Below are positions 1 to 64,000 of a DNA stretch of 64,000 bases, piece by piece. Made by a program: the position numbers and the translations under genes. The notes beneath the pieces are model-generated. The model was not told the DNA's origin. It saw only the letters and a list, made by a program, of their open reading frames with translations, and did no database searches. Location: the NCBI RefSeq assembly GCF_023015985.1, contig NZ_JALKAO010000003.1, forward strand, positions 558,001 to 622,000. Direction: 5' to 3'. The stretch's first letter is position 1. Each line of letters starts with the position of its first letter. This DNA comes from Marivita sp. S6314 (GTDB lineage: Bacteria > Pseudomonadota > Alphaproteobacteria > Rhodobacterales > Rhodobacteraceae).

Positions 1-753
1 GATGCGTCCGACGGGATCATGGTGGCGCGTGGCGATCTGGGCGTTGAATTGCCGGTTCAGAACGTGCCACCGATCCAGAAACGCCTCGTCCGTCGCTGTC
101 GCGCGGCGGCAAAGCCAGTGATTGTTGCGACCCAGATGCTGGAATCGATGATCGAAAGCCCGATGCCCACACGCGCCGAAGTGTCTGACGTGGCGACCGC
201 GATTTACGAAGGGTCGGATGCGATCATGTTGTCGGCAGAATCCGCGGCAGGGGACTATCCGGTCGAAGCCGTCACAACGATGAACAACGTGGCGATCGAG
301 GTCGAAAACGACCCCACCTATACCGAGATTATCGAAGCATCGCGCACCGCCAAGCGCCAGACCGTGGCTGACGGCATCGTTGCAGCGGCCCGCGAGATTG
401 CAGAAACCACCGACATCAAGGCGATCTGCTGTTTCACATCGTCCGGCACAACCGCATATCTGACCGCGCGCGAACGTCCTCGGGTTCCGATCATTGCGAT
501 GACCAGCTCTGTCACCACCGCGCGTCAGCTGGCGCTGACCTGGGGCACCGAATGCGTGCTGACCGGTGAATTGGAGCGCTTTAAACAGGCTGTGGTGAAC
601 GCCGCCCGCGCGGCGCGGGCCGGCGGGTATGCGGATGAAGGAGATCAGATCCTGGTGACGGCAGGCGTGCCGTTCAATACACCGGGCACAACCAACATTT
701 TGCGCGTGGCCCCATGCGACGAACGTTTGATCTACAACACCGATCCAGAGTAG
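1..753 (+). CDS. pyk: pyruvate kinase, C-terminal part (5' end outside window)
   Basis: Catalyses phosphoenolpyruvate + ADP to pyruvate + ATP, the last step of glycolysis, in the cytosol. The frame is open from base 1 and 250 residues are visible. The start of the visible part carries the pyruvate-kinase segment [14 protein letters not shown] (Mg and substrate region), followed by ATQMLESM and the helix with [11 protein letters not shown]. The last ~130 residues match the C-terminal alpha/beta domain, ending in the family-typical GTTNILRV. About half of a ~480-residue enzyme is missing upstream. A small membrane protein gene follows after 36 bp on the same strand. Identification is secure. 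Confidence 0.96.
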
Positions 754-789
754 CGTTTCCAAAGATGTAATTGGTTTGGAGTGTCTTGC

Positions 790-1011
790 ATGGAGATGGA
801 CACACTTTTTGTGATTGGTCTGGTTCTGGGTGTTCTGAGTGTTCCTGCCATCGTCTCGGCCATTTCGAATGGCCAGCGTCCGCGCATTGCGACGATCACG
901 CTGATGATCGCAGGCGGGCTGGTGGTGTACGCGATGTCCAAAAAGCCCGGGGGCTACTCGTTTGACGAGATCCCGGGCATCGTGGCGCGTGTTCTGAGCT
1001 CTTTCACCTGA
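790..1011 (+). CDS. small two-helix membrane protein, unknown function
   Basis: A 73-residue protein not assigned to a named family. Two hydrophobic stretches, at about residues 4-21 and 32-48, are separated by a short basic loop (NGQRPR), and a short amphipathic tail follows, so a two-span inner-membrane protein is likely. The ATG at 790 is preferred because a GGAG lies about 9 bases upstream; a GTG at 781 is in frame but directly abuts that GGAG. It sits between pyk and the rpmI-rplT operon and may be cotranscribed with pyk. Function cannot be inferred from sequence. Confidence 0.72.
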   Translation: MEMDTLFVIGLVLGVLSVPAIVSAISNGQRPRIATITLMIAGGLVVYAMSKKPGGYSFDEIPGIVARVLSSFT

Positions 1012-1133
1012 CCGCACGCTGCAAAGCGCTTGCATCACAGCCAAAGCCCGCCTATACGGCGCGCTCTACCCGCACGGCCGGTCGAAATGGCATACCGAGT
1101 CGCGCGTTCACCGTAAGACCATAGGAGACGGAA

Positions 1134-1334
1134 ATGCCGAAGATGAAGACAAAATCGAGCTGCAAAAAGCGGTTCAAGGTGACGGCCACGGGTCGCATCC
1201 TCGCTGGTCAGGCAGGCAAACGCCACGGCATGATCAAGCGGTCCAAGAAATTCATCCGCGATGCGCGCGGAACCACCACGCTGTCGAAGGCTGATGAGCA
1301 AATCATCAAGCCAATGATGCCCTACGCGCGCTAA
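1134..1334 (+). CDS. rpmI: 50S ribosomal protein L35
   Basis: A component of the large ribosomal subunit. The 66-residue, strongly basic sequence begins [17 protein letters not shown], the normal L35 N-terminus, and contains the conserved [10 protein letters not shown] segment; length is as expected. A GGAGACGG ribosome-binding site precedes the ATG. rplT follows after 12 bp, the usual rpmI-rplT pair; infC is not adjacent here, as is common in alphaproteobacteria. Confidence 0.98.
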
Positions 1335-1346
1335 GGAGAATTTGAC

Positions 1347-1712
1347 ATGTCCCGAGTAAAAGGCGGAACCACGACCCACGCCCGTCACAAGAAGGTCATC
1401 AAGGCGGCAAAAGGCTATTACGGCCGTCGCAAGAACACCTTCAAAGTCGCCCGTCAGGCGGTTGATAAAGCCAACCAGTACGCCACACGCGACCGCAAGA
1501 ACCGCAAGCGCAATTTCCGCGCGCTGTGGATTCAGCGGATCAACGCGGCTGTGCGCGCACATGACGAAGCATTGACATATTCCCGCTTCATCAACGGCCT
1601 CACATTGGCTGGCATCGAAGTAGACCGGAAAGTTCTGGCTGATCTGGCCGTGCACGAGCCCGACGCGTTCAACGCGATTGTCGATCAGGCCAAAGGCGCG
1701 CTGGCTGCTTAA
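1347..1712 (+). CDS. rplT: 50S ribosomal protein L20
   Basis: An early-assembly protein of the large ribosomal subunit that binds 23S rRNA; in several bacteria it represses its own operon. The 121-residue sequence shows the L20 hallmarks MSRVKGG at the N-terminus, [10 protein letters not shown] near residue 28, [19 protein letters not shown] in the middle and YSRFINGL in the globular domain. The ATG has an AAGGAG site 7 bases upstream. It is the second gene of the rpmI-rplT operon, and a strong factor-independent terminator begins about 20 bp after its stop. Confidence 0.98.
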
Positions 1713-1732
1713 GTCGCGTCACAAAGGAATAG

Positions 1733-1767
1733 AAAAAGCCCCGCTGTCCGCAGCGGGGCTTTTTTTT
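1733..1767. terminator. factor-independent terminator, likely bidirectional
   Basis: A perfect 10-bp stem (AGCCCCGCTG / CAGCGGGGCT) with a TCCG tetraloop is followed by seven T on the + strand and preceded by five A, which read as T on the - strand. It ends the rpmI-rplT operon and lies between convergent genes, so it can serve both. Confidence 0.93.
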
Positions 1768-1841
1768 GTGCGCGGGGTCCTATTGCGAAAAAAAGCAGCC
1801 CTGACGGGCCGCTCATTATTCACGCGCGATATGGCGCTGTT

Positions 1842-3041
1842 TCAGTCGAGGATAACGTCGAAGTCAACGCGGCGCTCGCTCAGGCCGGGCTGACCTGCAA
1901 GTACGGTCGGTTTCGAATGCGCGGCGATAATGATCTGCTCCGCTTCAAATCCGGCACCGACCAGCGAACTCATCAAGGCAACCGCGCGCAAACGTGCGGT
2001 TGCGGGTGTCTCGCCGGACCCAAGATCATCGGAATACTGCCCTATCACACGAAGCCGCGCGTCGGGGCAGGCGCTGGCCTTGGAGGCAAGCTCGACTACC
2101 GCGGGCAGGCCGTCGGAGGGTGCTGTGATCGAGCGGGGCGAATAGAACAGCTTTGTTTGCGCAACTGCAGCCTGCAGCTGAACAACGCATGTTGGCAGAA
2201 GGCCGGAATAGGTTTGGTTTGTCTGAGTAAACCCGGCGGTCAGCGCAATTTCCCGCACTTCGAATTCGACGCGGCGGTCGTAGTAGGCGTTGGATTGCGC
2301 ACCCGACAGACCCGACGGCTCTTTGCTCCCCATGCCAACGGCCCGGAAGCGGGTGATGTCAATGCCCGCAGCGCCCACACGTTGCAGGACAGCTTCGGCC
2401 CGTTGCTGGCTCAGGCGCAGATTTGCGTCGGGGTCACCGGATGGGTCCGAATGGCCTTCCACAATGATTTCCACATTGGTGCAGTCCTGCGCGACCAGAC
2501 CGATCAGCCGGGCCTGCGCCAGTCCGGCATCCTCGCCGGTCAAGCCACCGCTGGGGAAATAGATACGGGCGTCTTGTGCCAGAACCCGAAGGTCTTCGAT
2601 GCAGGACCGATCCTGCGCCAGTTTCGCTTGTGCGGCCCCAAAGAACGCACCCGGATCAGATGTCGGGCTGATCTCGGTGTTGGGGTTGACGGACACTTTT
2701 TGCGGCGCAAGCGGCTGAACCGGGTCAGGTTGCGGCGTGACCACTGCGGGCTGCACAATTGATGGTTCGGTTTGCTGCAGTAACTGTGGCACAGGATCAG
2801 CCTGAGGCTGAACCACCGCCGCGCTGTCCAGTGGTGTAATCCCGGCGGATTGCTGGCCAACCGCCACCGGGTTCTGCGTCACGGTTCGTGTGACTTCAGG
2901 AGCCACGACCGCAGTTGACACGGGTGCGGCAGCTTCTGTTGTATCTCGTGGTGAAAAATCAATGACCCCGGTTGCGGCCAAAACAATTGCTGTCGATGGC
3001 GCGAACCACGGCAAATGCTCTTTGATAAGACGTAATGACAT
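1842..3041 (-). CDS. envelope protein with two tandem OmpA-like domains
   Basis: Predicted envelope protein of 399 residues. A hydrophobic N-terminal segment (about residues 11-28) can act as signal or anchor; a Pro/Gln/Val-rich linker runs to about residue 125. Residues ~140-265 form an OmpA-like peptidoglycan-binding domain with the typical VEGHSDPSG, LRLSQQRAEAV and NAYYDRRVEFEV segments. Residues ~280-399 repeat the fold in weaker form (ATARLRAVAL, LSERRVDFDV). OmpA-like domains bind diaminopimelate in peptidoglycan; a role in cell-wall attachment is inferred. It is a single gene, convergent with rplT. Confidence 0.82.
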   Translation of the reverse strand: MSLRLIKEHLPWFAPSTAIVLAATGVIDFSPRDTTEAAAPVSTAVVAPEVTRTVTQNPVAVGQQSAGITPLDSAAVVQPQADPVPQLLQQTEPSIVQPAVVTPQPDPVQPLAPQKVSVNPNTEISPTSDPGAFFGAAQAKLAQDRSCIEDLRVLAQDARIYFPSGGLTGEDAGLAQARLIGLVAQDCTNVEIIVEGHSDPSGDPDANLRLSQQRAEAVLQRVGAAGIDITRFRAVGMGSKEPSGLSGAQSNAYYDRRVEFEVREIALTAGFTQTNQTYSGLLPTCVVQLQAAVAQTKLFYSPRSITAPSDGLPAVVELASKASACPDARLRVIGQYSDDLGSGETPATARLRAVALMSSLVGAGFEAEQIIIAAHSKPTVLAGQPGLSERRVDFDVILD

Positions 3042-3291
3042 GCTCTTCCCCCAGAACTGTGCTGCTTCGTGAGCGTTTACTCGCTCAACATCTTGACGTT
3101 ATTCTGCCCATTGCTGCTGAATTTTGGGGTGCGGTCAACATCTATGTGGCAAAGAATGGCCGATCCCAACAAAAAACTTGCGCGCTGTTGTCAAACGACA
3201 AGGCGCGGAAAGAATCGCGCCTGATTTTTGGGCTGTCTTGCGTCCAAGCCATGCCCGGTCTAGGGAAGCACAAACCTGTCCGGAGGGTGAT

Positions 3292-4365
3292 ATGGACGAT
3301 CTGCGCGACAAATATATTGGCCTGATTGCAGGCGCGGGGGACGAAGCGACCCTTGAGGAATTGCGCGTGCAAGCGGTCGGCAAAAAGGGCGAGATCAGCC
3401 TGAAGATGCGCGAACTTGGAAAGATGACCCCCGAAGAGCGCCAGGTCGCGGGACCGGCCCTGAACGCATTGAAGGACGAAATCAATTCGGCACTGTCGGC
3501 CAAGAAAGCTGCCTTGGAAGATGCCGCGCTGGACGAACGGCTGCGGGGCGAGTGGCTCGACGTGACTCTGCCGGGCCGCACGGGCCGTCATGGCTCCATT
3601 CATCCGATCAGCCAGGTGACAGAAGAGGTCACGGCGATCTTTGCCGATATGGGCTTTTCGGTTGCCGAAGGCCCGCAGATCGACAGCGACTGGTACAACT
3701 TCGATGCGCTGAACATCCCCGGCCATCACCCGGCGCGGGCGGAAATGGACACGTTCTATATGCATCGCGCCGAGGGCGACAATCGCCCGCCGCACGTGCT
3801 GCGCACGCACACGTCGCCGGTTCAGATCCGGTCAATGGAAAAGCACGGCGCGCCGATCCGCATTATCGCACCCGGTCGCGTGTACCGCGCGGATTATGAC
3901 CAGACGCACACGCCCATGTTCCATCAGGTCGAAGGCTTGGCCATCGACACGGATATTTCGATGGCGAACCTGAAATGGGTCCTGGAAGAGTTCGTCAAAG
4001 CCTATTTCGAAGTGGATGACGTGGAACTGCGATTCCGCGCGTCGCACTTCCCGTTCACCGAACCGTCGGCCGAGGTTGATATCCGCTGTTCCTGGGAAGG
4101 CGGCACGCTAAAGGTCGGCGAAGGCGATGACTGGCTGGAAATCCTGGGCTCTGGCATGGTGCATCCGAAGGTGTTGCAGAATGCGGGTGTTGATCCCGAG
4201 ATCTATCAGGGCTTTGCCTTTGGCGTCGGCATCGACCGGATTGCGATGCTGAAATATGGCATCCCCGACCTGCGTGCATTCTTTGATTCAGACCTCCGCT
4301 GGCTGCGCCACTATGGCTTCAGCGCGCTGGATGTCCCGACATTGCACGGCGGGCTTAGCACTTGA
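3292..4365 (+). CDS. pheS: phenylalanine--tRNA ligase alpha subunit
   Basis: Catalytic subunit of the alpha2beta2 enzyme that charges tRNA-Phe. The 357-residue length is normal. Residues 1-~90 form the N-terminal coiled coil; the class II core shows motif 2 ([11 protein letters not shown]), the Phe-pocket region ([18 protein letters not shown]) and motif 3 near the C-terminus ([16 protein letters not shown]). The ATG at 3292 is chosen because GGAGG lies 5 bases upstream; the same frame stays open back to 3124, but that extension is not conserved-looking. pheT follows 75 bp downstream, the standard operon. Confidence 0.97.
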
Positions 4366-4374
4366 TCGCGTGAA

Positions 4375-4422
4375 CCGGATTCATATCCGGCACGGTACTG
4401 GATTGCCGGGCAGGTGCCCGGC
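4375..4422 (+). other. two stem-loops in the pheS-pheT spacer
   Basis: The 75-bp spacer contains CCGGAT-TCAT-ATCCGG (4375-4390) and the 18-base palindrome GCCGGGCAGGTGCCCGGC (4405-4422). Neither is followed by a T-run, so they are not classical terminators; mRNA stabilisation or subunit-ratio control is possible but unproven. Confidence 0.5.
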
Positions 4423-4440
4423 CTACAGGAAGACGACACA

Positions 4441-6837
4441 ATGAAATTCACCCTCTCCTGGCTAAAAAAACACCTCGACACAGACGCTTCGGTTGATGAG
4501 ATCGCCTATGCGCTCACCGATCTTGGGCTTGAGGTGGAAGGCATCACCAACCCCGCTGAGCGGCTCAAGACCTTTACGCTGGCCAAGGTGACCCATGCCG
4601 AACAGCACCCCGATGCGGACCGTCTGCGCGTCTGTACGGTGGCGACGGATGAAGGCGACAAGCAGATCGTCTGCGGCGCACCAAATGCGCGCGAGGGCAT
4701 CACGGTCGTTCTGGCCAAGCCGGGTGACTACGTGCCGGGAATTGATGTGACGCTCAGCGTTGGCAAAATTCGCGGCGTTGAGAGCCATGGGATGATGGCA
4801 TCTGAGCGTGAGCTGGAATTGAGCGACGAGCATGACGGCATCATCGAACTGCCCTCGGGCGAGATCGGCGAGCGATTTGTCGATTGGCTGGCGCAGAACG
4901 ATCCGGCCAAGGTTGACCCGGTGATCGAGATTGCCATTACGCCGAACCGCCCGGATGCCTTGGGTGTGCAGGGGATTGCGCGCGATCTTGCGGCGCGGGG
5001 GCTGGGCACGCTTAAAACCAGTTCCGTTGACCCGGTCCCGGCACAGGCCGAGGCGGGGATTTCTGTGTCGATTGATGAAGACACGCTGGATGGATGCCCG
5101 CTGTTCTGTGGGCGTGTGATCCGGGGCGTCAAGAACGGCCCAAGCCCGGCCTGGCTGCAGGACCTGTTGCGGGCCATCGGGTTGCGCCCGATCAACTTTC
5201 TTGTCGATGTGACCAACTATTTTACCTATGATCGCAACCGCCCTTTGCACGTGTTCGACATGGCCAAAGTGCATGGCAACCTGCGCGTCCACCGTGCGGC
5301 AGGCGGTGAAGAATTGCTTGCGCTAGATGGAAAAACCTACACCTTCCAGCCCGGTCAGATGGTCATTTCCGATGACAAGGGCCCCGAGAGCATTGCCGGT
5401 GTCATGGGCGGTGAAGAGACCGGGTGTACCGATGAAACCACAGATGTGTTTGTCGAAAGCGCATATTGGGATCCGATCCAGACCGCCTATACGGGCCGCG
5501 CGTTGAAGATCAATTCCGACGCGCGTTACCGGTTCGAACGCGGTGTCGATCCGGCATTCACACCCGAAGGACTGGACCTGGCAGTGCGCATGATCCTTGA
5601 TCACGCTGGTGGAGAGGCCTCCGAGATGATCGTGGCAGGCGCTGTTCCGGATGTGAGCCGTGCCTACAAACTGGATCCGGCGCGGGTGATTTCGCTGGTC
5701 GGAATGGACATTCCCGAGGCCGAGCAACGCCAGACCCTGACGGCATTGGGTTTCCGGCTTGAAGGCAACATGGCGCATGTGCCGTCCTGGCGTCCGGATG
5801 TGATGGGCGAGGCTGATCTGGTGGAAGAGGTCGCGCGTGTGGCGTCTTTGACGAAGCTGGAAGGCAAGCCTTTGCCACGCACCCATCCCGGTGTGCCCAA
5901 GCCGATCCTGTCACCCATGCAGCGCCGCGAACGCGCCGCGCGGCGGACCGCGGCGGCTTTGGGCTACAATGAATGCGTGACCTACAGCTTCATCGACAAA
6001 GACGCGGCAACGCTGTTTGGCGGTGGCGATGATGCGTCGATGCTGGCCAATCCGATCAGTTCGGAAATGAGCCATATGCGCCCGGCTTTGTTGCCCGGTC
6101 TGCTGCAGGCCGCGGCCCGCAATCAGGCGCGTGGATTCATGGATGTCGCGTTGTTCGAACTTGGTCACGCCTTCCACGGGGGCGAGCCCGGAGAGCAGCA
6201 TCTGCTGATCTCGGGTCTGCTGGTGGGACGGTCCGGCCCTAAAGATGTGCACGGGACATCGCGTCCTGTCGATGTGTTTGATGCCAAGGCAGACGCCGAA
6301 GCGGTTCTTGCCGCCATGGGCGCGCCGGCCAAATCGCAGATCCGCCGGGGGGCCCGCGAATGGTGGCATCCGGGGCGTCACGGCATGATTTGTCTTGGCC
6401 CGAAGAAAGTCCTGGGTATCTTCGGTGAACTTCACCCCAAAGTGCTCAAGGCGATGGATATCAAAGGCCCGGCCGTGGCCTTCACGCTGTGGCCAGAGGA
6501 AATTCCGATGCCGCGCAAGTCCGGCGCGACGCGTCCCGCGCTTGTCCTGAATGATCTGCAGGCGGTTGAACGCGACTTTGCGTTTGTGGTCAACAGCGAT
6601 GTGGCCGCGCTTGATCTGGTGAATGCGGCAGCCGGTGCAGACAAGGCGTTGATCGCGGATGTGCGGGTGTTTGACGAATTCATCGGCGGCAGTCTTGGTG
6701 AGGGCAAGAAATCGCTTGCGATCACCGTGCGGCTGCAACCCACCACGTCGACACTGAAAGAAGCGGATATCGAGGCGGTCGGTCAGAAGATTGTCGAGAA
6801 GGTCGAAAAAGCAACCGGTGGTACGCTGCGGGGGTGA
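4441..6837 (+). CDS. pheT: phenylalanine--tRNA ligase beta subunit
   Basis: Structural and editing subunit partnering PheS. The 798 residues are the expected length. In order: N-terminal MKFTLSWLKKHLDTD, an EMAP-II-like tRNA-binding domain (~39-150, with HPDADRLRVC and VCGAPNAR), the B1 segment with ITPNRPDALGV, B3/B4 editing domain (~205-390), B5 domain, a catalytic-like domain with NPISSEMSHMRPALLPGLL, and the C-terminal ferredoxin-like anticodon-binding domain (~705-798, FAFVVNSDV onward). ATG 4441 matches the family N-terminus. It is the last gene of the pheST operon, convergent with a LysR gene. Confidence 0.97.
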   Translation: MKFTLSWLKKHLDTDASVDEIAYALTDLGLEVEGITNPAERLKTFTLAKVTHAEQHPDADRLRVCTVATDEGDKQIVCGAPNAREGITVVLAKPGDYVPGIDVTLSVGKIRGVESHGMMASERELELSDEHDGIIELPSGEIGERFVDWLAQNDPAKVDPVIEIAITPNRPDALGVQGIARDLAARGLGTLKTSSVDPVPAQAEAGISVSIDEDTLDGCPLFCGRVIRGVKNGPSPAWLQDLLRAIGLRPINFLVDVTNYFTYDRNRPLHVFDMAKVHGNLRVHRAAGGEELLALDGKTYTFQPGQMVISDDKGPESIAGVMGGEETGCTDETTDVFVESAYWDPIQTAYTGRALKINSDARYRFERGVDPAFTPEGLDLAVRMILDHAGGEASEMIVAGAVPDVSRAYKLDPARVISLVGMDIPEAEQRQTLTALGFRLEGNMAHVPSWRPDVMGEADLVEEVARVASLTKLEGKPLPRTHPGVPKPILSPMQRRERAARRTAAALGYNECVTYSFIDKDAATLFGGGDDASMLANPISSEMSHMRPALLPGLLQAAARNQARGFMDVALFELGHAFHGGEPGEQHLLISGLLVGRSGPKDVHGTSRPVDVFDAKADAEAVLAAMGAPAKSQIRRGAREWWHPGRHGMICLGPKKVLGIFGELHPKVLKAMDIKGPAVAFTLWPEEIPMPRKSGATRPALVLNDLQAVERDFAFVVNSDVAALDLVNAAAGADKALIADVRVFDEFIGGSLGEGKKSLAITVRLQPTTSTLKEADIEAVGQKIVEKVEKATGGTLRG

Positions 6838-6866
6838 CATGCGGGTTGGGGCAAGCGCTGTCCGAC

Positions 6867-7760
6867 CTACCGCTTGGGGTTCGTTAAAAACTCCGCCAGC
6901 AGATCATAGACCACGCGAATGCGCCGGCTTGTGTGCAGTTCCCGGTGTGTGACCAGCCAGATCGGGAACTCGACCGGTGTGGCGTCTGGCACAACCATTT
7001 CCATCCCCGGTGTCGCCGCGCCGACCTCGTCGAACATGACGGACAATCCAAACCCATCTTTCGCCAGACCCCAGGCCACAAGCCCGTTTGCAGACCCGAT
7101 CCGAAAATTCTCGGGCCGCAGAGCGAGACCGCGCTCTTTGAGGAATGCGATCATCTGGGCCGGATCGCCAAAGCTGATGAAGTCATGCTGCTCCATGTCC
7201 GACAGCGTTTTGGGACGCCCGCGGCGGTTCAGGTAATCAGTCGAGCCGTAGAAGCGCGCCCGTGCGTTTTGGACAAGCCGCGCGATCAGGTCAGGCTGAT
7301 CCGGGCGCACATGGCGCACGGCAATGTCGGCTTCGCGGCGCAGGATATCGCGAATGTCGTTCGTGGCGACAAGATCAATGTGCAGTTTGGGTGCCACCTC
7401 GCGCAGCCGGTGTAGCGCAGGCGGCAGCACATAGGCGGTCATCACATCGCTGGCAGTGATCCTGACCTGACCTTCGATATCCTGTGCCTGTCCGCTGGCT
7501 GCGATGGCAATGCGATCCGCCGCATCGCCCATGCGCCGCGCGTGTTCAAGCAGTTGCGCCCCGGCCTCCGTCAACCTGAGCGACCGGCCAACCCGTTCGA
7601 ACAGCATCACCGACAGGTCGTCCTCCAATGCGGCAACCTGACGGCTGAGGGTCGGTTGGGTAAGGCCCAGCTTGCGCGCCGCCGCCGACAGCGACCCCGT
7701 CTCTGCCGTGGCAAGGAAGGAGGCAATGTGGGACCAGTCGAAGCGGCGCAAGCTATTCAT
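6867..7760 (-). CDS. LysR-family transcriptional regulator
   Basis: DNA-binding regulator of 297 residues. The N-terminal winged helix-turn-helix (residues ~9-66) has the LysR signature FLATAETGSLSAAARKLG and TQPTLSRQVAALEDDL; the effector-binding domain spans ~95-290. It is divergent from a methyltransferase gene with an 87-bp intergenic region, so it may control that gene and itself. The effector cannot be deduced. Confidence 0.9.
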   Translation of the reverse strand: MNSLRRFDWSHIASFLATAETGSLSAAARKLGLTQPTLSRQVAALEDDLSVMLFERVGRSLRLTEAGAQLLEHARRMGDAADRIAIAASGQAQDIEGQVRITASDVMTAYVLPPALHRLREVAPKLHIDLVATNDIRDILRREADIAVRHVRPDQPDLIARLVQNARARFYGSTDYLNRRGRPKTLSDMEQHDFISFGDPAQMIAFLKERGLALRPENFRIGSANGLVAWGLAKDGFGLSVMFDEVGAATPGMEMVVPDATPVEFPIWLVTHRELHTSRRIRVVYDLLAEFLTNPKR

Positions 7761-7847
7761 ACGAATATGTATAACGGTACTGCGAATTTCGGCAATTTAT
7801 AGATTAATCGCGTATGTGTATCTGGGTGTCATTCAAGGAGACACATC

Positions 7848-8480
7848 ATGTATCAAACTGCTTCATTTTGGGATGGCATTGCAGAGAAATATGCAAAGAC
7901 GCCGATTAAAGACAATCAATCCTACGCGTATACGCTCGACAGAACGCGGTCGTACCTGCGTCCCGAGGACCGGATGCTTGAAATCGGGTGCGGCACCGGG
8001 TCGACCGCCTTGGAACTGGCCCCCCAGGTCGCGCATATCGTGGCAACCGATATTTCCGACGCGATGTTGTCCAAAGGCCGGACCAAAGCGGCGGAGCAAG
8101 GCATCGGCAATGTCGAGTTCGCCCAAGCCGATGCGGAACACGCACCCAGTGGCCCGTTTGACGTTGTCACGGCGTTTAACCTTTTGCATCTGGTCGAGGA
8201 TATCGACGCGACATTGGCCGAGATCCACCAACGCGTGCAGCCCGGTGGCCTGTTCATCTCCAAGACGTTCTGCATGCCGGACCGATTTGGATTGCTGACG
8301 CTGATGATGCATATTGGCGTGCCCGTGATGCAGTTTTTTGGCAAGGCACCCTATGTGGCGCATCTCAAAGCATCTGATCTGGACGCGGCCCTTGTCCGCG
8401 CCGGTTTCACAATTATCGAAGTCGGTCAGGGACCCACCAAAGATCCCCGCCGCTATCTGGTTGCCCGGCGGGAACAATGA
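7848..8480 (+). CDS. class I SAM-dependent methyltransferase
   Basis: A 210-residue methyltransferase of the Rossmann type. Motif I, LEIGCGTG, lies at residues 44-51, the acidic ribose-binding end of beta-2 is ATDISDAML, and AFNLLHLVEDIDATL and VQPGGLFIS are the usual post-I and motif III regions (methyltransferase 11/25 type). GGAGACACATC precedes the ATG. The substrate is not predictable. It is divergent from a LysR regulator and overlaps no neighbour in coding sequence once the ytoQ start is placed at 8534. Confidence 0.88.
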   Translation: MYQTASFWDGIAEKYAKTPIKDNQSYAYTLDRTRSYLRPEDRMLEIGCGTGSTALELAPQVAHIVATDISDAMLSKGRTKAAEQGIGNVEFAQADAEHAPSGPFDVVTAFNLLHLVEDIDATLAEIHQRVQPGGLFISKTFCMPDRFGLLTLMMHIGVPVMQFFGKAPYVAHLKASDLDAALVRAGFTIIEVGQGPTKDPRRYLVARREQ

Positions 8481-8533
8481 TTGGACTCGGTGGAAATCTG
8501 GGCTACCCCTGCCTGAAAGAAGGGGAAGAACTC

Positions 8534-8983
8534 ATGGGTCTCAAAGTCTATTTGTCCGGCGAAATTCACACCGACTGGCGTGAACAGATCATTGATGCGT
8601 GTGACGGGTTGGAGGTGTCGTTCGACAGCCCGGTGACCGATCACGACGCAAGCGATGATTGCGGTGTGGCGATCCTCGGAGCGGAGGACAACAAGTACTG
8701 GCACGACCACAAAGGCGCGATGGTCAATGCGATCCGGACCCGCAAGGGCATTGCGGATGCGGATGTCGTGGTGGTGCGGTTCGGCGAAAAGTACAAACAG
8801 TGGAACGCAGCCTTTGACGCAGGCTATGCCAGCGCGTTGGGCAAGTCGCTGATCATTCTGCAGCAACCCGAGCATGACCACCCGTTAAAGGAAGTGGACG
8901 CAGCCGCATTGGCCGTGGCGCGCACACCGCAGCAAGTGGCCCAGATCCTGCGCTACGTGCTGACGGGGTCCCTGCCGGGGTGA
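8534..8983 (+). CDS. ytoQ: YtoQ family protein
   Basis: A 149-residue protein closely resembling Bacillus YtoQ, a family of undetermined function with a nucleoside-deoxyribosyltransferase-like alpha/beta fold. Family features seen: KVYLSGEIHTDWR at the start, a central SPVTDHDASDD stretch, and FGEKYKQWNAAFDAGYA (like YtoQ FGEQYKQWN) followed by GKSLIIL. The frame is open from 8477, but ATG 8534 has a GGGGAAGAA site and matches the family N-terminus. It is 50 bp downstream of the methyltransferase stop. Confidence 0.87.
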   Translation: MGLKVYLSGEIHTDWREQIIDACDGLEVSFDSPVTDHDASDDCGVAILGAEDNKYWHDHKGAMVNAIRTRKGIADADVVVVRFGEKYKQWNAAFDAGYASALGKSLIILQQPEHDHPLKEVDAAALAVARTPQQVAQILRYVLTGSLPG

Positions 8984-9144
8984 TCCGGGTCTGCAAAAGC
9001 GGGTTCTGAAAGTCGCATTTTGCGGCAACGATCCGCAATTTCCCCGTGTCTGAAATGCGGTGACGTGACAATCGGATGTGGATCGGTAACCTGCAATCAC
9101 GTTGGCGAAACGGCCGGCGGCGTACCAACACGAGGGAACAAGTA

Positions 9145-9570
9145 ATGATTCAAGAATTCAAGGATTTCATCGCCAAAGGCAATGTCATGGACATGGCGGT
9201 TGGCATCATCATCGGTGCCGCATTTACGGCCATCGTCACATCGCTGGTGGGCGATCTGATCAACCCGATTATCGCGCTCTTTACCGGCGGGATTGATTTC
9301 TCGGGGTGGTTCTACACGCTGGATGGCAGTGAGCATGCGTCCTTGGCTGCCGCACAAGAGGCCGGTGCCGCCGTCTTTGCGATTGGCAATTTCATCATGG
9401 CCGTGATCAATTTCCTGATCATCGCGTTTGTCGTGTTCCTTCTGGTCAAGATGGTGAACCGGATCAAGGAAGCGGCAGAAAAGCCCGATGATGTGGCACC
9501 AGAAGTGGACACAGGCCCAAGCGAACTGGATGTTCTGCTGGAAATCCGCGACGCCCTGAAAAAAGGCTGA
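9145..9570 (+). CDS. mscL: large-conductance mechanosensitive channel
   Basis: Homopentameric inner-membrane pore opened by membrane tension, a safety valve against hypo-osmotic lysis. The 141 residues contain the MscL N-terminal amphipathic helix ([20 protein letters not shown]), TM1 at about 16-40 with the pore-lining [12 protein letters not shown], a periplasmic loop, TM2 at about 78-102, and a cytoplasmic C-terminal helix bundle ending [13 protein letters not shown] 9145 has GAGGGAACAAGT upstream and gives the canonical N-terminus. A terminator follows directly. Confidence 0.97.
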
Positions 9571-9581
9571 ACCACAGCCCG

Positions 9582-9607
9582 AGGTGTCCCGCCGGGGCAC
9601 CTTTATT
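9582..9607 (+). terminator. factor-independent terminator after mscL
   Basis: AGGTGTCCC-GCC-GGGGCACCT forms a 9-bp stem (one G-T pair) with a 3-base loop, followed by TTTATT. It lies 12 bp after the mscL stop. Confidence 0.8.
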
Positions 9608-9686
9608 CGTGTTCGGGACCGGCTCCTGTTGATACGTCAGTTCGTTGCGATAGATGCTGAGGCATCAGAATTGCAAGGCGCACGAC

Positions 9687-10325
9687 ATGTCCCAAACCCC
9701 CATCTTATGGTCTTTCAGACGCTGCCCCTACGCCATGCGCGCGCGGATGGCTGTTCTGAGTGCCGGGGTACCGGTGACCCTGCACGAGATCGTCTTGCGC
9801 GACAAACCCGCCGCTTTTCTTGACACATCACCGTCGGCAACAGTGCCGTGCCTTGCGGTTGCGGATACCGTCTTGGACGAAAGTCTGGATATCATGGTCT
9901 GGGCGTTGAAGCAGAACGACCCAGAGCACCTGTTGGACATGCCGCAAGACGGGTGGGACCTGATCCAGGACAACGATGGCCCGTTCAAACAGGCTTTGGA
10001 TCACACCAAATACGCCACCCGGTATGCGGACCTTGATCCGGATGCCGAACGCGCCAAGGCGGTGCGGTTTCTGATGCAACTGGATATGCGATTGACGGAC
10101 CACGCGTACCTTGTGGCGGATCACGCGACGCTGGCGGACCTCGCGATCTTTCCGTTTGTCCGTCAATTCGCACATATTGATCGCGCGTGGTTTGATGCGC
10201 AGCCTTGGCCGCATTTGGCGGCGTGGCTGACGCGGTACACCGACAGCGCGCGCTTTACACAGGCGATGACAAAGTACCCGCCCTGGAAGGACGGGGACGC
10301 GCCGGTCCTGTTCGGCGCGCCCTAG
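9687..10325 (+). CDS. glutathione S-transferase family protein
   Basis: Cytosolic GST-like protein of 212 residues. The N-terminal thioredoxin fold carries CPYAMRARMAV at residues ~13-23, where the Cys would act on or bind glutathione, and the cis-Pro region SATVPCLAV followed by DESLDIMVWAL, which binds the gamma-glutamyl part. The rest is the all-helical GST C-terminal domain (HATLADLAIFPFVRQF). ATG 9687 is preferred over in-frame 9654 since homologs start close to the first strand. Substrate is unknown. Confidence 0.88.
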   Translation: MSQTPILWSFRRCPYAMRARMAVLSAGVPVTLHEIVLRDKPAAFLDTSPSATVPCLAVADTVLDESLDIMVWALKQNDPEHLLDMPQDGWDLIQDNDGPFKQALDHTKYATRYADLDPDAERAKAVRFLMQLDMRLTDHAYLVADHATLADLAIFPFVRQFAHIDRAWFDAQPWPHLAAWLTRYTDSARFTQAMTKYPPWKDGDAPVLFGAP

Positions 10326-10337
10326 CTGCGCGCGGTG

Positions 10338-11459
10338 TCAGGCGGCCCTGAGCACCAGCTGCGGCGACGTCACGTCGATCCCGAGTGCTTTACCAACAGC
10401 ATAGTAGGTCAGTTTCCCGGCATGCACGTTCAGCCCGTTCAACAGGTGCGGATCATCCGCGCAGGCCTGCCGCCAGCCCTTATCGGCCAAGGCCAGCATG
10501 TAGGGCATCGTCGCGTTGCCCAACGCGATAGTAGAGGTGCGTGCCACGGCACCGGGCATATTGGCGACGCAATAGTGAATGATGCCATCCACATCGTAGA
10601 TCGGGTCCTGATGCGTGGTGGCCCGGGAGGTTTCAAAACACCCGCCCTGATCAATGGCCACATCCACCAGAACCGACCCGGGTTTGAGAAGTGACAGTTG
10701 GTCCCGGCTGACCAGCTTGGGCGCGGCAGCGCCCGGGATCAGAACCGCGCCGATGATCATGTCCATGCGGGGCAGCAGCTCTTCCACCGCGGCCTTGTCG
10801 GAATATTGCGTGGTCAGACGTCCCATGAAGACATCGTCCAGATAAGACAGGCGCGGGACCGACCGGTCCAGAACGGTGACATTGGCCCCCATGCCAACGG
10901 CCACGCGCGCGGCGGCCGCACCGACAACGCCGCCACCGATGATCGCCACGTTGGCGGGGCGCACGCCGGGCACGCCGCCCATCAGAACACCGCTGCCGCC
11001 ATTGGCCTTCTGAAGCGCCCACGCACCGCTTTGGGGTGCAAGACGCCCTGCAACTTCCGACATCGGCGCCAGCAAGGGCAGGCCACCGGCATCGTCTGTC
11101 ACGGTCTCATAAGCGATCGCCGTACAGCCTGATTCCAGAAGGTCATTGGTTTGTTCGGGGTCAGGGGCAAGATGGAGGTACGTGAACAAAAGCTGCCCTT
11201 CGCGCAGCATCTTGCGTTCGACCGGTTGTGGTTCTTTGACCTTTACGATCATGTCGGCGCTGGCGAACACGTCTTCGGCTGTATCTGCGATAGCCGCGCC
11301 AGCCGCCCGATACGTGTCATCATCAAAGCCCGCACCAATGCCGGCACCGCTTTCCACAAGGACGTCATGTCCATGTGCAATGGCTTCCTGAGCCGCGCTT
11401 GGGGTCAATCCGACGCGGAACTCTTGCGGTTTGATTTCACGCGGGCATCCGATTTTCAT
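10338..11459 (-). CDS. ald: alanine dehydrogenase
   Basis: NAD-dependent oxidative deamination of L-alanine to pyruvate and ammonia. The 373-residue length is normal. The N-terminus [20 protein letters not shown] carries the substrate-binding Arg; KVKEPQ holds the conserved Lys; HLAPDPEQ includes the active-site His; the Rossmann motif is [15 protein letters not shown]; the C-terminal part has [13 protein letters not shown] and [22 protein letters not shown]-type sequence. The start at 11459 has AGGAGGAG upstream. It is divergent from an Lrp/AsnC regulator, the classic ald-aldR arrangement. Confidence 0.97.
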
Positions 11460-11546
11460 GGGTCTCTCCTCCTGATCTCCACTTCTTAGCATGATCCTGT
11501 TGCGGTGAAATTTGGTCTGGAATTGTGGCGCAATGCGCTCCATCAT

Positions 11547-11561
11547 TCGAAGAATCTTCGA
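11547..11561. promoter_or_regulatory. 15-bp palindrome, candidate Lrp/AldR operator
   Basis: TCGAAGAATCTTCGA is a perfect palindrome around one central base. It lies in the 136-bp region between ald (start 11459, minus) and the Lrp-type gene (start 11596, plus), 35 bp before the latter. Position and symmetry suggest the operator bound by the regulator; this is inference. Confidence 0.6.
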
Positions 11562-11595
11562 CCAATCACTCGTTTATTGAAAGAGATCGCGGCTA

Positions 11596-12054
11596 ATGGC
11601 GCTGGATGACATGGATCGGCGGATTTTGCGGGTGCTTCAAACCAAGGGCCGCATATCCAACGCGGAACTGGCGGATGTGGTGCATTTGTCGGCGTCTGCG
11701 TGTCACCGCAGGGTCCAAAGGCTAGAGGCGGATGGATATATTCGGGACTATGTCGCGTTGTTGAATGCCCGAAAGCTGGGGATGCCGACAACGGTGTTTG
11801 TCGAGATAACGCTCAACGGTCAGGCGGATGAAATCCTTGACGCATTTGAAAAGGCGGTATCGCGGGTGCCCGACGTTCTGGAATGCCATCTGATGGCCGG
11901 ATCGGCGGATTACATTCTAAAGGTCGTTGCGGAAGACACCGAAGATTTTGCCCGCATTCACCGCCAGTATCTGACCCGATTGCCCGGCGTCGCGCAGATG
12001 CAAAGCTCCTTCGCGCTGCGCACCGTGTTCAAGACAACCGCGCTTCCGGTCTGA
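11596..12054 (+). CDS. Lrp/AsnC family regulator, probable ald activator
   Basis: Leucine-responsive-protein-type regulator of 152 residues. The N-terminal HTH begins LDDMDRRILRVLQTKGRISNAELA-like sequence with HLSASACHRRVQRLE as recognition helix; the C-terminal RAM domain (~65-150) forms the octamer and binds an amino acid. In related systems the divergently encoded Lrp homologue (AldR/BkdR type) activates ald when alanine is present. Divergence from ald and the palindrome between them support that role here. Confidence 0.93.
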   Translation: MALDDMDRRILRVLQTKGRISNAELADVVHLSASACHRRVQRLEADGYIRDYVALLNARKLGMPTTVFVEITLNGQADEILDAFEKAVSRVPDVLECHLMAGSADYILKVVAEDTEDFARIHRQYLTRLPGVAQMQSSFALRTVFKTTALPV

Positions 12055-12091
12055 AAATGTGATAGACTGACCCCGCAAAGGGAGATGGATC

Positions 12092-12484
12092 ATGGGTGAG
12101 AGAACCGGATACGTCGCGTGGTCAGAACTGATGACGCGCGATACGAAAGCGGCGTGTGACTACTACGCGGAAACCTGCGGCTGGACATTTGACACGATGA
12201 AAATGGATGGCGGTCAGGACTATTTCATCGCAATGCAGGACGGCAAGGGCGTTGCCGGGATCATGGATATCGCGGGCATCCCGAATTACGAAGACACGCC
12301 CGCGCATTGGTTTACGTATCTTGGGGTGTCGGACGTCGATGCGCAGGTGGCAAAAACGTCCCAAATGGGCGGAACCGTGTTGCGACCTCCCTTTGACGTG
12401 CCGGGCATCGGTCGGATTGCGATTGTCATGGATCCGGGCGGCGCAGCCTTTGGATTTATCACCGAAGCGGACGGGCCATCGTAG
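12092..12484 (+). CDS. VOC (glyoxalase/bleomycin resistance) family protein
   Basis: A 130-residue vicinal-oxygen-chelate protein. It shows one VOC module pair: MGERTGYVAWSELMTRD at the start, then DYYAETCGWTFD in the first beta-alpha-beta-beta-beta unit, and WFTYLGVSDVDAQVAK with DPGGAAFGFITE in the second. This resembles the subfamily of CFP-30B/YdeM-like VOC proteins rather than true glyoxalase I. Reaction unknown. A GGGAG site lies just upstream. It stands alone after the Lrp gene, 37 bp downstream. Confidence 0.85.
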   Translation: MGERTGYVAWSELMTRDTKAACDYYAETCGWTFDTMKMDGGQDYFIAMQDGKGVAGIMDIAGIPNYEDTPAHWFTYLGVSDVDAQVAKTSQMGGTVLRPPFDVPGIGRIAIVMDPGGAAFGFITEADGPS

Positions 12485-12585
12485 ACTGTTTGTCTCTGGT
12501 CCGAGTTGCCGATAAGGTAGGGAACACACCCGGAGCACCTGCGCGTGTCGTAGCCTCCAGCATTCACCCAAACTCTGGAGCAACC

Positions 12586-13020
12586 ATGACCCAAGTCAAA
12601 GCGGGCGATACCGTCTCGATTCATTACACCGGAACGCTGGCGGACGGGGAAACCTTCGACAGCTCTGCCGGGCGCGAGCCCTTGGAATTTGCCGTCGGCG
12701 CAGGCCAGATCATTCCCGGCCTCGATCAGGCCATTCCCGGCATGGCGGTGGGCGACAAAAAGGTGGTCGTTGTGCCGGCCGATCAGGCCTATGGCCAGAT
12801 GGACCCGAATGCACGCCAAGCTGTCCCGCGGTCAGAGATTCCGGCGGAAATTCCGTTGGAGCCCGGGACGCAACTTCAGATGCAGACACCAACAGGGCAG
12901 GTTGTGCCCGTGATGGTCGCCGAAGTGACAGACACCGAAGTGACGCTTGACGCCAACCATCCGCTGGCTGGCAAAGACCTGACCTTTGCGATCGAGCTGG
13001 TCGAGATCAAAGCGGCGTGA
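12586..13020 (+). CDS. FKBP-type peptidyl-prolyl cis-trans isomerase (SlyD-like)
   Basis: Folding enzyme or chaperone of 144 residues that isomerises Xaa-Pro bonds. The start MTQVKAGDTVSIHYTGTL, the FKBP segment FDSSAGREPLEF, and GAGQIIPGLDQAIPGMAVGD are all present. An insert (~70-125) at the position of the SlyD IF chaperone domain separates the two FKBP halves, and LAGKDLTFAIELVEI closes the fold. There is no His-rich tail, unlike E. coli SlyD. The ATG at 12586 is chosen for the family N-terminus; the frame opens at 12490. Confidence 0.93.
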   Translation: MTQVKAGDTVSIHYTGTLADGETFDSSAGREPLEFAVGAGQIIPGLDQAIPGMAVGDKKVVVVPADQAYGQMDPNARQAVPRSEIPAEIPLEPGTQLQMQTPTGQVVPVMVAEVTDTEVTLDANHPLAGKDLTFAIELVEIKAA

Positions 13021-13080
13021 TCCCAAAAGTGGCCTGAACCAACAGCTCGGCTTTGACCGTCTTAGGATTTTCCGGCAGCG

Positions 13081-14799
13081 TCAGGTGCGAATGCCGGAAA
13101 ACCGCTCTTGCCAGTCGGCGCGCTCATCATCGCTGATCTTGCGGAACGTCACTTCGGGAACCGAAAACGCGTGACCCACCGGCATGGCCGCCAATGCGCT
13201 TGTGGCGTCCGTGGGCCAGTCTGTGTCGTCGCTTTGCATCGCCGTTTGCAACTGTGCCGACGCGTCCGGGATGAACGGGCTTGAGATCACGGCGTAGAAC
13301 CGGATCAGGTTCAACGCCAAGCGGATTTGCATTGCGGCCGTGTCAGGGTCTTCCTTGAACGTCGTCCAAGGCGCGACATCCTGCAGGTATTCGTTGCCCA
13401 TCGCCCAGAGTGCGCGCAAAGCGGCGGCGGCTTTGCGGACCTCAATGGCGTCCATGTGGGACTGATACTCGGCCAGACCCTTGTCGATGTCCTCGATCAA
13501 CTGTGCTTCCCGGTCGCCGGGTGTGCCGCCTTCGGGGACCGTCTCGCCAAACTTCGAACGGCAGAATTTCGTCACGCGGCTGGCAAAGTTGCCCAGCACG
13601 TCCGCAAGGTCCTTATTGACCGAAGTCTGGAAATTTTCCCACGTGAATTCGCTGTCCGAGCTTTCGGGCGCATGGCTAAGTAGCCACCAGCGCCAATAGT
13701 CAGCGGGCAGGATTTCCAGCGCCTGATCCATGAACACGCCGCGCCCTTGAGAGGTGCTGAACTGGCCACCGTCATAGTTCAGGTAATTGAACGACTTGAT
13801 GTAATCGACCAGCTTCCAATCTTCGCCCGATCCAAGGATCGTGGCCGGGAAGGACAGTGTGTGGAACGGGACGTTGTCTTTGCCCATGAACTGCGTGTAG
13901 CGGACATCATCCGCGCCCTTGTCGGTGCGCCACCAGCGTTCCCAATCGGCATCGGTCTTGCCATGCGCCTCGGCCCATTCGCCGGCACAGGCGATGTATT
14001 CGATCGGGGCGTCGAACCAGACATAGAACACCTTGCCTTCCATGCCGGGCCAGTCCTCGGTGCCCTTTTTGACGGGGATACCCCAGTCAAGGTCCCGCGT
14101 GATGCCCCGGTCCTGAAGACCGTCGCCATCGTTCAGCCATTTCTTCGCAATCGACGTGGTCAGTACAGGCCAATCCGTCTTGCTGTCGATCCAGTCCTGC
14201 AACTTGCCGCGCATGTCGGACTGGCGCAGGTACAGGTGCTTGGTCTCGCGCACCTCAAGGTCGGTCGATCCCGAAATCGCCGAACGCGGGTCGATCAGGT
14301 CGGTCGGGTCTAGCTGTTTGGTGCAGTTTTCGCACTGATCCCCGCGAGCTTGGTCATAGCCGCAATTGGGGCAGGTGCCTTCGATATAGCGGTCAGGAAG
14401 AAAGCGCTTGTCGGTGTGGGAATAGACCTGCTTTTCGCTGACTTCCTTGATCAATCCGGCATCCGCCAGACGCCCTGCAAAATGCTGGGTCAGCTTGTGG
14501 TTCTGTGGGCTGGAAGACCGGCCGAAATGATCAAAGCTCAAGCGAAACCCCGTGGCGATCTCGGCCTGCACCGCCCACATCTCGGCGCAGTAATCTGCTA
14601 CTGGCTTGCCTGCTTTCGCTGCCGCCAGTTCCGCCGGAGTGCCGTGTTCGTCAGTGGCACACAGGAACATGACCTCGTTGCCGCGCGCGCGCAGGTAGCG
14701 GGCGTACAGGTCCGCGGGCAACTGGCTGCCCACAAGGTTTCCAAGGTGTTTGATCCCGTTGATGTAAGGGATCGCCGACGTGATCAGATGCCGTGCCAT
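13081..14799 (-). CDS. metG: methionine--tRNA ligase
   Basis: Class I synthetase charging tRNA-Met, 572 residues. The HIGH-equivalent HLGNL lies near residue 18 in [17 protein letters not shown] four-cysteine zinc knuckle is [17 protein letters not shown] (~143-159). The KMSKS-equivalent region reads [11 protein letters not shown], so the usual second Lys is replaced; this FSTS variant is common in this enzyme subgroup. The anticodon-binding helical domain follows (~400-560). There is no C-terminal EMAP-II-like domain. It is downstream of the MFS gene on the same strand with a 70-bp gap. Confidence 0.96.
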
Positions 14800-14869
14800 A
14801 GTCTGTGCGCCTGCGTTTGGTCTGGAGTTGACGTCGCTTTAGCGGATCACAGACGCAAGGACCAGTGGG

Positions 14870-16090
14870 TCAGTCCTTTTCGCGGCTCGACTTTATCAGG
14901 CGACCCACAAGGAACGAGGTGCGCGGGGCGTAGACATAGTTGGTTTTGGCCTTGGCCGGGCGGGCGCGCATGCGGATCACGCCAAAAAGGATCAGCCCGG
15001 CATGACCGACCGCGATCATCATGAAAAGCGCCGGTGGTCCGTAGGCTTCCATCAGAACCGAGGCAAGGTAAGGCGCGGCGATGGCACCGCATGCAAACCA
15101 GAACATCATCGCGGCGGACAGCTCCACCCGTTCGTCGCTGTTGGCGAAATCATGCGCGTGGGCCGACGCAACCGAGAATATCGGAAAGGTTGTGAGACCG
15201 AACAGTCCGGCCATCAGCATCACACCGGTGGTCGACAGGTCGGTGAGCGTTGCTGTGGCGATACAAGAGGCGATGGCCGCGACGGACAACCAGATCAGGA
15301 TGTGCCGTCTGTCGAATTTGTCGGCCAGCCATCCCACCGGATATTGCGCAAGCGCGCCTCCGGCGACAAAGGCGGCAAGGAAAAGCGCAATCTGGTCAAG
15401 CGCAAGGCCCACATCCTGGCCGTAAACCGGACCAACCATGCGGAATGAGGCCGAGGACAAGGCTGCCACAACGGCTCCTGCGGCGGCCAGCGGGGAACGC
15501 TGCACCGCAAGCATGGGGCGCAGACGCGGCGTGCTGGGCGTGGTGGGTTGCCGACGTGTGGTCAGCGCCATCGGCAGCAGCGCGGCGCAACACAACAGCG
15601 CCAGCAGGTTGTAGCTGACATAGGCCGCCGGGGTCAGCACGCCGATCAGAAGCTGGGCGGCCAGAGAGGCCCCCATGTCCGCAATGCGGTAGAGCCCCAT
15701 CGTCCGCCCGCGTGTTTCGTTTGTGACCTCGGAGTTAAGCCAGGCCTCGATCACGGTGTAACAGCCGGCGATACAAACACCGGTGGCCACGCGCATCACG
15801 GCCCAGGCGATCGGGTCGGTGATAAGCATGTGTGACAGCAGCCCAATTGCGCCAAGGGCCGTAAACGCCGAAAAGGCGCGGGCGTGTCCAACCGACCCCA
15901 TGAGGCGCGGAGCCCACCAGCAGCCAATAAAGAACCCGACGAAATGCGCGGAACCCAGCATCCCGATCTCGGCTGTCGAGAATCCCAGCGTGATGCCAGA
16001 GATCGCATCCAGCGGCCCCACACCACCTGACGACAGTTGCAGCAGAATGACGGACAAAAAGAGGGCGGCAAAGGACAATGGCAGGCGCAT
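14870..16090 (-). CDS. major facilitator superfamily transporter
   Basis: Inner-membrane secondary transporter of 406 residues with twelve predicted spans. MFS features: the loop 2-3 segment with WWAPRLMGSVGHARAF, an R-rich VMRVATGVCIAGCYTVIEAWLNSE in TM5 region, and the second-half repeat ALAQYPVGWLADKFDRR. It resembles the YfkF/YcaD-like sugar-type MFS group, but the substrate is unknown. It starts 15 bp after the stop of the SOS-boxed imuA-like gene, so the two are probably cotranscribed. Confidence 0.88.
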   Translation of the reverse strand: MRLPLSFAALFLSVILLQLSSGGVGPLDAISGITLGFSTAEIGMLGSAHFVGFFIGCWWAPRLMGSVGHARAFSAFTALGAIGLLSHMLITDPIAWAVMRVATGVCIAGCYTVIEAWLNSEVTNETRGRTMGLYRIADMGASLAAQLLIGVLTPAAYVSYNLLALLCCAALLPMALTTRRQPTTPSTPRLRPMLAVQRSPLAAAGAVVAALSSASFRMVGPVYGQDVGLALDQIALFLAAFVAGGALAQYPVGWLADKFDRRHILIWLSVAAIASCIATATLTDLSTTGVMLMAGLFGLTTFPIFSVASAHAHDFANSDERVELSAAMMFWFACGAIAAPYLASVLMEAYGPPALFMMIAVGHAGLILFGVIRMRARPAKAKTNYVYAPRTSFLVGRLIKSSREKD

Positions 16091-16105
16091 GCGCCTCTGG
16101 TGGGC

Positions 16106-16777
16106 CTAATGCGAGGCGAGGTCCACTTTGAATTCGACCTGCTTGGTCGCTTTCGGCTGTTTTCGCGGGTTCGCGTCGGTAACGGGGGCCAGGTGACCTG
16201 TGCGTTTGTCGAGCGTCCATGTCCGGGGCGGGGCCATGCGGGCGCGCAGACGTTCCAGAACCCACTGATCCCCTTTTGCATCATGTGCGGCGCGCAGCGA
16301 CCAGCGCGTTTCGATTCCCGGTGCGCCACCGCTGTCCGGCGTCAGCAACAGTGCCAGCGGTCGGCAGTGGCCCATGCCGCAGCCGGTCTCGGCCGCCAGA
16401 TGCAGACGCCGCACGGGGGTCATGGCCGGGGGCGCGTGCAGATCGCCGATCACAATCGGGGCGCAGCCCGCGCGCAAGGCCTCTTCCATCGCCCAGAGCA
16501 AAGACGTGTCGCGGTCGGCACGCACGAACACCACATCCCTTGGAGGAATGAATTGTGCCAGACCATCGGGGTTAAGCCTGTCAGACGCCTTGGGGGTGGT
16601 GATCCAGATCACGGGCGCGCCGATCTGTGCGGTCAGCGCCAAGGCCAATGTCCGCCGCGCCGGGCCGCACAATTCATGGACACGCCCCAAGGCAAGCGTG
16701 ATATCGTCATCGCCCAAAGATACCGAAGGGACCGGTTTGTGCGGACGCCGGGACAGGAGAGCGGAAGCGGACTGCAT
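16106..16777 (-). CDS. imuA: ImuA-like SOS-mutagenesis protein
   Basis: A 223-residue RecA/SulA-like protein resembling ImuA, which works with ImuB and DnaE2 in error-prone translesion synthesis. Seen: GRVHELCGPARRTLALALTA at the N-terminal core, then APVIWIT (Walker-B-like strand), SLLWAMEEALRAGCAPIVIG, typical of ImuA, and VRRLHLAAETG. The start 16777 is chosen because a perfect LexA box lies 18 bp upstream; the frame extends to 16894 but that would put the box inside the gene. imuB and dnaE2 are not adjacent; an MFS gene follows instead. Confidence 0.8.
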   Translation of the reverse strand: MQSASALLSRRPHKPVPSVSLGDDDITLALGRVHELCGPARRTLALALTAQIGAPVIWITTPKASDRLNPDGLAQFIPPRDVVFVRADRDTSLLWAMEEALRAGCAPIVIGDLHAPPAMTPVRRLHLAAETGCGMGHCRPLALLLTPDSGGAPGIETRWSLRAAHDAKGDQWVLERLRARMAPPRTWTLDKRTGHLAPVTDANPRKQPKATKQVEFKVDLASH

Positions 16778-16794
16778 GGAAACAGAGTATAGAT

Positions 16795-16809
16795 GTTCGC
16801 ATTTTGTTC
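16795..16809. promoter_or_regulatory. LexA (SOS) box
   Basis: GTTC-GCATTTT-GTTC is an exact match to the direct-repeat LexA site GTTCN7GTTC known from Rhodobacter and other alphaproteobacteria. It lies 18 bp before the imuA-like ATG at 16777 and supports both that start and DNA-damage induction. It also lies in the divergent region with modA. Confidence 0.88.
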
Positions 16810-16914
16810 TCAAGAGTTTCGTTGCATGACCTGTGTGACCTCTTGCCTGTTTCCAAAGCAATTGATCTGGTGCATCCAACCGGATGTGTTTCAAGACAAG
16901 GATTTGGTCCTTAG

Positions 16915-17688
16915 GTGATCTCTCTTTTGCGCACAGTTCTGCTGGCCACGTGCCTTGCTGCGCCGGTTCAGGCGAAAGAGATCACCGTATTCGCGGCGGC
17001 CTCTTTGGGTGATGCATTGGAACAGGCGGCCCAGGGGTGGGAGGAACACACAGGTCATGCCGTGACGCTTGTTCTGGCCGGGACATCCACGCTTGCCCGG
17101 CAGATCGATGCAGGCGCGCCTGCCGACGTTTTCGTGTCGGCGAATGTGGACTGGATGGACTGGCTGTCAACGCACGAACGCATAGACGCGCAGAGCCGAC
17201 GCGACATCGCGTCGAACCGCCTTGTCCTGATTGCCCATGACCGCAGCGCGCAGTCTGACACGGTCCTGACCGAAGCAACCGATCTGACGGAGTGGTTGGG
17301 TACGGATGGCAGGCTTGCCATCGCTTTGCCAGAAGCGGTGCCCGCAGGGGTATACGGCAAGGCGGCCTTGACCCAGCTTGGGCTTTGGGACGCGGTTGCG
17401 TCGCGGCTTGCGCCAACCGACAACGTGCGCGCCGCGCTGGCGCTGGTTGCCTTGGGCGAAGCGCCGTTGGGCATTGTCTATGAAACCGATGCTTTGGCCG
17501 AAAAAGGCGTGACCGTTGCCGCGACCTTTCCGGACACAAGCCATCCGCCCATCCGGTACGCTGCCGCCGTGGTTGCCGACTCGGCCAATCCTGAACTTGC
17601 TGCCGGGTTTCTCTCATGGCTCGTTTCCGGAACGGGTCAGGCTGCACTTGCGGCGCATGGATTTCTGCCGCCGAAAGCGATGCCCTGA
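16915..17688 (+). CDS. modA: molybdate ABC transporter substrate-binding protein
   Basis: Periplasmic molybdate/tungstate receptor of 257 residues. Starts with GTG. A signal peptide runs to about residue 20 (cleavage after APVQA), followed by the ModA mature start KEITVFAAASLGDALEQAA. The anion-binding Ser/Thr region LAGTSTLARQI and the conserved GAPADVFVSAN, ASNRLVLIA and FLSWLVSGTGQAALAAHGF follow. It overlaps modB by one base (TGATG), indicating coupling. No ModE palindrome was recognised upstream. Confidence 0.96.
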   Translation: MISLLRTVLLATCLAAPVQAKEITVFAAASLGDALEQAAQGWEEHTGHAVTLVLAGTSTLARQIDAGAPADVFVSANVDWMDWLSTHERIDAQSRRDIASNRLVLIAHDRSAQSDTVLTEATDLTEWLGTDGRLAIALPEAVPAGVYGKAALTQLGLWDAVASRLAPTDNVRAALALVALGEAPLGIVYETDALAEKGVTVAATFPDTSHPPIRYAAAVVADSANPELAAGFLSWLVSGTGQAALAAHGFLPPKAMP

Positions 17689-18383
17689 TGGACTGGTTGG
17701 GGCCGGAAGAATGGCAAGCGGTTGCGCTGTCGCTGAAGGTGTCGTTCTGGGCGACGTTGCTCAGCGTGCCGTTTGGCCTGCTTTGTGCCCTGGCGCTGGC
17801 GCGGGGGCGGTTTTTCGGGCGTGATATGCTGAACTGGCTGGTGCATCTGCCCCTGGTCTTGCCGCCGGTGGTCACCGGCTATCTGCTGTTGCTCAGCTTC
17901 GGACGACGCGGACCTGTCGGGGCATTTCTGGACGACACGTTCGGGATCACGCTGGCCTTTCAGTGGACGGGGGCGGCCCTGGCGGCGGCGATCATGGCGT
18001 TTCCGCTGATGGTGCGGGCCATGCGACTGGCCATCGAGGCGGTTGATCCAAAACTGGAGGAAGCGGCGGCAACGCTGGGGGCCAGTCGTTTCAAGGTGTT
18101 CACCACGGTGACCTTGCCATTGATCCTGCCGGGGGTGATCGCTGGCGCGGTGCTGGCCTTTGCCAAGGCGATGGGGGAATTTGGCGCGACAATCACATTC
18201 GTGTCCAATATCCCCGGCGAAACACGCACCGTGCCGTCGGCCATCTATGCCTTTCTGCAGGTGCCCGGCGGCGAAACCGCGGCGTTGCGATTGGTGGCAG
18301 TTGCGGTGGCCATCGCCATCGGCGCGCTGATCCTGTCGGAATGGCTGTCGCGCCGGGTGGCAAAACGGATCTCGGGGGCATGA
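17688..18383 (+). CDS. modB: molybdate ABC transporter permease
   Basis: Inner-membrane channel subunit, 231 residues, with about five spans. The ATPase-coupling EAA loop is EAAATLGASRFKVFTTVTLP, followed by PGVIAGAVLAFAKAMGEFGATITFVSN, characteristic of ModB (GEFGAT). ATG 17688 overlaps the modA stop by one base; the longer frame from 17616 is rejected because it runs inside modA. The gene overlaps modC by four bases (ATGA). Confidence 0.96.
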   Translation: MDWLGPEEWQAVALSLKVSFWATLLSVPFGLLCALALARGRFFGRDMLNWLVHLPLVLPPVVTGYLLLLSFGRRGPVGAFLDDTFGITLAFQWTGAALAAAIMAFPLMVRAMRLAIEAVDPKLEEAAATLGASRFKVFTTVTLPLILPGVIAGAVLAFAKAMGEFGATITFVSNIPGETRTVPSAIYAFLQVPGGETAALRLVAVAVAIAIGALILSEWLSRRVAKRISGA

Positions 18384-19477
18384 CGCTTTCTGTCGATATC
18401 GCGCGGGATCTGGGCGGCTTTCGCCTTGAGACACAGTTTGACGCGCCGGACGGGGTGACGGTTTTGTTCGGCAGGTCGGGCAGCGGCAAGTCGTCGGTGG
18501 TCAAATCCGTTGCCGGGCTGTTGACCCCGGATCGCGGGCGCGTGCGCCTTGGCGACAGGACGCTGTTTGACACGCGCACCCGGACCAACGTACCGGTGCA
18601 CAAGCGCCGTTTGGGCTATGTGTTTCAGGACAGCCGCCTGTTCCCGCATCTGAATGTGCGCGACAACCTGTGTTATACGGCGCGTGTCACGGGGCGCGGC
18701 AGCCGCCGCCCCGAGGATGTCGGCGATCTCTTGGGTATCTCGCATTTGCTGGACCGCAAGACCCATGCGCTTTCTGGAGGCGAGGCGCAGCGCGTGGCGA
18801 TCGGGCGGGCGTTGTTGTCCCAGCCGGACATGCTATTGATGGACGAACCCCTGGCGTCGCTGGACGGACCACGCAAAGCGGAAATCCTGCCGTATCTGGA
18901 GACCCTGCGGCGCGAAACCGGTTTGTCGATCCTTTATGTCACCCATAACATGGCAGAGGTTGCCCGACTGGCCACGCATATCGTGTTGCTGGAAAACGGC
19001 TGCGTCGTGCGATCCGGTGCCCCGTCAGAGCTATTGACCGATCCGGATATGGTGCGCGTTCTGGGGGTTCGGGATGCCGGGGCGGTGTTGTCTGCAAAGG
19101 TGGTCGCCCAACCCGAAGACGGGATCAGCGAATTGTTGGTGTCCGCAGGGCGTCTGTTCCTGCCTGCCATAGATGCCCCGGTCGGTGCTGAATTGCGCGT
19201 GCGTATTCTGGCGCAGGACGTGATGTTGTCCGCAACCAGACCCGCAGGATTGTCGGCCTTGAACATCCTGCCGGTTCAGGTGCTTGCGTTGCGACGCGGC
19301 GACGGCCCCGGTGTGATCGTTCAGCTGCAGGCGGGTCAGGATCGCCTTTTGGCGCGGGTCACACGGCGCAGCGCTGACGCGATGGGACTGGCCCCGGGAA
19401 CGGCGTGTTATGCGGTGATGAAATCGGTGGCGGTGTCTCCCACCGATATTGCTGTCGGCTTGCAGAGCGGGCTTTAG
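18380..19477 (+). CDS. modC: molybdate ABC transporter ATP-binding protein
   Basis: Cytoplasmic ATPase of the ModABC importer, 365 residues. Walker A is FGRSGSGKSS (~residue 30), the ABC signature LSGGEAQRVAIGRALL, Walker B LLMDEPLASLD, and the switch His in YVTHNMAEVA. Residues ~290-360 are a C-terminal Mop domain (LSALNILPVQVLAL onward), which senses oxyanion in ModC. The start overlaps the modB stop by four bases. Molybdate serves Moco enzymes; no such enzyme is encoded next to it here. Confidence 0.96.
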   Translation: MTLSVDIARDLGGFRLETQFDAPDGVTVLFGRSGSGKSSVVKSVAGLLTPDRGRVRLGDRTLFDTRTRTNVPVHKRRLGYVFQDSRLFPHLNVRDNLCYTARVTGRGSRRPEDVGDLLGISHLLDRKTHALSGGEAQRVAIGRALLSQPDMLLMDEPLASLDGPRKAEILPYLETLRRETGLSILYVTHNMAEVARLATHIVLLENGCVVRSGAPSELLTDPDMVRVLGVRDAGAVLSAKVVAQPEDGISELLVSAGRLFLPAIDAPVGAELRVRILAQDVMLSATRPAGLSALNILPVQVLALRRGDGPGVIVQLQAGQDRLLARVTRRSADAMGLAPGTACYAVMKSVAVSPTDIAVGLQSGL

Positions 19478-19515
19478 CCGCTAGTTTGCGCGGGACAGAA
19501 TAAAAGGACCGTGCA

Positions 19516-20559
19516 ATGAAACAGAACCGATTGGGCAAGACCGACCTCATGGTGTCCGAGCTTTGCCTAGGCACCATGACCTTTGGCACGCAGACCTCGG
19601 AAGCCGACGCGCATCATCAGATGGAGACCGCGCTTGACGGGGGGATCAACGTCCTTGATGCCGCTGAAATGTACCCGGTGAACCCGATCTCGAAGGAAAC
19701 GATGGGGCGGACCGAGGAAATTCTGGGCAATTGGTTCGCCAAAACCGGGCGCCGCAATGACTGGATCGTTGCCACCAAGCATTCGGGTGCGGGTATGAAG
19801 CACGCCCGCGACGGTGCGCCGATTTCCTCCGACACCATTCCAAGCGCGGTCGAAGGATCGCTGAAGCGCCTGAAAACCGATCACATTGATCTTTACCAAC
19901 TGCACTGGCCCAATCGTGGGTCCTACATGTTCCGCCAGAACTGGACATTTGATCCGTCTTCCCAAGACCGCGCCGCGACGCTTCAGAACATGGCAGACGT
20001 GCTGGGGGCGCTGGGTCGCGAGATCGAAAAGGGCCGGATCCGGCATATCGGCCTGTCGAACGAAAGCGCGTGGGGCACGACGATGTGGCTTAGGGTGGCC
20101 GAGGCGATGGCGGGTCCGCGCATGGAAAGCATCCAGAACGAGTATTCGCTGATGTGTCGCATGGCAGATACCGATCTGGCGGAAATGATGGTGAACGAAC
20201 AGGTGTCGCTGTTGCCCTTCTCTCCGCTGGCGACCGGTTTTCTGACAGGCAAGTATCGCGACGGTGCGATCCCGGAAGGGTCCCGCATGGCGATCAATAC
20301 CGATCTGGGTGGGCGCAAGACGGACCGTGCGTTTGACGCGGTCGAAGCGTACGCCAGCGTGGCCAAGGAGGCAGGGCTTGATCTGCCCCTGATGGCACTG
20401 GCATGGTCGGCGCGCCGCCCGTTTGTGGCCTCTTCCATTTTCGGCGCAACCACCACAGAACAATTGCGCTATCTGCTCAAGGCGGCGGATGTTGCGCTGA
20501 ATGACGACGTCATATCCGCCTTGGATGAGACGCACAAACAGCATCCGATGCCGTTCTGA
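19516..20559 (+). CDS. aldo/keto reductase (Tas-like)
   Basis: NADP(H)-dependent carbonyl oxidoreductase with a TIM barrel, 347 residues. It begins MKQNRLGKTDLMVSELCLGTMTFGTQ. Catalytic tetrad candidates: Asp and Tyr in LDAAEMYP, Lys in IVATKHSG, His in LYQLHWP. The long DHIDLYQLHWPNRGSYMF segment and IRHIGLSNESAWG match the E. coli Tas subgroup. A ribosome-binding site AAAGGACC precedes the ATG. Physiological substrate is unknown. The downstream racemase gene starts 4 bp after its stop, suggesting a two-gene operon. Confidence 0.92.
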   Translation: MKQNRLGKTDLMVSELCLGTMTFGTQTSEADAHHQMETALDGGINVLDAAEMYPVNPISKETMGRTEEILGNWFAKTGRRNDWIVATKHSGAGMKHARDGAPISSDTIPSAVEGSLKRLKTDHIDLYQLHWPNRGSYMFRQNWTFDPSSQDRAATLQNMADVLGALGREIEKGRIRHIGLSNESAWGTTMWLRVAEAMAGPRMESIQNEYSLMCRMADTDLAEMMVNEQVSLLPFSPLATGFLTGKYRDGAIPEGSRMAINTDLGGRKTDRAFDAVEAYASVAKEAGLDLPLMALAWSARRPFVASSIFGATTTEQLRYLLKAADVALNDDVISALDETHKQHPMPF

Positions 20560-20563
20560 TCCG

Positions 20564-21703
20564 ATGACCCCCGATCCGACACCCGTCCCAAACGGTCCGC
20601 TTGCCGGCATCCGAATTCTAGAGGTCGAGGGCATCGGGCCGGGACCGTTTGCGGCAATGATGCTGGCTGATCTTGGGGCGGACGTGATCGTTGTCCATCG
20701 TCCGCGCTCTGGTCCGGTAGACGGCGTCCGGGACCAGCCGGTGACAGATCGCGGCAAGCGGTCGATTGTCCTCGATCTGAAGTCTTCGGATGATCGGGAG
20801 GTGTTTCTAGCCCTTGTTCGGGACGCCGATGGTCTGATCGAAGGGTTCCGCCCCGGCGTGATGGAACGTTTGGGTGTTGGGCCGGACGACTGTCATAGGA
20901 TCAATCCGCGCCTTGTTTATGGGCGGATGACCGGTTGGGGGCAGGACGGACCTTTGGCGCAACAGGCGGGGCACGACCTGAACTACCTTGCCCTGTCGGG
21001 GGCGCTATGGTCGTCCGGATTGGAGGGCGAACGCCCTGTTGTGCCGCCAACCCTTGTTGGAGACATCGGCGGAGGGGCGCTTTACCTTGTGGCCGGGCTG
21101 TTGTCGGGGTTTCTGGCGGTCGCGCGCACCGGGCAAGGAACGGTTGTGGACGCGGCAATCTATGATGGATCGGCGCATCTGCAGAACCTGCTTCAATCGA
21201 TTGACGGGCATGTCGAGCAGGGGGTTTCGGCGCAAGCCAATCCGTTGGTGGGGGCCCATTGGTCGCGGACCTATGCGTGCGCCGATAGCGGGTATCTCAG
21301 CGTTCAGTGTCTGGAGCCAAAGTTCTACCAGCTCTTCCTGGAAAAGCTGGATCTGGGGCAGGATCCGGATTTCGTGAACAACCAGTTTGATCGAACGGCG
21401 TGGCCCCGGCTGTCCGGGCGGCTTGCGACGGTGTTTGCCGGACAGACACTGGCCCATTGGGTGCAGCTTTTTGACGGGAGCGATGCCTGTGTGGCTCCTG
21501 TCCTGTCGCCGCGTGAGGCCTTTGCCCATCCGCATAATGCTGAACGCCAGACATGGCGCGACACAGATCAGGGATTGCAAGCAGCGGCGGCTCCGCGATT
21601 TTCCAATTGGCCGGCACCGGATCCGCGTCCCAGCCCGCACCGGGGGGCGCATTCTGACGTCATCCGTCACAGGCTTTCCAACGGGTCGGGTTGGCGCGAT
21701 TAG
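20564..21703 (+). CDS. alpha-methylacyl-CoA racemase family CoA transferase
   Basis: CaiB/BaiF class III enzyme of 379 residues. It most resembles alpha-methylacyl-CoA racemase, which inverts the 2-methyl centre of branched acyl-CoAs. Seen: LAGIRILEVEGIGPGPFAAM at the N-terminus, RPGVMERLGVGPDD, then GRMTGWGQDGPLAQQAGHDL carrying the catalytic His, and DAAIYDGSAHLQNL carrying the catalytic Asp. ATG 20564 is 4 bp after the aldo/keto reductase stop; a longer in-frame start at 20501 lies inside that gene and is rejected. Confidence 0.92.
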   Translation: MTPDPTPVPNGPLAGIRILEVEGIGPGPFAAMMLADLGADVIVVHRPRSGPVDGVRDQPVTDRGKRSIVLDLKSSDDREVFLALVRDADGLIEGFRPGVMERLGVGPDDCHRINPRLVYGRMTGWGQDGPLAQQAGHDLNYLALSGALWSSGLEGERPVVPPTLVGDIGGGALYLVAGLLSGFLAVARTGQGTVVDAAIYDGSAHLQNLLQSIDGHVEQGVSAQANPLVGAHWSRTYACADSGYLSVQCLEPKFYQLFLEKLDLGQDPDFVNNQFDRTAWPRLSGRLATVFAGQTLAHWVQLFDGSDACVAPVLSPREAFAHPHNAERQTWRDTDQGLQAAAAPRFSNWPAPDPRPSPHRGAHSDVIRHRLSNGSGWRD

Positions 21704-21710
21704 GCCGGGA

Positions 21711-22574
21711 TCACGCAAGACTGCGGCGTAAGCTGGCCAGATGGTTCGGGACGTCGCGCGCGCTGATACGCGCCTCGCGGACGAGATGGTCAAAATGGTC
21801 AGAAAACGCGCGAACGCGCTGGGTGTCACGGAACGCCAGATAGTTGCGGCCCACGTAGATCACCGCGAGCAGCGGACCGAACACGGTGATCGGGGCGGAA
21901 TACAGACGGCGCGCATCGAACAGGTAAAGGCGCAGCCGGGGGTACAGCGCGCTGGAAAGATCAAGCCAGTGATCCATTTGCTGCGCCCGGACACTGACGG
22001 GCAATCCCGCGTAATAGCCGGTGCCTTCGACAAAGCTGTCGATTTCGTAAAGCGGCATCGCGATTTCGTAGTCAGACCCGGATTGCCGCATCCAGGCCAA
22101 TCTGTTGGCGGAAGCCGTGATCGCTTGTGACGCCGTGCGTCCCAGATGCGGACCGTATTCCCATTCTAGCACGTCATTGGTCTTGAGCATGTCTGGCAAG
22201 GCCGCCGGGACATGCCGGATTTTGTAGCCGTTGGCCTCTTGGTGCCAATCGAAGATCTGTTGATCAATCAGCGCCCGGGGGGCATCGGTCAGGGTAAGCG
22301 CACTGGCCATCAGTTCCGCAGCTGTTTCCGGGTGCTCGGCAAGGCCCAGCAACCAATCGGCAGAGACACCCAGCACCTCGGCGCAGGATCCGACGACCTG
22401 CGCATTGGGCAGGCGGGCCGCATCATCGCGCAGGATCTGCGAGATGGTTGATCTGTCCACGTTCGATCTGCGCGCCAGGTCGCTTTGGTTCGATCCGGCA
22501 CGGTCAATCGCAATTTTCAATCGACTGCGAAACAGCGCAGCGCGGTGGCGTTTGTCCATGGGGATTTCTAACAT
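21711..22574 (-). CDS. XRE-family regulator with large C-terminal domain
   Basis: A 287-residue regulator. An XRE helix-turn-helix (~residues 20-75) shows SNQSDLARRSNVDRSTISQI and a VLGVSADWLLGLAE end, the usual link of this class. The C-terminal ~190 residues (from about DWHQEANGYKIRHVPAALPD) form an uncharacterised ligand-binding-like domain. Start choices are 22598, 22574 and 22559; 22574 is preferred because a GGTGA-N6-TCACC palindrome ends just upstream of it, consistent with autoregulation. It is divergent from a fatty acid desaturase, which it may control. Confidence 0.83.
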   Translation of the reverse strand: MLEIPMDKRHRAALFRSRLKIAIDRAGSNQSDLARRSNVDRSTISQILRDDAARLPNAQVVGSCAEVLGVSADWLLGLAEHPETAAELMASALTLTDAPRALIDQQIFDWHQEANGYKIRHVPAALPDMLKTNDVLEWEYGPHLGRTASQAITASANRLAWMRQSGSDYEIAMPLYEIDSFVEGTGYYAGLPVSVRAQQMDHWLDLSSALYPRLRLYLFDARRLYSAPITVFGPLLAVIYVGRNYLAFRDTQRVRAFSDHFDHLVREARISARDVPNHLASLRRSLA

Positions 22575-22576
22575 AC

Positions 22577-22592
22577 GGTGACAAAAATCACC
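22577..22592. promoter_or_regulatory. GGTGA-N6-TCACC palindrome, candidate operator
   Basis: The inverted repeat GGTGA-CAAAAA-TCACC lies directly before the XRE regulator start (22574) and 88 bp before the desaturase start. Location between divergent regulator and target suggests an operator; inference only. Confidence 0.5.
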
Positions 22593-22679
22593 AAGCATGA
22601 TGTTTGTGCACTGTTCACAGGCTGCTCAGCGTGCGCGATCGCGCGTAGTCTGAGGGCGGGAACGCAACATGGTGAACAT

Positions 22680-23612
22680 ATGAACGACACACAGACGCTC
22701 CGCGCGTCTGAACTGGTGCGCTTGGCGGAATGGCCGACCCTCGTGGTTCTGGGACTGACGTATCTGGTATGGGGCGTTGCGACGGTCTGGGTCGCGGATT
22801 GGTCGATACCTGCGGCAATTGTTCTGTGTGCCCTGGCAGGCGCGCAGCATTCGTCGCTCAGTCACGAGGCGCTGCATGGGCATCCGTTCAGAAACGACAC
22901 TCTGAACGCGGCGCTGGTTTTCCCGGCTTTGACGGTTTTTGTCCCCTACCTGCGATTTCGGGACACCCATCTTGCGCATCACAATGACGAGGTGTTGACC
23001 GATCCCTACGACGATCCGGAAACGAACTACCTTGATCCGGCTGTTTGGATGCACCTGCCCAGATGGAAACAAATCTTGTTTCGGGCGAACAATACGTTGG
23101 CCGGGCGTCTGCTGATTGGTCCCGCCCTCGGGCAAATCGCGTTCATGCGGGCGGATTGGGCGCTGATCCGGGCCGGGGATCGGCGCGTTCTGGCCGGATG
23201 GTTGTGGCACATCCCTGCGGTGGCAGTGGTGGTTGCCTGGATCGCGGCCGTCTCGGCGATGCCGGTTTGGGCATGGTTGCTGTCTGTCTACGCCGCGCTG
23301 TCGCTGCTCAAGCTCAGGACGTTTCTGGAGCATCGGGCGCATGACCGGACGCTGGCGCGCACCGCGATTGTCGAGGACGGTGGGTTTTTCGCGCTCTTGT
23401 TTCTGAACAACAACCTGCATGTCGTGCATCACCTCTATCCGGGTGTGCCGTGGTACGCGTTGCCGCAGGTCTATCGCGACGGCAAATCGGATTATCTGCG
23501 TCAGAACGACGGATACCGGTATCGCGCCTATTCCGAGGTCTTCCGGAAATACCTGTTCCGGGCCAAAGATCCGGTTCCGCACCCGCTTTATCCAGATGGA
23601 CATCGACACTGA
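22680..23612 (+). CDS. membrane fatty acid desaturase
   Basis: Integral-membrane di-iron desaturase/hydroxylase of 310 residues. Three His clusters are visible: SHEALHGHP (~62), DTHLAHHND (~100) and LHVVHHLYPG (~243), the FA_desaturase pattern. Four or more hydrophobic spans (about 20-60, 80-98, 175-215) surround them. ATG 22680 with a nearby GGTGAAC is preferred to the in-frame start at 22578. Likely introduces a double bond into membrane acyl chains; carotenoid or other lipid substrates cannot be excluded. Divergent from an XRE regulator. Confidence 0.88.
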   Translation: MNDTQTLRASELVRLAEWPTLVVLGLTYLVWGVATVWVADWSIPAAIVLCALAGAQHSSLSHEALHGHPFRNDTLNAALVFPALTVFVPYLRFRDTHLAHHNDEVLTDPYDDPETNYLDPAVWMHLPRWKQILFRANNTLAGRLLIGPALGQIAFMRADWALIRAGDRRVLAGWLWHIPAVAVVVAWIAAVSAMPVWAWLLSVYAALSLLKLRTFLEHRAHDRTLARTAIVEDGGFFALLFLNNNLHVVHHLYPGVPWYALPQVYRDGKSDYLRQNDGYRYRAYSEVFRKYLFRAKDPVPHPLYPDGHRH

Positions 23613-23631
23613 CCTGACGCCATAGAGACGT

Positions 23632-24534
23632 ATGGAACTTTGGATTGTCGCAAGTGTCGCCGCCGCGCTGTTTCAAACGGTGCGGTTCATGCTGCAAAAA
23701 GTGCTGAGCATTGATGTGCTGAGCACCGCAGGCGCGACCTTTGCACGGTTTGCCTATGCGGCCCCGGCATCGCTTGTAGTGACCCTTGTGTGGCTGAATG
23801 CAACAGGTGCCGCCTTTCCAGACTTGCACCTGGCGTTCTGGGGATATGCGCTTCAGGGCGCGCTGTCGCAGATTTTTGCAACGGTCTGTGTTGTGGCACT
23901 GTTTCGGCAGCGCAACTTTGCGGTGGGGATCACCTTCAAGAAGACAGAAGTCATTCAGGCGGCGATCCTTGGCGTCGCATTCTTTGGGGACGCTGTATCG
24001 CTGGCAGGATGGGGGGCGATCCTCATCGGGTTGATCGGGCTGTTGCTGCTGTCGCGCTCGCCAACCACGAACGAAGGATTTCTGAAAGGCCTGACCAGCC
24101 GCGCCACCATTCTTGGGCTGTCGTCGGGTTTCCTGTTCGCTTTGTCGGGCACCAGCTATCGCGCCGCCTCGCTTGAACTGGCCAGCGACGACGCCATGTT
24201 GCGCGCCTCGGTGACCCTGACCTGTGTGACCATGTCACAACTCGCGGGGATGGCGCTTTGGTTGCGGTGGCGGGAGCCGGGGCAGGTCACGGCCGTCTGG
24301 CGTGCACGATCTGTCGCGGTCTGGGTCGGGCTGACGTCGATGGCGGGGTCTTTGGGCTGGTTTCTGGCGTTCACTTTGCAAACCGCCGCTTATGTCAAAG
24401 CTGTGGGCCAGATCGAACTGATCTTTTCGATGATGGCCTCGGTGCTGTTTTTCAAAGAAAAGATCACGGCGCGCGAATATGCGGGCATTGGCTTTCTGGC
24501 GTTGTCGATCCTGACGTTTGTGCTGGTGCTTTAG
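23632..24534 (+). CDS. DMT-superfamily (EamA) permease
   Basis: Inner-membrane transporter of 300 residues with about ten hydrophobic spans, organised as two EamA repeats (approximately 1-145 and 155-295). The second repeat ends in the typical VKAVGQIELIFSMMASVLFF-like span and the terminal FKEKITAREYAGIGFL segment. Substrate unknown; metabolite export is typical of the family. It lies 19 bp after the desaturase stop on the same strand, so cotranscription is likely, and its end overlaps the convergent Nudix gene by four bases. Confidence 0.88.
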   Translation: MELWIVASVAAALFQTVRFMLQKVLSIDVLSTAGATFARFAYAAPASLVVTLVWLNATGAAFPDLHLAFWGYALQGALSQIFATVCVVALFRQRNFAVGITFKKTEVIQAAILGVAFFGDAVSLAGWGAILIGLIGLLLLSRSPTTNEGFLKGLTSRATILGLSSGFLFALSGTSYRAASLELASDDAMLRASVTLTCVTMSQLAGMALWLRWREPGQVTAVWRARSVAVWVGLTSMAGSLGWFLAFTLQTAAYVKAVGQIELIFSMMASVLFFKEKITAREYAGIGFLALSILTFVLVL

Positions 24535-25235
24535 TCGGCGATGGGCCGGCCATAAAGCCGCAGGAACAGGCTTTCTTCGTCATCATTGCGAAAGAACGGC
24601 ACCGACACTGGGGGGCGCGGATCGGCGGCGCGCGCCGCGACTTCTGCCAGAACAACTTCGGTGATGAAGGGCAGATCAAATCCCCGCACGTCTTCCAGTG
24701 CAATCCATTGCAGATGCGCAAGCTCATCCGACGCGGCCGAAAAATCATCGGGATCGGTGGCCAGGTCTTCGGCGTCGAGCAGGAAAAACCGGGCGTCGAA
24801 CCGGCGGGGCCGACCGGGAGGGGTGATCGCTCGGAACACGAATTGCATCGGGGCAGCATTTGGCAAATGGCCCATATCGGCAAAGCCGCGCCAGTTTTCC
24901 GGTGGATCGGTCCATGATCCGGACTGGCCCAGAACCTGTCCGGTTTCTTCCCAAAGCTCGCGGATGGCGGCGGCTGCGAGTGCGGGCGCGCAATCGGGCG
25001 GGGCGTCATCGGCCAGTCGGTTCGCACAAAGCGGCGTCAACGGTTGGGAGAACGGAACAACCGCGTCTTCGGGATCAACGGCACCGCCGGGAAACACGAA
25101 CTTGTTCGGCATGAAAGCCGCTTTGGCCCCGCGTTGTCCCATCAGGACGTGGGGTCGCGTCGCGCGATCGCGAAGAACGATGACGGTCGAGGCATCGCGG
25201 ATGGCGGTTTTGTCAATCGCAGGTGCGTCGCTCAT
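24531..25235 (-). CDS. Nudix hydrolase (NUDT19-like)
   Basis: A 234-residue Nudix-fold hydrolase. The N-terminal strand and metal region reads NKFVFPGGAVDPED, and the Nudix helix is AAIRELWEETGQVL, with the metal-binding REXXEE-type glutamates. The stretch between the GG and the helix is longer than in classical Nudix boxes, as in the NUDT8/NUDT19 group acting on CoA derivatives; substrate assignment is therefore only suggestive. The upstream DUF983 gene is 27 bp away on the same strand. Confidence 0.87.
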   Translation of the reverse strand: MSDAPAIDKTAIRDASTVIVLRDRATRPHVLMGQRGAKAAFMPNKFVFPGGAVDPEDAVVPFSQPLTPLCANRLADDAPPDCAPALAAAAIRELWEETGQVLGQSGSWTDPPENWRGFADMGHLPNAAPMQFVFRAITPPGRPRRFDARFFLLDAEDLATDPDDFSAASDELAHLQWIALEDVRGFDLPFITEVVLAEVAARAADPRPPVSVPFFRNDDEESLFLRLYGRPIAD

Positions 25236-25262
25236 GTCTGGCCCTTTGTCTGCCGGGCAGTG

Positions 25263-25655
25263 TCAGGATGTCGGGTCAGCGAACCCGTGCATCTGGCGTG
25301 ACCATTGGAAGGCCACGATTGCCCCTTTTAACCTGGGCAACAGATAAAGCGTTAATCCGACACAGCCAACGGCAAAGACAGTAAACAACACCAGCGGATC
25401 AGGGCGGAAGTTCACAAACACGATGTGCAACAGCGGCGCCATCAGGTGTCCGACAATCAGAATCGTCAGGTAAGCTGGGCCATCATCCGCGCGGTGATGG
25501 TGCAGTTCTTCACGGCACACCGGACAAGTGTCGCGTACCTTCAGGTACCCGCGCAGCAATGGGCCGCTGCCGCAATTCGGGCATTTCCGTCGCCAGCCAC
25601 GGCGCAAGGCGGGCCAGGTCGGCCGCTCTTCGTCTGTTGTCACGTCGTTAATCAT
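25263..25655 (-). CDS. DUF983 zinc-ribbon membrane protein
   Basis: A 130-residue member of DUF983, function unknown. A four-Cys motif is split as CPNCG (~residue 27) and CPVC (~44), followed by EELHHHRADDGPAY, typical of the family. Two hydrophobic spans follow (about 62-85 and 87-108). The ATG at 25655 is chosen for its GGAGAG site; the frame starts at 25676. In Rhodobacterales it usually neighbours housekeeping genes such as Nudix hydrolases, as here. Confidence 0.9.
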   Translation of the reverse strand: MINDVTTDEERPTWPALRRGWRRKCPNCGSGPLLRGYLKVRDTCPVCREELHHHRADDGPAYLTILIVGHLMAPLLHIVFVNFRPDPLVLFTVFAVGCVGLTLYLLPRLKGAIVAFQWSRQMHGFADPTS

Positions 25656-25814
25656 TGTCTCGCTCTCCGGGCGCAAACATGGCCTTTCGCGTCAATGAAC
25701 AACAGTCACCAAACTGTCCTTGCGTCTGGATGTCGCAAATCACGCCCCTGTGATCAGAAATCTTTCCAATCGTGCGACGGAAGTTCGGCGGGGGACCGTG
25801 AAACGCAGTGGATG

Positions 25815-25838
25815 GCAAGACAAAACAGATCGTCTTGC
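25815..25838. promoter_or_regulatory. inverted repeat GCAAGAC-N10-GTCTTGC
   Basis: Two perfect 7-bp half-sites at 25815-25821 and 25832-25838, about 53 bp upstream of the EF-hand gene. They could be a dimeric operator or a leader hairpin. No regulator is assigned. Confidence 0.35.
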
Positions 25839-25890
25839 GCCGCTATGACGACAAATCCGACCGCAGTGTCGGACATGGAAAGGAAACGAT

Positions 25891-26349
25891 ATGACATCGA
25901 CCAAGCAGGTTTCGGCACTTTTGAGTGCAGCGCTTTTGACAACAGGCGTCGGGACAGCGGTATCCGCGCAAGAGGCGGGCGGACGCGAAGATCGCCGGGC
26001 AGAGATGTTCGCGCGTCTTGATACGGACAAGAACGGTTCCGTCAGTGCGGAAGAGTTCGCTGCAGGGGCAAATCGGTTTGCCCGGTTGGACACGGATGGC
26101 GACGGTTTGCTGACGGCAGAAGAACTTGCCGCCGGTGGGCAGGACCGCGCTACGCGCAAGGCCGCCCGCATGATCGAGCGGCTTGACAGCAATGATGATG
26201 GCATGCTGTCCGAAGCCGAAATCGAAGCGCGGCGCGACCCGTCGCGCATGTTCGACCGGCTCGACGCCAATGACGATGGCGTGGTCAGCGAAGAAGAGTT
26301 CGCCGAAGCGCGGATGGGGCGTGGCGGCAAACGCCACCGCAACAAGTAA
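25891..26349 (+). CDS. exported EF-hand calcium-binding protein
   Basis: A 152-residue protein with a signal peptide ending near residue 26 (AVSAQ). Four canonical EF-hand loops follow in order: DTDKNGSVSAEE, DTDGDGLLTAEE, DSNDDGMLSEAE and DANDDGVVSEEE, all with acidic residues at loop positions 1, 3, 5 and 12. The C-terminus is basic (GRGGKRHRNK). A periplasmic Ca2+-binding or Ca2+-sensing protein (calerythrin/EfhP-like) is the best description. The ATG has AAAGGAAACG upstream. An ECF sigma operon begins 81 bp downstream on the same strand, suggesting a functional link. Confidence 0.88.
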   Translation: MTSTKQVSALLSAALLTTGVGTAVSAQEAGGREDRRAEMFARLDTDKNGSVSAEEFAAGANRFARLDTDGDGLLTAEELAAGGQDRATRKAARMIERLDSNDDGMLSEAEIEARRDPSRMFDRLDANDDGVVSEEEFAEARMGRGGKRHRNK

Positions 26350-26361
26350 CCGTCCACGGGT

Positions 26362-26387
26362 GTGAGCGATGCGCGTGCATCGCTCAC
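26362..26387 (+). other. strong hairpin between EF-hand gene and ECF sigma operon
   Basis: GTGAGCGATGC-GCGT-GCATCGCTCAC is a perfect 11-bp stem with a 4-base loop. It starts 13 bp after the EF-hand stop. No T-run follows, so a classical terminator is doubtful; a weak or Rho-assisted terminator, or mRNA stabiliser, is possible. Confidence 0.6.
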
Positions 26388-26430
26388 CAGTGGTGATAGA
26401 GTTCCGGGTACAGGCAAGCCGCAAGGTGAC

Positions 26431-27027
26431 ATGATCCAAGGTCCAACTGATCCAGCCGAAGAAGCACAATTACTTCAGGCCTACGCCGACGGGGATCGCG
26501 CCGCGGCGCAGGCCTTGGCGCGGCGCTATACACCGTTGGTCTATGCCCATGCGTGCCGCATGTTGAACGACGCAGGCGAAGCCGAGGATGTGGCACAGGA
26601 GGCCATGCTGCGTCTGTGGCGGCAGGCCCCGGGATGGGACGTTCATGGCGGGGCTTCGATCCGCACCTGGCTTTACAGGGTGACGGCCAACCTGTGCATT
26701 GATCGGCTGCGCAAGACCCGTCCGGACGGACTACCGCCGGAACTGGAGATTGCAGATGGCGGGCCGGGGGCCGAAACACGGATGCAGGACACCGCCCGGC
26801 GGCTCGCGCTGGAAGAGGCTCTGATGCAGCTTCCGGATCGGCAACGGCAAGCAGTGGTGCTGCGCCATATCGACGGATTGGGCAATACAGAGATTGCCCA
26901 GATCATGGACATTGGTCCACGCGCGGTCGAAAGTTTGACCGCGCGCGGCAAACGCGCGTTGACGGCTTTGCTAAGCGGTCAGCGGGCAGAGTTGGGGTAT
27001 ACAGATGACACAGTCCAGACCTCCTGA
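26431..27027 (+). CDS. ECF-type RNA polymerase sigma factor
   Basis: A 198-residue group 4 sigma factor. Region 2 covers ~25-95 with AEDVAQEAMLRLWRQAP and the -10-recognising YRVTANLCIDRLRK; region 4 covers ~130-185 with LPDRQRQAVVLRHIDGLG and the HTH NTEIAQIMDIGPRAVESL. ATG 26431 has AAGGTG upstream; the open frame begins at 26362 within a hairpin. It overlaps the next gene by 23 bp, the usual arrangement for a sigma factor with a downstream membrane partner that may act as its anti-sigma factor. Confidence 0.92.
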   Translation: MIQGPTDPAEEAQLLQAYADGDRAAAQALARRYTPLVYAHACRMLNDAGEAEDVAQEAMLRLWRQAPGWDVHGGASIRTWLYRVTANLCIDRLRKTRPDGLPPELEIADGGPGAETRMQDTARRLALEEALMQLPDRQRQAVVLRHIDGLGNTEIAQIMDIGPRAVESLTARGKRALTALLSGQRAELGYTDDTVQTS

Positions 27028-27346
27028 GGAGACGACGCTTGATGCGATGCTCGCGCGCGCCCGCGACACGGAAACCCGCGTGCCGGACGGGCTGATGACC
27101 CGCGTTCTTGAGGACGCCATCCGCGAGATGCCAAAGCCAGAGAAAGCGTCAGTTTGGCGGTATCTCCTTGGTGCGCTTGGCGGATGGCCTGCGGTGGCAG
27201 GGTTGGCAATGACGGCCTGTGTGGGCGTCTGGGCCGGTGGGGTCTTGTCGGATGACCTTGTCTGGACGCTGGGTTTGACCGAGGACGCATCGCTTGGTTT
27301 TGGCGCTGACCTTGGGGCGTTCGATATGCTTTTGGTGGATGGATAA
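27005..27346 (+). CDS. single-span membrane protein, possible anti-sigma factor
   Basis: A 113-residue protein with no recognised family. Its acidic cytoplasmic N-terminus (~1-45) resembles short anti-sigma regions (ARARDTETRVPDGLMTRVLED), one transmembrane helix lies at about 52-75 and a short periplasmic tail follows. It overlaps the ECF sigma gene by 23 bp, so translation is coupled. An anti-sigma role is inferred only from context; no zinc-binding HxxxCxxC motif is present. Confidence 0.7.
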   Translation: MTQSRPPEETTLDAMLARARDTETRVPDGLMTRVLEDAIREMPKPEKASVWRYLLGALGGWPAVAGLAMTACVGVWAGGVLSDDLVWTLGLTEDASLGFGADLGAFDMLLVDG

Positions 27347-27347
27347 A

Positions 27348-27839
27348 ATGGACAAGAAGGCAAGTCTGGCCAAAACCCCGCTATGGATGCGGATCGTCCT
27401 GTTCTCATCGCTGGCGCTGAACCTTTTGGTTGTTGGGCTGGTTGTCGGTGCGATCGCGACAGGCGGGCCTGAACGGCGCGCAGGTGGGAAGCCACGTGAC
27501 GTCGGATCGGTGTTTACGCGCGCGCTGGATGCAGATGACCGTGCCGCGCTCCGCCGGGACTTTGTTGCGCAGTTCCAGCGGCCGGACCGGGATCGCAGGC
27601 CGGTCCTGACTGATCTCGAAACAGCACTGGAGACGTTGCGCGCCACACCGTTTGATGAAGCCGCGTTTCTATCTGCGATGGCCGAGCAATCCGACCGCCG
27701 CGCGGCACGTGACGCGTTTGGCCGGCAAGCCCTTGCGGCGAGTATCGCCGCGATGAGCGATGCTGACCGGGCAGCCTATGCGGACCGGGTTGCGCAAGGG
27801 GTGGCTGACATTGCAAAGCGGATGCGCCGAGATCGCTGA
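27348..27839 (+). CDS. periplasmic heavy-metal sensor-like protein (CnrR/CpxP-like)
   Basis: A 163-residue membrane-anchored protein. One TM segment (about 15-37, WMRIVLFSSLALNLLVVGLV) precedes a periplasmic helical domain with LDADDRAALRRDF, the LTAT/heavy-metal-resistance-like pattern, and the C-terminal AMSDADRAAYADRVAQG. Such proteins sense metals or envelope stress and often belong to ECF sigma operons. ATG 27348 is used, with ATG 27339 (overlapping the upstream stop) as alternative. It is the third gene of the sigma operon and directly abuts the convergent PleD-like gene. Confidence 0.78.
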   Translation: MDKKASLAKTPLWMRIVLFSSLALNLLVVGLVVGAIATGGPERRAGGKPRDVGSVFTRALDADDRAALRRDFVAQFQRPDRDRRPVLTDLETALETLRATPFDEAAFLSAMAEQSDRRAARDAFGRQALAASIAAMSDADRAAYADRVAQGVADIAKRMRRDR

Positions 27840-29243
27840 TCAGGCTGTGTGCGACCTGGGAACCGCAGCAGGCAGCGCCCTTGCGGGATGGAAGTCATCT
27901 GTTGTCGCTGTGCAGAGTTTGTTCCGGCCCAGCCGTTTTGCGCGATACAGCGCGGTATCGGCGGCTTTGATCAGATCACCCGAGGATTTCTGATCAATCG
28001 GGTCGGCCTGCGCAAGCCCGATGCTGATCGTGGGACGCAAATGCGGCCCGTGAGGAAGGCCAAGCGGGGTTTCCGCGACAGCTTTGCGCAAGCGCTCTGC
28101 AATGCGCCTGGCTTGTGGCTGTTTGACATTGGGCAGGGCGACGACGAATTCGTCGCCTCCAAACCTGGCCAGCATGTCGCCCTTGCGAATGTGCTTTGAA
28201 AGCACGTCCGCGATATGCGCAAGGATGGTGTCCCCAACGAGATGGCCATGTGTGTCGTTGAAGGTTTTGAACGTGTCGACATCTAAAAGCAGAACGGCAA
28301 GCGATTTGCGGTGAAGAGACGCGTTGCGATCCGTGGTCTTGAAATAGCTATCGGCAAATCGGCGGTTGTTCACTTTGGTCAGCGCATCGGTATGCACCAG
28401 TCCGTCCAGTTCACTGACCGTCTTACGACGCATGTCGGCCTCGCGTTTCCTTGCGGCCAACCGCTTCAGGCGCAGCGCGATTTCGGGGGCGGTCACCGTT
28501 CCGACCACATGGTCATCGGCACCCAGATCAAGCGGGGAAGGGCCATGGGCGTCGTGATCGCTGACGAACAGGATCGTGCTATGTCGGCTGCACGGATGAG
28601 ACCGCAACGCAAGCAATGTGTCGCGCGCGTCATCTGCATTGCGGTCTTCGAACAGAATGAAGATGTCGGTCTCCGGCTCCGGTGCCCGCCGCGCCTCTGG
28701 ATCCGAAGACGTGCGAAGGGACAATCCGGGCACTTGGCGCAGTTGCGTTGCCACCGCAGACTGGCCGGGAGAGACCAACGTGACGTTAATCATGTCGTCA
28801 AAGGCCACTTTTGGTTCGGAAAACCCTTGTGCGGCAAACGCATCCTTGATCGGGGGCGGCATGTCCGATCCAAACCGGTCCCGCATGATACTGCGCATGC
28901 GGGCACGCAGATCGGCCCGGTCGGCCCCGAATTCAATCAGGTCATGCGCCCCGGCCGTCAGGGCGCTGACCCGCTCGGAATGGTTTTCTTTTGAGACCGC
29001 GACAACCACCGTCGTCAGCTGCGTGCGCGGGTTGGATCTGAGCAATTTGCAGACCCGGGGTAATTTCAGACCCGGCAGATCATGGGCGAGGATGACAACG
29101 TCTGGCGGGTCTTCCTTGATCTGCGTGAGGCCGTCCAGCAGGGAATCCGCCAGATTGACGACATAGCTCGACGTATCAAGTTGCGCGCGCAGATGAATGC
29201 GGCGGTTGGACAATGCGTCAACGATCAGAACATGTCCCGCCAC
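27840..29243 (-). CDS. PleD-like diguanylate cyclase with degenerate receiver
   Basis: A 467-residue REC-REC-GGDEF protein that would make c-di-GMP from two GTP. REC1 is residues ~1-120, a second receiver-like domain ~150-275, GGDEF ~290-455. The active site FGGDEF and the inhibitory site RKGD five residues before it are intact. In REC1 the phosphoacceptor position, expected as D in LLDxMMP, reads VVILAHDLPG, and the acidic pair is IVDAL instead of DD, so phosphorylation is doubtful. A lone gene, abutting the sigma operon end. Confidence 0.88.
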   Translation of the reverse strand: MAGHVLIVDALSNRRIHLRAQLDTSSYVVNLADSLLDGLTQIKEDPPDVVILAHDLPGLKLPRVCKLLRSNPRTQLTTVVVAVSKENHSERVSALTAGAHDLIEFGADRADLRARMRSIMRDRFGSDMPPPIKDAFAAQGFSEPKVAFDDMINVTLVSPGQSAVATQLRQVPGLSLRTSSDPEARRAPEPETDIFILFEDRNADDARDTLLALRSHPCSRHSTILFVSDHDAHGPSPLDLGADDHVVGTVTAPEIALRLKRLAARKREADMRRKTVSELDGLVHTDALTKVNNRRFADSYFKTTDRNASLHRKSLAVLLLDVDTFKTFNDTHGHLVGDTILAHIADVLSKHIRKGDMLARFGGDEFVVALPNVKQPQARRIAERLRKAVAETPLGLPHGPHLRPTISIGLAQADPIDQKSSGDLIKAADTALYRAKRLGRNKLCTATTDDFHPARALPAAVPRSHTA

Positions 29244-29332
29244 ATTTCCTCCGATACTGCGATGGCGTTAAGACTTTGATCACCAATTCTTTGGAGCTAT
29301 TGGTTAAAAAAGAGTGTGGGAAATAAATAAAA

Positions 29333-29617
29333 ATGGCGCTTTCTCAAGATGCGGTCGATCAGGTGGCGTTGAAGGCCATCGTCTGGCTGGCAGGAAATGA
29401 CGAGCTTTTGCCGGTGTTCATGGGGTCGACAGGCGCGGACGAAGCCGCGTTCCGCGAAGGTGTCGCCAATCCTGAATTCCAGGCATCCGTGTTGGATTTC
29501 ATCATGATGGATGATGCGTGGGTGGTGGCCTTCTGTGACACCGAAGGCTTGCCTTATGACCGGCTGATGCAGGCTCGCGGCGCGTTGCCGGGTGGCGCGC
29601 AGGTGCATTGGACATGA
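29333..29617 (+). CDS. DUF3572 protein
   Basis: A 94-residue alphaproteobacterial protein of unknown function (DUF3572). Seen: ALKAIVWLAGNDELLPVFMG at ~12-31, a hallmark of the family, and LDFIMMDDAWVVAFCDTEG. Predicted all-helical and cytosolic. It overlaps the following HAD hydrolase gene by four bases (ATGA), a conserved linkage in Rhodobacterales. The ATG lies 89 bp from the divergent PleD-like gene. Confidence 0.9.
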   Translation: MALSQDAVDQVALKAIVWLAGNDELLPVFMGSTGADEAAFREGVANPEFQASVLDFIMMDDAWVVAFCDTEGLPYDRLMQARGALPGGAQVHWT

Positions 29618-30324
29618 GCGCCGGAGGCCCAACCGACATTGCCGCGCTCCTGTTCGACAAAGACGGCACATTGTTCGATTTCGAGGCCACGTGGAGCGCC
29701 TGGGCGGCACGGCTTGTTCTGCAATTGGCAGAGGGCGATGTCACGCGTGCAACACGGCTGGCCGCCGTCATCGGATTTGATCTGCCCACAACAACATTTG
29801 CGCGCGACAGCGTTGCGATTGCCGGGACGCCGGATGATCTTGCCAAAGCACTTGCGGCAGAAATGCCGGGTATGTCGCAGGCCGAGGTTTTGCATTCGAT
29901 CAATCATCAGGCCGCGCAAGCGCCGATGGCCGAAGCCGTACCGCTCAAACCGTTGCTGGACCGTTTTGCATCGAACGCATTGCGCTTGGGGGTGGCAACA
30001 AATGACGCCGAACATCCCGCTTTTGCGCATCTTGATACCGCCGGGATACGTGACTTCTTTGATTTCGTCGTGGGGTCCGATAGCGGATTCGGCGCAAAGC
30101 CGGGAACCGGGCAATTGCTTGCGTTTTGTGAACGGGTCAGCGTTGCGCCGGAACAGACGGTGATGGTCGGCGACAGTACCCATGACCTTGTCGCGGGGCG
30201 GAATGCGGGCATGTGGACAGCGGCGGTTCTGACCGGGATCGCCAACCACGAGGAACTGTGCGACCACGCAGATGTGGTGCTGCCCGATATCGGGCATCTG
30301 CCAGCGTGGTTGGGTCTGGCCTGA
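29614..30324 (+). CDS. HAD-family hydrolase
   Basis: A phosphoglycolate-phosphatase-like haloacid-dehalogenase hydrolase of 236 residues. Motif I is LLFDKDGTLFDF with the nucleophile Asp and the general acid Asp; motif II is the Thr/Asn of GVATNDAEHPA; motif III Lys is in SGFGAKPG; motif IV is MVGDSTHDLVAG. A cap of C1 type lies between motifs I and II. The ATG at 29614 overlaps the DUF3572 stop; the TTG at 29608 is rejected. Substrate unknown. Confidence 0.9.
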   Translation: MSAGGPTDIAALLFDKDGTLFDFEATWSAWAARLVLQLAEGDVTRATRLAAVIGFDLPTTTFARDSVAIAGTPDDLAKALAAEMPGMSQAEVLHSINHQAAQAPMAEAVPLKPLLDRFASNALRLGVATNDAEHPAFAHLDTAGIRDFFDFVVGSDSGFGAKPGTGQLLAFCERVSVAPEQTVMVGDSTHDLVAGRNAGMWTAAVLTGIANHEELCDHADVVLPDIGHLPAWLGLA

Positions 30325-30383
30325 CGTTTCTGGTGAAGGTCAAAAGCGACCGGATTCGTCGCGTTCCGACAGGATAGACACGA

Positions 30384-30416
30384 CCTGCGGTGCCTTTCTG
30401 AAGGGAACACCGCAGG
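30384..30416 (+). promoter_or_regulatory. leader hairpin overlapping the mttB ribosome-binding site
   Basis: CCTGCGGTG (30384-30392) pairs perfectly with CACCGCAGG (30408-30416); inside, CCTT-TCTG-AAGG extends the stem, leaving a 3-base bulge. The 3' arm shares bases with the AGGAGG site (30414-30419) of the gene starting at 30425, so folding would hide it. Translational control or a small switch is possible. Confidence 0.55.
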
Positions 30417-30424
30417 AGGACATC

Positions 30425-31984
30425 ATGGCCGATACCACATCCCGCAAACGCAGAAGCGGCGGCCGGTCCGGTCATGCGGACAGACGCGGATCTGCCGTTA
30501 TCGAACAACTTCCCTGGACCTTGCCGGTCAATATTGATCGCCCAACCGAACCGCTTTCGGAAGAGGGCGTGGAGCGGATTCACGGGGCCGCCATGACGAT
30601 CCTTGAAGAGATCGGCATTCAGTTTCTCAACCCGGAGGCGGTTGCTCTTCTGAAAAAGGCGGGTTGCCGGGTTGACGACGACATCGTGTTCATGGACCGC
30701 GATTTCGTGATGGAATGGATCGCCAAGGCCCCGTCCACCTTTACGTTGACGCCCCGAAATCCAGAGAGACGGTTGACGATCGGGGGGTGCAACATCGTGT
30801 TTGGCAATGTGTCGTCGCCGCCGAACTACTGGGATCTTGAGCTTGGACGCAAAGTGCCGGGCACGCGCGATATGTGCGCCAATCTACTGAAACTGTCACA
30901 GTATTTTAACTGTATCCACTTTGTCGGGGGGTACCCGGTTGAACCCGTGGACGTGCATGCGAGTGTCCGCCATCTGGACGTGCTTTATGACAAGCTCACG
31001 CTGACCGACAAGGTGGCGCATGCCTATTCCCTGGGCAAGGAACGCGTCGAAGACGTGATGGAAATGGTGCGCATCGCGGGCGGTTTGAGCCATGAAGAAT
31101 TTGACGCCAGCCCGCGCATGTACACGAACATCAATTCGACCTCACCGCTCAAACACGATTACCCGATGATGGACGGCTGGATGCGCTGCGCGGCGCGCGG
31201 ACAGGGCTGTGTGGTGACGCCCTTCACGCTTGCAGGTGCGATGGCCCCGGTCACGATGGCGGGTGCGGTGGCGCAGTCGATTGCCGAAGGGCTCAGCGCC
31301 ATCGTATTGGCACAGATCGTCAATCCCGGCGCGCCCTGTGCCATTGGGACCTTCACGTCAAATGTCGATATGAAATCCGGCGCGCCGGCCTTTGGGACAC
31401 CGGAATACATGCGCGCAACGCAGATGACGGGGCAGATGGCGCGGTTTTACAATCTGCCGATGCGGTCATCCGGTGTCTGCGCGGCCAATGTGCCGGACGG
31501 GCAGGCCATGTGGGAGACCGAGCACAGCCTGTGGGCGGCAATCCAGTCCGGGACCAACATGGTCTATCATTCCGCCGGGTGGCTTGAGGGTGGTCTGATC
31601 GCAAGCCCCGAGAAATTCGTGATGGATTGCGAAGTCTTGCAGCACATGATCCGCTATCTGGAGCCGGAAATCTGCGATACCAGTGACGATGGTCTGGGTT
31701 TGGACGCAATCCGCGAGGTCGGCCATAACGGGCACTTTTTTGGCACGCAACACACCCAAGACCGCTACACAACCGCATTTTATCAGCCGTTTCTGTCTGA
31801 CTGGAAAAACTACGAAGCGTGGGAGGCCGCTGGCGGTATCTGGACTGCTGAACGGGCGCATCGCACCTACAAGGCCATTCTGGACGAATTCGAGGCCCCC
31901 CCAATGGATGTGGCTGTCCGCGATCAGCTGGCCGATTTTGTCGCGCGCCGCAAAGCAGAAGGGGGCGCGCCGACAGATTTCTAA
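30425..31984 (+). CDS. MttB-family methyltransferase without pyrrolysine
   Basis: A 519-residue member of the trimethylamine methyltransferase (MttB) superfamily. Seen: the basic N-terminus with RRSGGRSGHADRR, LSEEGVERIHGAAMTILEEIGI, and TIM-barrel segments such as PLKHDYPMMDGWM and PGAPCAIGTFTSNVDMKSGAP. The frame is open with no in-frame TAG, so it is a non-pyrrolysine homologue; characterised ones use quaternary amines such as glycine betaine and pass the methyl group to a corrinoid protein. No corrinoid protein gene is adjacent. A hairpin covers its AGGAGG. Confidence 0.88.
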   Translation: MADTTSRKRRSGGRSGHADRRGSAVIEQLPWTLPVNIDRPTEPLSEEGVERIHGAAMTILEEIGIQFLNPEAVALLKKAGCRVDDDIVFMDRDFVMEWIAKAPSTFTLTPRNPERRLTIGGCNIVFGNVSSPPNYWDLELGRKVPGTRDMCANLLKLSQYFNCIHFVGGYPVEPVDVHASVRHLDVLYDKLTLTDKVAHAYSLGKERVEDVMEMVRIAGGLSHEEFDASPRMYTNINSTSPLKHDYPMMDGWMRCAARGQGCVVTPFTLAGAMAPVTMAGAVAQSIAEGLSAIVLAQIVNPGAPCAIGTFTSNVDMKSGAPAFGTPEYMRATQMTGQMARFYNLPMRSSGVCAANVPDGQAMWETEHSLWAAIQSGTNMVYHSAGWLEGGLIASPEKFVMDCEVLQHMIRYLEPEICDTSDDGLGLDAIREVGHNGHFFGTQHTQDRYTTAFYQPFLSDWKNYEAWEAAGGIWTAERAHRTYKAILDEFEAPPMDVAVRDQLADFVARRKAEGGAPTDF

Positions 31985-32052
31985 AACTGTATCTGTTTGC
32001 AGCTTGTTAAGGCCTGCGTGGCAATCTTGGGCGTCTTCTTGGGGCACGCCAT

Positions 32053-32652
32053 ATGCACGGTCTGATATTTCGTACAATCGAAGCCTACGTGACAGAGGGT
32101 TTTGGCGCAGACCGCTGGCAGGCGGGGCTGGCGCGGGCCGATGTCGACGTGCTCACGTTTGAAGCAATGTTTGATTATGATGATGCCTACCTTCCAAAAG
32201 TTCTTGAAGGCTGTGCCGCCGTTCTGGACCGGTCGGTGTCCAGCCTGCTTGAAGATGTCGGCACCTATCTGATCACCCAGCAAAACCACGCATCGGTGCG
32301 ACGGCTGATGCGCTTCGGCGGCGACAGCTTTGTCGAATTGCTGCATGCGCTGGATGATTTGCCCGGACGCACGCGGCTAGCCGTGTCCGGGCTAAACCTT
32401 CCGCAGATGACGGTCCGCGAACACACGCCGCTCTCTTTTGTCATCTATTGTGACGGACCGCCCATCGGGTTTGGGCATGTGCTGGTCGGTCTGTTGCGGG
32501 CCATGGCGGATGATTATGGCGCGCTTGCCTTGGTGGATCACCGGGGCTTCAGGGATGGGGCGGAGGTGATCGAAGCAAGCGTCATCGACACCAGCTTTGC
32601 CGCGGATCGCGGGTTTTCTCTGGCGACGTCGGGAACGGGTGAGGGCACATGA
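32053..32652 (+). CDS. H-NOX-like (heme NO-binding) domain protein lacking heme ligand
   Basis: A 199-residue protein covering one H-NOX/HNOB domain (MHGLIFRTIEAYV at the start, LEDVGTYLI, RFGGDSFVELLHALDDL). Canonical H-NOX ligates heme through a His in the D-E-V-H position and binds propionates with YxSxR. Here the His position is Pro104 (LDDLPGRTR) and the YxSxR site reads YCDGP (132-136). His98 lies one and a half turns before. Canonical heme binding is therefore doubtful. The gene overlaps a GGDEF cyclase by four bases, so a sensor-partner role is likely. Confidence 0.87.
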   Translation: MHGLIFRTIEAYVTEGFGADRWQAGLARADVDVLTFEAMFDYDDAYLPKVLEGCAAVLDRSVSSLLEDVGTYLITQQNHASVRRLMRFGGDSFVELLHALDDLPGRTRLAVSGLNLPQMTVREHTPLSFVIYCDGPPIGFGHVLVGLLRAMADDYGALALVDHRGFRDGAEVIEASVIDTSFAADRGFSLATSGTGEGT

Positions 32653-33659
32653 TTTCCGTCTCAGAGCTTTTGTCGGTCTTGCGCCCGCTTCACCTTTGCA
32701 TCGGCAAAACAGGCCATATCACGCAGGTCGGGCGCGGTTTTGACAAACTGGGTCAACGTGATCTGACGGGGCGTCGGTTCCTCGAAATGTTTGAAATCCT
32801 GCGGCCGTCTCAACCCAGGAATATGGCGGAAACGCTGGATCTGGCGGGGCAGGTGCTGCGTCTGCGCCTCAGATCGGAACCGGATATTCTGTTGCGTGGC
32901 CTCGTGATTGCTGACCAACAGGGCGGTGCGATTGTCGATCTGTCCTTCGGCATTGCCGTTGTCGACGCCGTGCAGCGCTTTGGCCTGACCGCCAAGGATT
33001 TCGCGGCAAGCGATTTGGCGGTCGAGCTGCTGTTCCTGCAGGAGGCCAAATCAAGCGCGATGTCGGCGTCCTTCAGTTTGAATGCGCGATTGAACGGGGC
33101 GCGTCTGGCGGCAGAGGCCGAGGCCCTGACCGATGGTCTCACAGGCTTGCACAACCGGCGGGCGCTTGACGGGGCTTTGTCTCAATTGAGCAAAACCAGA
33201 ACCGATTTTGCCGTTCTGCATATCGATCTCGATAAGTTCAAACAGGTCAATGACACGCTGGGACATGCCGTGGGCGATGCATTGCTGAAGCAAGCAGCAA
33301 GCGTGATGCGGCGTTGCACCCGGCAAGACGATCTTCTTGTGCGCGCAGGCGGCGATGAATTTGTGATTATTTGCCCGGGGTTGGTGGACGAACTGCGATT
33401 GTCCGAATTGTCGCAAACCCTGATCAAGGGCTTGTCCGCTCCGATCACCGTAGATGCAACCGAGGTTGCCATTGGCGCAAGTGTCGGCGTCGCAACAAGC
33501 ACACCTTCCACACAACACGACGCGGCGCACATCATCGAACGCGCCGATATTGCGCTATATGCCGCCAAACGATCGGGACGCGGGCGGCACGTCATCTGGA
33601 CGCCGGCCCTCGGGACACGCTTGAACGACCTGGATATCCCACATGTTTCAAGCAGGTAG
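32649..33659 (+). CDS. diguanylate cyclase with HNOBA-like sensor domain
   Basis: A 336-residue cyclase making c-di-GMP. The N-terminal ~110 residues (LLSVLRPLHLCIGKTGHITQ) match the HNOBA PAS-like domain that receives signals from H-NOX proteins. A helical linker (~110-165) leads to GGDEF (~165-325): DGLTGLHNRRAL at the start, RAGGDEF as active site, and RQDD as inhibitory site five residues upstream. Both sites are intact, so the cyclase should be active and product-inhibited. Start overlaps the H-NOX-like gene (ATGA), indicating translational coupling. Confidence 0.92.
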   Translation: MISVSELLSVLRPLHLCIGKTGHITQVGRGFDKLGQRDLTGRRFLEMFEILRPSQPRNMAETLDLAGQVLRLRLRSEPDILLRGLVIADQQGGAIVDLSFGIAVVDAVQRFGLTAKDFAASDLAVELLFLQEAKSSAMSASFSLNARLNGARLAAEAEALTDGLTGLHNRRALDGALSQLSKTRTDFAVLHIDLDKFKQVNDTLGHAVGDALLKQAASVMRRCTRQDDLLVRAGGDEFVIICPGLVDELRLSELSQTLIKGLSAPITVDATEVAIGASVGVATSTPSTQHDAAHIIERADIALYAAKRSGRGRHVIWTPALGTRLNDLDIPHVSSR

Positions 33660-33706
33660 AAACGCCGCACGCGCCCCTTGTGTCTGACGCAGCGGTCGCG
33701 CAATCT

Positions 33707-35077
33707 ATGTCGATGATCCATGCGAAACGACGTTTTTTTGCGCTGATCCTGTGCGTGCTGGCCAGCGTCCCGGCGCTGCTTCCGGCTCAATCAGTCGATC
33801 AGCCCAGCGGCACGATTGCCGTCGAAGACAGTGCGCAACAGGACGCCGCCATCGCCACGCGCATACGCGAAATCCTTGCCGAACTGGATGGCTACGAAGA
33901 CGTCACGGTCACCGTCAGCTCGGGCATCGTCACCTTGCGCGGAACCACGATCGACAGCGCCGCAGTTGCGCGACTGAACGAAATCGTCGGCCGCGTCGAA
34001 AGCGTCGTTGCAATCGAAAACGAGGTTCAGGAAACGACAGATGTGGTCCGGCGCTTGGATCCGGCCATCGAACGGTTTCGCGCCCGCGCCGAACAGTTCG
34101 TCAATTACCTGCCCTTGGCCGGCATCGCGATGGCCGCGTTTGCCCTCGTCGTGCTTGGGGGCTTTGCACTCGCGCGCCTGAAACGACCGTGGGACCGTCT
34201 TGCGCCAAACGCCTTTATTGCCGACATCTACCGCCAAGTGATCCGCATCGCCTTTATCGTGGCAGGCCTGGTCATCGCGCTGGACATACTTGGGGCAACC
34301 GCCTTGTTGTCGACCATTTTGGGGGCCGCGGGGATCATCGGTCTGGCCATCGGTTTTGCGGTCCGCGATACGGTTGAAAACTTCATCGCGTCAATCATGT
34401 TGTCGATCCGTCAACCGTTTCGGCCAAATGATACGGTCGAAATCGAAGGCGATGTCGGAATGGTGATCCGACTGACCAGCCGCGCCACGATCCTTCTCAG
34501 CTTTGACGGCAATCACATCCGCATCCCGAACGCCACGGTGTTCAAGAGCCGGATCGTGAATTTCAGCCGGAACGACGAACGCCGTTTTGTGATTGATCTT
34601 GGCGTGGCTTACGACACTGATCTTGCACGCGCCCAGGATCTTGCGCTGCAAACCGTTGCCGCCTTGCCGTTCGTGATCGACGAACCAGCGCCTGCAGTCT
34701 GGATCGAAGCACTGGGCGACAGCGCGGTGATCATCAAGGTGGCGGGATGGATCCGTCAACATGACAGCAGTTACATCAAGGCCCGCAGCGAAGCCTGGCG
34801 TTTGTGTATGGATGCTTTTGACAGGGCCGGAATCGTAATGCCCGAAACCACCATGAGAATCGTTGGAATCGGCACTGATACCGACACTGACGTTGCGTGT
34901 TCACGTGTGGAGTCCGAACCCAAGTCCGCCAGCGCCTCCGTAAATGCGGCAGACACAACGGCCGCCGTCGTCGAAGTTGATGCGGCCATGGACAAAGAAT
35001 TATCGCGGATTGTGGACAGCGAACGTGCAGAAAAACAAGCCGATGATTTGCTGCAACGCGACGCACCTGAAGAGTAG
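33707..35077 (+). CDS. MscS-family channel with N-terminal BON domain
   Basis: A 456-residue small-conductance mechanosensitive channel. A signal peptide (to ~25, LLPAQS) is followed by a periplasmic BON domain (~40-105, VTVTVSSGIVTLRGT), three TM spans (~125-150, 165-190, 195-220) with the pore-lining LGAAGIIGLAIGFAVRDTVEN, the MscS beta domain (QPFRPNDTVEIEG) and the C-terminal alpha/beta domain. The C-terminal ~60 residues are acidic and low complexity. ATG 33707 is used with ATG 33713 also possible; the open frame upstream lies in the cyclase gene. BON domains usually bind lipid or membranes. Confidence 0.9.
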   Translation: MSMIHAKRRFFALILCVLASVPALLPAQSVDQPSGTIAVEDSAQQDAAIATRIREILAELDGYEDVTVTVSSGIVTLRGTTIDSAAVARLNEIVGRVESVVAIENEVQETTDVVRRLDPAIERFRARAEQFVNYLPLAGIAMAAFALVVLGGFALARLKRPWDRLAPNAFIADIYRQVIRIAFIVAGLVIALDILGATALLSTILGAAGIIGLAIGFAVRDTVENFIASIMLSIRQPFRPNDTVEIEGDVGMVIRLTSRATILLSFDGNHIRIPNATVFKSRIVNFSRNDERRFVIDLGVAYDTDLARAQDLALQTVAALPFVIDEPAPAVWIEALGDSAVIIKVAGWIRQHDSSYIKARSEAWRLCMDAFDRAGIVMPETTMRIVGIGTDTDTDVACSRVESEPKSASASVNAADTTAAVVEVDAAMDKELSRIVDSERAEKQADDLLQRDAPEE

Positions 35078-35141
35078 TGCATTTTTTCGTTTTCCGGGTC
35101 TTGATCCCGCGTTGGGAGCGGCGTAAAGAGCGCAGCACGGT

Positions 35142-35216
35142 TGGGGTGTAGCCAAGTGGTAAGGCAACTGTTTTTGGTACAGTGTACCGTAGGTTCGAAT
35201 CCTACCACCCCAGCCA
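35142..35216 (+). tRNA. tRNA-Gln (anticodon TTG)
   Basis: A complete 75-base cloverleaf with encoded CCA. Acceptor TGGGGTG pairs with CACCCCA, discriminator G. The D arm is GCC-AAGTGGTAA-GGC, the anticodon arm ACTGT-TTTTGGT-ACAGT with TTG at 35174-35176 reading CAA, and the T arm GTAGG-TTCGAAT-CCTAC. An HNH gene and an IS element lie just downstream, a common insertion neighbourhood. Confidence 0.97.
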
Positions 35217-35235
35217 GTTCTTTCTGATCCAATTT

Positions 35236-35321
35236 CTTTACACCCGAGATGCCCCCGCTAAGCGGGAATGCCCCAGTAGAAACTCTATCTAAGGGTGTGA
35301 AGGGTCTCCTTGTTTGGAGCC
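35236..35321. other. inverted-repeat-rich segment, candidate structured RNA
   Basis: An outer 10-bp pairing CTTTACACCC (35236-35245) with GGGTGTGAAG (35293-35302, one G-T) encloses CCCGC-TAA-GCGGG (35254-35266) and two ATGCCCC direct copies (35249, 35268). A further hairpin GG-CTCC/GGAG-CC follows (35303-35321). It lies between tRNA-Gln and the 3' end of the HNH gene. It could be a structured RNA of a mobile element or an untranslated tail; no known family was matched. Confidence 0.4.
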
Positions 35322-35341
35322 GTGAAAGGCATAGCCACAGC

Positions 35342-35719
35342 CTAAATCAGCTCGTAGTCAACACCGTTCGCCCTTCGATCACGCTCGTCCAGCACGTTCT
35401 CCTGCTGCGAGCCAACCACTAGATGCTCCGGGTTCACGCAGCGCCGGTTATGACAGCGATGGCGGACCACCTCGTTGCGAGTGAGTGCGGTGCGGTTTGT
35501 GATGCAGTAGACGAAACGATACAGTCTGTCATGTCCTCCAAACGCCCTGACCTTCGCAGGTTGTTCGGTCGACGTAACAAAGCGCCCGTTATTGTCCCAT
35601 TCGGCATTTTTGAGTCGATCAGCGACCAGCTTCTGTGCATCTTCGAGTCGATCAGATAGAACTGCCTCGTACCATCTCTCCGACTTGTCCAAGATCCTGA
35701 AGTATCGTCGCCCAGCCAT
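35342..35719 (-). CDS. HNH endonuclease-type protein, phage/homing-like
   Basis: A 125-residue protein with a C-terminal HNH nuclease signature: VRHRCHNRRCVNPEHLVVG, where His, Cys and the Asn-Pro-x-His-Leu segment are the metal-finger residues; it continues SQQENVLDERDRR. The N-terminal ~60 residues form an uncharacterised DNA-contacting region (WYEAVLSDRLEDAQKLV). A GGAG site precedes the ATG. Such small HNH proteins occur in phages and as freestanding homing nucleases. Its place beside a tRNA gene and an IS suggests acquisition by transfer. Confidence 0.83.
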   Translation of the reverse strand: MAGRRYFRILDKSERWYEAVLSDRLEDAQKLVADRLKNAEWDNNGRFVTSTEQPAKVRAFGGHDRLYRFVYCITNRTALTRNEVVRHRCHNRRCVNPEHLVVGSQQENVLDERDRRANGVDYELI

Positions 35720-35848
35720 CAGATGATCTCCAATTTGTCCGCGACTGGATTAATGGCATGATCATATCCGTTCGGGCCAGATATGTGGACCTGACGCAGT
35801 TTGACGCCGATCCTTTGATAGCATTTATTGCAGCAAGGGAGACGAAGT

Positions 35849-36091
35849 ATGGGAACGAAACGGACGGACGAATCTCGGGCGGATGCGGTGCGTATCGCGC
35901 TGACCAGTGGGCTGACACGCAAGCAGGTTGCTTCAGATTTGGGTGTCAGATTGTCGACGCTGGACCATTGGGTGACGGGACATCGTGACACTGAGCTAGT
36001 GCCTGACAAGGACCTCGACCTTGCCCAAGAGAACGAACGGCTTCGACGTGAGAACCGTATTCTCAAGGAGGAAAGGGAGATCCTAAATTGA
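35849..36091 (+). CDS. IS3 transposase OrfA, truncated
   Basis: An 80-residue OrfA: HTH region ADAVRIALTSGLTRKQVASD with STLDHWVTGH, then a leucine-zipper-like ENERLRRENRILKEEREI that pairs with OrfB. It ends early at EREILN; the expected tail (FFAGQKQ, 36146-36169) is found in the same frame about 55 bp further on after a stop, so an insertion or mutation has cut the normal orfA and its link to orfB. Not expected to function. Confidence 0.75.
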   Translation: MGTKRTDESRADAVRIALTSGLTRKQVASDLGVRLSTLDHWVTGHRDTELVPDKDLDLAQENERLRRENRILKEEREILN

Positions 36092-36165
36092 AGCCGGAAA
36101 AGAAAAGGCCCCGGTGGGGCGTTTTCCCGGCGAAACACCACGCAGTTCTTCGCGGGCCAAAAGCA

Positions 36166-37025
<860 letters not shown>

Positions 37026-37071
37026 ACGAGCACTTGGGGCGGCACAAAAACGGGACAGGTCCATTCCGGAC

Positions 37072-37944
37072 TTAAGCGTTGATGTCCTTGTGCGTTGGCA
37101 GAGCGGATTGGCTACCAGCTTTTGTGCACGCAAGTGCAGATGCGGCAATTGCCCGTGGCAACGCGTCATGGAGCGTCAGCTTTCGGTCAAGCCCAGCGGC
37201 GAGGACGCCTATGAAGCAATCACCCGCTGCGGTCGTGTCAACGACATCGACACGATGGCCTTTGTAGGTCACCAGATTACCCTCGCTGAAGGCTTCCGCG
37301 CCCGACGCGCCCAAAGTGCGCACAACCTGATTGCCTAATGCTGTTCCGATTGAGGCCGCGTCTGCGCTGGTCCCGAGCATCGCGGCGAGCATCATCGCTT
37401 CGCTTTCGTTCACGACCAACACCGTAACCTTCTCAAGGATCACGCGCGGCAGCCGGGCTGCCGGTGCGAGGTTCAGGATGGTCTTCACGCCAAGCCGAGA
37501 CGCCGTTTCGATGGCCGCGACAGTTTCCGCAACCGGAACTTCCAGTTGCAGCACAATGCAGCTGGCCTGCTCCAAGGCCGGAAAGTCCAACTGTGTGGAA
37601 CTCACCGTACCATTTGCACCTGCATCGAGCACAATCCGGTTTTCGCCACTGTCTTCGACAAGGATCGCGGCGCAGCCGGTTTGGGATGCGCTTCGCTTTA
37701 CGCCGGTCACGTCGACGCCAGCAGTCTCAAGATTTGCAAGGGCGGTTGCGGCGAGTGCATCCTCTCCCACCGCGCCGATCATCATGACCTCTGCGCCGTC
37801 AAGGGCAGCGGCGACAGCCTGGTTCGCGCCCTTTCCCCCAGCACCAAGTGAAAAGTGCTTGGACGCCAGCGTCTCACCCGGGTCGGGGCAGCGCTCAAGC
37901 TCAAAGCACAGATCGGCATTGATGGAACCGAAGACGACGATCAT
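37072..37944 (-). CDS. rbsK: ribokinase (PfkB family)
   Basis: Phosphorylates ribose (or a related sugar) to ribose 5-phosphate. The 290-residue protein has the ribokinase N-terminus IVVFGSINADLCFELERCP, the GAGGKGANQAVAAA substrate motif, PfkB signature VVDTTAAGDCFIGVLAAG with catalytic Asp in AAGD, and the ending QSALPTHKDINA. It starts four bases inside the nucleoside hydrolase stop, so the pair is coupled: hydrolase frees ribose, ribokinase captures it. The IS3 remnant ends 8 bp after its stop; the gene is intact. Confidence 0.93.
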   Translation of the reverse strand: MIVVFGSINADLCFELERCPDPGETLASKHFSLGAGGKGANQAVAAALDGAEVMMIGAVGEDALAATALANLETAGVDVTGVKRSASQTGCAAILVEDSGENRIVLDAGANGTVSSTQLDFPALEQASCIVLQLEVPVAETVAAIETASRLGVKTILNLAPAARLPRVILEKVTVLVVNESEAMMLAAMLGTSADAASIGTALGNQVVRTLGASGAEAFSEGNLVTYKGHRVDVVDTTAAGDCFIGVLAAGLDRKLTLHDALPRAIAASALACTKAGSQSALPTHKDINA

Positions 37945-38897
37945 GACGTCTGCAATGCCGACTCTGAGGCAAGAGTGGTCAGACTGTCCTTCAACAACGC
38001 TTCCAGCCGGGGGACATCAACCTCGGTCATAACTTCGCAATTTGGCTCGCGGTTGTTGAGGTGGCGCGCCTGCGTTCTTGCAACGGATTGCCCTGCCGCA
38101 TCACCTTCGCTCAGCGTGATTTCCACATGTGCCGGCACTGATTTGAACAGCCCTGGATCGACCAACCAGGCAATCACGCAGGGATCATGCAGACATGGGT
38201 CACGGCTTTCATAAGCTCCGAGCATTTGGCCGGCTGCTTGAAAGAGCGGTTCTTCGGCGGCGGCGAGATCCTTGCTGAACGATTTGCTGAGGATCGCCTG
38301 TCGGGTTACGTCCAGACCGAACAGCATGATCGGAATGACTGCTGTCATCACGATCTGCGCGGCATGTGGATCGACGTGGAAATTGAACTCCGCAAGGGGT
38401 GTGATGTTTCCGGGCCCAAAACATGCACCGCCCATTAGAACGATCTGGCGGATGTGGTCCCTTAGGTCGGGATAGCGCAGCAACGCCAATGCCACATTGG
38501 TCATCGGGCCAATAGGGCAGAGAACAATACCACCGGGAGTTTCGCGGGCGATGCGGTTGATGGCATCTATGGCATGGTCATCCTGCAACGGCGTCACAGG
38601 ATCCCGCAGGTTCACACCGCCCAACCCATCGGTGCCATGTGCAGACGATGTCCGTCCCTTTTGTTTCATGATCGGATGGGCGCAGCCATTGTAGACCGGC
38701 ACTTCTGAACAGCCCGCCAGATCAAGCACGCGGCGCGCGTTGGCGCTGGTGCTGGACAAAGGCACGTTTCCCGCAACACAAGTGATCGCGCGCAGGTCAA
38801 TGGCGTCTTTGTTGCCTAGCGCCATCAGGATGGCGATCGCGTCGTCAACGCCCGGGTCGCAATCAATGATAATGGGCAGCGGTTTGGCGTCAGTCAT
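37941..38897 (-). CDS. nucleoside hydrolase (inosine/uridine-preferring type)
   Basis: Cleaves the N-glycosidic bond of ribonucleosides to base and ribose. The 318-residue protein shows the Ca2+-binding IIIDCDPGVDDAIAI motif, TNVALAL with GPMTN, IRQIVLMGGA, NFHVDPHAAQIV and, near the C-terminus, HDPCVIAWLVDP carrying the catalytic-region His/Asp. Start 38897 overlaps the ABC ATPase stop (ATGACTGA); ATG 38906 is an alternative. It follows an ABC importer and precedes ribokinase, so nucleosides or nucleoside-like compounds are probable import substrates. Confidence 0.93.
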   Translation of the reverse strand: MTDAKPLPIIIDCDPGVDDAIAILMALGNKDAIDLRAITCVAGNVPLSSTSANARRVLDLAGCSEVPVYNGCAHPIMKQKGRTSSAHGTDGLGGVNLRDPVTPLQDDHAIDAINRIARETPGGIVLCPIGPMTNVALALLRYPDLRDHIRQIVLMGGACFGPGNITPLAEFNFHVDPHAAQIVMTAVIPIMLFGLDVTRQAILSKSFSKDLAAAEEPLFQAAGQMLGAYESRDPCLHDPCVIAWLVDPGLFKSVPAHVEITLSEGDAAGQSVARTQARHLNNREPNCEVMTEVDVPRLEALLKDSLTTLASESALQTS

Positions 38898-39957
38898 TTG
38901 GGACATACCGTGCATCCCGCGTGTTCCAGCCGAACTTGACCTCTTCCCCGACGGTGAACGCGTTGCCGCGTGCAGGGGCTGTGGCGGTCACGTCAATACC
39001 GCCTGCTGAGAGCATCACACGCTGTTCTGCGCCGTTGAACACGGTCTCCACAATCATACCGCAATAGGCGCCTTGTCCAAGTTTGATGTCTTCGGGTCGC
39101 ACAACGATGCAGCCCTTTGATCCTTCAGCTGGGTGGGCATCGTCGGGCAACGTGAGCGCCCCAAGCGCGGTTTCAACCGCGCCGTTGTGAACCTGCCCGT
39201 CAAAAATTGTAGAGCGGCCAATAAAATCCGCCGTAAACCGGTTTTGGGGCCGGTCATACATCTCTTGCGGTGTTCCGATCTGGGCGATGCGTCCGGCCTC
39301 CATCAGGCAGATTCTGTCCGACAGGGCCAAGGCCTCTTCCTGATCGTGGGTCACGAAGATCATGAAGGTGCCGCTTTCGCGGTGGATGCGCTTGATTTCA
39401 ACCTGCATCGTTTCCCGCAGTTTGGCGTCAAGCGCGCCGAAAGGTTCATCCATCAGGATAATCGCGGGCTTGTAGACAAGGCACCGCGCCAATGCGACGC
39501 GCTGCTGCTGACCACCGGACAATTGCTGCGGAAAGCGCGCATCGGCATGGGACAGGCCGACCATCTCCAAAACTTCGGACACCCGCTTTGCAATGTCCTG
39601 CGCCGGGATTTTGCGCATCAGAAGGGGAAAGCCCACATTTTCGGCCACGGTCATATGCGGGAACAGTGCATAGTTCTGAAACACCACGCCGATATCGCGC
39701 GAATTGATCGGCGTTGTCGTGCAGTCCTCGCCATCAATAATGACCGATCCGACACTGACATCGACCAGACCCGCAATCAGCTGCAGGAGCGTGGTTTTGC
39801 CGGACCCGGACGGGCCAAGCAGGGTCATCAGCTCGCCTTCCCGAACCTCAAGAGTGACGTGATCAAGGGCCACGACATCGCCATAGAACTTGGCAAGGTT
39901 CTGGACGACCAACTTGTGCGCACCAGCCGATCTATTGCTCATGTTTGGTTCCATCAT
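38890..39957 (-). CDS. ABC transporter ATP-binding protein (PotA/FbpC type)
   Basis: Cytoplasmic ATPase of 355 residues. Walker A LLGPSGSGKTTL, Q-loop VFQNYALFPHMTV, signature LSGGQQQRVALARCLV, Walker B ILMDEPFGALD, and switch FVTHDQEEAL are all intact; a TOBE domain occupies ~280-355. Family resemblance is to spermidine/putrescine and related importers. It lies between the fused permease (37-bp gap) and nucleoside hydrolase (overlap). Substrate is not settled: the PotA-like class suggests polyamine-type cations, whereas the downstream enzymes suggest nucleosides. Confidence 0.92.
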   Translation of the reverse strand: MMEPNMSNRSAGAHKLVVQNLAKFYGDVVALDHVTLEVREGELMTLLGPSGSGKTTLLQLIAGLVDVSVGSVIIDGEDCTTTPINSRDIGVVFQNYALFPHMTVAENVGFPLLMRKIPAQDIAKRVSEVLEMVGLSHADARFPQQLSGGQQQRVALARCLVYKPAIILMDEPFGALDAKLRETMQVEIKRIHRESGTFMIFVTHDQEEALALSDRICLMEAGRIAQIGTPQEMYDRPQNRFTADFIGRSTIFDGQVHNGAVETALGALTLPDDAHPAEGSKGCIVVRPEDIKLGQGAYCGMIVETVFNGAEQRVMLSAGGIDVTATAPARGNAFTVGEEVKFGWNTRDARYVPND

Positions 39958-39994
39958 GATTGTACTTTCTAACGAATTTCAGGTGCGGTTCGGA

Positions 39995-41725
39995 TCATTT
40001 CGGCCGCGCACGTTCTGCAATAACAAAGAGAAGTGTCACGAGGAGAATGATGACCACAGAGGCGGCCGCCAGTGTCGGGCTGACGCTCAGCAGGATGTCA
40101 TCCCACATTTTTGTCGGCAGGGTGCGTTTGACCCCAGCGCCGACAAACAGCGCGATGGTCAGTTCGTCAAAGGAATGCAGCAACCCGAACAGGAAGGCAG
40201 AGATGGCACCCCCGCGGATCAAGGGCAACATGACAAAGCGGATCTGCTGCATCTTTGACGCGCCAAGCGTCGCGGCCGCATCGCCCAGCCGCCAGTCATA
40301 TCCCTTGAACGTGGTCAGCATGATCACAAAGACAATCGGAAGCGCCGTCAGGGCATGACCCAGGGCAATCCCCATATTGGTGGCCACCAGTCCGACTTCG
40401 GCGAAGATGTAGAACAAGGCCACGGCGATCACGATATTTGGGATGATCATCGGCAGCAGAAACAGCATGAACGTTACGCTTCCCAGCCGTGTTTTGGTGC
40501 GCGCAATGCCATAGGCGGCAAGTCCGGCCAGTAACGTCGCCAGAATGCCGGTGGCGAAGGCAATGGCGAAAGACCGCAAGGTGGACCCCGTCCATTGCGG
40601 GGTTGTCAGGTAGCGTTCAAACCATTGGGTCGAAAAGGACTTGGGCGGAAACTCAAGAAAGCTTGATCCCGAAAAGGCCATTGGCGGGAAGGCAATGACC
40701 GGGATGATGAGAAGCGTCACCACGGTCATCGCGGTAATCGACAGGGCGCGCGGGCCAAGGTTGCCCAGCCCGAAGCGACCCAGCAATTCGGTCACCGCGG
40801 CACCCGCACCCAGCACCATGTTCCCGATCCCACGGCTGCGTGCGGCGCTGCGTTTTTGCGTCGCTTCGCCGGACACCGCAGACAGGCCGAAAATCCGGTC
40901 GTATACAAACACAACCGCGAGCGTCACAACCAACAGCAAGGTCGCCAGCGCACCGGCAAGGCGCATGTTGAAGAATTGCTGTACCTGCCTGATCATCAAC
41001 TGTCCGATCATCGTTTCGCGGGGTGAGCCAAGCAAGGCAGGCGTGATAAAGAACCCGATTGCAATGATGAACACCAAAAGGCCCGCTGCGGTCACACCCG
41101 GCATCGACAGCGGCAGGAAGACGCGCCAGAAGGCCTGGCTTTTGGTGGCACCCAGAGTCTGGGAGGCACTCATCAGGCGGCGATCAATGCCCAGCATGGT
41201 CGGCAACATCGTCAGGATCGCAATCGGCAACAGCGCATGCGCCATACCAAAGATCACCGCACCGCGCCCAAACAGCAGGTTGATCTCGCCCTCGTAACCC
41301 ATGCCCGTCAAAATCTGTGCCACGATCCCCTTGCGCGCCAGCAAGACGATCCATGCAAAATTCTTGAGGAGCGGGCTGATCCAGATCGGTAATAGCACCA
41401 GCCAGATCGCAAGCCTACGCCGTTTTTCCGGCATCACCGTCAGCCAGGCGGCAACCACATACCCCACCAGCAAACACACGATTGTCACCTGAATCGCGAT
41501 GACAAATGTATTGGCCAGAGTCTGAACATAAATGCCCGCCGAGAACATTTTGCGATAGATCGTGAGTTCGAACACCCCGGTTGACGGATCGCGGAAAGAC
41601 AGCAGGATCAGTGCAAGTGCTGGCACAATCAAAAGGGCGGCGACAAATGCCATACCGGGCCCGGCCAGCCAGATCGCATCCGGTTTCGCGCGCTTTTGTG
41701 TGTTCGGTTGGGGGGCGTTTTTCAT
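39995..41725 (-). CDS. fused two-domain ABC permease (PotB-PotC type)
   Basis: A 576-residue inner-membrane protein containing two binding-protein-dependent permease domains in one chain. The first (~1-285) has the coupling loop ASQTLGATKSQAFWRVFLPL; the second (~320-576) has AAATLGASKMQQIRFVMLPL. Usually these are two separate genes. About twelve spans are expected. It works with the ATPase encoded 37 bp downstream and the substrate-binding protein encoded 66 bp upstream, which is frameshifted. Confidence 0.9.
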   Translation of the reverse strand: MKNAPQPNTQKRAKPDAIWLAGPGMAFVAALLIVPALALILLSFRDPSTGVFELTIYRKMFSAGIYVQTLANTFVIAIQVTIVCLLVGYVVAAWLTVMPEKRRRLAIWLVLLPIWISPLLKNFAWIVLLARKGIVAQILTGMGYEGEINLLFGRGAVIFGMAHALLPIAILTMLPTMLGIDRRLMSASQTLGATKSQAFWRVFLPLSMPGVTAAGLLVFIIAIGFFITPALLGSPRETMIGQLMIRQVQQFFNMRLAGALATLLLVVTLAVVFVYDRIFGLSAVSGEATQKRSAARSRGIGNMVLGAGAAVTELLGRFGLGNLGPRALSITAMTVVTLLIIPVIAFPPMAFSGSSFLEFPPKSFSTQWFERYLTTPQWTGSTLRSFAIAFATGILATLLAGLAAYGIARTKTRLGSVTFMLFLLPMIIPNIVIAVALFYIFAEVGLVATNMGIALGHALTALPIVFVIMLTTFKGYDWRLGDAAATLGASKMQQIRFVMLPLIRGGAISAFLFGLLHSFDELTIALFVGAGVKRTLPTKMWDDILLSVSPTLAAASVVIILLVTLLFVIAERARPK

Positions 41726-41791
41726 ATATTCCAGACGTCAAATCCCGGGCGCTTTGCTCTGCGCCCGAGATTTTCCGTTTCCACTAAGTGA

Positions 41792-42858
41792 TTAGGAAAG
41801 AATCCACCGCTCGAAACGCTCGGTCAGGGCATCCTGATTGTCCGCCCAATACTGGGCATCCAGAAGCTTCAGGCGTTCAAAGTTGCCCGGTGCTGTCGGG
41901 AAGCGTTGTGCGGTATCCGGATCAATGAAGTCATAGGCTTTGGTGTTGGTCGGACCCATGGCAAGCTTGGTTGTGTATTTCGCCTGTCGCTCGGCATCCA
42001 TGCTGTACTTGATGAACTCGCGTGCGGCCTCAAGCTTGGGCGTACCCTTGGGAATGGTCCAGCCATTCATGTTGTAGACGCCTTCCCAGACAAGACCGAC
42101 ATCCGCACCGCTGGACATTGCGGTGTATGCGCGTGTTGACCACGCCGCCATCAGATCCAGTTCACCGTTCTGCAATAGCTGCGTCGCTTGCGCGCCGCCG
42201 GTCCACCAGATGTCGATGTCACCGCGAATGCGGTCCAGCGCAGCAAAGGCGCGATCCACATCCAACGGATACAGGTCGTCCATCGGGACACCATCCGTGA
42301 TCAACGCGGTCTCAAGTGTGATCACCGGGCTGCGCCACAGGCCGCGACGGCCCTTGAACGCTTCGGTATCCCAGAAATCTGCCCAGCTTTTGGGGGCGTT
42401 GTCGCCCAGCGAGGAATTCTGGTAGCCCATGATCATCGCGTAGATCCCAACACCCGCGAAATAATCGCTAAAGGCGTTGTCAACAAAGTCATCCGCGTTG
42501 TCTATCGTCAGGTTCAGCGGCTCAAAATACTCGCCCTCAAGGTTTTGCACACGCAGCATGTGTTCGGGGGTCATCAGGCCGACGTCAAACAGGTTTGTTT
42601 CGGTATCAACGGCCATTTTGTACTGGGTAGAGGATCGGGCTGCATGGTTGTGGCCGAAATCGAAATACCAAAATCCTTTTCGAAATCGTCATAGAGGCCG
42701 TATTTGAAGCCCTCATTGAAAGAGCCCCCCATGTCGCCGACAATCAATGTCTCGCTGGCGCGTGCTCGGCCCCCCGTGAAGACAAATGGCGCGGATAGCG
42801 CAACCGCCGTGGCCGTTGTCGTGCTCAAAAAGCTGCGTCGTGAGAGTTTGTTTGTCAT
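41792..42858 (-). pseudogene. ABC substrate-binding protein, frameshifted
   Basis: A spermidine/putrescine-type receptor (extracellular solute-binding family) split by one frame shift. The 5' part, from ATG 42858, has a Tat-like signal SRRSFLSTTTATAVALSAPF and mature start SETLIVGDMGGSFNEGFKYG. The frame changes near 42629-42636 (after TTMQPDP); the other frame then continues STQYKMAVDTETNLFDVG to the normal C-terminus at 41792 (ALTERFERWILS). One missing base restores a ~355-residue protein. A true lesion would disable the importer; a sequencing error is the alternative. Confidence 0.85.
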
Positions 42859-43022
42859 GTCTTTCTTCGTGTTGGAATTCGTCCAAATCGCACCACCAAA
42901 GTGCGAGAGTTGGCTGCAACGCCCCGACCGCCCAATCACGTCCAAGACTGGTTCACCGGCACATTGACGCAAGGGTACAGAGCGGTTGGCCGTGGCGACA
43001 TTACAGTTCTACAAAGCTGGGA

Positions 43023-43037
43023 TTAGGCAGAGCCTAA
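43023..43037. promoter_or_regulatory. TTAGG-N5-CCTAA operator, copy 1 (importer promoter)
   Basis: TTAGGCAGAGCCTAA, a perfect palindrome of LysR type (contains T-N11-A), 165 bp upstream of the substrate-binding-protein start. Two further copies lie at 44490 and 44524. Likely bound by the LysR regulator encoded at 45837. Confidence 0.72.
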
Positions 43038-43112
43038 GCTGTATTTTGCTTCGGACTGGTCCGAGGGCAACAATGGGCAGGAGTGGAAAATTGCCTTCAA
43101 AAAAACAGGTAT

Positions 43113-44408
43113 TTATGCCTTCTTCATCCGCGCAGCTGGCGGTTCTGAGACGCGGGCTTCTGATGGCCGATAGGACTGGTAGGTGTGTTGAATCGCGATT
43201 TGATCCGCAATGAATTTGGCATCATGCCACACGCCCCAGATGAACGACGACCCACGCCGCGATTGCCAGGGCAATCCAAGGAAATAGACGCCCGGTTCTT
43301 TGGACACACCGCGTGAATGAACCGGTTTTCCATGCTCATCAAAGGTGTCCACGTCCAACCAGCCGTAATCGACAGAGAACCCGGTCGCCCAGATGATGGT
43401 TGTGATGCCAGCGTCCGCCAGATCAAGCGTCTTGATCGGGGTTTTCATACAGTCCGGCTCGGGCCACCGCGCGCGTTCTTCGGGATCAAGGGGCAAGTCC
43501 AATCCATGGCGCTTGATATAGGCATCCGCCTCATCCAGCAGCGCCCGATGATTGGCATCCCCATTTTCAACATTCCGGACCAGATCATCTGCGAAATGCA
43601 ACTTACCGCCGTCATACCGCTCGGTACGCCCGACAAGCTGCATACCGCCTGCGGCAAACCGTCGGAAATCAACAGTCCGACCGCCCTTGGCACCGCTGAC
43701 CGCAATGGTCACATGCTCGGTTCCCGGACCGGGGGTTTGCATGTCCCATTTACCAAGCACGCCAAGCCACCAGCAAAAATCACGACCACGATAACTGCGT
43801 GGCGGGCGGTCATGCGGACCGACGGACAAATAGACCTGCCGTCCTGCATCCATCAATTCCTCGGCGATCTGCGCACCGGACGATCCTGCACCCACCACCA
43901 TCACCGCCCCGTTCGGCAATTGATCCGGATTGCGGTAGTCGTTGGAATGAAGCTGGGTCATGCCTTCGGTATCAGGCACGAGATCCGGCATCACCGGAAC
44001 CTGAAATGCGCCCGTCGCGGCAATGATGTGGCGTGTTTCAAAATCGCCGGCGGTGGTTTCGACATAGAATCCGCCACCGTTTTTGATGCGAGTCGCTTTC
44101 GTCACTTCTACGCCACACCGCAGGGGGGCTTTGATCTGCTTAACGTAATCGACAAAGTAATCAGCGACGGCGTCTTTCGCGATAAAGGCATCATGATCCG
44201 GATCATCGAACTCCCGGTTTGGAAACCGGTCATGCCAGGCAGGACCATTGGCCACGAGCGAATCCCACCGCGCCGAACGCCACTTCTCGGCGATACGGTC
44301 GCGTTCAAGCACCACATGCGAAATGCCGTGCGTGCATAGATGCTCGCTTGCCGCGATACCGGCTTGACCTCCACCTACGACAAGCGTGTCTACTTTTTCG
44401 ATGGCCAT
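43113..44408 (-). CDS. flavin-containing monooxygenase-like oxidoreductase
   Basis: A 431-residue FAD/NAD(P)H enzyme of the group B monooxygenase (CzcO/FMO) type. The FAD Rossmann motif is VVGGGQAGIAASEHL (~10-24), the NADPH motif VVGAGSSGAQIAEEL (~175). Between them is LHSNDYRNP, close to the FMO fingerprint region, and ATGFSVDYGWLD near the C-terminal. It probably oxygenates a nitrogen, sulfur or carbonyl centre of a small substrate. Start 44408 has AAGGGA upstream. Two TTAGG-N5-CCTAA palindromes lie 82-130 bp before it, linking it to the Rid gene and importer. Confidence 0.9.
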   Translation of the reverse strand: MAIEKVDTLVVGGGQAGIAASEHLCTHGISHVVLERDRIAEKWRSARWDSLVANGPAWHDRFPNREFDDPDHDAFIAKDAVADYFVDYVKQIKAPLRCGVEVTKATRIKNGGGFYVETTAGDFETRHIIAATGAFQVPVMPDLVPDTEGMTQLHSNDYRNPDQLPNGAVMVVGAGSSGAQIAEELMDAGRQVYLSVGPHDRPPRSYRGRDFCWWLGVLGKWDMQTPGPGTEHVTIAVSGAKGGRTVDFRRFAAGGMQLVGRTERYDGGKLHFADDLVRNVENGDANHRALLDEADAYIKRHGLDLPLDPEERARWPEPDCMKTPIKTLDLADAGITTIIWATGFSVDYGWLDVDTFDEHGKPVHSRGVSKEPGVYFLGLPWQSRRGSSFIWGVWHDAKFIADQIAIQHTYQSYRPSEARVSEPPAARMKKA

Positions 44409-44489
44409 GCACATTCCCTTCGGATCTCAGTTGGGCCAACCGTAGGGGGCGCAGGCGGAAGGCGAAAACAGTAATTCATTCAGCAATGC

Positions 44490-44504
44490 TTAGGCTGAAC
44501 CTAA
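44490..44504. promoter_or_regulatory. TTAGG-N5-CCTAA operator, copy 2
   Basis: TTAGGCTGAACCTAA lies in the divergent region between the monooxygenase (start 44408, minus) and the Rid protein (start 44657, plus). Its centre is 34 bp from that of copy 3, near three helical turns, suited to cooperative binding. Confidence 0.72.
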
Positions 44505-44523
44505 AGCGCGCCTCCGCGACGCC

Positions 44524-44538
44524 TTAGGGTATTCCTAA
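44524..44538. promoter_or_regulatory. TTAGG-N5-CCTAA operator, copy 3
   Basis: TTAGGGTATTCCTAA, third copy, 119 bp before the Rid protein start and 34 bp downstream of copy 2. The flanks are also shared in part (CTTAGG...CCTAATC). Confidence 0.72.
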
Positions 44539-44656
44539 TCAACAATGAGGGACTCCGTGCTTTTTGATCGCGCAGATTGCAATATCCCTGTCACAAATGA
44601 ACGGACCCCGCGTGCCCGCGTGTGCGTGGCTTGTCGTCTGGTCTTAAGGAGCACAC

Positions 44657-45073
44657 ATGGCCCATACCCGTATTCGCAAGTTTAATACCTCTGACACCTA
44701 TCCAGAGCAGAACCTCGACAATGATCTGTGCCAAGCGGTTGTCACGCATGGTGGAAAAACCGTTTGGTTGCGGGGCCAGTGTCCGCAGAACCTGGACGAT
44801 GCAGTCAACCTCGACAGTCACGATCCGGTCGCGCAGACCCATAAGGTGATGCAGAACATCAAGCAGTTGATCGAAGAAGCCGGCGGCGAGATGAAGCATC
44901 TGGTTAAGGTCGTGGTATACATCACCGACGTCCGCCACCGTGAGGCCGTGTACCGCACGATGGGCGAATACATCAAAGGCGTGCATCCGGTGTCGACCGG
45001 ATTGGTGGTGCAAGCCCTCGCGCGTCCCGAATGGCTGGTTGAGATTGACGGCACGGCGGTGATCCCGGAATGA
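44657..45073 (+). CDS. Rid-family protein lacking the catalytic Arg
   Basis: A 138-residue YjgF/Rid-fold protein. Seen: RIRKFNTSDTYPEQ at the start, GKTVWLRGQCPQNLD, DPVAQTHKVMQNIKQLIEEAG and HLVKVVVYITDV, then EWLVEIDGTAVIPE. In imine-deaminating RidA an Arg precedes this end (ARSxVEV); here the equivalent reads HPVSTGLVVQ, so Arg is replaced and simple 2-aminoacrylate deaminase activity is unlikely (Rid4-7-like). It overlaps the DUF1028 gene by four bases. Two operators lie upstream. Confidence 0.9.
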   Translation: MAHTRIRKFNTSDTYPEQNLDNDLCQAVVTHGGKTVWLRGQCPQNLDDAVNLDSHDPVAQTHKVMQNIKQLIEEAGGEMKHLVKVVVYITDVRHREAVYRTMGEYIKGVHPVSTGLVVQALARPEWLVEIDGTAVIPE

Positions 45074-45744
45074 CCTTTTCGCTTGTTGCCCGATGCCCGG
45101 ACACCGGCATGTTCGGTGTTGCCATTTCGTCTTCCTCTCCGGCGGTCGCCGCGCGCTGTTCATACACGTGCGCGGGTGTGGGTGCGGTTGCGTCACAGAA
45201 CGTGACCGACCCGACACTGGGGCCTTTTGCGCTGGATCTGATGCAGGGCGGAATGACTGCTGCTGAGGCCATTGCAGGCGTCCGGGATCAAGGCCGGTTC
45301 ATCGAGTACCGGCAAGTTCTGGCGGTAGACGGGCAGGGCCGCACGGCTATCCATTCCGGGCCCAATTCGCTGGGGATCTGGACGCAGGTACAGGCCGAAA
45401 ACGTAGCCTCCGGTGGAAACCTGCTGGCCAATGATCGCGTGCCACAGGCTATCGTCGACGGATACCTTGGCGCGTCCGGGCATATCGGGGATCGACTGAT
45501 CGCCGCGCTGCGCGCAGGACTGGCCGCAGGGGGCGAAGCCGGTCCCGTGCATTCGGCCGGGATGCAGATCGCTGACACGGTCAGCTGGCCGGTGGCGGAC
45601 CTGCGCTGCGACTGGAGCGAAGACTGCCCCATTGAGGCCGTGGCGACGGCGTGGGAGGTCTACAAACCGCAACTCGATGCGTATATCCAGCGCGCTCTCG
45701 ACCCGCGAGACGCACCATCCTACGGCGTGCCGGGGGACGATTGA
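45070..45744 (+). CDS. DUF1028 family Ntn-hydrolase-like protein
   Basis: A 224-residue DUF1028 protein. The N-terminus MTFSLVARCPDTGMFGVAIS and the following SSSPAVAARCSYTCAGVGAV are family hallmarks; G-rich GVGAVASQNVTDPTLG and RAALAAGGEAGPVHSAG-like sequence follow. DUF1028 belongs to the N-terminal-nucleophile hydrolase fold and is usually found beside Rid proteins and amide-degrading enzymes, as here. Amidohydrolase action on a small nitrogenous compound is inferred, not shown. Translation is coupled to the Rid gene. Confidence 0.88.
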   Translation: MTFSLVARCPDTGMFGVAISSSSPAVAARCSYTCAGVGAVASQNVTDPTLGPFALDLMQGGMTAAEAIAGVRDQGRFIEYRQVLAVDGQGRTAIHSGPNSLGIWTQVQAENVASGGNLLANDRVPQAIVDGYLGASGHIGDRLIAALRAGLAAGGEAGPVHSAGMQIADTVSWPVADLRCDWSEDCPIEAVATAWEVYKPQLDAYIQRALDPRDAPSYGVPGDD

Positions 45745-45836
45745 ACAGGGCGATCTGTCGTTCCAATCATTTGACCCGTATGCTGCGATCAAGCCGACCG
45801 TGAGCCATCCCACCCGCGAAACCAAGGACTGCCCTA

Positions 45837-46763
45837 ATGTTGCGTTTCACATTACGCCAATTGGAATATTTCGTCGCAGTCGGCGAATTGGGCAGCATTG
45901 CGCAAGCAGCAGAGAAGGTCAGCGTATCGTCGCCATCGATTTCAGCGGCGATCAATCAACTTGAACAGGAATTCGGCCTGCCTTTGTTTGTCCGACAACA
46001 CGCACAAGGTCTTTCGCTGACGATTGCAGGGCGCGAGATGCTCAAACAGGCGAAACTTGTCCTGCAGAATGCGGAACAGCTTGTCGATCTTGCAGGCGAT
46101 ATTTCAGGAAAGGTACAGGGGCCCTTGTCAATTGGCGGATTGTTGACCTTTGCACAGGTCGTTGTTCCGGCGCTCAGGGCCGGTTTTGAACGCCTTTACC
46201 CCGAGGTCCGAGTGACACAGCATGAACTTGATCAGGCGCAGATTTTCAGCAAACTGCGTCAGTGCGAGATTGATGTTGCCATCACCTATGACCTCGATCT
46301 GCCAGGCGATCTGACCTTCGTCCCCATCACGTCACTGCCGCCTTACGCGCTCCTGTGCGAAACGCATCCACTTGCCGGACGCAGCAGCGTCACAGTTGCG
46401 GACCTTCTGCCGCATCCGATGGTGTTGCTGGACCTGCCGTTCAGTTCCGAATACTTCCTGTCGTTCTTCCTAAAGTCGGGGAAAAAGCCGATCATCGCCG
46501 AGCGCACCCGCGACATGGCCGTCATGCGCAGTCTTGTGGCCAATGGGTTTGGCTTTTCCCTCGCGAATGTCCGACCGTTCAATGACCTGTCTCCGGACGG
46601 CAAAAAGCTGATTTTCGTTCCTTTGGACGGCGACGCACGGCCGATGCAGCTGGGTTTGCTGTCGTCTCGCGACGCGGGCAACGTCAACGTGATCCGCACC
46701 TTCATAGACCATTGCAAGACCGAGTATCAAAGCGGCTTTATTCCCGGGGTGAATGCGGACTGA
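45837..46763 (+). CDS. LysR-family regulator of the accessory catabolic locus
   Basis: A 308-residue LysR-type regulator. The HTH occupies ~1-60: TLRQLEYFVAVGELGSIAQA and SSPSISAAINQLEQEFGLPL. The effector-binding domain is ~90-295. It lies 92 bp after DUF1028 and 50 bp before the M20 deacylase on the same strand. The three TTAGG-N5-CCTAA palindromes nearby fit LysR binding-site architecture, making this the probable regulator of importer, monooxygenase and Rid/DUF1028 genes. The inducer is unknown. Confidence 0.9.
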   Translation: MLRFTLRQLEYFVAVGELGSIAQAAEKVSVSSPSISAAINQLEQEFGLPLFVRQHAQGLSLTIAGREMLKQAKLVLQNAEQLVDLAGDISGKVQGPLSIGGLLTFAQVVVPALRAGFERLYPEVRVTQHELDQAQIFSKLRQCEIDVAITYDLDLPGDLTFVPITSLPPYALLCETHPLAGRSSVTVADLLPHPMVLLDLPFSSEYFLSFFLKSGKKPIIAERTRDMAVMRSLVANGFGFSLANVRPFNDLSPDGKKLIFVPLDGDARPMQLGLLSSRDAGNVNVIRTFIDHCKTEYQSGFIPGVNAD

Positions 46764-46813
46764 CCGCCGCCCTGCCTATTCGCCGCCGTCCTTAACCGAA
46801 ACGGAATTCCCAC

Positions 46814-47965
46814 ATGTCTCTGACGCTTGAAACCTTGGAAACCCTTGTCGGTTTCGACACGGTCAGCGCCAAACCCAACGTCGACATCATCCGCTTCATC
46901 GAGGATTTTCTGCGCACGCGTGGTGCGCGATGTGTGCCACTGCCGTCAAAACAGGCGGGCAAGCTGGGCCTCTATGCCGAAATCGGGCCACGCGGGCCGC
47001 ATGGCATCCTTCTTTCGGCGCATACCGACGTCGTGCCTGTGACCGGCCAGACCTGGACCCGCGCTCCGTTTTCGCTCAGCCGCGAGGGCGATCGGGTGTT
47101 CGGGCGCGGCACCACTGATATGAAAGGCTATGTCGCCTGCATGTTGCACGCGGCCGATAGGGCGGCGCGGGCGGACCTTAACGAACCGCTCAAACTGCTT
47201 TTTTCCTATGACGAGGAAATCGGCTGTGTTGGCATTCAGGAAATGATCGGCAAAGTGCCTAGCTTGGTCGGCACGCCGCGCGCCTGTTTCGTCGGTGAAC
47301 CAACCGAAATGCAGGTCGCGATTGGCCACAAAGGCAAGGCTGCGCTTGAGGCGGTGTGCACGGGACAGGCCGGGCATTCATCGCTGGCCCCACATTTTGT
47401 GAACGCCCTGCACATGGCTGCGGACATGGTGATTGGCTTACGTGACCTCCAGGACTGGTTCGCTCAGAACGGTGAGCGTGATGATGGCTATGATGTGCCT
47501 TACAGCACGATCCATGTTGGTAAACTGTCGGGCGGTGTGGCGTTAAACATCGTCCCGGACCAAGCAAAGCTCACATTCGAATATCGCCACCTTGCAGCCG
47601 ATGCACCCACGATGATCATGGCGCGTATCAAGGAATTGGCGGACCGGCTTACCGCACAGTACCAGCGCATGTTCGATGGCGCTGACATCTGTATCAAACA
47701 GATCAATGCCTATCCGGGACTTGATACGCCCGAGACGTCACATGCCGCACAACTCGCCTTACGGACGCTGCGAACGAGCAAACCGACCAAAGTTGCTTTC
47801 GGCACCGAAGCCGGCTTTTTTGATGCCCTCGGCATCCCTACTGTCGTGTGCGGCCCCGGCAATATGGCTGGTCAGGGGCACAAAGCCGACGAATTCATCG
47901 AACTCGGCCAGCTCGCCGCATGTGATGCATTGTTGGCAGGCATTATCGAAGAGTTGGGCGCCTAA
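46814..47965 (+). CDS. argE: M20 deacylase, acetylornithine deacetylase (ArgE)-like
   Basis: A 383-residue zinc peptidase-family deacylase. Metal-binding motifs: SAHTDVVPV (His), GRGTTDMKGY (bridging Asp), SYDEEIGCVG (catalytic and ligand Glu), CFVGEPTEMQ (Glu/Asp) and the C-terminal GHKADEFIE (His). A dimerisation domain lies between ~180 and 290. It hydrolyses N-acyl amino acids; N2-acetylornithine is the classic substrate, but the catabolic context makes another N-acyl amino acid or N-acetyl-glutamate plausible. It has no arg genes beside it. Confidence 0.88.
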   Translation: MSLTLETLETLVGFDTVSAKPNVDIIRFIEDFLRTRGARCVPLPSKQAGKLGLYAEIGPRGPHGILLSAHTDVVPVTGQTWTRAPFSLSREGDRVFGRGTTDMKGYVACMLHAADRAARADLNEPLKLLFSYDEEIGCVGIQEMIGKVPSLVGTPRACFVGEPTEMQVAIGHKGKAALEAVCTGQAGHSSLAPHFVNALHMAADMVIGLRDLQDWFAQNGERDDGYDVPYSTIHVGKLSGGVALNIVPDQAKLTFEYRHLAADAPTMIMARIKELADRLTAQYQRMFDGADICIKQINAYPGLDTPETSHAAQLALRTLRTSKPTKVAFGTEAGFFDALGIPTVVCGPGNMAGQGHKADEFIELGQLAACDALLAGIIEELGA

Positions 47966-48517
47966 GTGTTGGCCGGGACAGCCAGAATTCGCTGGCTTCG
48001 CTGACAGAGGCTTCACAAATTCACAAGGCGACGCGGCATCGGTCGCAAAGCTGGCCTCCGTACGGCTTGAAAATCGGCTTTCGGGTGGCTGAAACGCCTC
48101 GTTCTTTGCACATACGCCGCTCCACATATTCCACGACCAAGGGCGGCGTGCGCAACAAGATCCGTTCGGCTTACATTGTAATTCATGCGCTGAGACATTA
48201 CCTAAGACATATCAAAGTTTGGTCTTCTTCAGCGGTTGCGCATCACTGGCCGGAGCGGACCAAGACGTTCTACCATCAGAATTCAACAGTCACAGGCCCG
48301 CGCACGGACCTGATGCTTGCGTAGGTTGACGACGTCGTGGCGCGCGACTGCGTTTTTGCGTCAGGCCCATCCGCTTAGATGGCCCAAAGAGCCAACGAGA
48401 TGTGACCGGATATGGGCTGCGCCATGTGGGTAGAGACCACTCAAAGACGGCCCTGACAAAATGTCTTGTCAGAGCAAAACCAGCGCGGCGGCGCTTTCTC
48501 CGTCAAAGGATCAATAA
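47966..48517. other. 552-bp intergenic stretch, no gene seen
   Basis: No frame here has a recognisable protein or a credible start plus ribosome-binding site. The only structured item noticed is the short inverted repeat at 48453-48472. Base composition looks less GC-rich than the flanks by eye, not computed. Confidence 0.6.
48453..48472. other. inverted repeat CTGACAA-N6-TTGTCAG
   Basis: A perfect 7-bp inverted repeat 45 bp upstream of the small membrane protein gene at 48518. It may be an operator or a leader hairpin; no T-run follows. Confidence 0.35.
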
Positions 48518-48868
48518 ATGACTTTCCCTGAATGGACGAAACCCGGCATCTACGGTGCGGTGGGTGGCGCGATTGCGATTTCTATCCTTGGCTTCACTTG
48601 GGGTGGCTGGACAACGAACGACACGGCTCAAACCATGGCACGGGACCTGGCAACAGACGAAGTGACTTTGGCCATGGTGCCTGTGTGCCTTGACTTATCG
48701 GCGGCTGATCCGGAACGGGCAGAGAAACTCGCAAATCTTCAGGATCTCACCGGCTTTGGCCGTCGCAATGCGATGATGGAAACCGGATGGGCAACCCGCC
48801 CCGGCTCAGACGCGCCAGACCGTGATCTCGCAGACGCATGTCTCGCGGGGCTTGAATTGGATGGGTGA
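48518..48868 (+). CDS. small membrane-anchored protein, unknown function
   Basis: A 116-residue protein. After an N-terminal MTFPEWTKPGIYGAVGGA, one hydrophobic segment (~12-31) would anchor it; the rest is soluble, with a single Cys in MVPVCLDLSA and FGRRNAMMETGWATRP. It resembles a conserved alphaproteobacterial hypothetical family by eye. An AAAGGATC site precedes the ATG. Function cannot be assigned; probably periplasmic-facing. Confidence 0.75.
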   Translation: MTFPEWTKPGIYGAVGGAIAISILGFTWGGWTTNDTAQTMARDLATDEVTLAMVPVCLDLSAADPERAEKLANLQDLTGFGRRNAMMETGWATRPGSDAPDRDLADACLAGLELDG

Positions 48869-48917
48869 TACCTCAATAGCCCCGCTGCACACAACGCACG
48901 CAATTTGCAGGGTACCT

Positions 48918-49688
48918 ATGGTGGTGAACGCCCGAATGCTTTGGGTCGGTTTCATGGGGTCCATCTTTGCTCTGCTTCTTCTGACCCTGCCTGCGCATGC
49001 CCAAACCATGCCCGAAAACGCCAGCGCCAAGAGCTTTGGCGACGGGTGGGATTGCAATATCGGGTATCGGCTGAGTGGCGATACGTGTGCCGCCATCGTG
49101 GTGCCGGAAAACGCGTATGGGACAAACCGGACCTATGGTCTCGGATGGGAATGTCACCACGGGTTTCGCAGGGTCGATGAAACGGCCTGCGTTGCCGTGG
49201 TTGTCCCCGATGGCGGGTTCCTCGACCCGTCGGGCGAACGCTGGCGCTGCCTGCGTGGATTTCTCAAAGTCGATGATGCGTGCCAGGAAGTTGTCGTGCC
49301 CGAGAACGGTTACCTGGTGGAAGCGTCCTTTGGGTCCGGTTGGGAATGTGACCGCGGGTTTGAAAAGGTGGATGACCTTTGCAAGGCGATTGCGGTTCCG
49401 GCCAACGGGTTTCTGAACGGATCGGGCTATGGCCAGAAGTGGACCTGCGAACGTGGGTTTTTCGAAAAGGACGGTTTGTGCCAAGCCGTCGTTATCCCGG
49501 AATTTGCCTATTTCGATGATGCAACCTACGGCGAAGGCTGGAAGTGTCAGAGGGGATATGCGGCCTCAGACTCGGGCTGCGAAGCAATCAACATCCCCGC
49601 GAATGCCCATCTCGATAGATCTGGAAACCGCTGGACGTGCAACCGGAATTTCCAAGAGTCCAAAGGTCTGTGCGTTCTCAAGAATTGA
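48918..49688 (+). CDS. exported protein with sevenfold Cys-rich repeat
   Basis: A 256-residue protein. A signal peptide (~7-29, ending LPAHAQ) is followed by seven copies of a ~32-residue unit with pattern W-x-C-x2-G-[FY]-x(6-8)-C-x2-[IV]-x-[IV]-P, for example GWECHHGFRRVDETAC and KWTCERGFFEKDGLC. Each unit has two Cys, so seven intra-repeat disulfides are likely and the domain should be periplasmic or surface exposed. ATG 48918 is used; 48936 is possible. Function unknown. It lies between the M20 deacylase region and the DgcN-like gene. Confidence 0.78.
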   Translation: MVVNARMLWVGFMGSIFALLLLTLPAHAQTMPENASAKSFGDGWDCNIGYRLSGDTCAAIVVPENAYGTNRTYGLGWECHHGFRRVDETACVAVVVPDGGFLDPSGERWRCLRGFLKVDDACQEVVVPENGYLVEASFGSGWECDRGFEKVDDLCKAIAVPANGFLNGSGYGQKWTCERGFFEKDGLCQAVVIPEFAYFDDATYGEGWKCQRGYAASDSGCEAINIPANAHLDRSGNRWTCNRNFQESKGLCVLKN

Positions 49689-49758
49689 GCCCGTCGTACC
49701 AAGCGGTGCACGTCACTCTCCCGTCGAACACCAGCGCCTCCATCAAAAGGAACCTCCG

Positions 49759-50949
49759 ATGAAAACCGACAACCACACGGTCGATACCATGCGCCGTCCC
49801 ATCAGGGGCGCTCAGGCCCCTCCCATGACCGGTGACACGCCGACACCATCAGCTTTGCTCACCCAGATCCCGACGGCCATTGTCTATTGCGAGGGAAACT
49901 TTGCAAAGATTGATGGCAAGACGGCCAACGGCCTTGTGCGCCATTCAGAGGCCTACCGGATCGTTTCGGTGATCGACAGCACCCGCAGTGGCGAAAACGC
50001 CGGGGTGGTTCTGGATAACGTGCCGGACAGCATACCCATACTCGAAGATCTGGATGCCGCTGTCGCCCACGCACCGTCGATGCCGGATACCTTTATCTAT
50101 GGAATGGCCCCCTCGACCGGGCGTCTTTCAACGGTGGATCGTGCTGTCGTGCTGGATGCGATCGGGCACGGCATGAACATCGTGAGTGGCCTGCATGAAT
50201 ATCTGAGCGATGATACCGAAATTGCGCAGGCGGCAGCGGAAAAACAAGTCACCCTCCGGGACATCCGCAAACCCAAGCTGAGCAAGGATATGCGTTTGTT
50301 CGATGGCAGCGTCGCGAAAGTCGATGCGCTGCGGATCGCCATTCTTGGGACCGATTGCGCCATCGGAAAGCGAACGACGTCCACGGTGCTGGCCCATGCC
50401 CTGAACGCGAAAGGTATCAAGACTGTTCTGGTGGGGACGGGCCAGACGGGTCTGATGCAGGGCGCAAGATACGGTGTGGCCATGGACGCTGTCCCGCCGC
50501 AATTTTGCTGTGGCGAACTTGAAGGCGCGATTGTTGCGGCCTCAGAGGCCGAACACCCCGATGTCATTCTGATCGAGGGTCAAGGCGCTCTGAGCCACCC
50601 TGCGTTTTGTACATCGGCCTTTATCCTGCGCGGCAGCCAACCGGACGCGGTGATCCTTCAGCACGCGCCAAAACGCGCCCATCGCTGTGACTTTCCCAAC
50701 ATGCCAATGCCCACCCCGGCCAGCGAGATTGCTTTGATCGAGGCGTTTTCGGATACCAAGGTCATTGGCATCACGCTCAATCACGAGGGTATGTCGGACG
50801 CCGAGATCACACACATGATCGTGGCGCAATCCGACAGACTTGGTCTGCCTGTGACCGACGCGCTCAGCAGACCGGCGTCGCATCTGTTGGCGATGGTTCT
50901 GGACGCTTATCCCGGCCTCCTGCAAGGGCCACCCAAGGTCGCGGTTTGA
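49759..50949 (+). CDS. dgcN: DUF1611 / DgcN-like protein
   Basis: A 396-residue DUF1611 protein. An N-terminal Rossmann-like domain (~35-170, with TAIVYCEGNFAKIDGKTANG) precedes a P-loop domain: ILGTDCAIGKRTTS is the Walker-A-like motif, VGTGQTGLMQGARYG and LIEGQGALSHPA follow. Homologues named DgcN acetylate D-glutamate in a D-Glu catabolic route, paired with the enolase-fold racemase DgcA. Here the partner, starting 11 bp after the stop, is a PLP racemase instead. AAGGAACC precedes ATG 49759; the longer frame lies in the upstream gene. Confidence 0.83.
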   Translation: MKTDNHTVDTMRRPIRGAQAPPMTGDTPTPSALLTQIPTAIVYCEGNFAKIDGKTANGLVRHSEAYRIVSVIDSTRSGENAGVVLDNVPDSIPILEDLDAAVAHAPSMPDTFIYGMAPSTGRLSTVDRAVVLDAIGHGMNIVSGLHEYLSDDTEIAQAAAEKQVTLRDIRKPKLSKDMRLFDGSVAKVDALRIAILGTDCAIGKRTTSTVLAHALNAKGIKTVLVGTGQTGLMQGARYGVAMDAVPPQFCCGELEGAIVAASEAEHPDVILIEGQGALSHPAFCTSAFILRGSQPDAVILQHAPKRAHRCDFPNMPMPTPASEIALIEAFSDTKVIGITLNHEGMSDAEITHMIVAQSDRLGLPVTDALSRPASHLLAMVLDAYPGLLQGPPKVAV

Positions 50950-50960
50950 GCTGTCCGCGC

Positions 50961-52067
50961 ATGGATGTCGATCTGGAAAAGATACGCCACAACACACGGA
51001 CGCTTGTCGACCGGTTGAAGGCACGCGGCATTCAGGTGACCGCAGTGACCAAGGCCGTGTGTGGTCATCCAGCCATCGCCCAAGCCATGCGGGACGGTGG
51101 CGCGATGGGTCTGGCCGAGGCGCGTTTGAGCAATGTGAAACGGTTGCGCCGGGCCGGAATTCTATGTCCGATCACTTTGATCCGCACACCAATGCTGAGC
51201 CAGGTCGACGACGTCGTGCAAGCGTGTGAGGCAAGCTACAACACGGAGGCATCCGTGATCGCAGCATTGGCCGCTGCGTCTCGCCGGCGCAACACGGTTC
51301 ACGGTATTTTTCTGATGGTCGAAATGGGCGATCAGCGTGAAGGGATCAGGGCACAAGACGTGGGCAACATGGCCCGGCGAGTGGAGGCCATGCCCGGTGT
51401 GGCGCTCAAAGGCATCGGGGCGAATTTCGCCTGTCTGGGGGGCATTGCCCCGAAAGCAGCAAAGATGCAGGCTTTGTCTCGTCTTGCCTCTGAGGTCGAG
51501 CAGCAAAGTGGCACCGTCCTTCAGACGGTCTCTGGCGGCAACTCTGCAAACCTGCCATGGGCCTTAGGTGCGCAGGCGACGCACCGGATCAACGATCTGC
51601 GCCTTGGCGAAGCACTAATGCTTGGTGTCGATCCGATCACGGGGGCGCAGATTGATGGTCTGTATCAGGACGCTTTCACGCTTGTCGCCGAAGTGATCGA
51701 AACAGACGTCAAGCCCGTGCGCCTATGCGCAGGCAGGGCCGATCACCCCTTGGCACGGCTTCGGCCTGCCCGTGACCCTTCGGAGACCACGCGGTTGCTT
51801 CTTGCCATCGGGCATCAGGACACGAACGCGGCAGGCCTAAAAATGCCTGCGGGACAGACGCTTATCGGTGCAACTAGCGATCACCTTGTCATTGGTACGC
51901 ATGATCCGACGCTCGGTGTCGGATCCGAAATGCGGTTTAACATCACCTATGGCGCCTTGATGCGCGCCATGGCCGCGCCGGATATTCAGATAAATCCGCA
52001 CAAGACGCGATTGGGGCTAACCGCAAGCGATGCCCATGATAGAGGCAAACATCCGGCATTGGTTTGA
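50961..52067 (+). CDS. alanine/ornithine racemase-family PLP enzyme
   Basis: A 368-residue fold-type III PLP protein. MDVDLEKIRHNTRTLVDRL is the typical start, VTAVTKAVCGHPAIAQAM contains the PLP Lys, followed by IFLMVEMGDQREGI and the phosphate-binding SGGNSANLPWAL. The C-terminal beta domain (~235-368) completes the alanine-racemase architecture. It resembles ornithine racemase-type proteins rather than biosynthetic Alr. ATG 50961 is used; TTG 50946 overlaps the dgcN stop. Predicted to interconvert D- and L-forms of an amino acid, coupled to the DgcN-like protein. Confidence 0.85.
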   Translation: MDVDLEKIRHNTRTLVDRLKARGIQVTAVTKAVCGHPAIAQAMRDGGAMGLAEARLSNVKRLRRAGILCPITLIRTPMLSQVDDVVQACEASYNTEASVIAALAAASRRRNTVHGIFLMVEMGDQREGIRAQDVGNMARRVEAMPGVALKGIGANFACLGGIAPKAAKMQALSRLASEVEQQSGTVLQTVSGGNSANLPWALGAQATHRINDLRLGEALMLGVDPITGAQIDGLYQDAFTLVAEVIETDVKPVRLCAGRADHPLARLRPARDPSETTRLLLAIGHQDTNAAGLKMPAGQTLIGATSDHLVIGTHDPTLGVGSEMRFNITYGALMRAMAAPDIQINPHKTRLGLTASDAHDRGKHPALV

Positions 52068-52115
52068 AAGGTCACTTTCCAATGCGTGCCGACACACTCA
52101 AAAGGAAAATACCAA

Positions 52116-52307
52116 TTGGCTAAGCTGACAAAGACAAGCGTGTTCAAGGCGCAAGGCCCCAAGGTGGAGACACCGATGGACAAGACAACCCGCATCGTTC
52201 GAAAGATGGTCGAAGAAGAGGCCGAGCAGCGACAAGCCAAGAACGACCGCCTCCGCAACGCGCGCCTCGAACGAGAAGCCAAGACCCCCACAAAGCCGTC
52301 GCGGTAG
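52116..52307 (+). CDS. small highly charged protein, unknown function
   Basis: A 63-residue basic, helical protein (RIVRKMVEEEAEQRQAKNDR) with likely coiled-coil character. The TTG at 52116 is preferred because AAGGA lies about 9 bases upstream; the ATG at 52086 has no such site. No family recognised. It follows the racemase gene by 48 bp, so it may be the last gene of that transcript. Confidence 0.6.
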   Translation: MAKLTKTSVFKAQGPKVETPMDKTTRIVRKMVEEEAEQRQAKNDRLRNARLEREAKTPTKPSR

Positions 52308-52410
52308 TGCATGTGACAGGTACACTTAGGACAGCGGCAAAGCGATAGCTTTCAAAGGCCCGCACGTTCCAGGCTTCAATGGCACCACGCCAAACGCGGA
52401 GACTTCATCG

Positions 52411-52692
52411 ATGACGCACGCAGACGAGAGCACGACAAAAGCCCATTACATCTGTCAGACATATGTCGAACAGAAGACCAAGCGCGGCGGGCAGGCGGGC
52501 CTGAAGATTGACAAGCAATTTCAATACTCAACAGCCGCAGAAGCGCAGAACAGAGCCGAACGGGAAGCCCGGTCCGACGATTGCGCCGGCGCTGATGCCT
52601 ATGTGATCAGCGAAGACCCCGACAGTGGCGAAGTCGGTTCACCAACCTTCCTGGTCCGGCTCGGGACCGTTCCGGACATTGATGACTTTTAG
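52411..52692 (+). CDS. small soluble protein, unknown function
   Basis: A 93-residue acidic protein beginning MTHADESTTKAHYICQTYVE and ending GTVPDIDDF. The arrangement (short beta strands, a helix with AAEAQNRAEREARSDD) looks globular and cytosolic. No family recognised and no clear ribosome-binding site. It is convergent with the DMGDH-like gene, with a 154-bp gap that holds no feature. Confidence 0.65.
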   Translation: MTHADESTTKAHYICQTYVEQKTKRGGQAGLKIDKQFQYSTAAEAQNRAEREARSDDCAGADAYVISEDPDSGEVGSPTFLVRLGTVPDIDDF

Positions 52693-52846
52693 GATTCTGG
52701 GTCCGAGGCATAATCCCGCCAGGTTCCTTTGATACGACAAGCCTACCCCTGCAATGCCGATTGGATCGCTTATGATCAAGCGGGCGCCAGACCGTTTCGA
52801 CCCGGCCCGTACCGAGACGCGTGCGCCCGCGTACACAGGCGTGCGA

Positions 52847-55279
52847 TTAATACCGCACCCTGTCCATTCCGGGATCGTAAAGTGGACTCAGCGAGACATC
52901 GGCAGGCACGCGTGTTGTGGCGACCTCCAATTCATATGTTCCGCTTAGAACATAGTCCCGGTCGATTGCCGTATCGGCGCGCACGTAGCCCATGCCAATC
53001 GACCGTTCTAGAGCATGCCCGTACCCACCGGACGACAGCCAGCCGCACCTTTTACCGTTGCGGTAAATGGTTTCGCGGCCGGACAGGATGGTTGCGCCGT
53101 CCGTTGTAAAGGCCGCAAGCATCTTTTTGACGCCGCTGTCGCGCTGTGCGGCCACGGCATCGCGGCCCTTGAAGGGGATGTTTGACGTCAGTTTGACGGC
53201 CCAGCCCAAACCGGCTTCGTCTGGTGTGTGGTCCGGGCCGATGTCAGACGACCACGCGCGGTAGCCCTTTTCCAGTCGCAAGGTCTCGATCGCGCGGTAT
53301 CCGGCATTGCGCAGCCCATGCTTGGCCCCGGCCTTGTGCACGGCGTCAAACACCGTCACCGCATATTCGGATGGCAGGTGCAGCTCCCAGCCCAATTCGC
53401 CGACATAGGTGATGCGCAACGCCTGAACCGGACATCCGGCGATGCCGATCTGGCGTGCCGTGGCGAAAGGATGCGTATCGTTTGACATATCCGCGCGCGT
53501 GACCGCTGACAGGATGTCCCGGGCCTTGGGACCGAACAGCGAAAGCACGGCATTGGAGGATGTCACATCGACAAGCTGTGCATTCATGCCGTCCGGTATG
53601 TTGCGTCGGATCCAATCGAAATCATGGGTGGCAAAGCCGGTTCCGGTGACAATGTAGTAGGCGTCATACGCGGTGCGCACGCAGGTCACGTCACATTCGA
53701 TGCCGCCCTTGTCGTTCAGCATCTGGGTATAGATGATTGACCCCACTGGTTTGTCGACGCGGTTGGCTGCGATCCACTGCAACGCGGCTTCGGCGTCCGG
53801 GCCTTGCAGGACAAACTTGGCAAACGAGCTTTGGTCAAACAGCACGGCGGCCTCGCGCGCGGCCATGTGTTCGCGACCAACGGCAACGTGCCAGTTGGGG
53901 CGCTCAAACGTGTAGATATCGCGCGCCACTTCGCCATCTTCCGCGAACCAGTTGGGGCGTTCCCAGCCCAGTTTCTCACCAAACACAGCCCCGTGGGATG
54001 CGAGCCTGTCATAAAGCGGTGAGCGCCGACATGGGCGGCCACTTTCATGTTCCTCGGACGGCCACGCCATCGTGTAGTGTTTGCCGTAGGCCTCAAGCGT
54101 GCGGGTGCGCACCCAGTCAGTGTCGGTATGTGGCCTGCCAAAGCGGCGGATATCGACCGGCCACATGTCATAGGGGGGTGCCCCGTGTGTCACCCATTCG
54201 GCCAGCGCCATTCCGGCCCCACCACCGGCGGCAATGCCAAACGCGTTGAAACCCGCGCCCACAAAGACGTTTGCCATTTCGGGAGCCTCGCCAAGAATGA
54301 AGTTGCCATCCGGGGTGAAGCTTTCGGGGCCATTGATCAGCTGTTTGACACCCACGGTTTCCAGCTTGGGCACCCGGGGCAGGGCAAGGTCGATCAACTG
54401 TTCGAAATGGTCGAAGTTGGAGTCGAGAAGCTGGAAATCGAACGGATCGGGGATGCCATCCTTGGCCCAGGGAATGCCGTTGGGTTCATAGCCCCCCATG
54501 ACCAGTCCTCCGACCTCTTCCTTGTAATAGGTCAACCTGTCGGGATCGCGCAGCGTCGGCAGGTCGGATGGCAGGCCAAACGCTTCGGTCAGCATGTATT
54601 GGTGTTCCACCGACACCAGTGGAACGGTCACGCCGATGGTTTTGGCCAGATCGCGGGTCCATTGCCCGCAGCACAGAACCAGTTTTTCACAGGCGATATC
54701 GCCATGTTCGGTCCGCACGCCGACCAGTTTTCCGCGCTCTGTCAGGATTTCCGTCACCGGGGTGTTTTCCCGGATCACAGCACCCTTGGCGCGGGCCCCT
54801 TTCGCCAGGGCCTGCGTGATATCCGACGGGCTGGCCTGACCGTCTGTTGGCAGGAATGCCGCGCCGACGATGTCGGAAATGTCCATGAGCGGCCATAATT
54901 CCTGCGCTTCCTGTGGTGTCAGCAGGTGCATATCAAGCCCGAAGGAATGTGCGGTTGTGGCCTGTCGTTTGACCTCGGTCCAGCGTTCCTGCGTGCAGGC
55001 CAGCCGCAAGCCTCCGTTCATCTTCCATCCGGTGGCAAGACCCGTCTCGTCCTCCAGCGTGTTATATAGTTCGATCGAATACCCCAACAGCTGCGTGATG
55101 TTGGCGTTTGAACGCAACTGCCCGACCAGCCCTGCCGCATGCCATGTCGACCCGGATGTCAGGGCGGCCTTTTCCAGAAGCAGAACCTCCTGACCCATCC
55201 GCGCGAGGTGATATGCGGTCGAGCAACCAACGATGCCGCCACCGATGATGAGCGTCTGAGCAGAAGAAGGCAGCGTCAT
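52847..55279 (-). CDS. FAD dehydrogenase-GcvT fusion (dimethylglycine/sarcosine dehydrogenase-like)
   Basis: An 810-residue oxidative demethylase. The N-terminal DAO domain has IIGGGIVGCSTAYHLARMG, then SGSTWHAAGLVGQLRS, in which the His is the covalent flavin ligand in DMGDH. A FAO linker (~370-430) and GcvT-type tetrahydrofolate domains (~435-810, IECDVTCVRTAYDAYYI and AGYRAIETLRLEKGYRAWSSD) follow. It would demethylate an N-methyl glycine-like compound and load C1 onto THF. It is the last gene of a five-gene quaternary-amine operon; a 9-bp gap separates it from the phosphotransferase gene. Confidence 0.92.
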   Translation of the reverse strand: MTLPSSAQTLIIGGGIVGCSTAYHLARMGQEVLLLEKAALTSGSTWHAAGLVGQLRSNANITQLLGYSIELYNTLEDETGLATGWKMNGGLRLACTQERWTEVKRQATTAHSFGLDMHLLTPQEAQELWPLMDISDIVGAAFLPTDGQASPSDITQALAKGARAKGAVIRENTPVTEILTERGKLVGVRTEHGDIACEKLVLCCGQWTRDLAKTIGVTVPLVSVEHQYMLTEAFGLPSDLPTLRDPDRLTYYKEEVGGLVMGGYEPNGIPWAKDGIPDPFDFQLLDSNFDHFEQLIDLALPRVPKLETVGVKQLINGPESFTPDGNFILGEAPEMANVFVGAGFNAFGIAAGGGAGMALAEWVTHGAPPYDMWPVDIRRFGRPHTDTDWVRTRTLEAYGKHYTMAWPSEEHESGRPCRRSPLYDRLASHGAVFGEKLGWERPNWFAEDGEVARDIYTFERPNWHVAVGREHMAAREAAVLFDQSSFAKFVLQGPDAEAALQWIAANRVDKPVGSIIYTQMLNDKGGIECDVTCVRTAYDAYYIVTGTGFATHDFDWIRRNIPDGMNAQLVDVTSSNAVLSLFGPKARDILSAVTRADMSNDTHPFATARQIGIAGCPVQALRITYVGELGWELHLPSEYAVTVFDAVHKAGAKHGLRNAGYRAIETLRLEKGYRAWSSDIGPDHTPDEAGLGWAVKLTSNIPFKGRDAVAAQRDSGVKKMLAAFTTDGATILSGRETIYRNGKRCGWLSSGGYGHALERSIGMGYVRADTAIDRDYVLSGTYELEVATTRVPADVSLSPLYDPGMDRVRY

Positions 55280-55288
55280 GGCGGATCC

Positions 55289-56164
55289 TTACGTGTTTTG
55301 GAAGTCTTGCAGGGCGGCATCGAACCGCGCCAGGTTTTCGGCGGTGTAGGCGGCGTAATCAAAGTCCAGTTCGGAATGGATCTCCGAGGTCATGGACCAA
55401 AGGGCTTCGCGCATCAGGGATGTGCATTTCATCGCCTGATAGGCGCGCCAATGGGTCGATGCGGGGGCGTCGAAATACTGCTCCAGCATCGCGGCCTCCT
55501 GCGCTTCGGAAAACCCGTTATTCCCCGCCAGCCCGGCCAGATCGAACAGTGGCGTGTTGAACCCGCCATATTCCCAGTCGATCAGCCAAAGCTGCGTCCC
55601 ATCGTCGAGGATATTCGCCGCCAACAGATCATTGTGCCCGATCACCAGCGTGACGGCGCCGGTTGCCGCTTCCAGACTGTCCAGTTGCCGCATCAACGCG
55701 GGCAGCTTGGCACTGTGGCCCGAGCCATCCGACCGCAAGCGCGTTGCGTAGGTGCGGTTCACCTGAAAGGGCCAGAAGGTCAGGACCGGGGTCGTCAGAT
55801 GGCTTCCCAGCGCGTGATGCGTGGTTTTCAGAAGATCGACGATGCGCGGCACGTTGCACGGGTCGCGGGCCATCTCCTCGTCAAAGGTCTGCGCCTCGAT
55901 GAACTCCAGTACCAGAACACCGGGTTCGTGGTGATGCACCGCGGGCGATACGCCCGCCGCCTCAGCCGCGCGGCTGAGGGCCAGTTCATTCCAGCGCAGC
56001 ACGCCATGTTCGGGAATATCCTCGCCCAACCGTACAACAAAGCGGCGGTCACCGTCCGTCACCCGGAGGTTTACATTGGTGATCCCGCCACTGAGCGGTT
56101 CAATCTGGGTCGGGTTGTCAAAACATGACAGCTTGGCCCCGCGGGTGATGGCATCTTGTGTCAT
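55289..56164 (-). CDS. choline kinase-like phosphotransferase (APH fold)
   Basis: A 291-residue aminoglycoside-phosphotransferase-fold kinase. The Gly loop region is PLSGGITNVNLRV, the Lys-equivalent strand FVVRLG, the catalytic loop VIGHNDLLAANILDD with Asp, and the metal motif LIDWEYGGFNTPLFDLA. This composition is typical of choline/ethanolamine kinases and LicA-like proteins, so phosphorylation of an amino alcohol is likely. It overlaps proW by four bases and precedes the DMGDH-like gene. Why a kinase lies within a betaine-type importer operon is unexplained. Confidence 0.85.
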   Translation of the reverse strand: MTQDAITRGAKLSCFDNPTQIEPLSGGITNVNLRVTDGDRRFVVRLGEDIPEHGVLRWNELALSRAAEAAGVSPAVHHHEPGVLVLEFIEAQTFDEEMARDPCNVPRIVDLLKTTHHALGSHLTTPVLTFWPFQVNRTYATRLRSDGSGHSAKLPALMRQLDSLEAATGAVTLVIGHNDLLAANILDDGTQLWLIDWEYGGFNTPLFDLAGLAGNNGFSEAQEAAMLEQYFDAPASTHWRAYQAMKCTSLMREALWSMTSEIHSELDFDYAAYTAENLARFDAALQDFQNT

Positions 56165-58152
56165 AGACCCAACCTTTTCTTCTGAGTGTCTGACAAGGCA
56201 TGAACGATCCGGTCCGCAATGATCGCGATGAAAGCCACGGACAGGCCCGCAACGATCCCTTGCCCGGCATTGGCCTTGGTCAGCGCGATATAGACTTCCT
56301 GACCCAGATCACGCGTGCCGACCAGCGCGGTGATGACCAGCATCGACAGGGCCAGCATGATGGTCTGGTTCACCCCCAACAAAAGCTGCGGCGTCGCCAA
56401 AGGCAGTTTCACCCGCCACAAAAGCTGTCGCGGTGTGCATCCCGCCATTTTCCCGGCTTCGAGCAGTTGCGGCGGCACTTCCCGGATCCCGTGTGCGGCA
56501 TAGCGCACGGCAGGGGCCAGCGCGTACAATACCACCGCGATCATGGCGCTGAAATCGCCCACCCGGAACAGCATCACGACCGGGATCAGGTACACGAAAG
56601 ACGGCAGGGTTTGCAGCGTGTCCATGAGCCCCAAGATCACCCGACCGGCGCCCGGTTTCTGCGCGGCCCAGATGCCCAATGGTGTCCCGATCAGCACCGC
56701 GATGAACACCGACACACCGCAAAGATACAGCGTGACCATCGCCTTGCCCCAAAGGCCCGAGGCGGCAATGAACCCCATCATCAGCGCAGCGGCGACACCC
56801 AGCTTCCATCCCGCGACACGCCAGGCGATCAGGCCGGTTGCGATAATCCCCCAGGCCCAGGGGATGCCGGAAAAGAACTTCTTGACCGGCAGCAGTAGCG
56901 TTGTCAGCAGCACCGTCTTGATGGCTTCAAGCGTGTCAAAGAAATTGACGTTGATCCACTCCATCCCATCCGACCAGAACCGCCCGGTGCTGATCTTCCA
57001 GTCATCGGGATAGCTTTGCACTGCGGGCAGGACCTGACCCAGAAGGAACGTGCCCAGCACGATCACCACAACGGTTGTTGTCCAGGGGTGGCGCTGCATC
57101 AAGGTGCCGGTGCGTGGATGCTGCATCCGGCGTTCGGAAAACGCCTGGCTGGCCCGGTCCAGCGCGATGGCCATCACGACGATAGCCAAACCCGCCTCAA
57201 TCCCGCCCCCGATATCAAGCTTGCGCAGGCTTGCCAGAACATCGAACCCAAGCCCACCGGCACCGATCATCGACGCGATGATCACCATGTTCAGGGTCAG
57301 CATGATCACCTGATTGACCCCGACCATCAGGGTTGGTGTCGCCGCAGGGACCAGCACTTTCCATGTCATCTGGCGCTGCGTCGCCCCCATCATGCGACCG
57401 GCCTCAAGCAGTTCTTCGGGCACGCCGCGCAATGCCACGATGGTCACCCGGATCATGGGCGGCATGGCATAGATGACCGTTGCAACAAGAGCCGCCACCG
57501 GGCCAAATCCGAAGAGGATGAGGATGGGCACCAGATAGGCAAAGACCGGCACGGTTTGCATCAGGTCCAATACTGGCCGCAGCATCCTGTCGACCCACGC
57601 AGACCGATAGGCCAGGATGCCAAGCCCCAAACCACCCACCGCACCGATGGGAACGGCCACAAGAACCGATGCCAGCGTGATCATTGCGCTGTCCCACTGG
57701 CCGAACACGGCCAGATACAGGAAACATGCGCCGACCAGGGCGGCCAGAGCCCAATCGCGTGCGTAATGCCCGATGGCGACAGCGATGGCGATCACCGCGA
57801 TCCAGCTGAGCGACGGAGCCACTTGTACGGCTGTATCGCCTATTCCGGATTGAAAGCCTTCGATCAACAGGTTTCGCAGGAACTGATAGGGCTGTTCGAT
57901 CACCCACGCGATGGCGCGGGTCAGGTCCCGGAACGTGAACAGCCCAAAGTTCGCGGCGTTGACCAGCCAGTCAAGAAAACCGCTGATCACCGTGTCGGTG
58001 TTGAGCTGGTACTGGCTTGGGAAGCGGATGATCCAGCGCGCGTCCAGAGCCTTGTATATCTGAAACGAATACTGTGACAGCGCCCACGTAACCGCGAACA
58101 GACCTACCCAGAAAAGCCGCGCGCGGGTGATATGACGCGATAGCGCTTGCAT
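56161..58152 (-). CDS. proW: fused double-domain glycine betaine/proline ABC permease
   Basis: A 663-residue inner-membrane protein with two ProW/OpuAB domains in tandem. Domain 1 (~150-345) has LEAGRMMGATQRQMTWKVLV; domain 2 (~430-655) has LLEAGKMAGCTPRQLLWRVK, both the EAA coupling loop. An N-terminal extension with further spans (~15-130) precedes them. The chain corresponds to a fused permease pair. It overlaps proV by one base (TGATG) and the kinase by four bases, so the whole unit is translated as one operon. Confidence 0.92.
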   Translation of the reverse strand: MQALSRHITRARLFWVGLFAVTWALSQYSFQIYKALDARWIIRFPSQYQLNTDTVISGFLDWLVNAANFGLFTFRDLTRAIAWVIEQPYQFLRNLLIEGFQSGIGDTAVQVAPSLSWIAVIAIAVAIGHYARDWALAALVGACFLYLAVFGQWDSAMITLASVLVAVPIGAVGGLGLGILAYRSAWVDRMLRPVLDLMQTVPVFAYLVPILILFGFGPVAALVATVIYAMPPMIRVTIVALRGVPEELLEAGRMMGATQRQMTWKVLVPAATPTLMVGVNQVIMLTLNMVIIASMIGAGGLGFDVLASLRKLDIGGGIEAGLAIVVMAIALDRASQAFSERRMQHPRTGTLMQRHPWTTTVVVIVLGTFLLGQVLPAVQSYPDDWKISTGRFWSDGMEWINVNFFDTLEAIKTVLLTTLLLPVKKFFSGIPWAWGIIATGLIAWRVAGWKLGVAAALMMGFIAASGLWGKAMVTLYLCGVSVFIAVLIGTPLGIWAAQKPGAGRVILGLMDTLQTLPSFVYLIPVVMLFRVGDFSAMIAVVLYALAPAVRYAAHGIREVPPQLLEAGKMAGCTPRQLLWRVKLPLATPQLLLGVNQTIMLALSMLVITALVGTRDLGQEVYIALTKANAGQGIVAGLSVAFIAIIADRIVHALSDTQKKRLGL

Positions 58153-59165
58153 CAGCCCCGCCCGACCAGAACGTCGATCACGGCACGTGCCGTGATCTGG
58201 CCGATGACCTTGCCGTCCTGCATCACCTTGAACGGTGCATCCGCGCGCTCGACCTGATCGGCGATCGACTCGATGGTTGCGTTATGGGCCACTTCACCGG
58301 CAAAGCTGTCACTTGTCGCGGGTTCCATCCGGCTTTTGGCGCGGATCACCTTGGCGCGGGCCACGTGTTTGGTGAAGTCGGCGACATAGTCGGTCGCGGG
58401 GTTCTGAACCAGATCTTCCGGCGTGGCAATTTGTTCGATCACGCCGTCTTTCATCACCGCGATCCTGTCAGCAAGGCGAATGGCCTCGTCAAAGTCATGT
58501 GTTATGAAGACGATTGTTTTTTTGAGCATGTTTTGCAGCCGCAGGAATTCATCCTGCATTTCGCGGCGGATCAGCGGATCAAGGGCGGAAAACGGTTCGT
58601 CCAAAAACCATAGATCGGGTTCGACGATCAGGCTGCGTGCGATGCCCACACGCTGCTGCTGGCCGCCGGACAATTCGCGCGGGTAACAGCCTTCGCGCCC
58701 TTCCAGTCCGACAAGGTCAATCACGGTCTTCGCGCGTGCAAGACGGGCTGCGCGTTCCACCCCTTGGATTTCAAGCGGAAAGGCGACGTTCTCCAGAACG
58801 GTCAGATGCGGCATCAGCGCGAATTGCTGAAACACCATACCCATTTTCTTGCGCCGGATTTCGATCAGTTCGGCATCGGACGCGCGCAGGAGGTCGCGGC
58901 CATCAAACTCGATTTCGCCCGAGGTGGGTTCAACCAAGCGGGACAGGCAGCGAACCAAGGTGGATTTGCCCGAGCCGGACAAACCCATGATGACAAAGAT
59001 CTCTCCTTGTAGGATCTGCACGTTTGCATCGCGCACGGCGCCAATCACATTGGCCTGTGCCAAGGCCGCCGCATCTGGCACGCGACCTTGCGCCAACAAG
59101 GCGTCGGCTCCTGTCCCGTAAAGCTTCCACACGTGGCGGCAATCGAGAATGACGGATTTATCCAT
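58152..59165 (-). CDS. proV: glycine betaine/quaternary amine ABC ATPase
   Basis: A 337-residue ATPase. Walker A MGLSGSGKSTLVRC, Q-loop VFQQFALMPHLTV, signature LSGGQQQRVGIARSL, Walker B WFLDEPFSALDP and switch FITHDFDEAI are intact. The N-terminal leader before the ABC core (VWKLYGTGADALLAQGRV) is typical of ProV/OpuAA. The C-terminal ~70 residues are a CBS-like remnant (SIADQVERADAPFKVMQDGK). Start 59165 has a GAGG site; the in-frame GTG 59189 is rejected. It is 118 bp downstream of proX. Confidence 0.93.
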   Translation of the reverse strand: MDKSVILDCRHVWKLYGTGADALLAQGRVPDAAALAQANVIGAVRDANVQILQGEIFVIMGLSGSGKSTLVRCLSRLVEPTSGEIEFDGRDLLRASDAELIEIRRKKMGMVFQQFALMPHLTVLENVAFPLEIQGVERAARLARAKTVIDLVGLEGREGCYPRELSGGQQQRVGIARSLIVEPDLWFLDEPFSALDPLIRREMQDEFLRLQNMLKKTIVFITHDFDEAIRLADRIAVMKDGVIEQIATPEDLVQNPATDYVADFTKHVARAKVIRAKSRMEPATSDSFAGEVAHNATIESIADQVERADAPFKVMQDGKVIGQITARAVIDVLVGRG

Positions 59166-59283
59166 GCGGACCTCGGGCGCAGCTGTCACAAGCCGGGTCA
59201 GACCGGCGCGAAAGCTGGGGTGGAACGGTGATCAGGTGGGACCGGACGCAGCTACACGCAGCGCCCGGTGCGGATCAGCGGGT

Positions 59284-60216
59284 TTATTGCGCGATCCAGC
59301 CTTTCCAGGCGGATTCATTGTCAGCCATCCAAGCCGCAACAACCTCTTCCACGGATTTGCCGTTCAGATCGACATCCGCCACCATGGCGCCCATGTCTTC
59401 ATTCGAGATATTGAAGTTCTCGATCACCTTCGCCGCGCCGGGCCACTGATCGGGCAAACCCGCCCAGGCGGCTTTCCAGATCGGGCCGGTTGGTTTGCCG
59501 CAATCATACGCGGCGTTGGGGTTAATGCCGACCGACGGGTCGTTGTAGCATTCGGCCGAATATTTCGGGAATTCAACAAAGCTGCCGTCGTATTTCGCCG
59601 GTGCCCAGTGTGGGGCATAAACCCAAAGGACAATCGGATCCTGACGCTGATACGCCGCTTCAAGTTCGGCAAACAGCGCCGCATCCGTGCCGGCATGGAC
59701 CACTTCGAAATCCAGGCCCAACGCCTCGACCCGTTCTTCGTCAAACCCGCCCCATGTGACGGGACCACCCAGATACCGCCCCAGGGGGGCTGTTTCGGCT
59801 GTGGCAAATTCCTGCGCGCAATCGTTCAGAGCTTCCCAGTTCGGCAGCCCCGGGCATCGCTCTTCCATGTAGGCGGGGTACCACCATTCCTCGATGGCCA
59901 GCATGCCGGTTTCGCCCATGTTCACCACATTGCCCGATGCAACCGCTTCGTCGAGCGCTTCGCGTCCGGTGGTTTCCCAGATTTCCATCGCCAGATGCAG
60001 ATCACCGGTTTTGAGCCCCGCAAACTGCGCAATGTAGTCGGCCTGCACATATTCGATGTTGTTGCCCGCTTCTTTCAGGACTTCTCCCATCAGGGTCGTT
60101 GTAATCAACTGACCCGACCAATCATGCAGCGTGAGCTTGATGGGGTCGCTGGAATCCTGCGCCAGCACAGGGGTCGCGGCAAGGCAAGCAGCAGTCAGGA
60201 CGGACAGGTGTTTCAT
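59284..60216 (-). CDS. proX: glycine betaine-type ABC substrate-binding protein
   Basis: Periplasmic receptor of 310 residues (OpuAC family). A signal peptide runs to about residue 20 (PVLAQ). Mature protein has LTLHDWSGQLIT, EIWETTGREALDEAV, EEWWYPAYMEERCPGLPNWE and PIVLWVYAPHWAP. These Trp/Tyr residues are candidates for an aromatic cage for a quaternary ammonium. Exact ligand (betaine, choline, carnitine) is unresolved. First gene of the proXVW-kinase-DMGDH operon; divergent from the phosphatase gene. Confidence 0.93.
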   Translation of the reverse strand: MKHLSVLTAACLAATPVLAQDSSDPIKLTLHDWSGQLITTTLMGEVLKEAGNNIEYVQADYIAQFAGLKTGDLHLAMEIWETTGREALDEAVASGNVVNMGETGMLAIEEWWYPAYMEERCPGLPNWEALNDCAQEFATAETAPLGRYLGGPVTWGGFDEERVEALGLDFEVVHAGTDAALFAELEAAYQRQDPIVLWVYAPHWAPAKYDGSFVEFPKYSAECYNDPSVGINPNAAYDCGKPTGPIWKAAWAGLPDQWPGAAKVIENFNISNEDMGAMVADVDLNGKSVEEVVAAWMADNESAWKGWIAQ

Positions 60217-60302
60217 GTGATGTCTCCCTTTGGGTGCCGGCGCTTTGGTTAAAAAAACTTGGGGTGACGCGTCGGCTTGGTGGGAATACTCACCGACAAC
60301 AG

Positions 60303-60329
60303 TTGTTCAAATCAACAAAAATCAACAAA
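60303..60329. promoter_or_regulatory. TTGTT/AACAA repeats, candidate DeoR operator
   Basis: TTGTT (60303-60307) faces AACAA (60314-60318), and ATCAACAAA recurs as 10-bp-spaced direct repeats at 60311 and 60321. The block sits between proX (start 60216) and the phosphatase (start 60416). Repeated short motifs on one face of the helix are typical of DeoR-family sites; inferred. Confidence 0.45.
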
Positions 60330-60415
60330 TGATATTAGAAATTGTCGTTTTCAATTGCGAGATGCTCAAGATATGGTCACATCAAGGAGACCTTTCGACA
60401 GGTGCGAATTTGCCT

Positions 60416-61186
60416 ATGACCGACCTGCAAACCCGACTCGAGGCCGCCCAGAGAATCGCACGGGACGCGGCATCCGTGGCGATGGCGCATTTCCGACAGC
60501 CGCTGGATGTGACCGCGAAATCCGATGACAGCCCGGTCACAATCGCTGATCAGGCCACCGAACGCGCAATCCGCAGCGCGCTGGGCACCGCCTTTCCCGG
60601 TGAGACGATATTCGGCGAAGAGTTCGGCCAGAGCGGGTCGCACGAGGATATGTGGATCGTTGATCCCATCGACGGCACGCGGTCCTTCATCACCGGATTG
60701 CCGCTTTTCGGGATGCTGCTGGGCTATGTGTCGGGCGATGGTCCTCAGGTTGGTGTGATCAACATGCCTGCGCTGAACGAACTCTATGCCGGTGCGCGCG
60801 GTCTTGGGGCAACGCTCAATGGACAGCGCGTGTCGGTGTCCGGATGCACGTCATTGTCGGAAGCGCGGTTGTTCCTGAACGAGGCTGACAAGATGGCCGT
60901 TGAGACGCCTGACATATTCGCGCGTCTGGTCACGGCAGGAGGCCTGCGCAGGCTTGGCGCGGATTGTTATCCGCATGCGCTGGTGGCCAGTGGTCATGCG
61001 GATGCGGTGGTTGACTACGGGCTTCAGCCATATGATTACCTGCCCGTCGCGGCGGTGGTCGAAGCCGCCGGCGGGGTGATGACGGATTGGCAGGGCAATA
61101 CATTGACGCTGCAGTCCGATGGCCGAACCCTGACCGCCGCAACACCGGATTTGCACGCAGAGCTACTGGAACTGGTTCACACATGA
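60416..61186 (+). CDS. inositol monophosphatase-family phosphatase (HisN-like)
   Basis: A 256-residue Mg-dependent phosphatase. Seen: DDSPVTIADQATERAIRSAL, GEEFGQSG (metal Glu), WIVDPIDGTRSFITGLPLFG (the core DPxDGT motif) and the C-terminal PYDYLPVAAVVEAAGGVMTD (metal Asp). Best match is the histidinol-phosphatase HisN subgroup, but another phosphomonoester is possible: it is coupled to a DeoR gene (ATGA overlap) and faces the betaine importer and kinase operon. ATG 60416; the longer frame has no RBS and is unlike the family. Confidence 0.9.
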   Translation: MTDLQTRLEAAQRIARDAASVAMAHFRQPLDVTAKSDDSPVTIADQATERAIRSALGTAFPGETIFGEEFGQSGSHEDMWIVDPIDGTRSFITGLPLFGMLLGYVSGDGPQVGVINMPALNELYAGARGLGATLNGQRVSVSGCTSLSEARLFLNEADKMAVETPDIFARLVTAGGLRRLGADCYPHALVASGHADAVVDYGLQPYDYLPVAAVVEAAGGVMTDWQGNTLTLQSDGRTLTAATPDLHAELLELVHT

Positions 61187-61953
61187 CCACGCCAACGTCG
61201 AAATACAGCGAGGAAATCCTGCGTCGTGTCGACATGATGGGCACGGTGACGGTGCAGGAACTGTCGCAACTCATGGGGGTGTCGGACCAGACCATTCGCC
61301 GCGTGACCCGGCCCTTGGCCGAACGCGGTGCCTTGAACAAGGTGCATGGCGCTTTGGTGTCCACCAAGTCCGCGCTTGATCCGCCGTTTCTGTCGCGGAT
61401 GACGCTCAACCGCGAGGCCAAGATCGCCATAGCCAACACGGTTGCATCCATGATCAAGGACGGTGACAGCCTGATTATCGACACCGGGTCGACCTCGGCC
61501 TTTATCGCGCAAATGCTGCGTGATCGCCGCGAATTGACGGTTGTGACAAATTCCGCCTTTGTCGCCAGCACGCTTGCGATGATCCCGGGCAACAACGTGT
61601 CGATGGCGGGCACGCAACTGCGTGATCACGACGGGGCGTCGTTTGATCGGTCGGCCTTTCAGGTGGTTGAGCGTGCCAAGGTCGAGTACTGCGTCCTTTC
61701 GGCCTCAATGGCGCATCCCGAAAACGGATTTCTGGTGCATGAACAATGCGAAGTGGACATGGCCTTTGCCATGATGGACAGCGCGGCGCGGTCGATCATG
61801 GCGGTGGATGCGTCCAAGTTTCAGCCGCAATCGCGCAAACCCGCCCTTCGCCAACCGGATCTGAAAAAGGGCGATATCCTTGTCACGGACCTGGATCCGC
61901 CCGAAACCTTCCGCGCGGCATTGGCGCATCTTGATATCCGGGTTGCCCGGTAA
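61183..61953 (+). CDS. DeoR/GlpR-family repressor
   Basis: A 256-residue regulator. The N-terminal DeoR HTH is at ~8-60 with SEEILRRVDMMGTVTVQELS and MGVSDQTIRRVTRPLAERG; the C-terminal DeoRC sugar-phosphate sensor domain (~75-235) has SLIIDTGSTSAFIAQ and a phosphate-binding-like loop. DeoR proteins respond to phosphorylated metabolites, which fits a locus with a kinase and a phosphatase. It overlaps the phosphatase stop by four bases and likely controls both divergent units. Confidence 0.92.
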   Translation: MTTPTSKYSEEILRRVDMMGTVTVQELSQLMGVSDQTIRRVTRPLAERGALNKVHGALVSTKSALDPPFLSRMTLNREAKIAIANTVASMIKDGDSLIIDTGSTSAFIAQMLRDRRELTVVTNSAFVASTLAMIPGNNVSMAGTQLRDHDGASFDRSAFQVVERAKVEYCVLSASMAHPENGFLVHEQCEVDMAFAMMDSAARSIMAVDASKFQPQSRKPALRQPDLKKGDILVTDLDPPETFRAALAHLDIRVAR

Positions 61954-62008
61954 TCCTCTGGCAGCAGGCGTTGTTACGATGTGCATTCAGCCGGTGCGGG
62001 TCCTGTGA

Positions 62009-63010
62009 TTACTGGAGGAACTCCGTTTTCGACAGGCGGGCGCGACATTCGGTTGGTGTCATCTCGAATGTCTTGTGGAAGACGCGGTTGAAGTAGGAAA
62101 TGTCATTGAACCCGCAATCCAGCGCGATCCATCCGATTTGATGATCCCGAAGGCGCGGGTCGGTTAACCTTTCCCACGCGGTTTCCAGCCGAACGTCGCG
62201 CAGCAAGGTGGAAAAGGTGGTCCCGCTTTCCGCCAGAATCTTGCGAATGTAGCTTTCCGAGACATGCATCGACCGGACGAGATCGGCCATCCGGTAATCC
62301 GGGTTGCAGGCGTTGCGCCGGATTTCGGCGCGCGCATGTTCAAGGCGGGCCGCCCGGATGCCGTGTTCCTGCGCATGGTGCCAGGCATCGCGATGCGCGC
62401 CGATGGCAAGGGCGGCGAGGTCAAGAAGATGATCCTGCACGACCGGTCCCAGATCCGCACTGAGCGGTGTCGCGGTGTTCATGATGGACTGGCAATACCC
62501 CAGCAGAAGCCGGAGCGTCTGATCCGCGTGCGGCACAACGCTGATGGACAGCCGGTCGACGTCTGCGAGGCGGCTGGACAATCGATCCACCGGCAAAGCC
62601 AATGTCACGAAGTGACCCGGCTTCATCCGGGTCTGACCGATTTCGTTCGAGCGCCGCACAAGACACGCGCCCGGCTGTACGGTTTCATCGAACGATCCCA
62701 GTTCGGCGCGGATGACGCGGGTGCGGGGGATCAGCAGCACAATATTGTCATTGCCATCCTGAAGCAGAGTTTTTGTCCGGGCAAAGGCCATCGAACTGAT
62801 GTCGCCAACGCCGATGGACGCGTCACCAAGCATCTGGAACGTGGCGTCGTAGTGCAGGGGATCGTCGTCGAGCGGTTCCATGTCCAGTCGGACAAACTTC
62901 TGTCCGAACTCTTCCCGCCAAAGCGCAATGCGATCGGGCGCAGGAATGGTGTCCGTTGAAAAACGAAAACGGGGCGTTGGGAAAACGCGGATTTCGGCAT
63001 GTGAATTCAT
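62009..63010 (-). CDS. AraC-family transcriptional regulator
   Basis: A 333-residue regulator. Residues ~1-200 form an AraC-binding-like (AraC_binding_2) sensor domain; the C-terminal ~100 residues are the double HTH, including HVSESYIRKILAESGTTFST and IGWIALDCGFNDISYFNRVF, the family signature. The start 63010 (MNSHAEIRV) is favoured over the upstream TTG. Effector unknown. A 55-bp gap separates it from the convergent DeoR gene. Confidence 0.9.
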   Translation of the reverse strand: MNSHAEIRVFPTPRFRFSTDTIPAPDRIALWREEFGQKFVRLDMEPLDDDPLHYDATFQMLGDASIGVGDISSMAFARTKTLLQDGNDNIVLLIPRTRVIRAELGSFDETVQPGACLVRRSNEIGQTRMKPGHFVTLALPVDRLSSRLADVDRLSISVVPHADQTLRLLLGYCQSIMNTATPLSADLGPVVQDHLLDLAALAIGAHRDAWHHAQEHGIRAARLEHARAEIRRNACNPDYRMADLVRSMHVSESYIRKILAESGTTFSTLLRDVRLETAWERLTDPRLRDHQIGWIALDCGFNDISYFNRVFHKTFEMTPTECRARLSKTEFLQ

Positions 63011-63155
63011 TGCAATACAAGTGTCCAAAAAGCTTTGGCCCACCAAGGATGCGCGAATAAACCCATACTTGGCAGGCTCTATTCAATGCCGAACGATACC
63101 ATCTTTGTCCTGACTCGTCCAAGCTGGAATATCGCGCCGTCCAAGCGGATACGGA

Positions 63156-63196
63156 GCATCCTGATAGGATGCACCCCATACGCGTTCCGAAACGCG
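63156..63196. promoter_or_regulatory. two adjacent perfect inverted repeats
   Basis: GCATCCT-GAT-AGGATGC (63156-63172) and CGCGTT-CCGA-AACGCG (63181-63196) lie between the divergent AraC gene and the exported protein gene at 63232. Operators or leader hairpins; not assigned. Confidence 0.45.
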
Positions 63197-63231
63197 CAAA
63201 ACGCACCGCATTTTTTGAGATGGAGAGAAAC

Positions 63232-63732
63232 ATGCCGAATAATGTCTCACGACGTTTTGTGGGTCTGTCACTTGTGGTTGCAGCAACCATTCTTTGGACC
63301 GCGCCAGTACATGCTGCGGACCCGAAAAAGACGGGTGAGCAGATCTACCAGATCTATGTCGACACGATGTCCCGGTCCAACGCGGTCCTTGCCGACACAC
63401 CAGCTCCGTCGCCCGAAATCGCGGCTCAGCTTGATGCCATCAAGGAGGACGCCATTACCGAACTCGTCGCCCTTGGGCGGGACGTTGCTGACATGAGCGA
63501 TGCTGATCGTGCAACGGTCGAAGCTGTGGTCAGCAGTTCGGTGTCATCCATTCACCGCAATTCGGATACCAAGCAGGTCTATGCCGACTATCAGGCGGTG
63601 TGGGGCGCATATGTTGGCGGCGACCGGGATTTCTTTGACAGGATCAAATCGCTCAATATCCTGACACAATATGCGTTTTTTGATCTGCTGCGGAAACAGG
63701 CCCCGAAAGAGGCGGATCGGCTTGGCGTTTGA
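63232..63732 (+). CDS. exported protein of unknown function
   Basis: A 166-residue protein with a signal peptide (SRRFVGLSLVVAATILW, cleavage near residue 28 after VHAA). The mature part is helical and acidic (SPEIAAQLDAIKEDAITELV, SIHRNSDTKQVYADYQAVWG). No family recognised. ATG 63232 has GGAGAG upstream. A periplasmic role is inferred. The downstream, window-edge gene starts 46 bp later with its own strong ribosome-binding site. Confidence 0.78.
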   Translation: MPNNVSRRFVGLSLVVAATILWTAPVHAADPKKTGEQIYQIYVDTMSRSNAVLADTPAPSPEIAAQLDAIKEDAITELVALGRDVADMSDADRATVEAVVSSSVSSIHRNSDTKQVYADYQAVWGAYVGGDRDFFDRIKSLNILTQYAFFDLLRKQAPKEADRLGV

Positions 63733-63778
63733 TGCAGGAGACGTGACAAACGTGCGCACGGGGGGAGGAGGTGACCTC

Positions 63779-64000
63779 TTGTGGAATAGGGCGCTGCCTA
63801 AGGGTGTGCTGACAGTGTGGCGGCGTGCTTGCGTCGCGGCCCTGATGGGCGTTTGTGCCATCCCGGTCCAAGCCTTGGGTCTGGATGATCTGGTGCCGTC
63901 CGCGCCGAGTGATGGCGCGTGTTGGGACCACAGTTATTCGGATGCACACCTGTCGCGCCATCCCAAGCAAAAGGTCACTGAAATTCGGTTCCATTTGCAG
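63779..64000 (+). CDS. exported protein, N-terminal part (cut by window end)
   Basis: The first 74 residues of a gene running off the window. TTG at 63779 is chosen because GGAGGAGG lies 6-7 bases upstream and no ATG fits; the first ATG in frame is internal to the signal sequence. A hydrophobic N-terminus (ACVAALMGVCAIPVQALG) is a signal peptide, then LDDLVPSAPSDGACWDHSYS. No family can be assigned from this fragment. Confidence 0.6.
   Translation, partial: MWNRALPKGVLTVWRRACVAALMGVCAIPVQALGLDDLVPSAPSDGACWDHSYSDAHLSRHPKQKVTEIRFHLQ

Follow-up and report, generated by a model that had tools for sequence, protein, structure and literature searches.

A predicted LysR regulon in Marivita sp. S6314 that may join uptake of an imidazoleacetate sugar conjugate to a Hin-type catabolic core

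Results

Gene content of the locus

The window analysed in this work is a 64-kb stretch of the Marivita sp. S6314 genome. Ten genes and three palindromes were located between positions 37072 and 47965, the genes lying where the sequence-only reading had placed them:

37072..37944, minus strand: ribokinase-like PfkB kinase (RK); NCBIfam D_ribokin_bact 266.7 bits, under the 299.65 cut-off
37941..38915, minus strand: nucleoside hydrolase (NH), IU family; PF01156, 9e-91; DCDPGVDD and HD active-site motifs
38890..39957, minus strand: ABC importer ATPase (PotA/PhnT-like); family match, with a counterpart in relatives
39995..41725, minus strand: ABC importer permease, two fused domains, 576 aa; two BPD_transp_1 stretches
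41792..42858, minus strand: solute-binding protein (SBP) gene, frame broken near 42615
43023..43037: putative LysR-type operator TTAGG-N5-CCTAA, upstream of the importer operon
43113..44414, minus strand: flavin monooxygenase (FMO), predicted HinF-like imidazoleacetate monooxygenase; MSMEG_0569-type family, under the cut-off
44490..44504: putative operator 1, divergent FMO/Rid intergenic region
44524..44538: putative operator 2, same intergenic region
44657..45073, plus strand: Rid protein, HinL-like; Thr replaces the RidA catalytic Arg
45070..45744, plus strand: DUF1028 protein, Ntn-type hydrolase, predicted HinH-like amidase; PF06267, 1.3e-59; distant solved relative 2imh
45837..46763, plus strand: LysR regulator, HinK-like; HTH_1 and LysR_substrate domains; best PDB relatives 3fzv and 6m5f
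46814..47965, plus strand: M20 hydrolase, annotated as acetylornithine deacetylase (ArgE), HinG-like; family match, adjoining the core in relatives

The SBP gene is read from 42858 to 42616 in one frame and continues to 41792 in another, and tblastn with the intact relative from Primorskyibacter flagellatus (locus L186) matched both frames. Unless the break is a sequencing error, the function of the importer in Marivita sp. S6314 is therefore doubtful. The importer had been called nucleoside-type, a description that holds only by virtue of the adjoining nucleoside hydrolase, whereas the ATPase and the fused permease are PotABC/PhnT-like.

Both catalytic motifs of the IU nucleoside hydrolases, DxDxxxDD and HD, are present in the window NH, which among solved structures is closest to pyrimidine nucleoside hydrolases. 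It shares these motifs and PF01156 with RihA/RihC-type ribonucleoside hydrolases, but it scores under the curated RihA and RihC cut-offs, and in an alignment that left out the NH of locus L159 the cluster NHs had GLDVTR (Arg) in place of the GLDxTH (His) of the five solved relatives shown, as well as a shorter loop preceding HD. A kinase gene 54% identical to RK occupies the same place in L186.

According to PMC4433059, canonical RidA imine deaminases are marked by a catalytic arginine, RidA Arg105. This residue is absent from the clustered Rid proteins, with Thr in its place in 47 of 53 ORFs, the other six being unmatched by the search pattern. The DUF1028 proteins begin with MTFSL in 44 of 54 clustered ORFs. 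When Marivita sp. S6314 and 14 control genomes were searched for this family, three matched and no Pseudomonas was among these three, a result that says nothing on whether HinH belongs to this family.

A palindrome recurring around orthologues of the LysR gene

Three exact copies of TTAGG-N5-CCTAA, noted before at 43023, 44490 and 44524, were confirmed, and these remained the only sites in the 64-kb window when up to one mismatch was allowed. None of 100 dinucleotide shuffles reached three sites (mean 0.17). In the whole 3.77 Mb genome the exact palindrome occurs only at these three places, and seven further sites have one mismatch. The palindrome has the T-N11-A geometry of LysR sites.

Related loci were collected by taking 60 of 65 other LysR places (at least 44% identity; one of the remaining five falls in the later stretch L151). 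Around these 60 genes TTAGG-N5-CCTAA had the highest z-score of 13,312 spaced palindromes, with 21 exact copies observed against 0.45 expected, and four control palindromes had 0-2 exact copies each. When one mismatch was tolerated, 26 and 27 sites were counted for two of the control palindromes, compared with 66 for TTAGG-N5-CCTAA, so that a single one-mismatch site is weak evidence. In relatives the palindrome commonly lies 90-120 bp upstream of operon starts. When the window was included (61 loci), 64 of the 69 sites with at most one mismatch lay close to where a cluster gene begins; of 32 sites set against gene starts, three had no recognised start close by. The original observation of the three palindromes is correct and not due to chance.

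It had been proposed that one LysR protein controls uptake, sugar release, the monooxygenase, the Rid protein, DUF1028 and the deacylase, and that the proposal would fail if the orthologues occurred apart and the palindrome was absent beside them. Overall, this was not what the scan of related loci found: FMO is present in 47 of the 61 LysR loci, all 47 with Rid and 46 with DUF1028, and 42 loci have a site when one mismatch is allowed; 14 loci lack FMO at the chosen identity cut-off and 19 lack any such site. The gene counts, like the other locus counts given below, depend on identity cut-offs of our choice, and a gene beyond a contig end is counted as absent. The regulon, the conservation of the operator and the association of the genes are thus results of computation, and as a prediction the single-regulator reading of the gene set is well supported.

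A core that matches HinFLHG in gene order and annotation

The sequence-only reading knew of no described pathway with this set. FMO, Rid, DUF1028 and M20, however, have their counterparts in HinFLHG of Pseudomonas histamine catabolism (PMC8231116, PMC6467879). There, HinF is an FAD-monooxygenase (EC 1.14.13.5) and HinL is an enamine deaminase, both HinH and HinG are amidases, and HinI is an aspartate ammonia-lyase (PMC6467879 Table 3); HinFLHG convert imidazole-4-acetate (ImAA) into aspartate (PMC8231116). From gene order and annotated function we infer that the window core is orthologous to HinFLHG. Compared in this way with P. putida U (AWA45227-AWA45230) and P. aeruginosa PAO1 (PA5390-PA5393), the kinds of genes and their order (FMO-Rid-DUF1028-M20 versus HinF-HinL-HinH-HinG) are shared, as are a LysR regulator of the pathway and an operator upstream of hinF, putative in the window. 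The differences are that the window has an ABC importer in place of HinA, an added nucleoside hydrolase and ribokinase, no close histamine dehydrogenase or cluster-type aldehyde dehydrogenase, and its LysR gene between DUF1028 and ArgE. The F-L-H-G order is found in relatives, where FMO orthologues are the first genes of FMO-Rid-DUF1028-ArgE operons (40 of 47 distinct FMO places were sampled); in the window FMO is divergently oriented. All four genes are likewise found as a group on plasmids of Streptomyces, Bradyrhizobium, Acetobacter and Enterobacterales. By analogy with HinG, the M20 hydrolase is probably an N-formylaspartate deformylase (EC 3.5.1.8).

The common neighbour of the core in relatives is a 689-aa histamine dehydrogenase (PDB 6de6, 1275.9 bits). 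Such clusters, seen both within the window's family and elsewhere in the Alphaproteobacteria, have the core and a related LysR gene in common with the window, and many also have the palindrome; unlike the window they carry histamine dehydrogenase, some of them an aldehyde dehydrogenase, and many a two-permease Pot-type importer. None of 30 such core loci has NH, GH3 or the fused permease, and of the 47 core loci in the family set the window alone has NH. Complete histamine catabolism requires enzymes that lead from histamine to imidazoleacetate, either a dehydrogenase or an aminotransferase together with an aldehyde dehydrogenase. In a search for the two dehydrogenases, the Marivita genome gave best matches of 30% identity to histamine dehydrogenase and 39-44% to the cluster-type aldehyde dehydrogenase, thus neither in close form. 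The Leisingera locus also carries an aspartate ammonia-lyase, and a 41% identical one is encoded elsewhere in the Marivita genome.

Rieske proteins at relative loci resemble glycine betaine and carnitine monooxygenases.

Several other substrates were considered. Betaine demethylation, suggested by the Rieske likeness and a 'TMADH-like' neighbour, was ruled out by the PDB match of that neighbour to histamine dehydrogenase, and because of the identity of the 689-aa protein we also dropped homarine catabolism, which had been suggested by likeness to the hom operon (homABCDER; LysR, oxygenase and hydrolase in marine Rhodobacteraceae). Rid, NCS1 permease, GMC and aldehyde dehydrogenase neighbours had prompted pyrimidine (Rut-like), vitamin B6, thiamine and sulfur-salvage readings, which were rejected because none of them explains histamine dehydrogenase together with aspartate ammonia-lyase. 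The Rut pathway is like the window set in having a flavin oxygenase, a Rid protein and amide hydrolases, whose target is an N-heterocycle, but none of ten window proteins scanned matched the RutA or RutB families, and the window Rid protein scored 44 bits against the RutC cut-off of 169.1.

Genes adjoining relatives of the fused permease

Loci were also selected by the fused permease alone, the core genes not being used (38 loci; the scan also covered L146 and L151-L153, which the three count tables do not include). Hin core genes adjoin the permease in 34 of the 38, the permeases beside the core being 39-79% identical. NH is present in 14 of the 38 loci, a GH3 glycosidase (beta-glucosidase-like) in 30 and a ribokinase in one. 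None of the 33 permease loci with FMO has histamine dehydrogenase, and 12 of them have both NH and GH3. The whole window set is present in L186 (P. flagellatus CGMCC 1.12644). The palindrome lies upstream of the SBP gene in loci L165, L166, L168 and L171 and, once, upstream of the GH3 gene in the Thioclava locus L163. The core has several front ends, and NH with ribokinase is just one among them.

Discussion

The reading that we favour, with confidence somewhat better than even, is a HinK-like LysR regulon that imports the riboside of ImAA and breaks it down to aspartate through the hin core. The LysR protein would sense ImAA or a close relative, bind the TTAG-N7-CTAA sites and activate FMO, Rid-DUF1028-LysR-ArgE and SBP-permease-ATPase-nucleoside hydrolase-ribokinase. 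The importer would take up an imidazole acid bound to ribose. The likeliest candidate is imidazoleacetate riboside, in which ribosylated form histamine ends up in animals; PMC2219991, PMC8144954 and PMC11432521 describe formation of 1-ribosylimidazole-4-acetate in mammals. The nucleoside hydrolase may then split the riboside into ribose, to be phosphorylated by the ribokinase-like kinase, and ImAA, to be oxygenated by the HinF-like FMO, after which Rid, DUF1028 and M20 (HinL, HinH, HinG) would open the imidazolone and strip one-carbon and nitrogen parts to leave aspartate, with the middle steps presumably in this order. The roles of HinFLHG and HinK are carried over from the literature on Pseudomonas. 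The earlier guess of 'a modified nucleoside or its base' comes close to this reading. The ring-breaking pathway is known; the uptake and sugar-removal part seems not to have been described previously.

We infer that the substrate is ImAA riboside or a related sugar conjugate, and since GH3 is commoner than NH at the permease loci, many of these may serve a sugar other than ribose. Also counting against the favoured reading are the broken SBP frame, the single ribokinase among the 38 permease loci, the lack of NH at the other core loci of the family set, the lack of FMO, Rid and DUF1028 around the permease relatives of L151-L153, the 19 LysR loci without a site and the low affinity of HinK for ImAA (1.56 mM; PMC8231116). 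It is rather unlikely, though conceivable, that the same core and regulon serve another glycoside ending at imidazoleacetate (e.g. a glucoside, ribosylhistamine or another imidazole riboside), with NH and GH3 as alternative or successive sugar removers. The frequency of GH3, its co-occurrence with NH and the palindrome before the Thioclava GH3 gene speak for this, but the window and L186 carry NH and ribokinase and no GH3, and ribosylhistamine would still require amine oxidation, for which the Marivita genome has no close histamine dehydrogenase.

We regard as improbable that the five genes from SBP to ribokinase are a general nucleoside scavenging operon merely adjoining imidazoleacetate genes. 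The ordinary catalytic motifs of NH and its likeness to solved pyrimidine nucleoside hydrolases would fit such an operon, as would three more distant permease relatives (L151-L153, the three other such genomes of the family sample; 43-46% identity), around which no FMO, Rid or DUF1028 was found within 20 kb; against it stand the exact operator upstream of the importer operon and the core genes beside 34 of 38 permeases found independently of the core.

That a regulator other than the LysR protein at 45837 binds the palindrome is very improbable: the nearest LysR gene belongs to another subgroup in several loci and 19 loci of the 45837 type lack a site, but the T-N11-A geometry, the enrichment of sites at operons around orthologues of this very gene and the reported control of hinFLHG by the LysR protein HinK, which binds the hinF promoter with ImAA (PMC8231116), argue against it.

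The imidazoleacetate riboside reading gives a specific substrate prediction for genes annotated as polyamine-type transport, nucleoside hydrolase and acetylornithine deacetylase, and suggests roles for a DUF1028 protein and an arginine-less Rid protein. The operator motif can serve to search the window's family and the Rhizobiaceae for imidazole catabolic genes. Uptake and use of imidazoleacetate riboside, a mammalian histamine product, would, if true, tie environmental and host-associated bacteria to the turnover of histamine in animals. More tentatively, one LysR-operator system (TTAG-N7-CTAA) may have exchangeable front ends feeding HinFLHG: histamine dehydrogenase for histamine, NH or GH3 for ImAA sugar conjugates brought in by an importer of their own, and perhaps Rieske oxygenases for tele-methylimidazoleacetate. 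With such front ends, bacteria would salvage every major end product of animal histamine.

A probable LysR regulon with a palindromic operator

The sequence-only reading had placed TTAGG-N5-CCTAA palindromes at 43023, 44490 and 44524 and proposed that one LysR protein controls the adjoining importer, monooxygenase and Rid genes. All three palindromes are present and are the sole matches in the window even when one mismatch is allowed; in the genome as a whole (3.77 Mb) exact copies occur only at these sites. The genes concerned are, in order:

minus strand, ribokinase-like PfkB kinase
minus strand, nucleoside hydrolase (NH)
minus strand, PotA-like ATPase
minus strand, fused permease (two permease domains in one protein)
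41792-42858, minus strand, solute-binding protein (SBP)
minus strand, flavin monooxygenase (FMO)
plus strand, Rid protein
plus strand, DUF1028 protein
plus strand, LysR regulator
plus strand, M20 hydrolase annotated as acetylornithine deacetylase (ArgE)

By coordinate subtraction, the operator at 43023 lies about 170 bp upstream of the SBP start at 42858, and the other two are within the divergent FMO/Rid intergenic region. The SBP gene shifts frame near 42615, yet its two halves match a relative with an unbroken gene at about 65% and 76%; either the break is recent or the sequence contains an error. ORFs that, judged by eye, resemble pieces of IS3-type transposases lie at 36088-37338, immediately past the 3' end of the ribokinase gene.

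A LysR search of 248 family genomes (E <= 1e-40) gave matches in 75, with a distinct group at 44% identity or more. From the 65 other places of this group 60 loci were taken, 1.1 Mb in total. Among 13,312 combinations of five-base half-site and spacing, TTAGG-N5-CCTAA had the highest z-score in these loci (21 exact matches, 0.45 expected). By raw locus count, uncorrected for composition, it ranked just 75th, behind mostly GC-rich palindromes; among the 320 half-sites of equal G+C with spacing 5 it ranked first. Exact matches to four control palindromes numbered 0-2 in these 60 loci; with one mismatch they rose to as many as 27, as against 66 for the operator. With the window counted, 42 of 61 loci carried a site with at most one mismatch (69 sites), and 19 had none. 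Nearly all sites (64/69) were close to the start of a cluster gene, namely FMO (23), histamine dehydrogenase (13), importer ATPase (12), Rieske oxygenase (7) and others (9). Since these loci were picked by the LysR protein, its association with neighbouring genes there is not independent of that choice. In the loci chosen by FMO and by the fused permease (see below), the operator had 7 and 11 exact matches, compared to 0-1 for the controls, and 29 of 32 sites of the looser form TTAG-N7-CTAA were close to a recognised gene start. The LysR regulon is very probably real. In the PDB, the window LysR comes closest to 3fzv (188 bits) and 6m5f (187 bits), with 95 bits for the next entry; 6m5f is probably HinK.

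The core genes and a probable imidazoleacetate pathway

FMO was found in 47 of the 61 LysR loci, accompanied by Rid in all 47, DUF1028 in 46 and ArgE in 27. In 47/53 Rid ORFs threonine occupies the position of the catalytic arginine of RidA, the remaining six being unmatched by the pattern. DUF1028 ORFs start with MTFSL or MTFSI in 46 of 54 cases, a start that may expose the threonine once the methionine is removed, as in Ntn hydrolases. No mention of DUF1028 was found in the literature searched, a body that leaves aside most subscription papers.

FMO orthologues occur in 15/385 class-sample and 35/398 phylum-sample genomes, own genome included. The second set consisted of 40 loci from 47 distinct FMO places; the 38 above the FMO cut-off contained Rid in 26, DUF1028 in 25 and ArgE in 21, showing that FMO occurs also without the rest, as it does in an Agrobacterium vitis plasmid stretch. 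All four genes stand near one another on plasmids of Streptomyces, Bradyrhizobium, Acetobacter, Paracoccus, Thioclava, Pantoea and Klebsiella. Plasmid records with an FMO relative numbered 728; in 624 of these the identity stayed under 60%. A Klebsiella (L098) and a Pantoea plasmid (L102) combine the core with a Pot-type importer and with AroQ-like, GhrA-like, quinone oxidoreductase and GST genes.

A frequent additional neighbour (24/47 core loci), provisionally labelled TMADH-like, was reassigned as histamine dehydrogenase after its match to PDB 6de6 (1275.9 bits, residues 1-686). Aldehyde dehydrogenase is found in 9 of these 47 loci, and the Leisingera cluster also has dodecin and aspartate ammonia-lyase. 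In Pseudomonas putida U, according to PMC6467879, HinF is an FAD-monooxygenase (EC 1.14.13.5), HinL an enamine deaminase, HinH an amidase, HinG an amidase (EC 3.5.1.8), HinI an aspartate ammonia-lyase and HinD an aldehyde dehydrogenase; HinFLHG convert imidazole-4-acetate to aspartate (PMC8231116). By gene order and annotated function, not by sequence, FMO, Rid, DUF1028 and ArgE resemble HinF, HinL, HinH and HinG. The core is very probably an imidazoleacetate pathway. Such a pathway under LysR control is already known from Pseudomonas. HinL is annotated as an enamine deaminase, although in the Rid proteins studied here the threonine, by the criterion of PMC4433059, speaks against a classic imine deaminase.

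In 22/47 core loci (within L036-L095, the loci fetched by LysR, e.g. L038, L039 and L046) the core is joined by one or two Rieske oxygenases that are distant relatives of glycine betaine/carnitine monooxygenases, some of them behind the palindrome; perhaps they N-demethylate methylimidazoleacetate. At L096:1411-6541, directly upstream of the Leisingera cluster, are genes for an LLM oxygenase, a flavin reductase, an alpha/beta hydrolase, a second aldehyde dehydrogenase and an 'amino acid synthesis family' protein, a set that looks suited to a further N-heterocycle.

Apparently alternative front ends and the putative substrate

Neither histamine dehydrogenase nor the cluster aldehyde dehydrogenase has a close counterpart in the window genome, where the best matches reach 30% and 39-44%, respectively. 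In their place an exact operator is followed by the genes for the fused-permease importer, NH and ribokinase. The fused permease is rare in the family (4/246 genomes at E <= 1e-90, own counted), and the other three genomes (43-46% identity; L151-L153) had no FMO, Rid or DUF1028 within the 20 kb fetched around each. In L151 the importer lies beside three LLM-type oxygenases, a LysR and a GMC oxidoreductase gene.

A permease-only scan of the genome collection with two peptide patterns, not exhaustive, yielded 38 loci, of which 34 had at least one of FMO, Rid and DUF1028, and 33 had FMO. The four without a core gene were L173, L184, L190 and L191, the last two being weak permease matches. At the chosen identity cut-offs, NH was found in 14 of the 38, GH3 glycosidase in 30 and ribokinase in one. 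Histamine dehydrogenase was found in none of the 33 permease loci with FMO; conversely, none of 30 histamine dehydrogenase loci with FMO (24 of the LysR and 6 of the FMO set) had NH, GH3 or the fused permease. Because of this mutual absence the two front ends look like alternatives.

The GH3 gene is beta-glucosidase-like; of the 30 permease loci that have it, 27 belong to the 33 with FMO. Examples among the 30 are:

L155:5199-7541, GH3 gene
L163:5093-7471, GH3 gene
L177:6342-8717, GH3 gene
L174:6440-8806, GH3 gene

Three Thioclava and Salipiger loci (L105, L182, L183) have LLM oxygenase and class II aldolase with the importer, not NH or GH3.

The complete window set, with LysR, recurs in Primorskyibacter flagellatus (L186), where identities to the window proteins are 76% (SBP), 79% (permease), 75% (ATPase), 68% (NH), 54% (ribokinase), 66% (FMO), 93% (Rid), 80% (DUF1028), 53% (ArgE) and 60% (LysR). 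The window NH retains the catalytic motifs. An alignment of 14 cluster NHs, those of the window, L186 and 12 further loci, shows a nearly invariant arginine in GLDVTR at a position held by histidine in the five solved relatives compared, and a loop before HD that is shorter than in those relatives. Both features fit an unusual base and prove nothing.

1-Ribosylimidazole-4-acetic acid is a histamine metabolite according to PMC2219991, PMC8144954 and PMC11432521; titles and abstract openings revealed no paper on bacterial degradation of imidazoleacetic acid riboside. Nor was a description of the importer-NH-ribokinase (or GH3) front end found in the literature, mostly subscription papers aside, which is weak evidence of absence. 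Counting against a riboside are the greater frequency of GH3 than of NH beside the fused-permease importer and the frame break in the window SBP. On balance, a ribose conjugate of imidazoleacetate is somewhat favoured as the substrate in the window: NH and ribokinase would free and use the ribose, and the aglycone would have to feed into the imidazoleacetate core.
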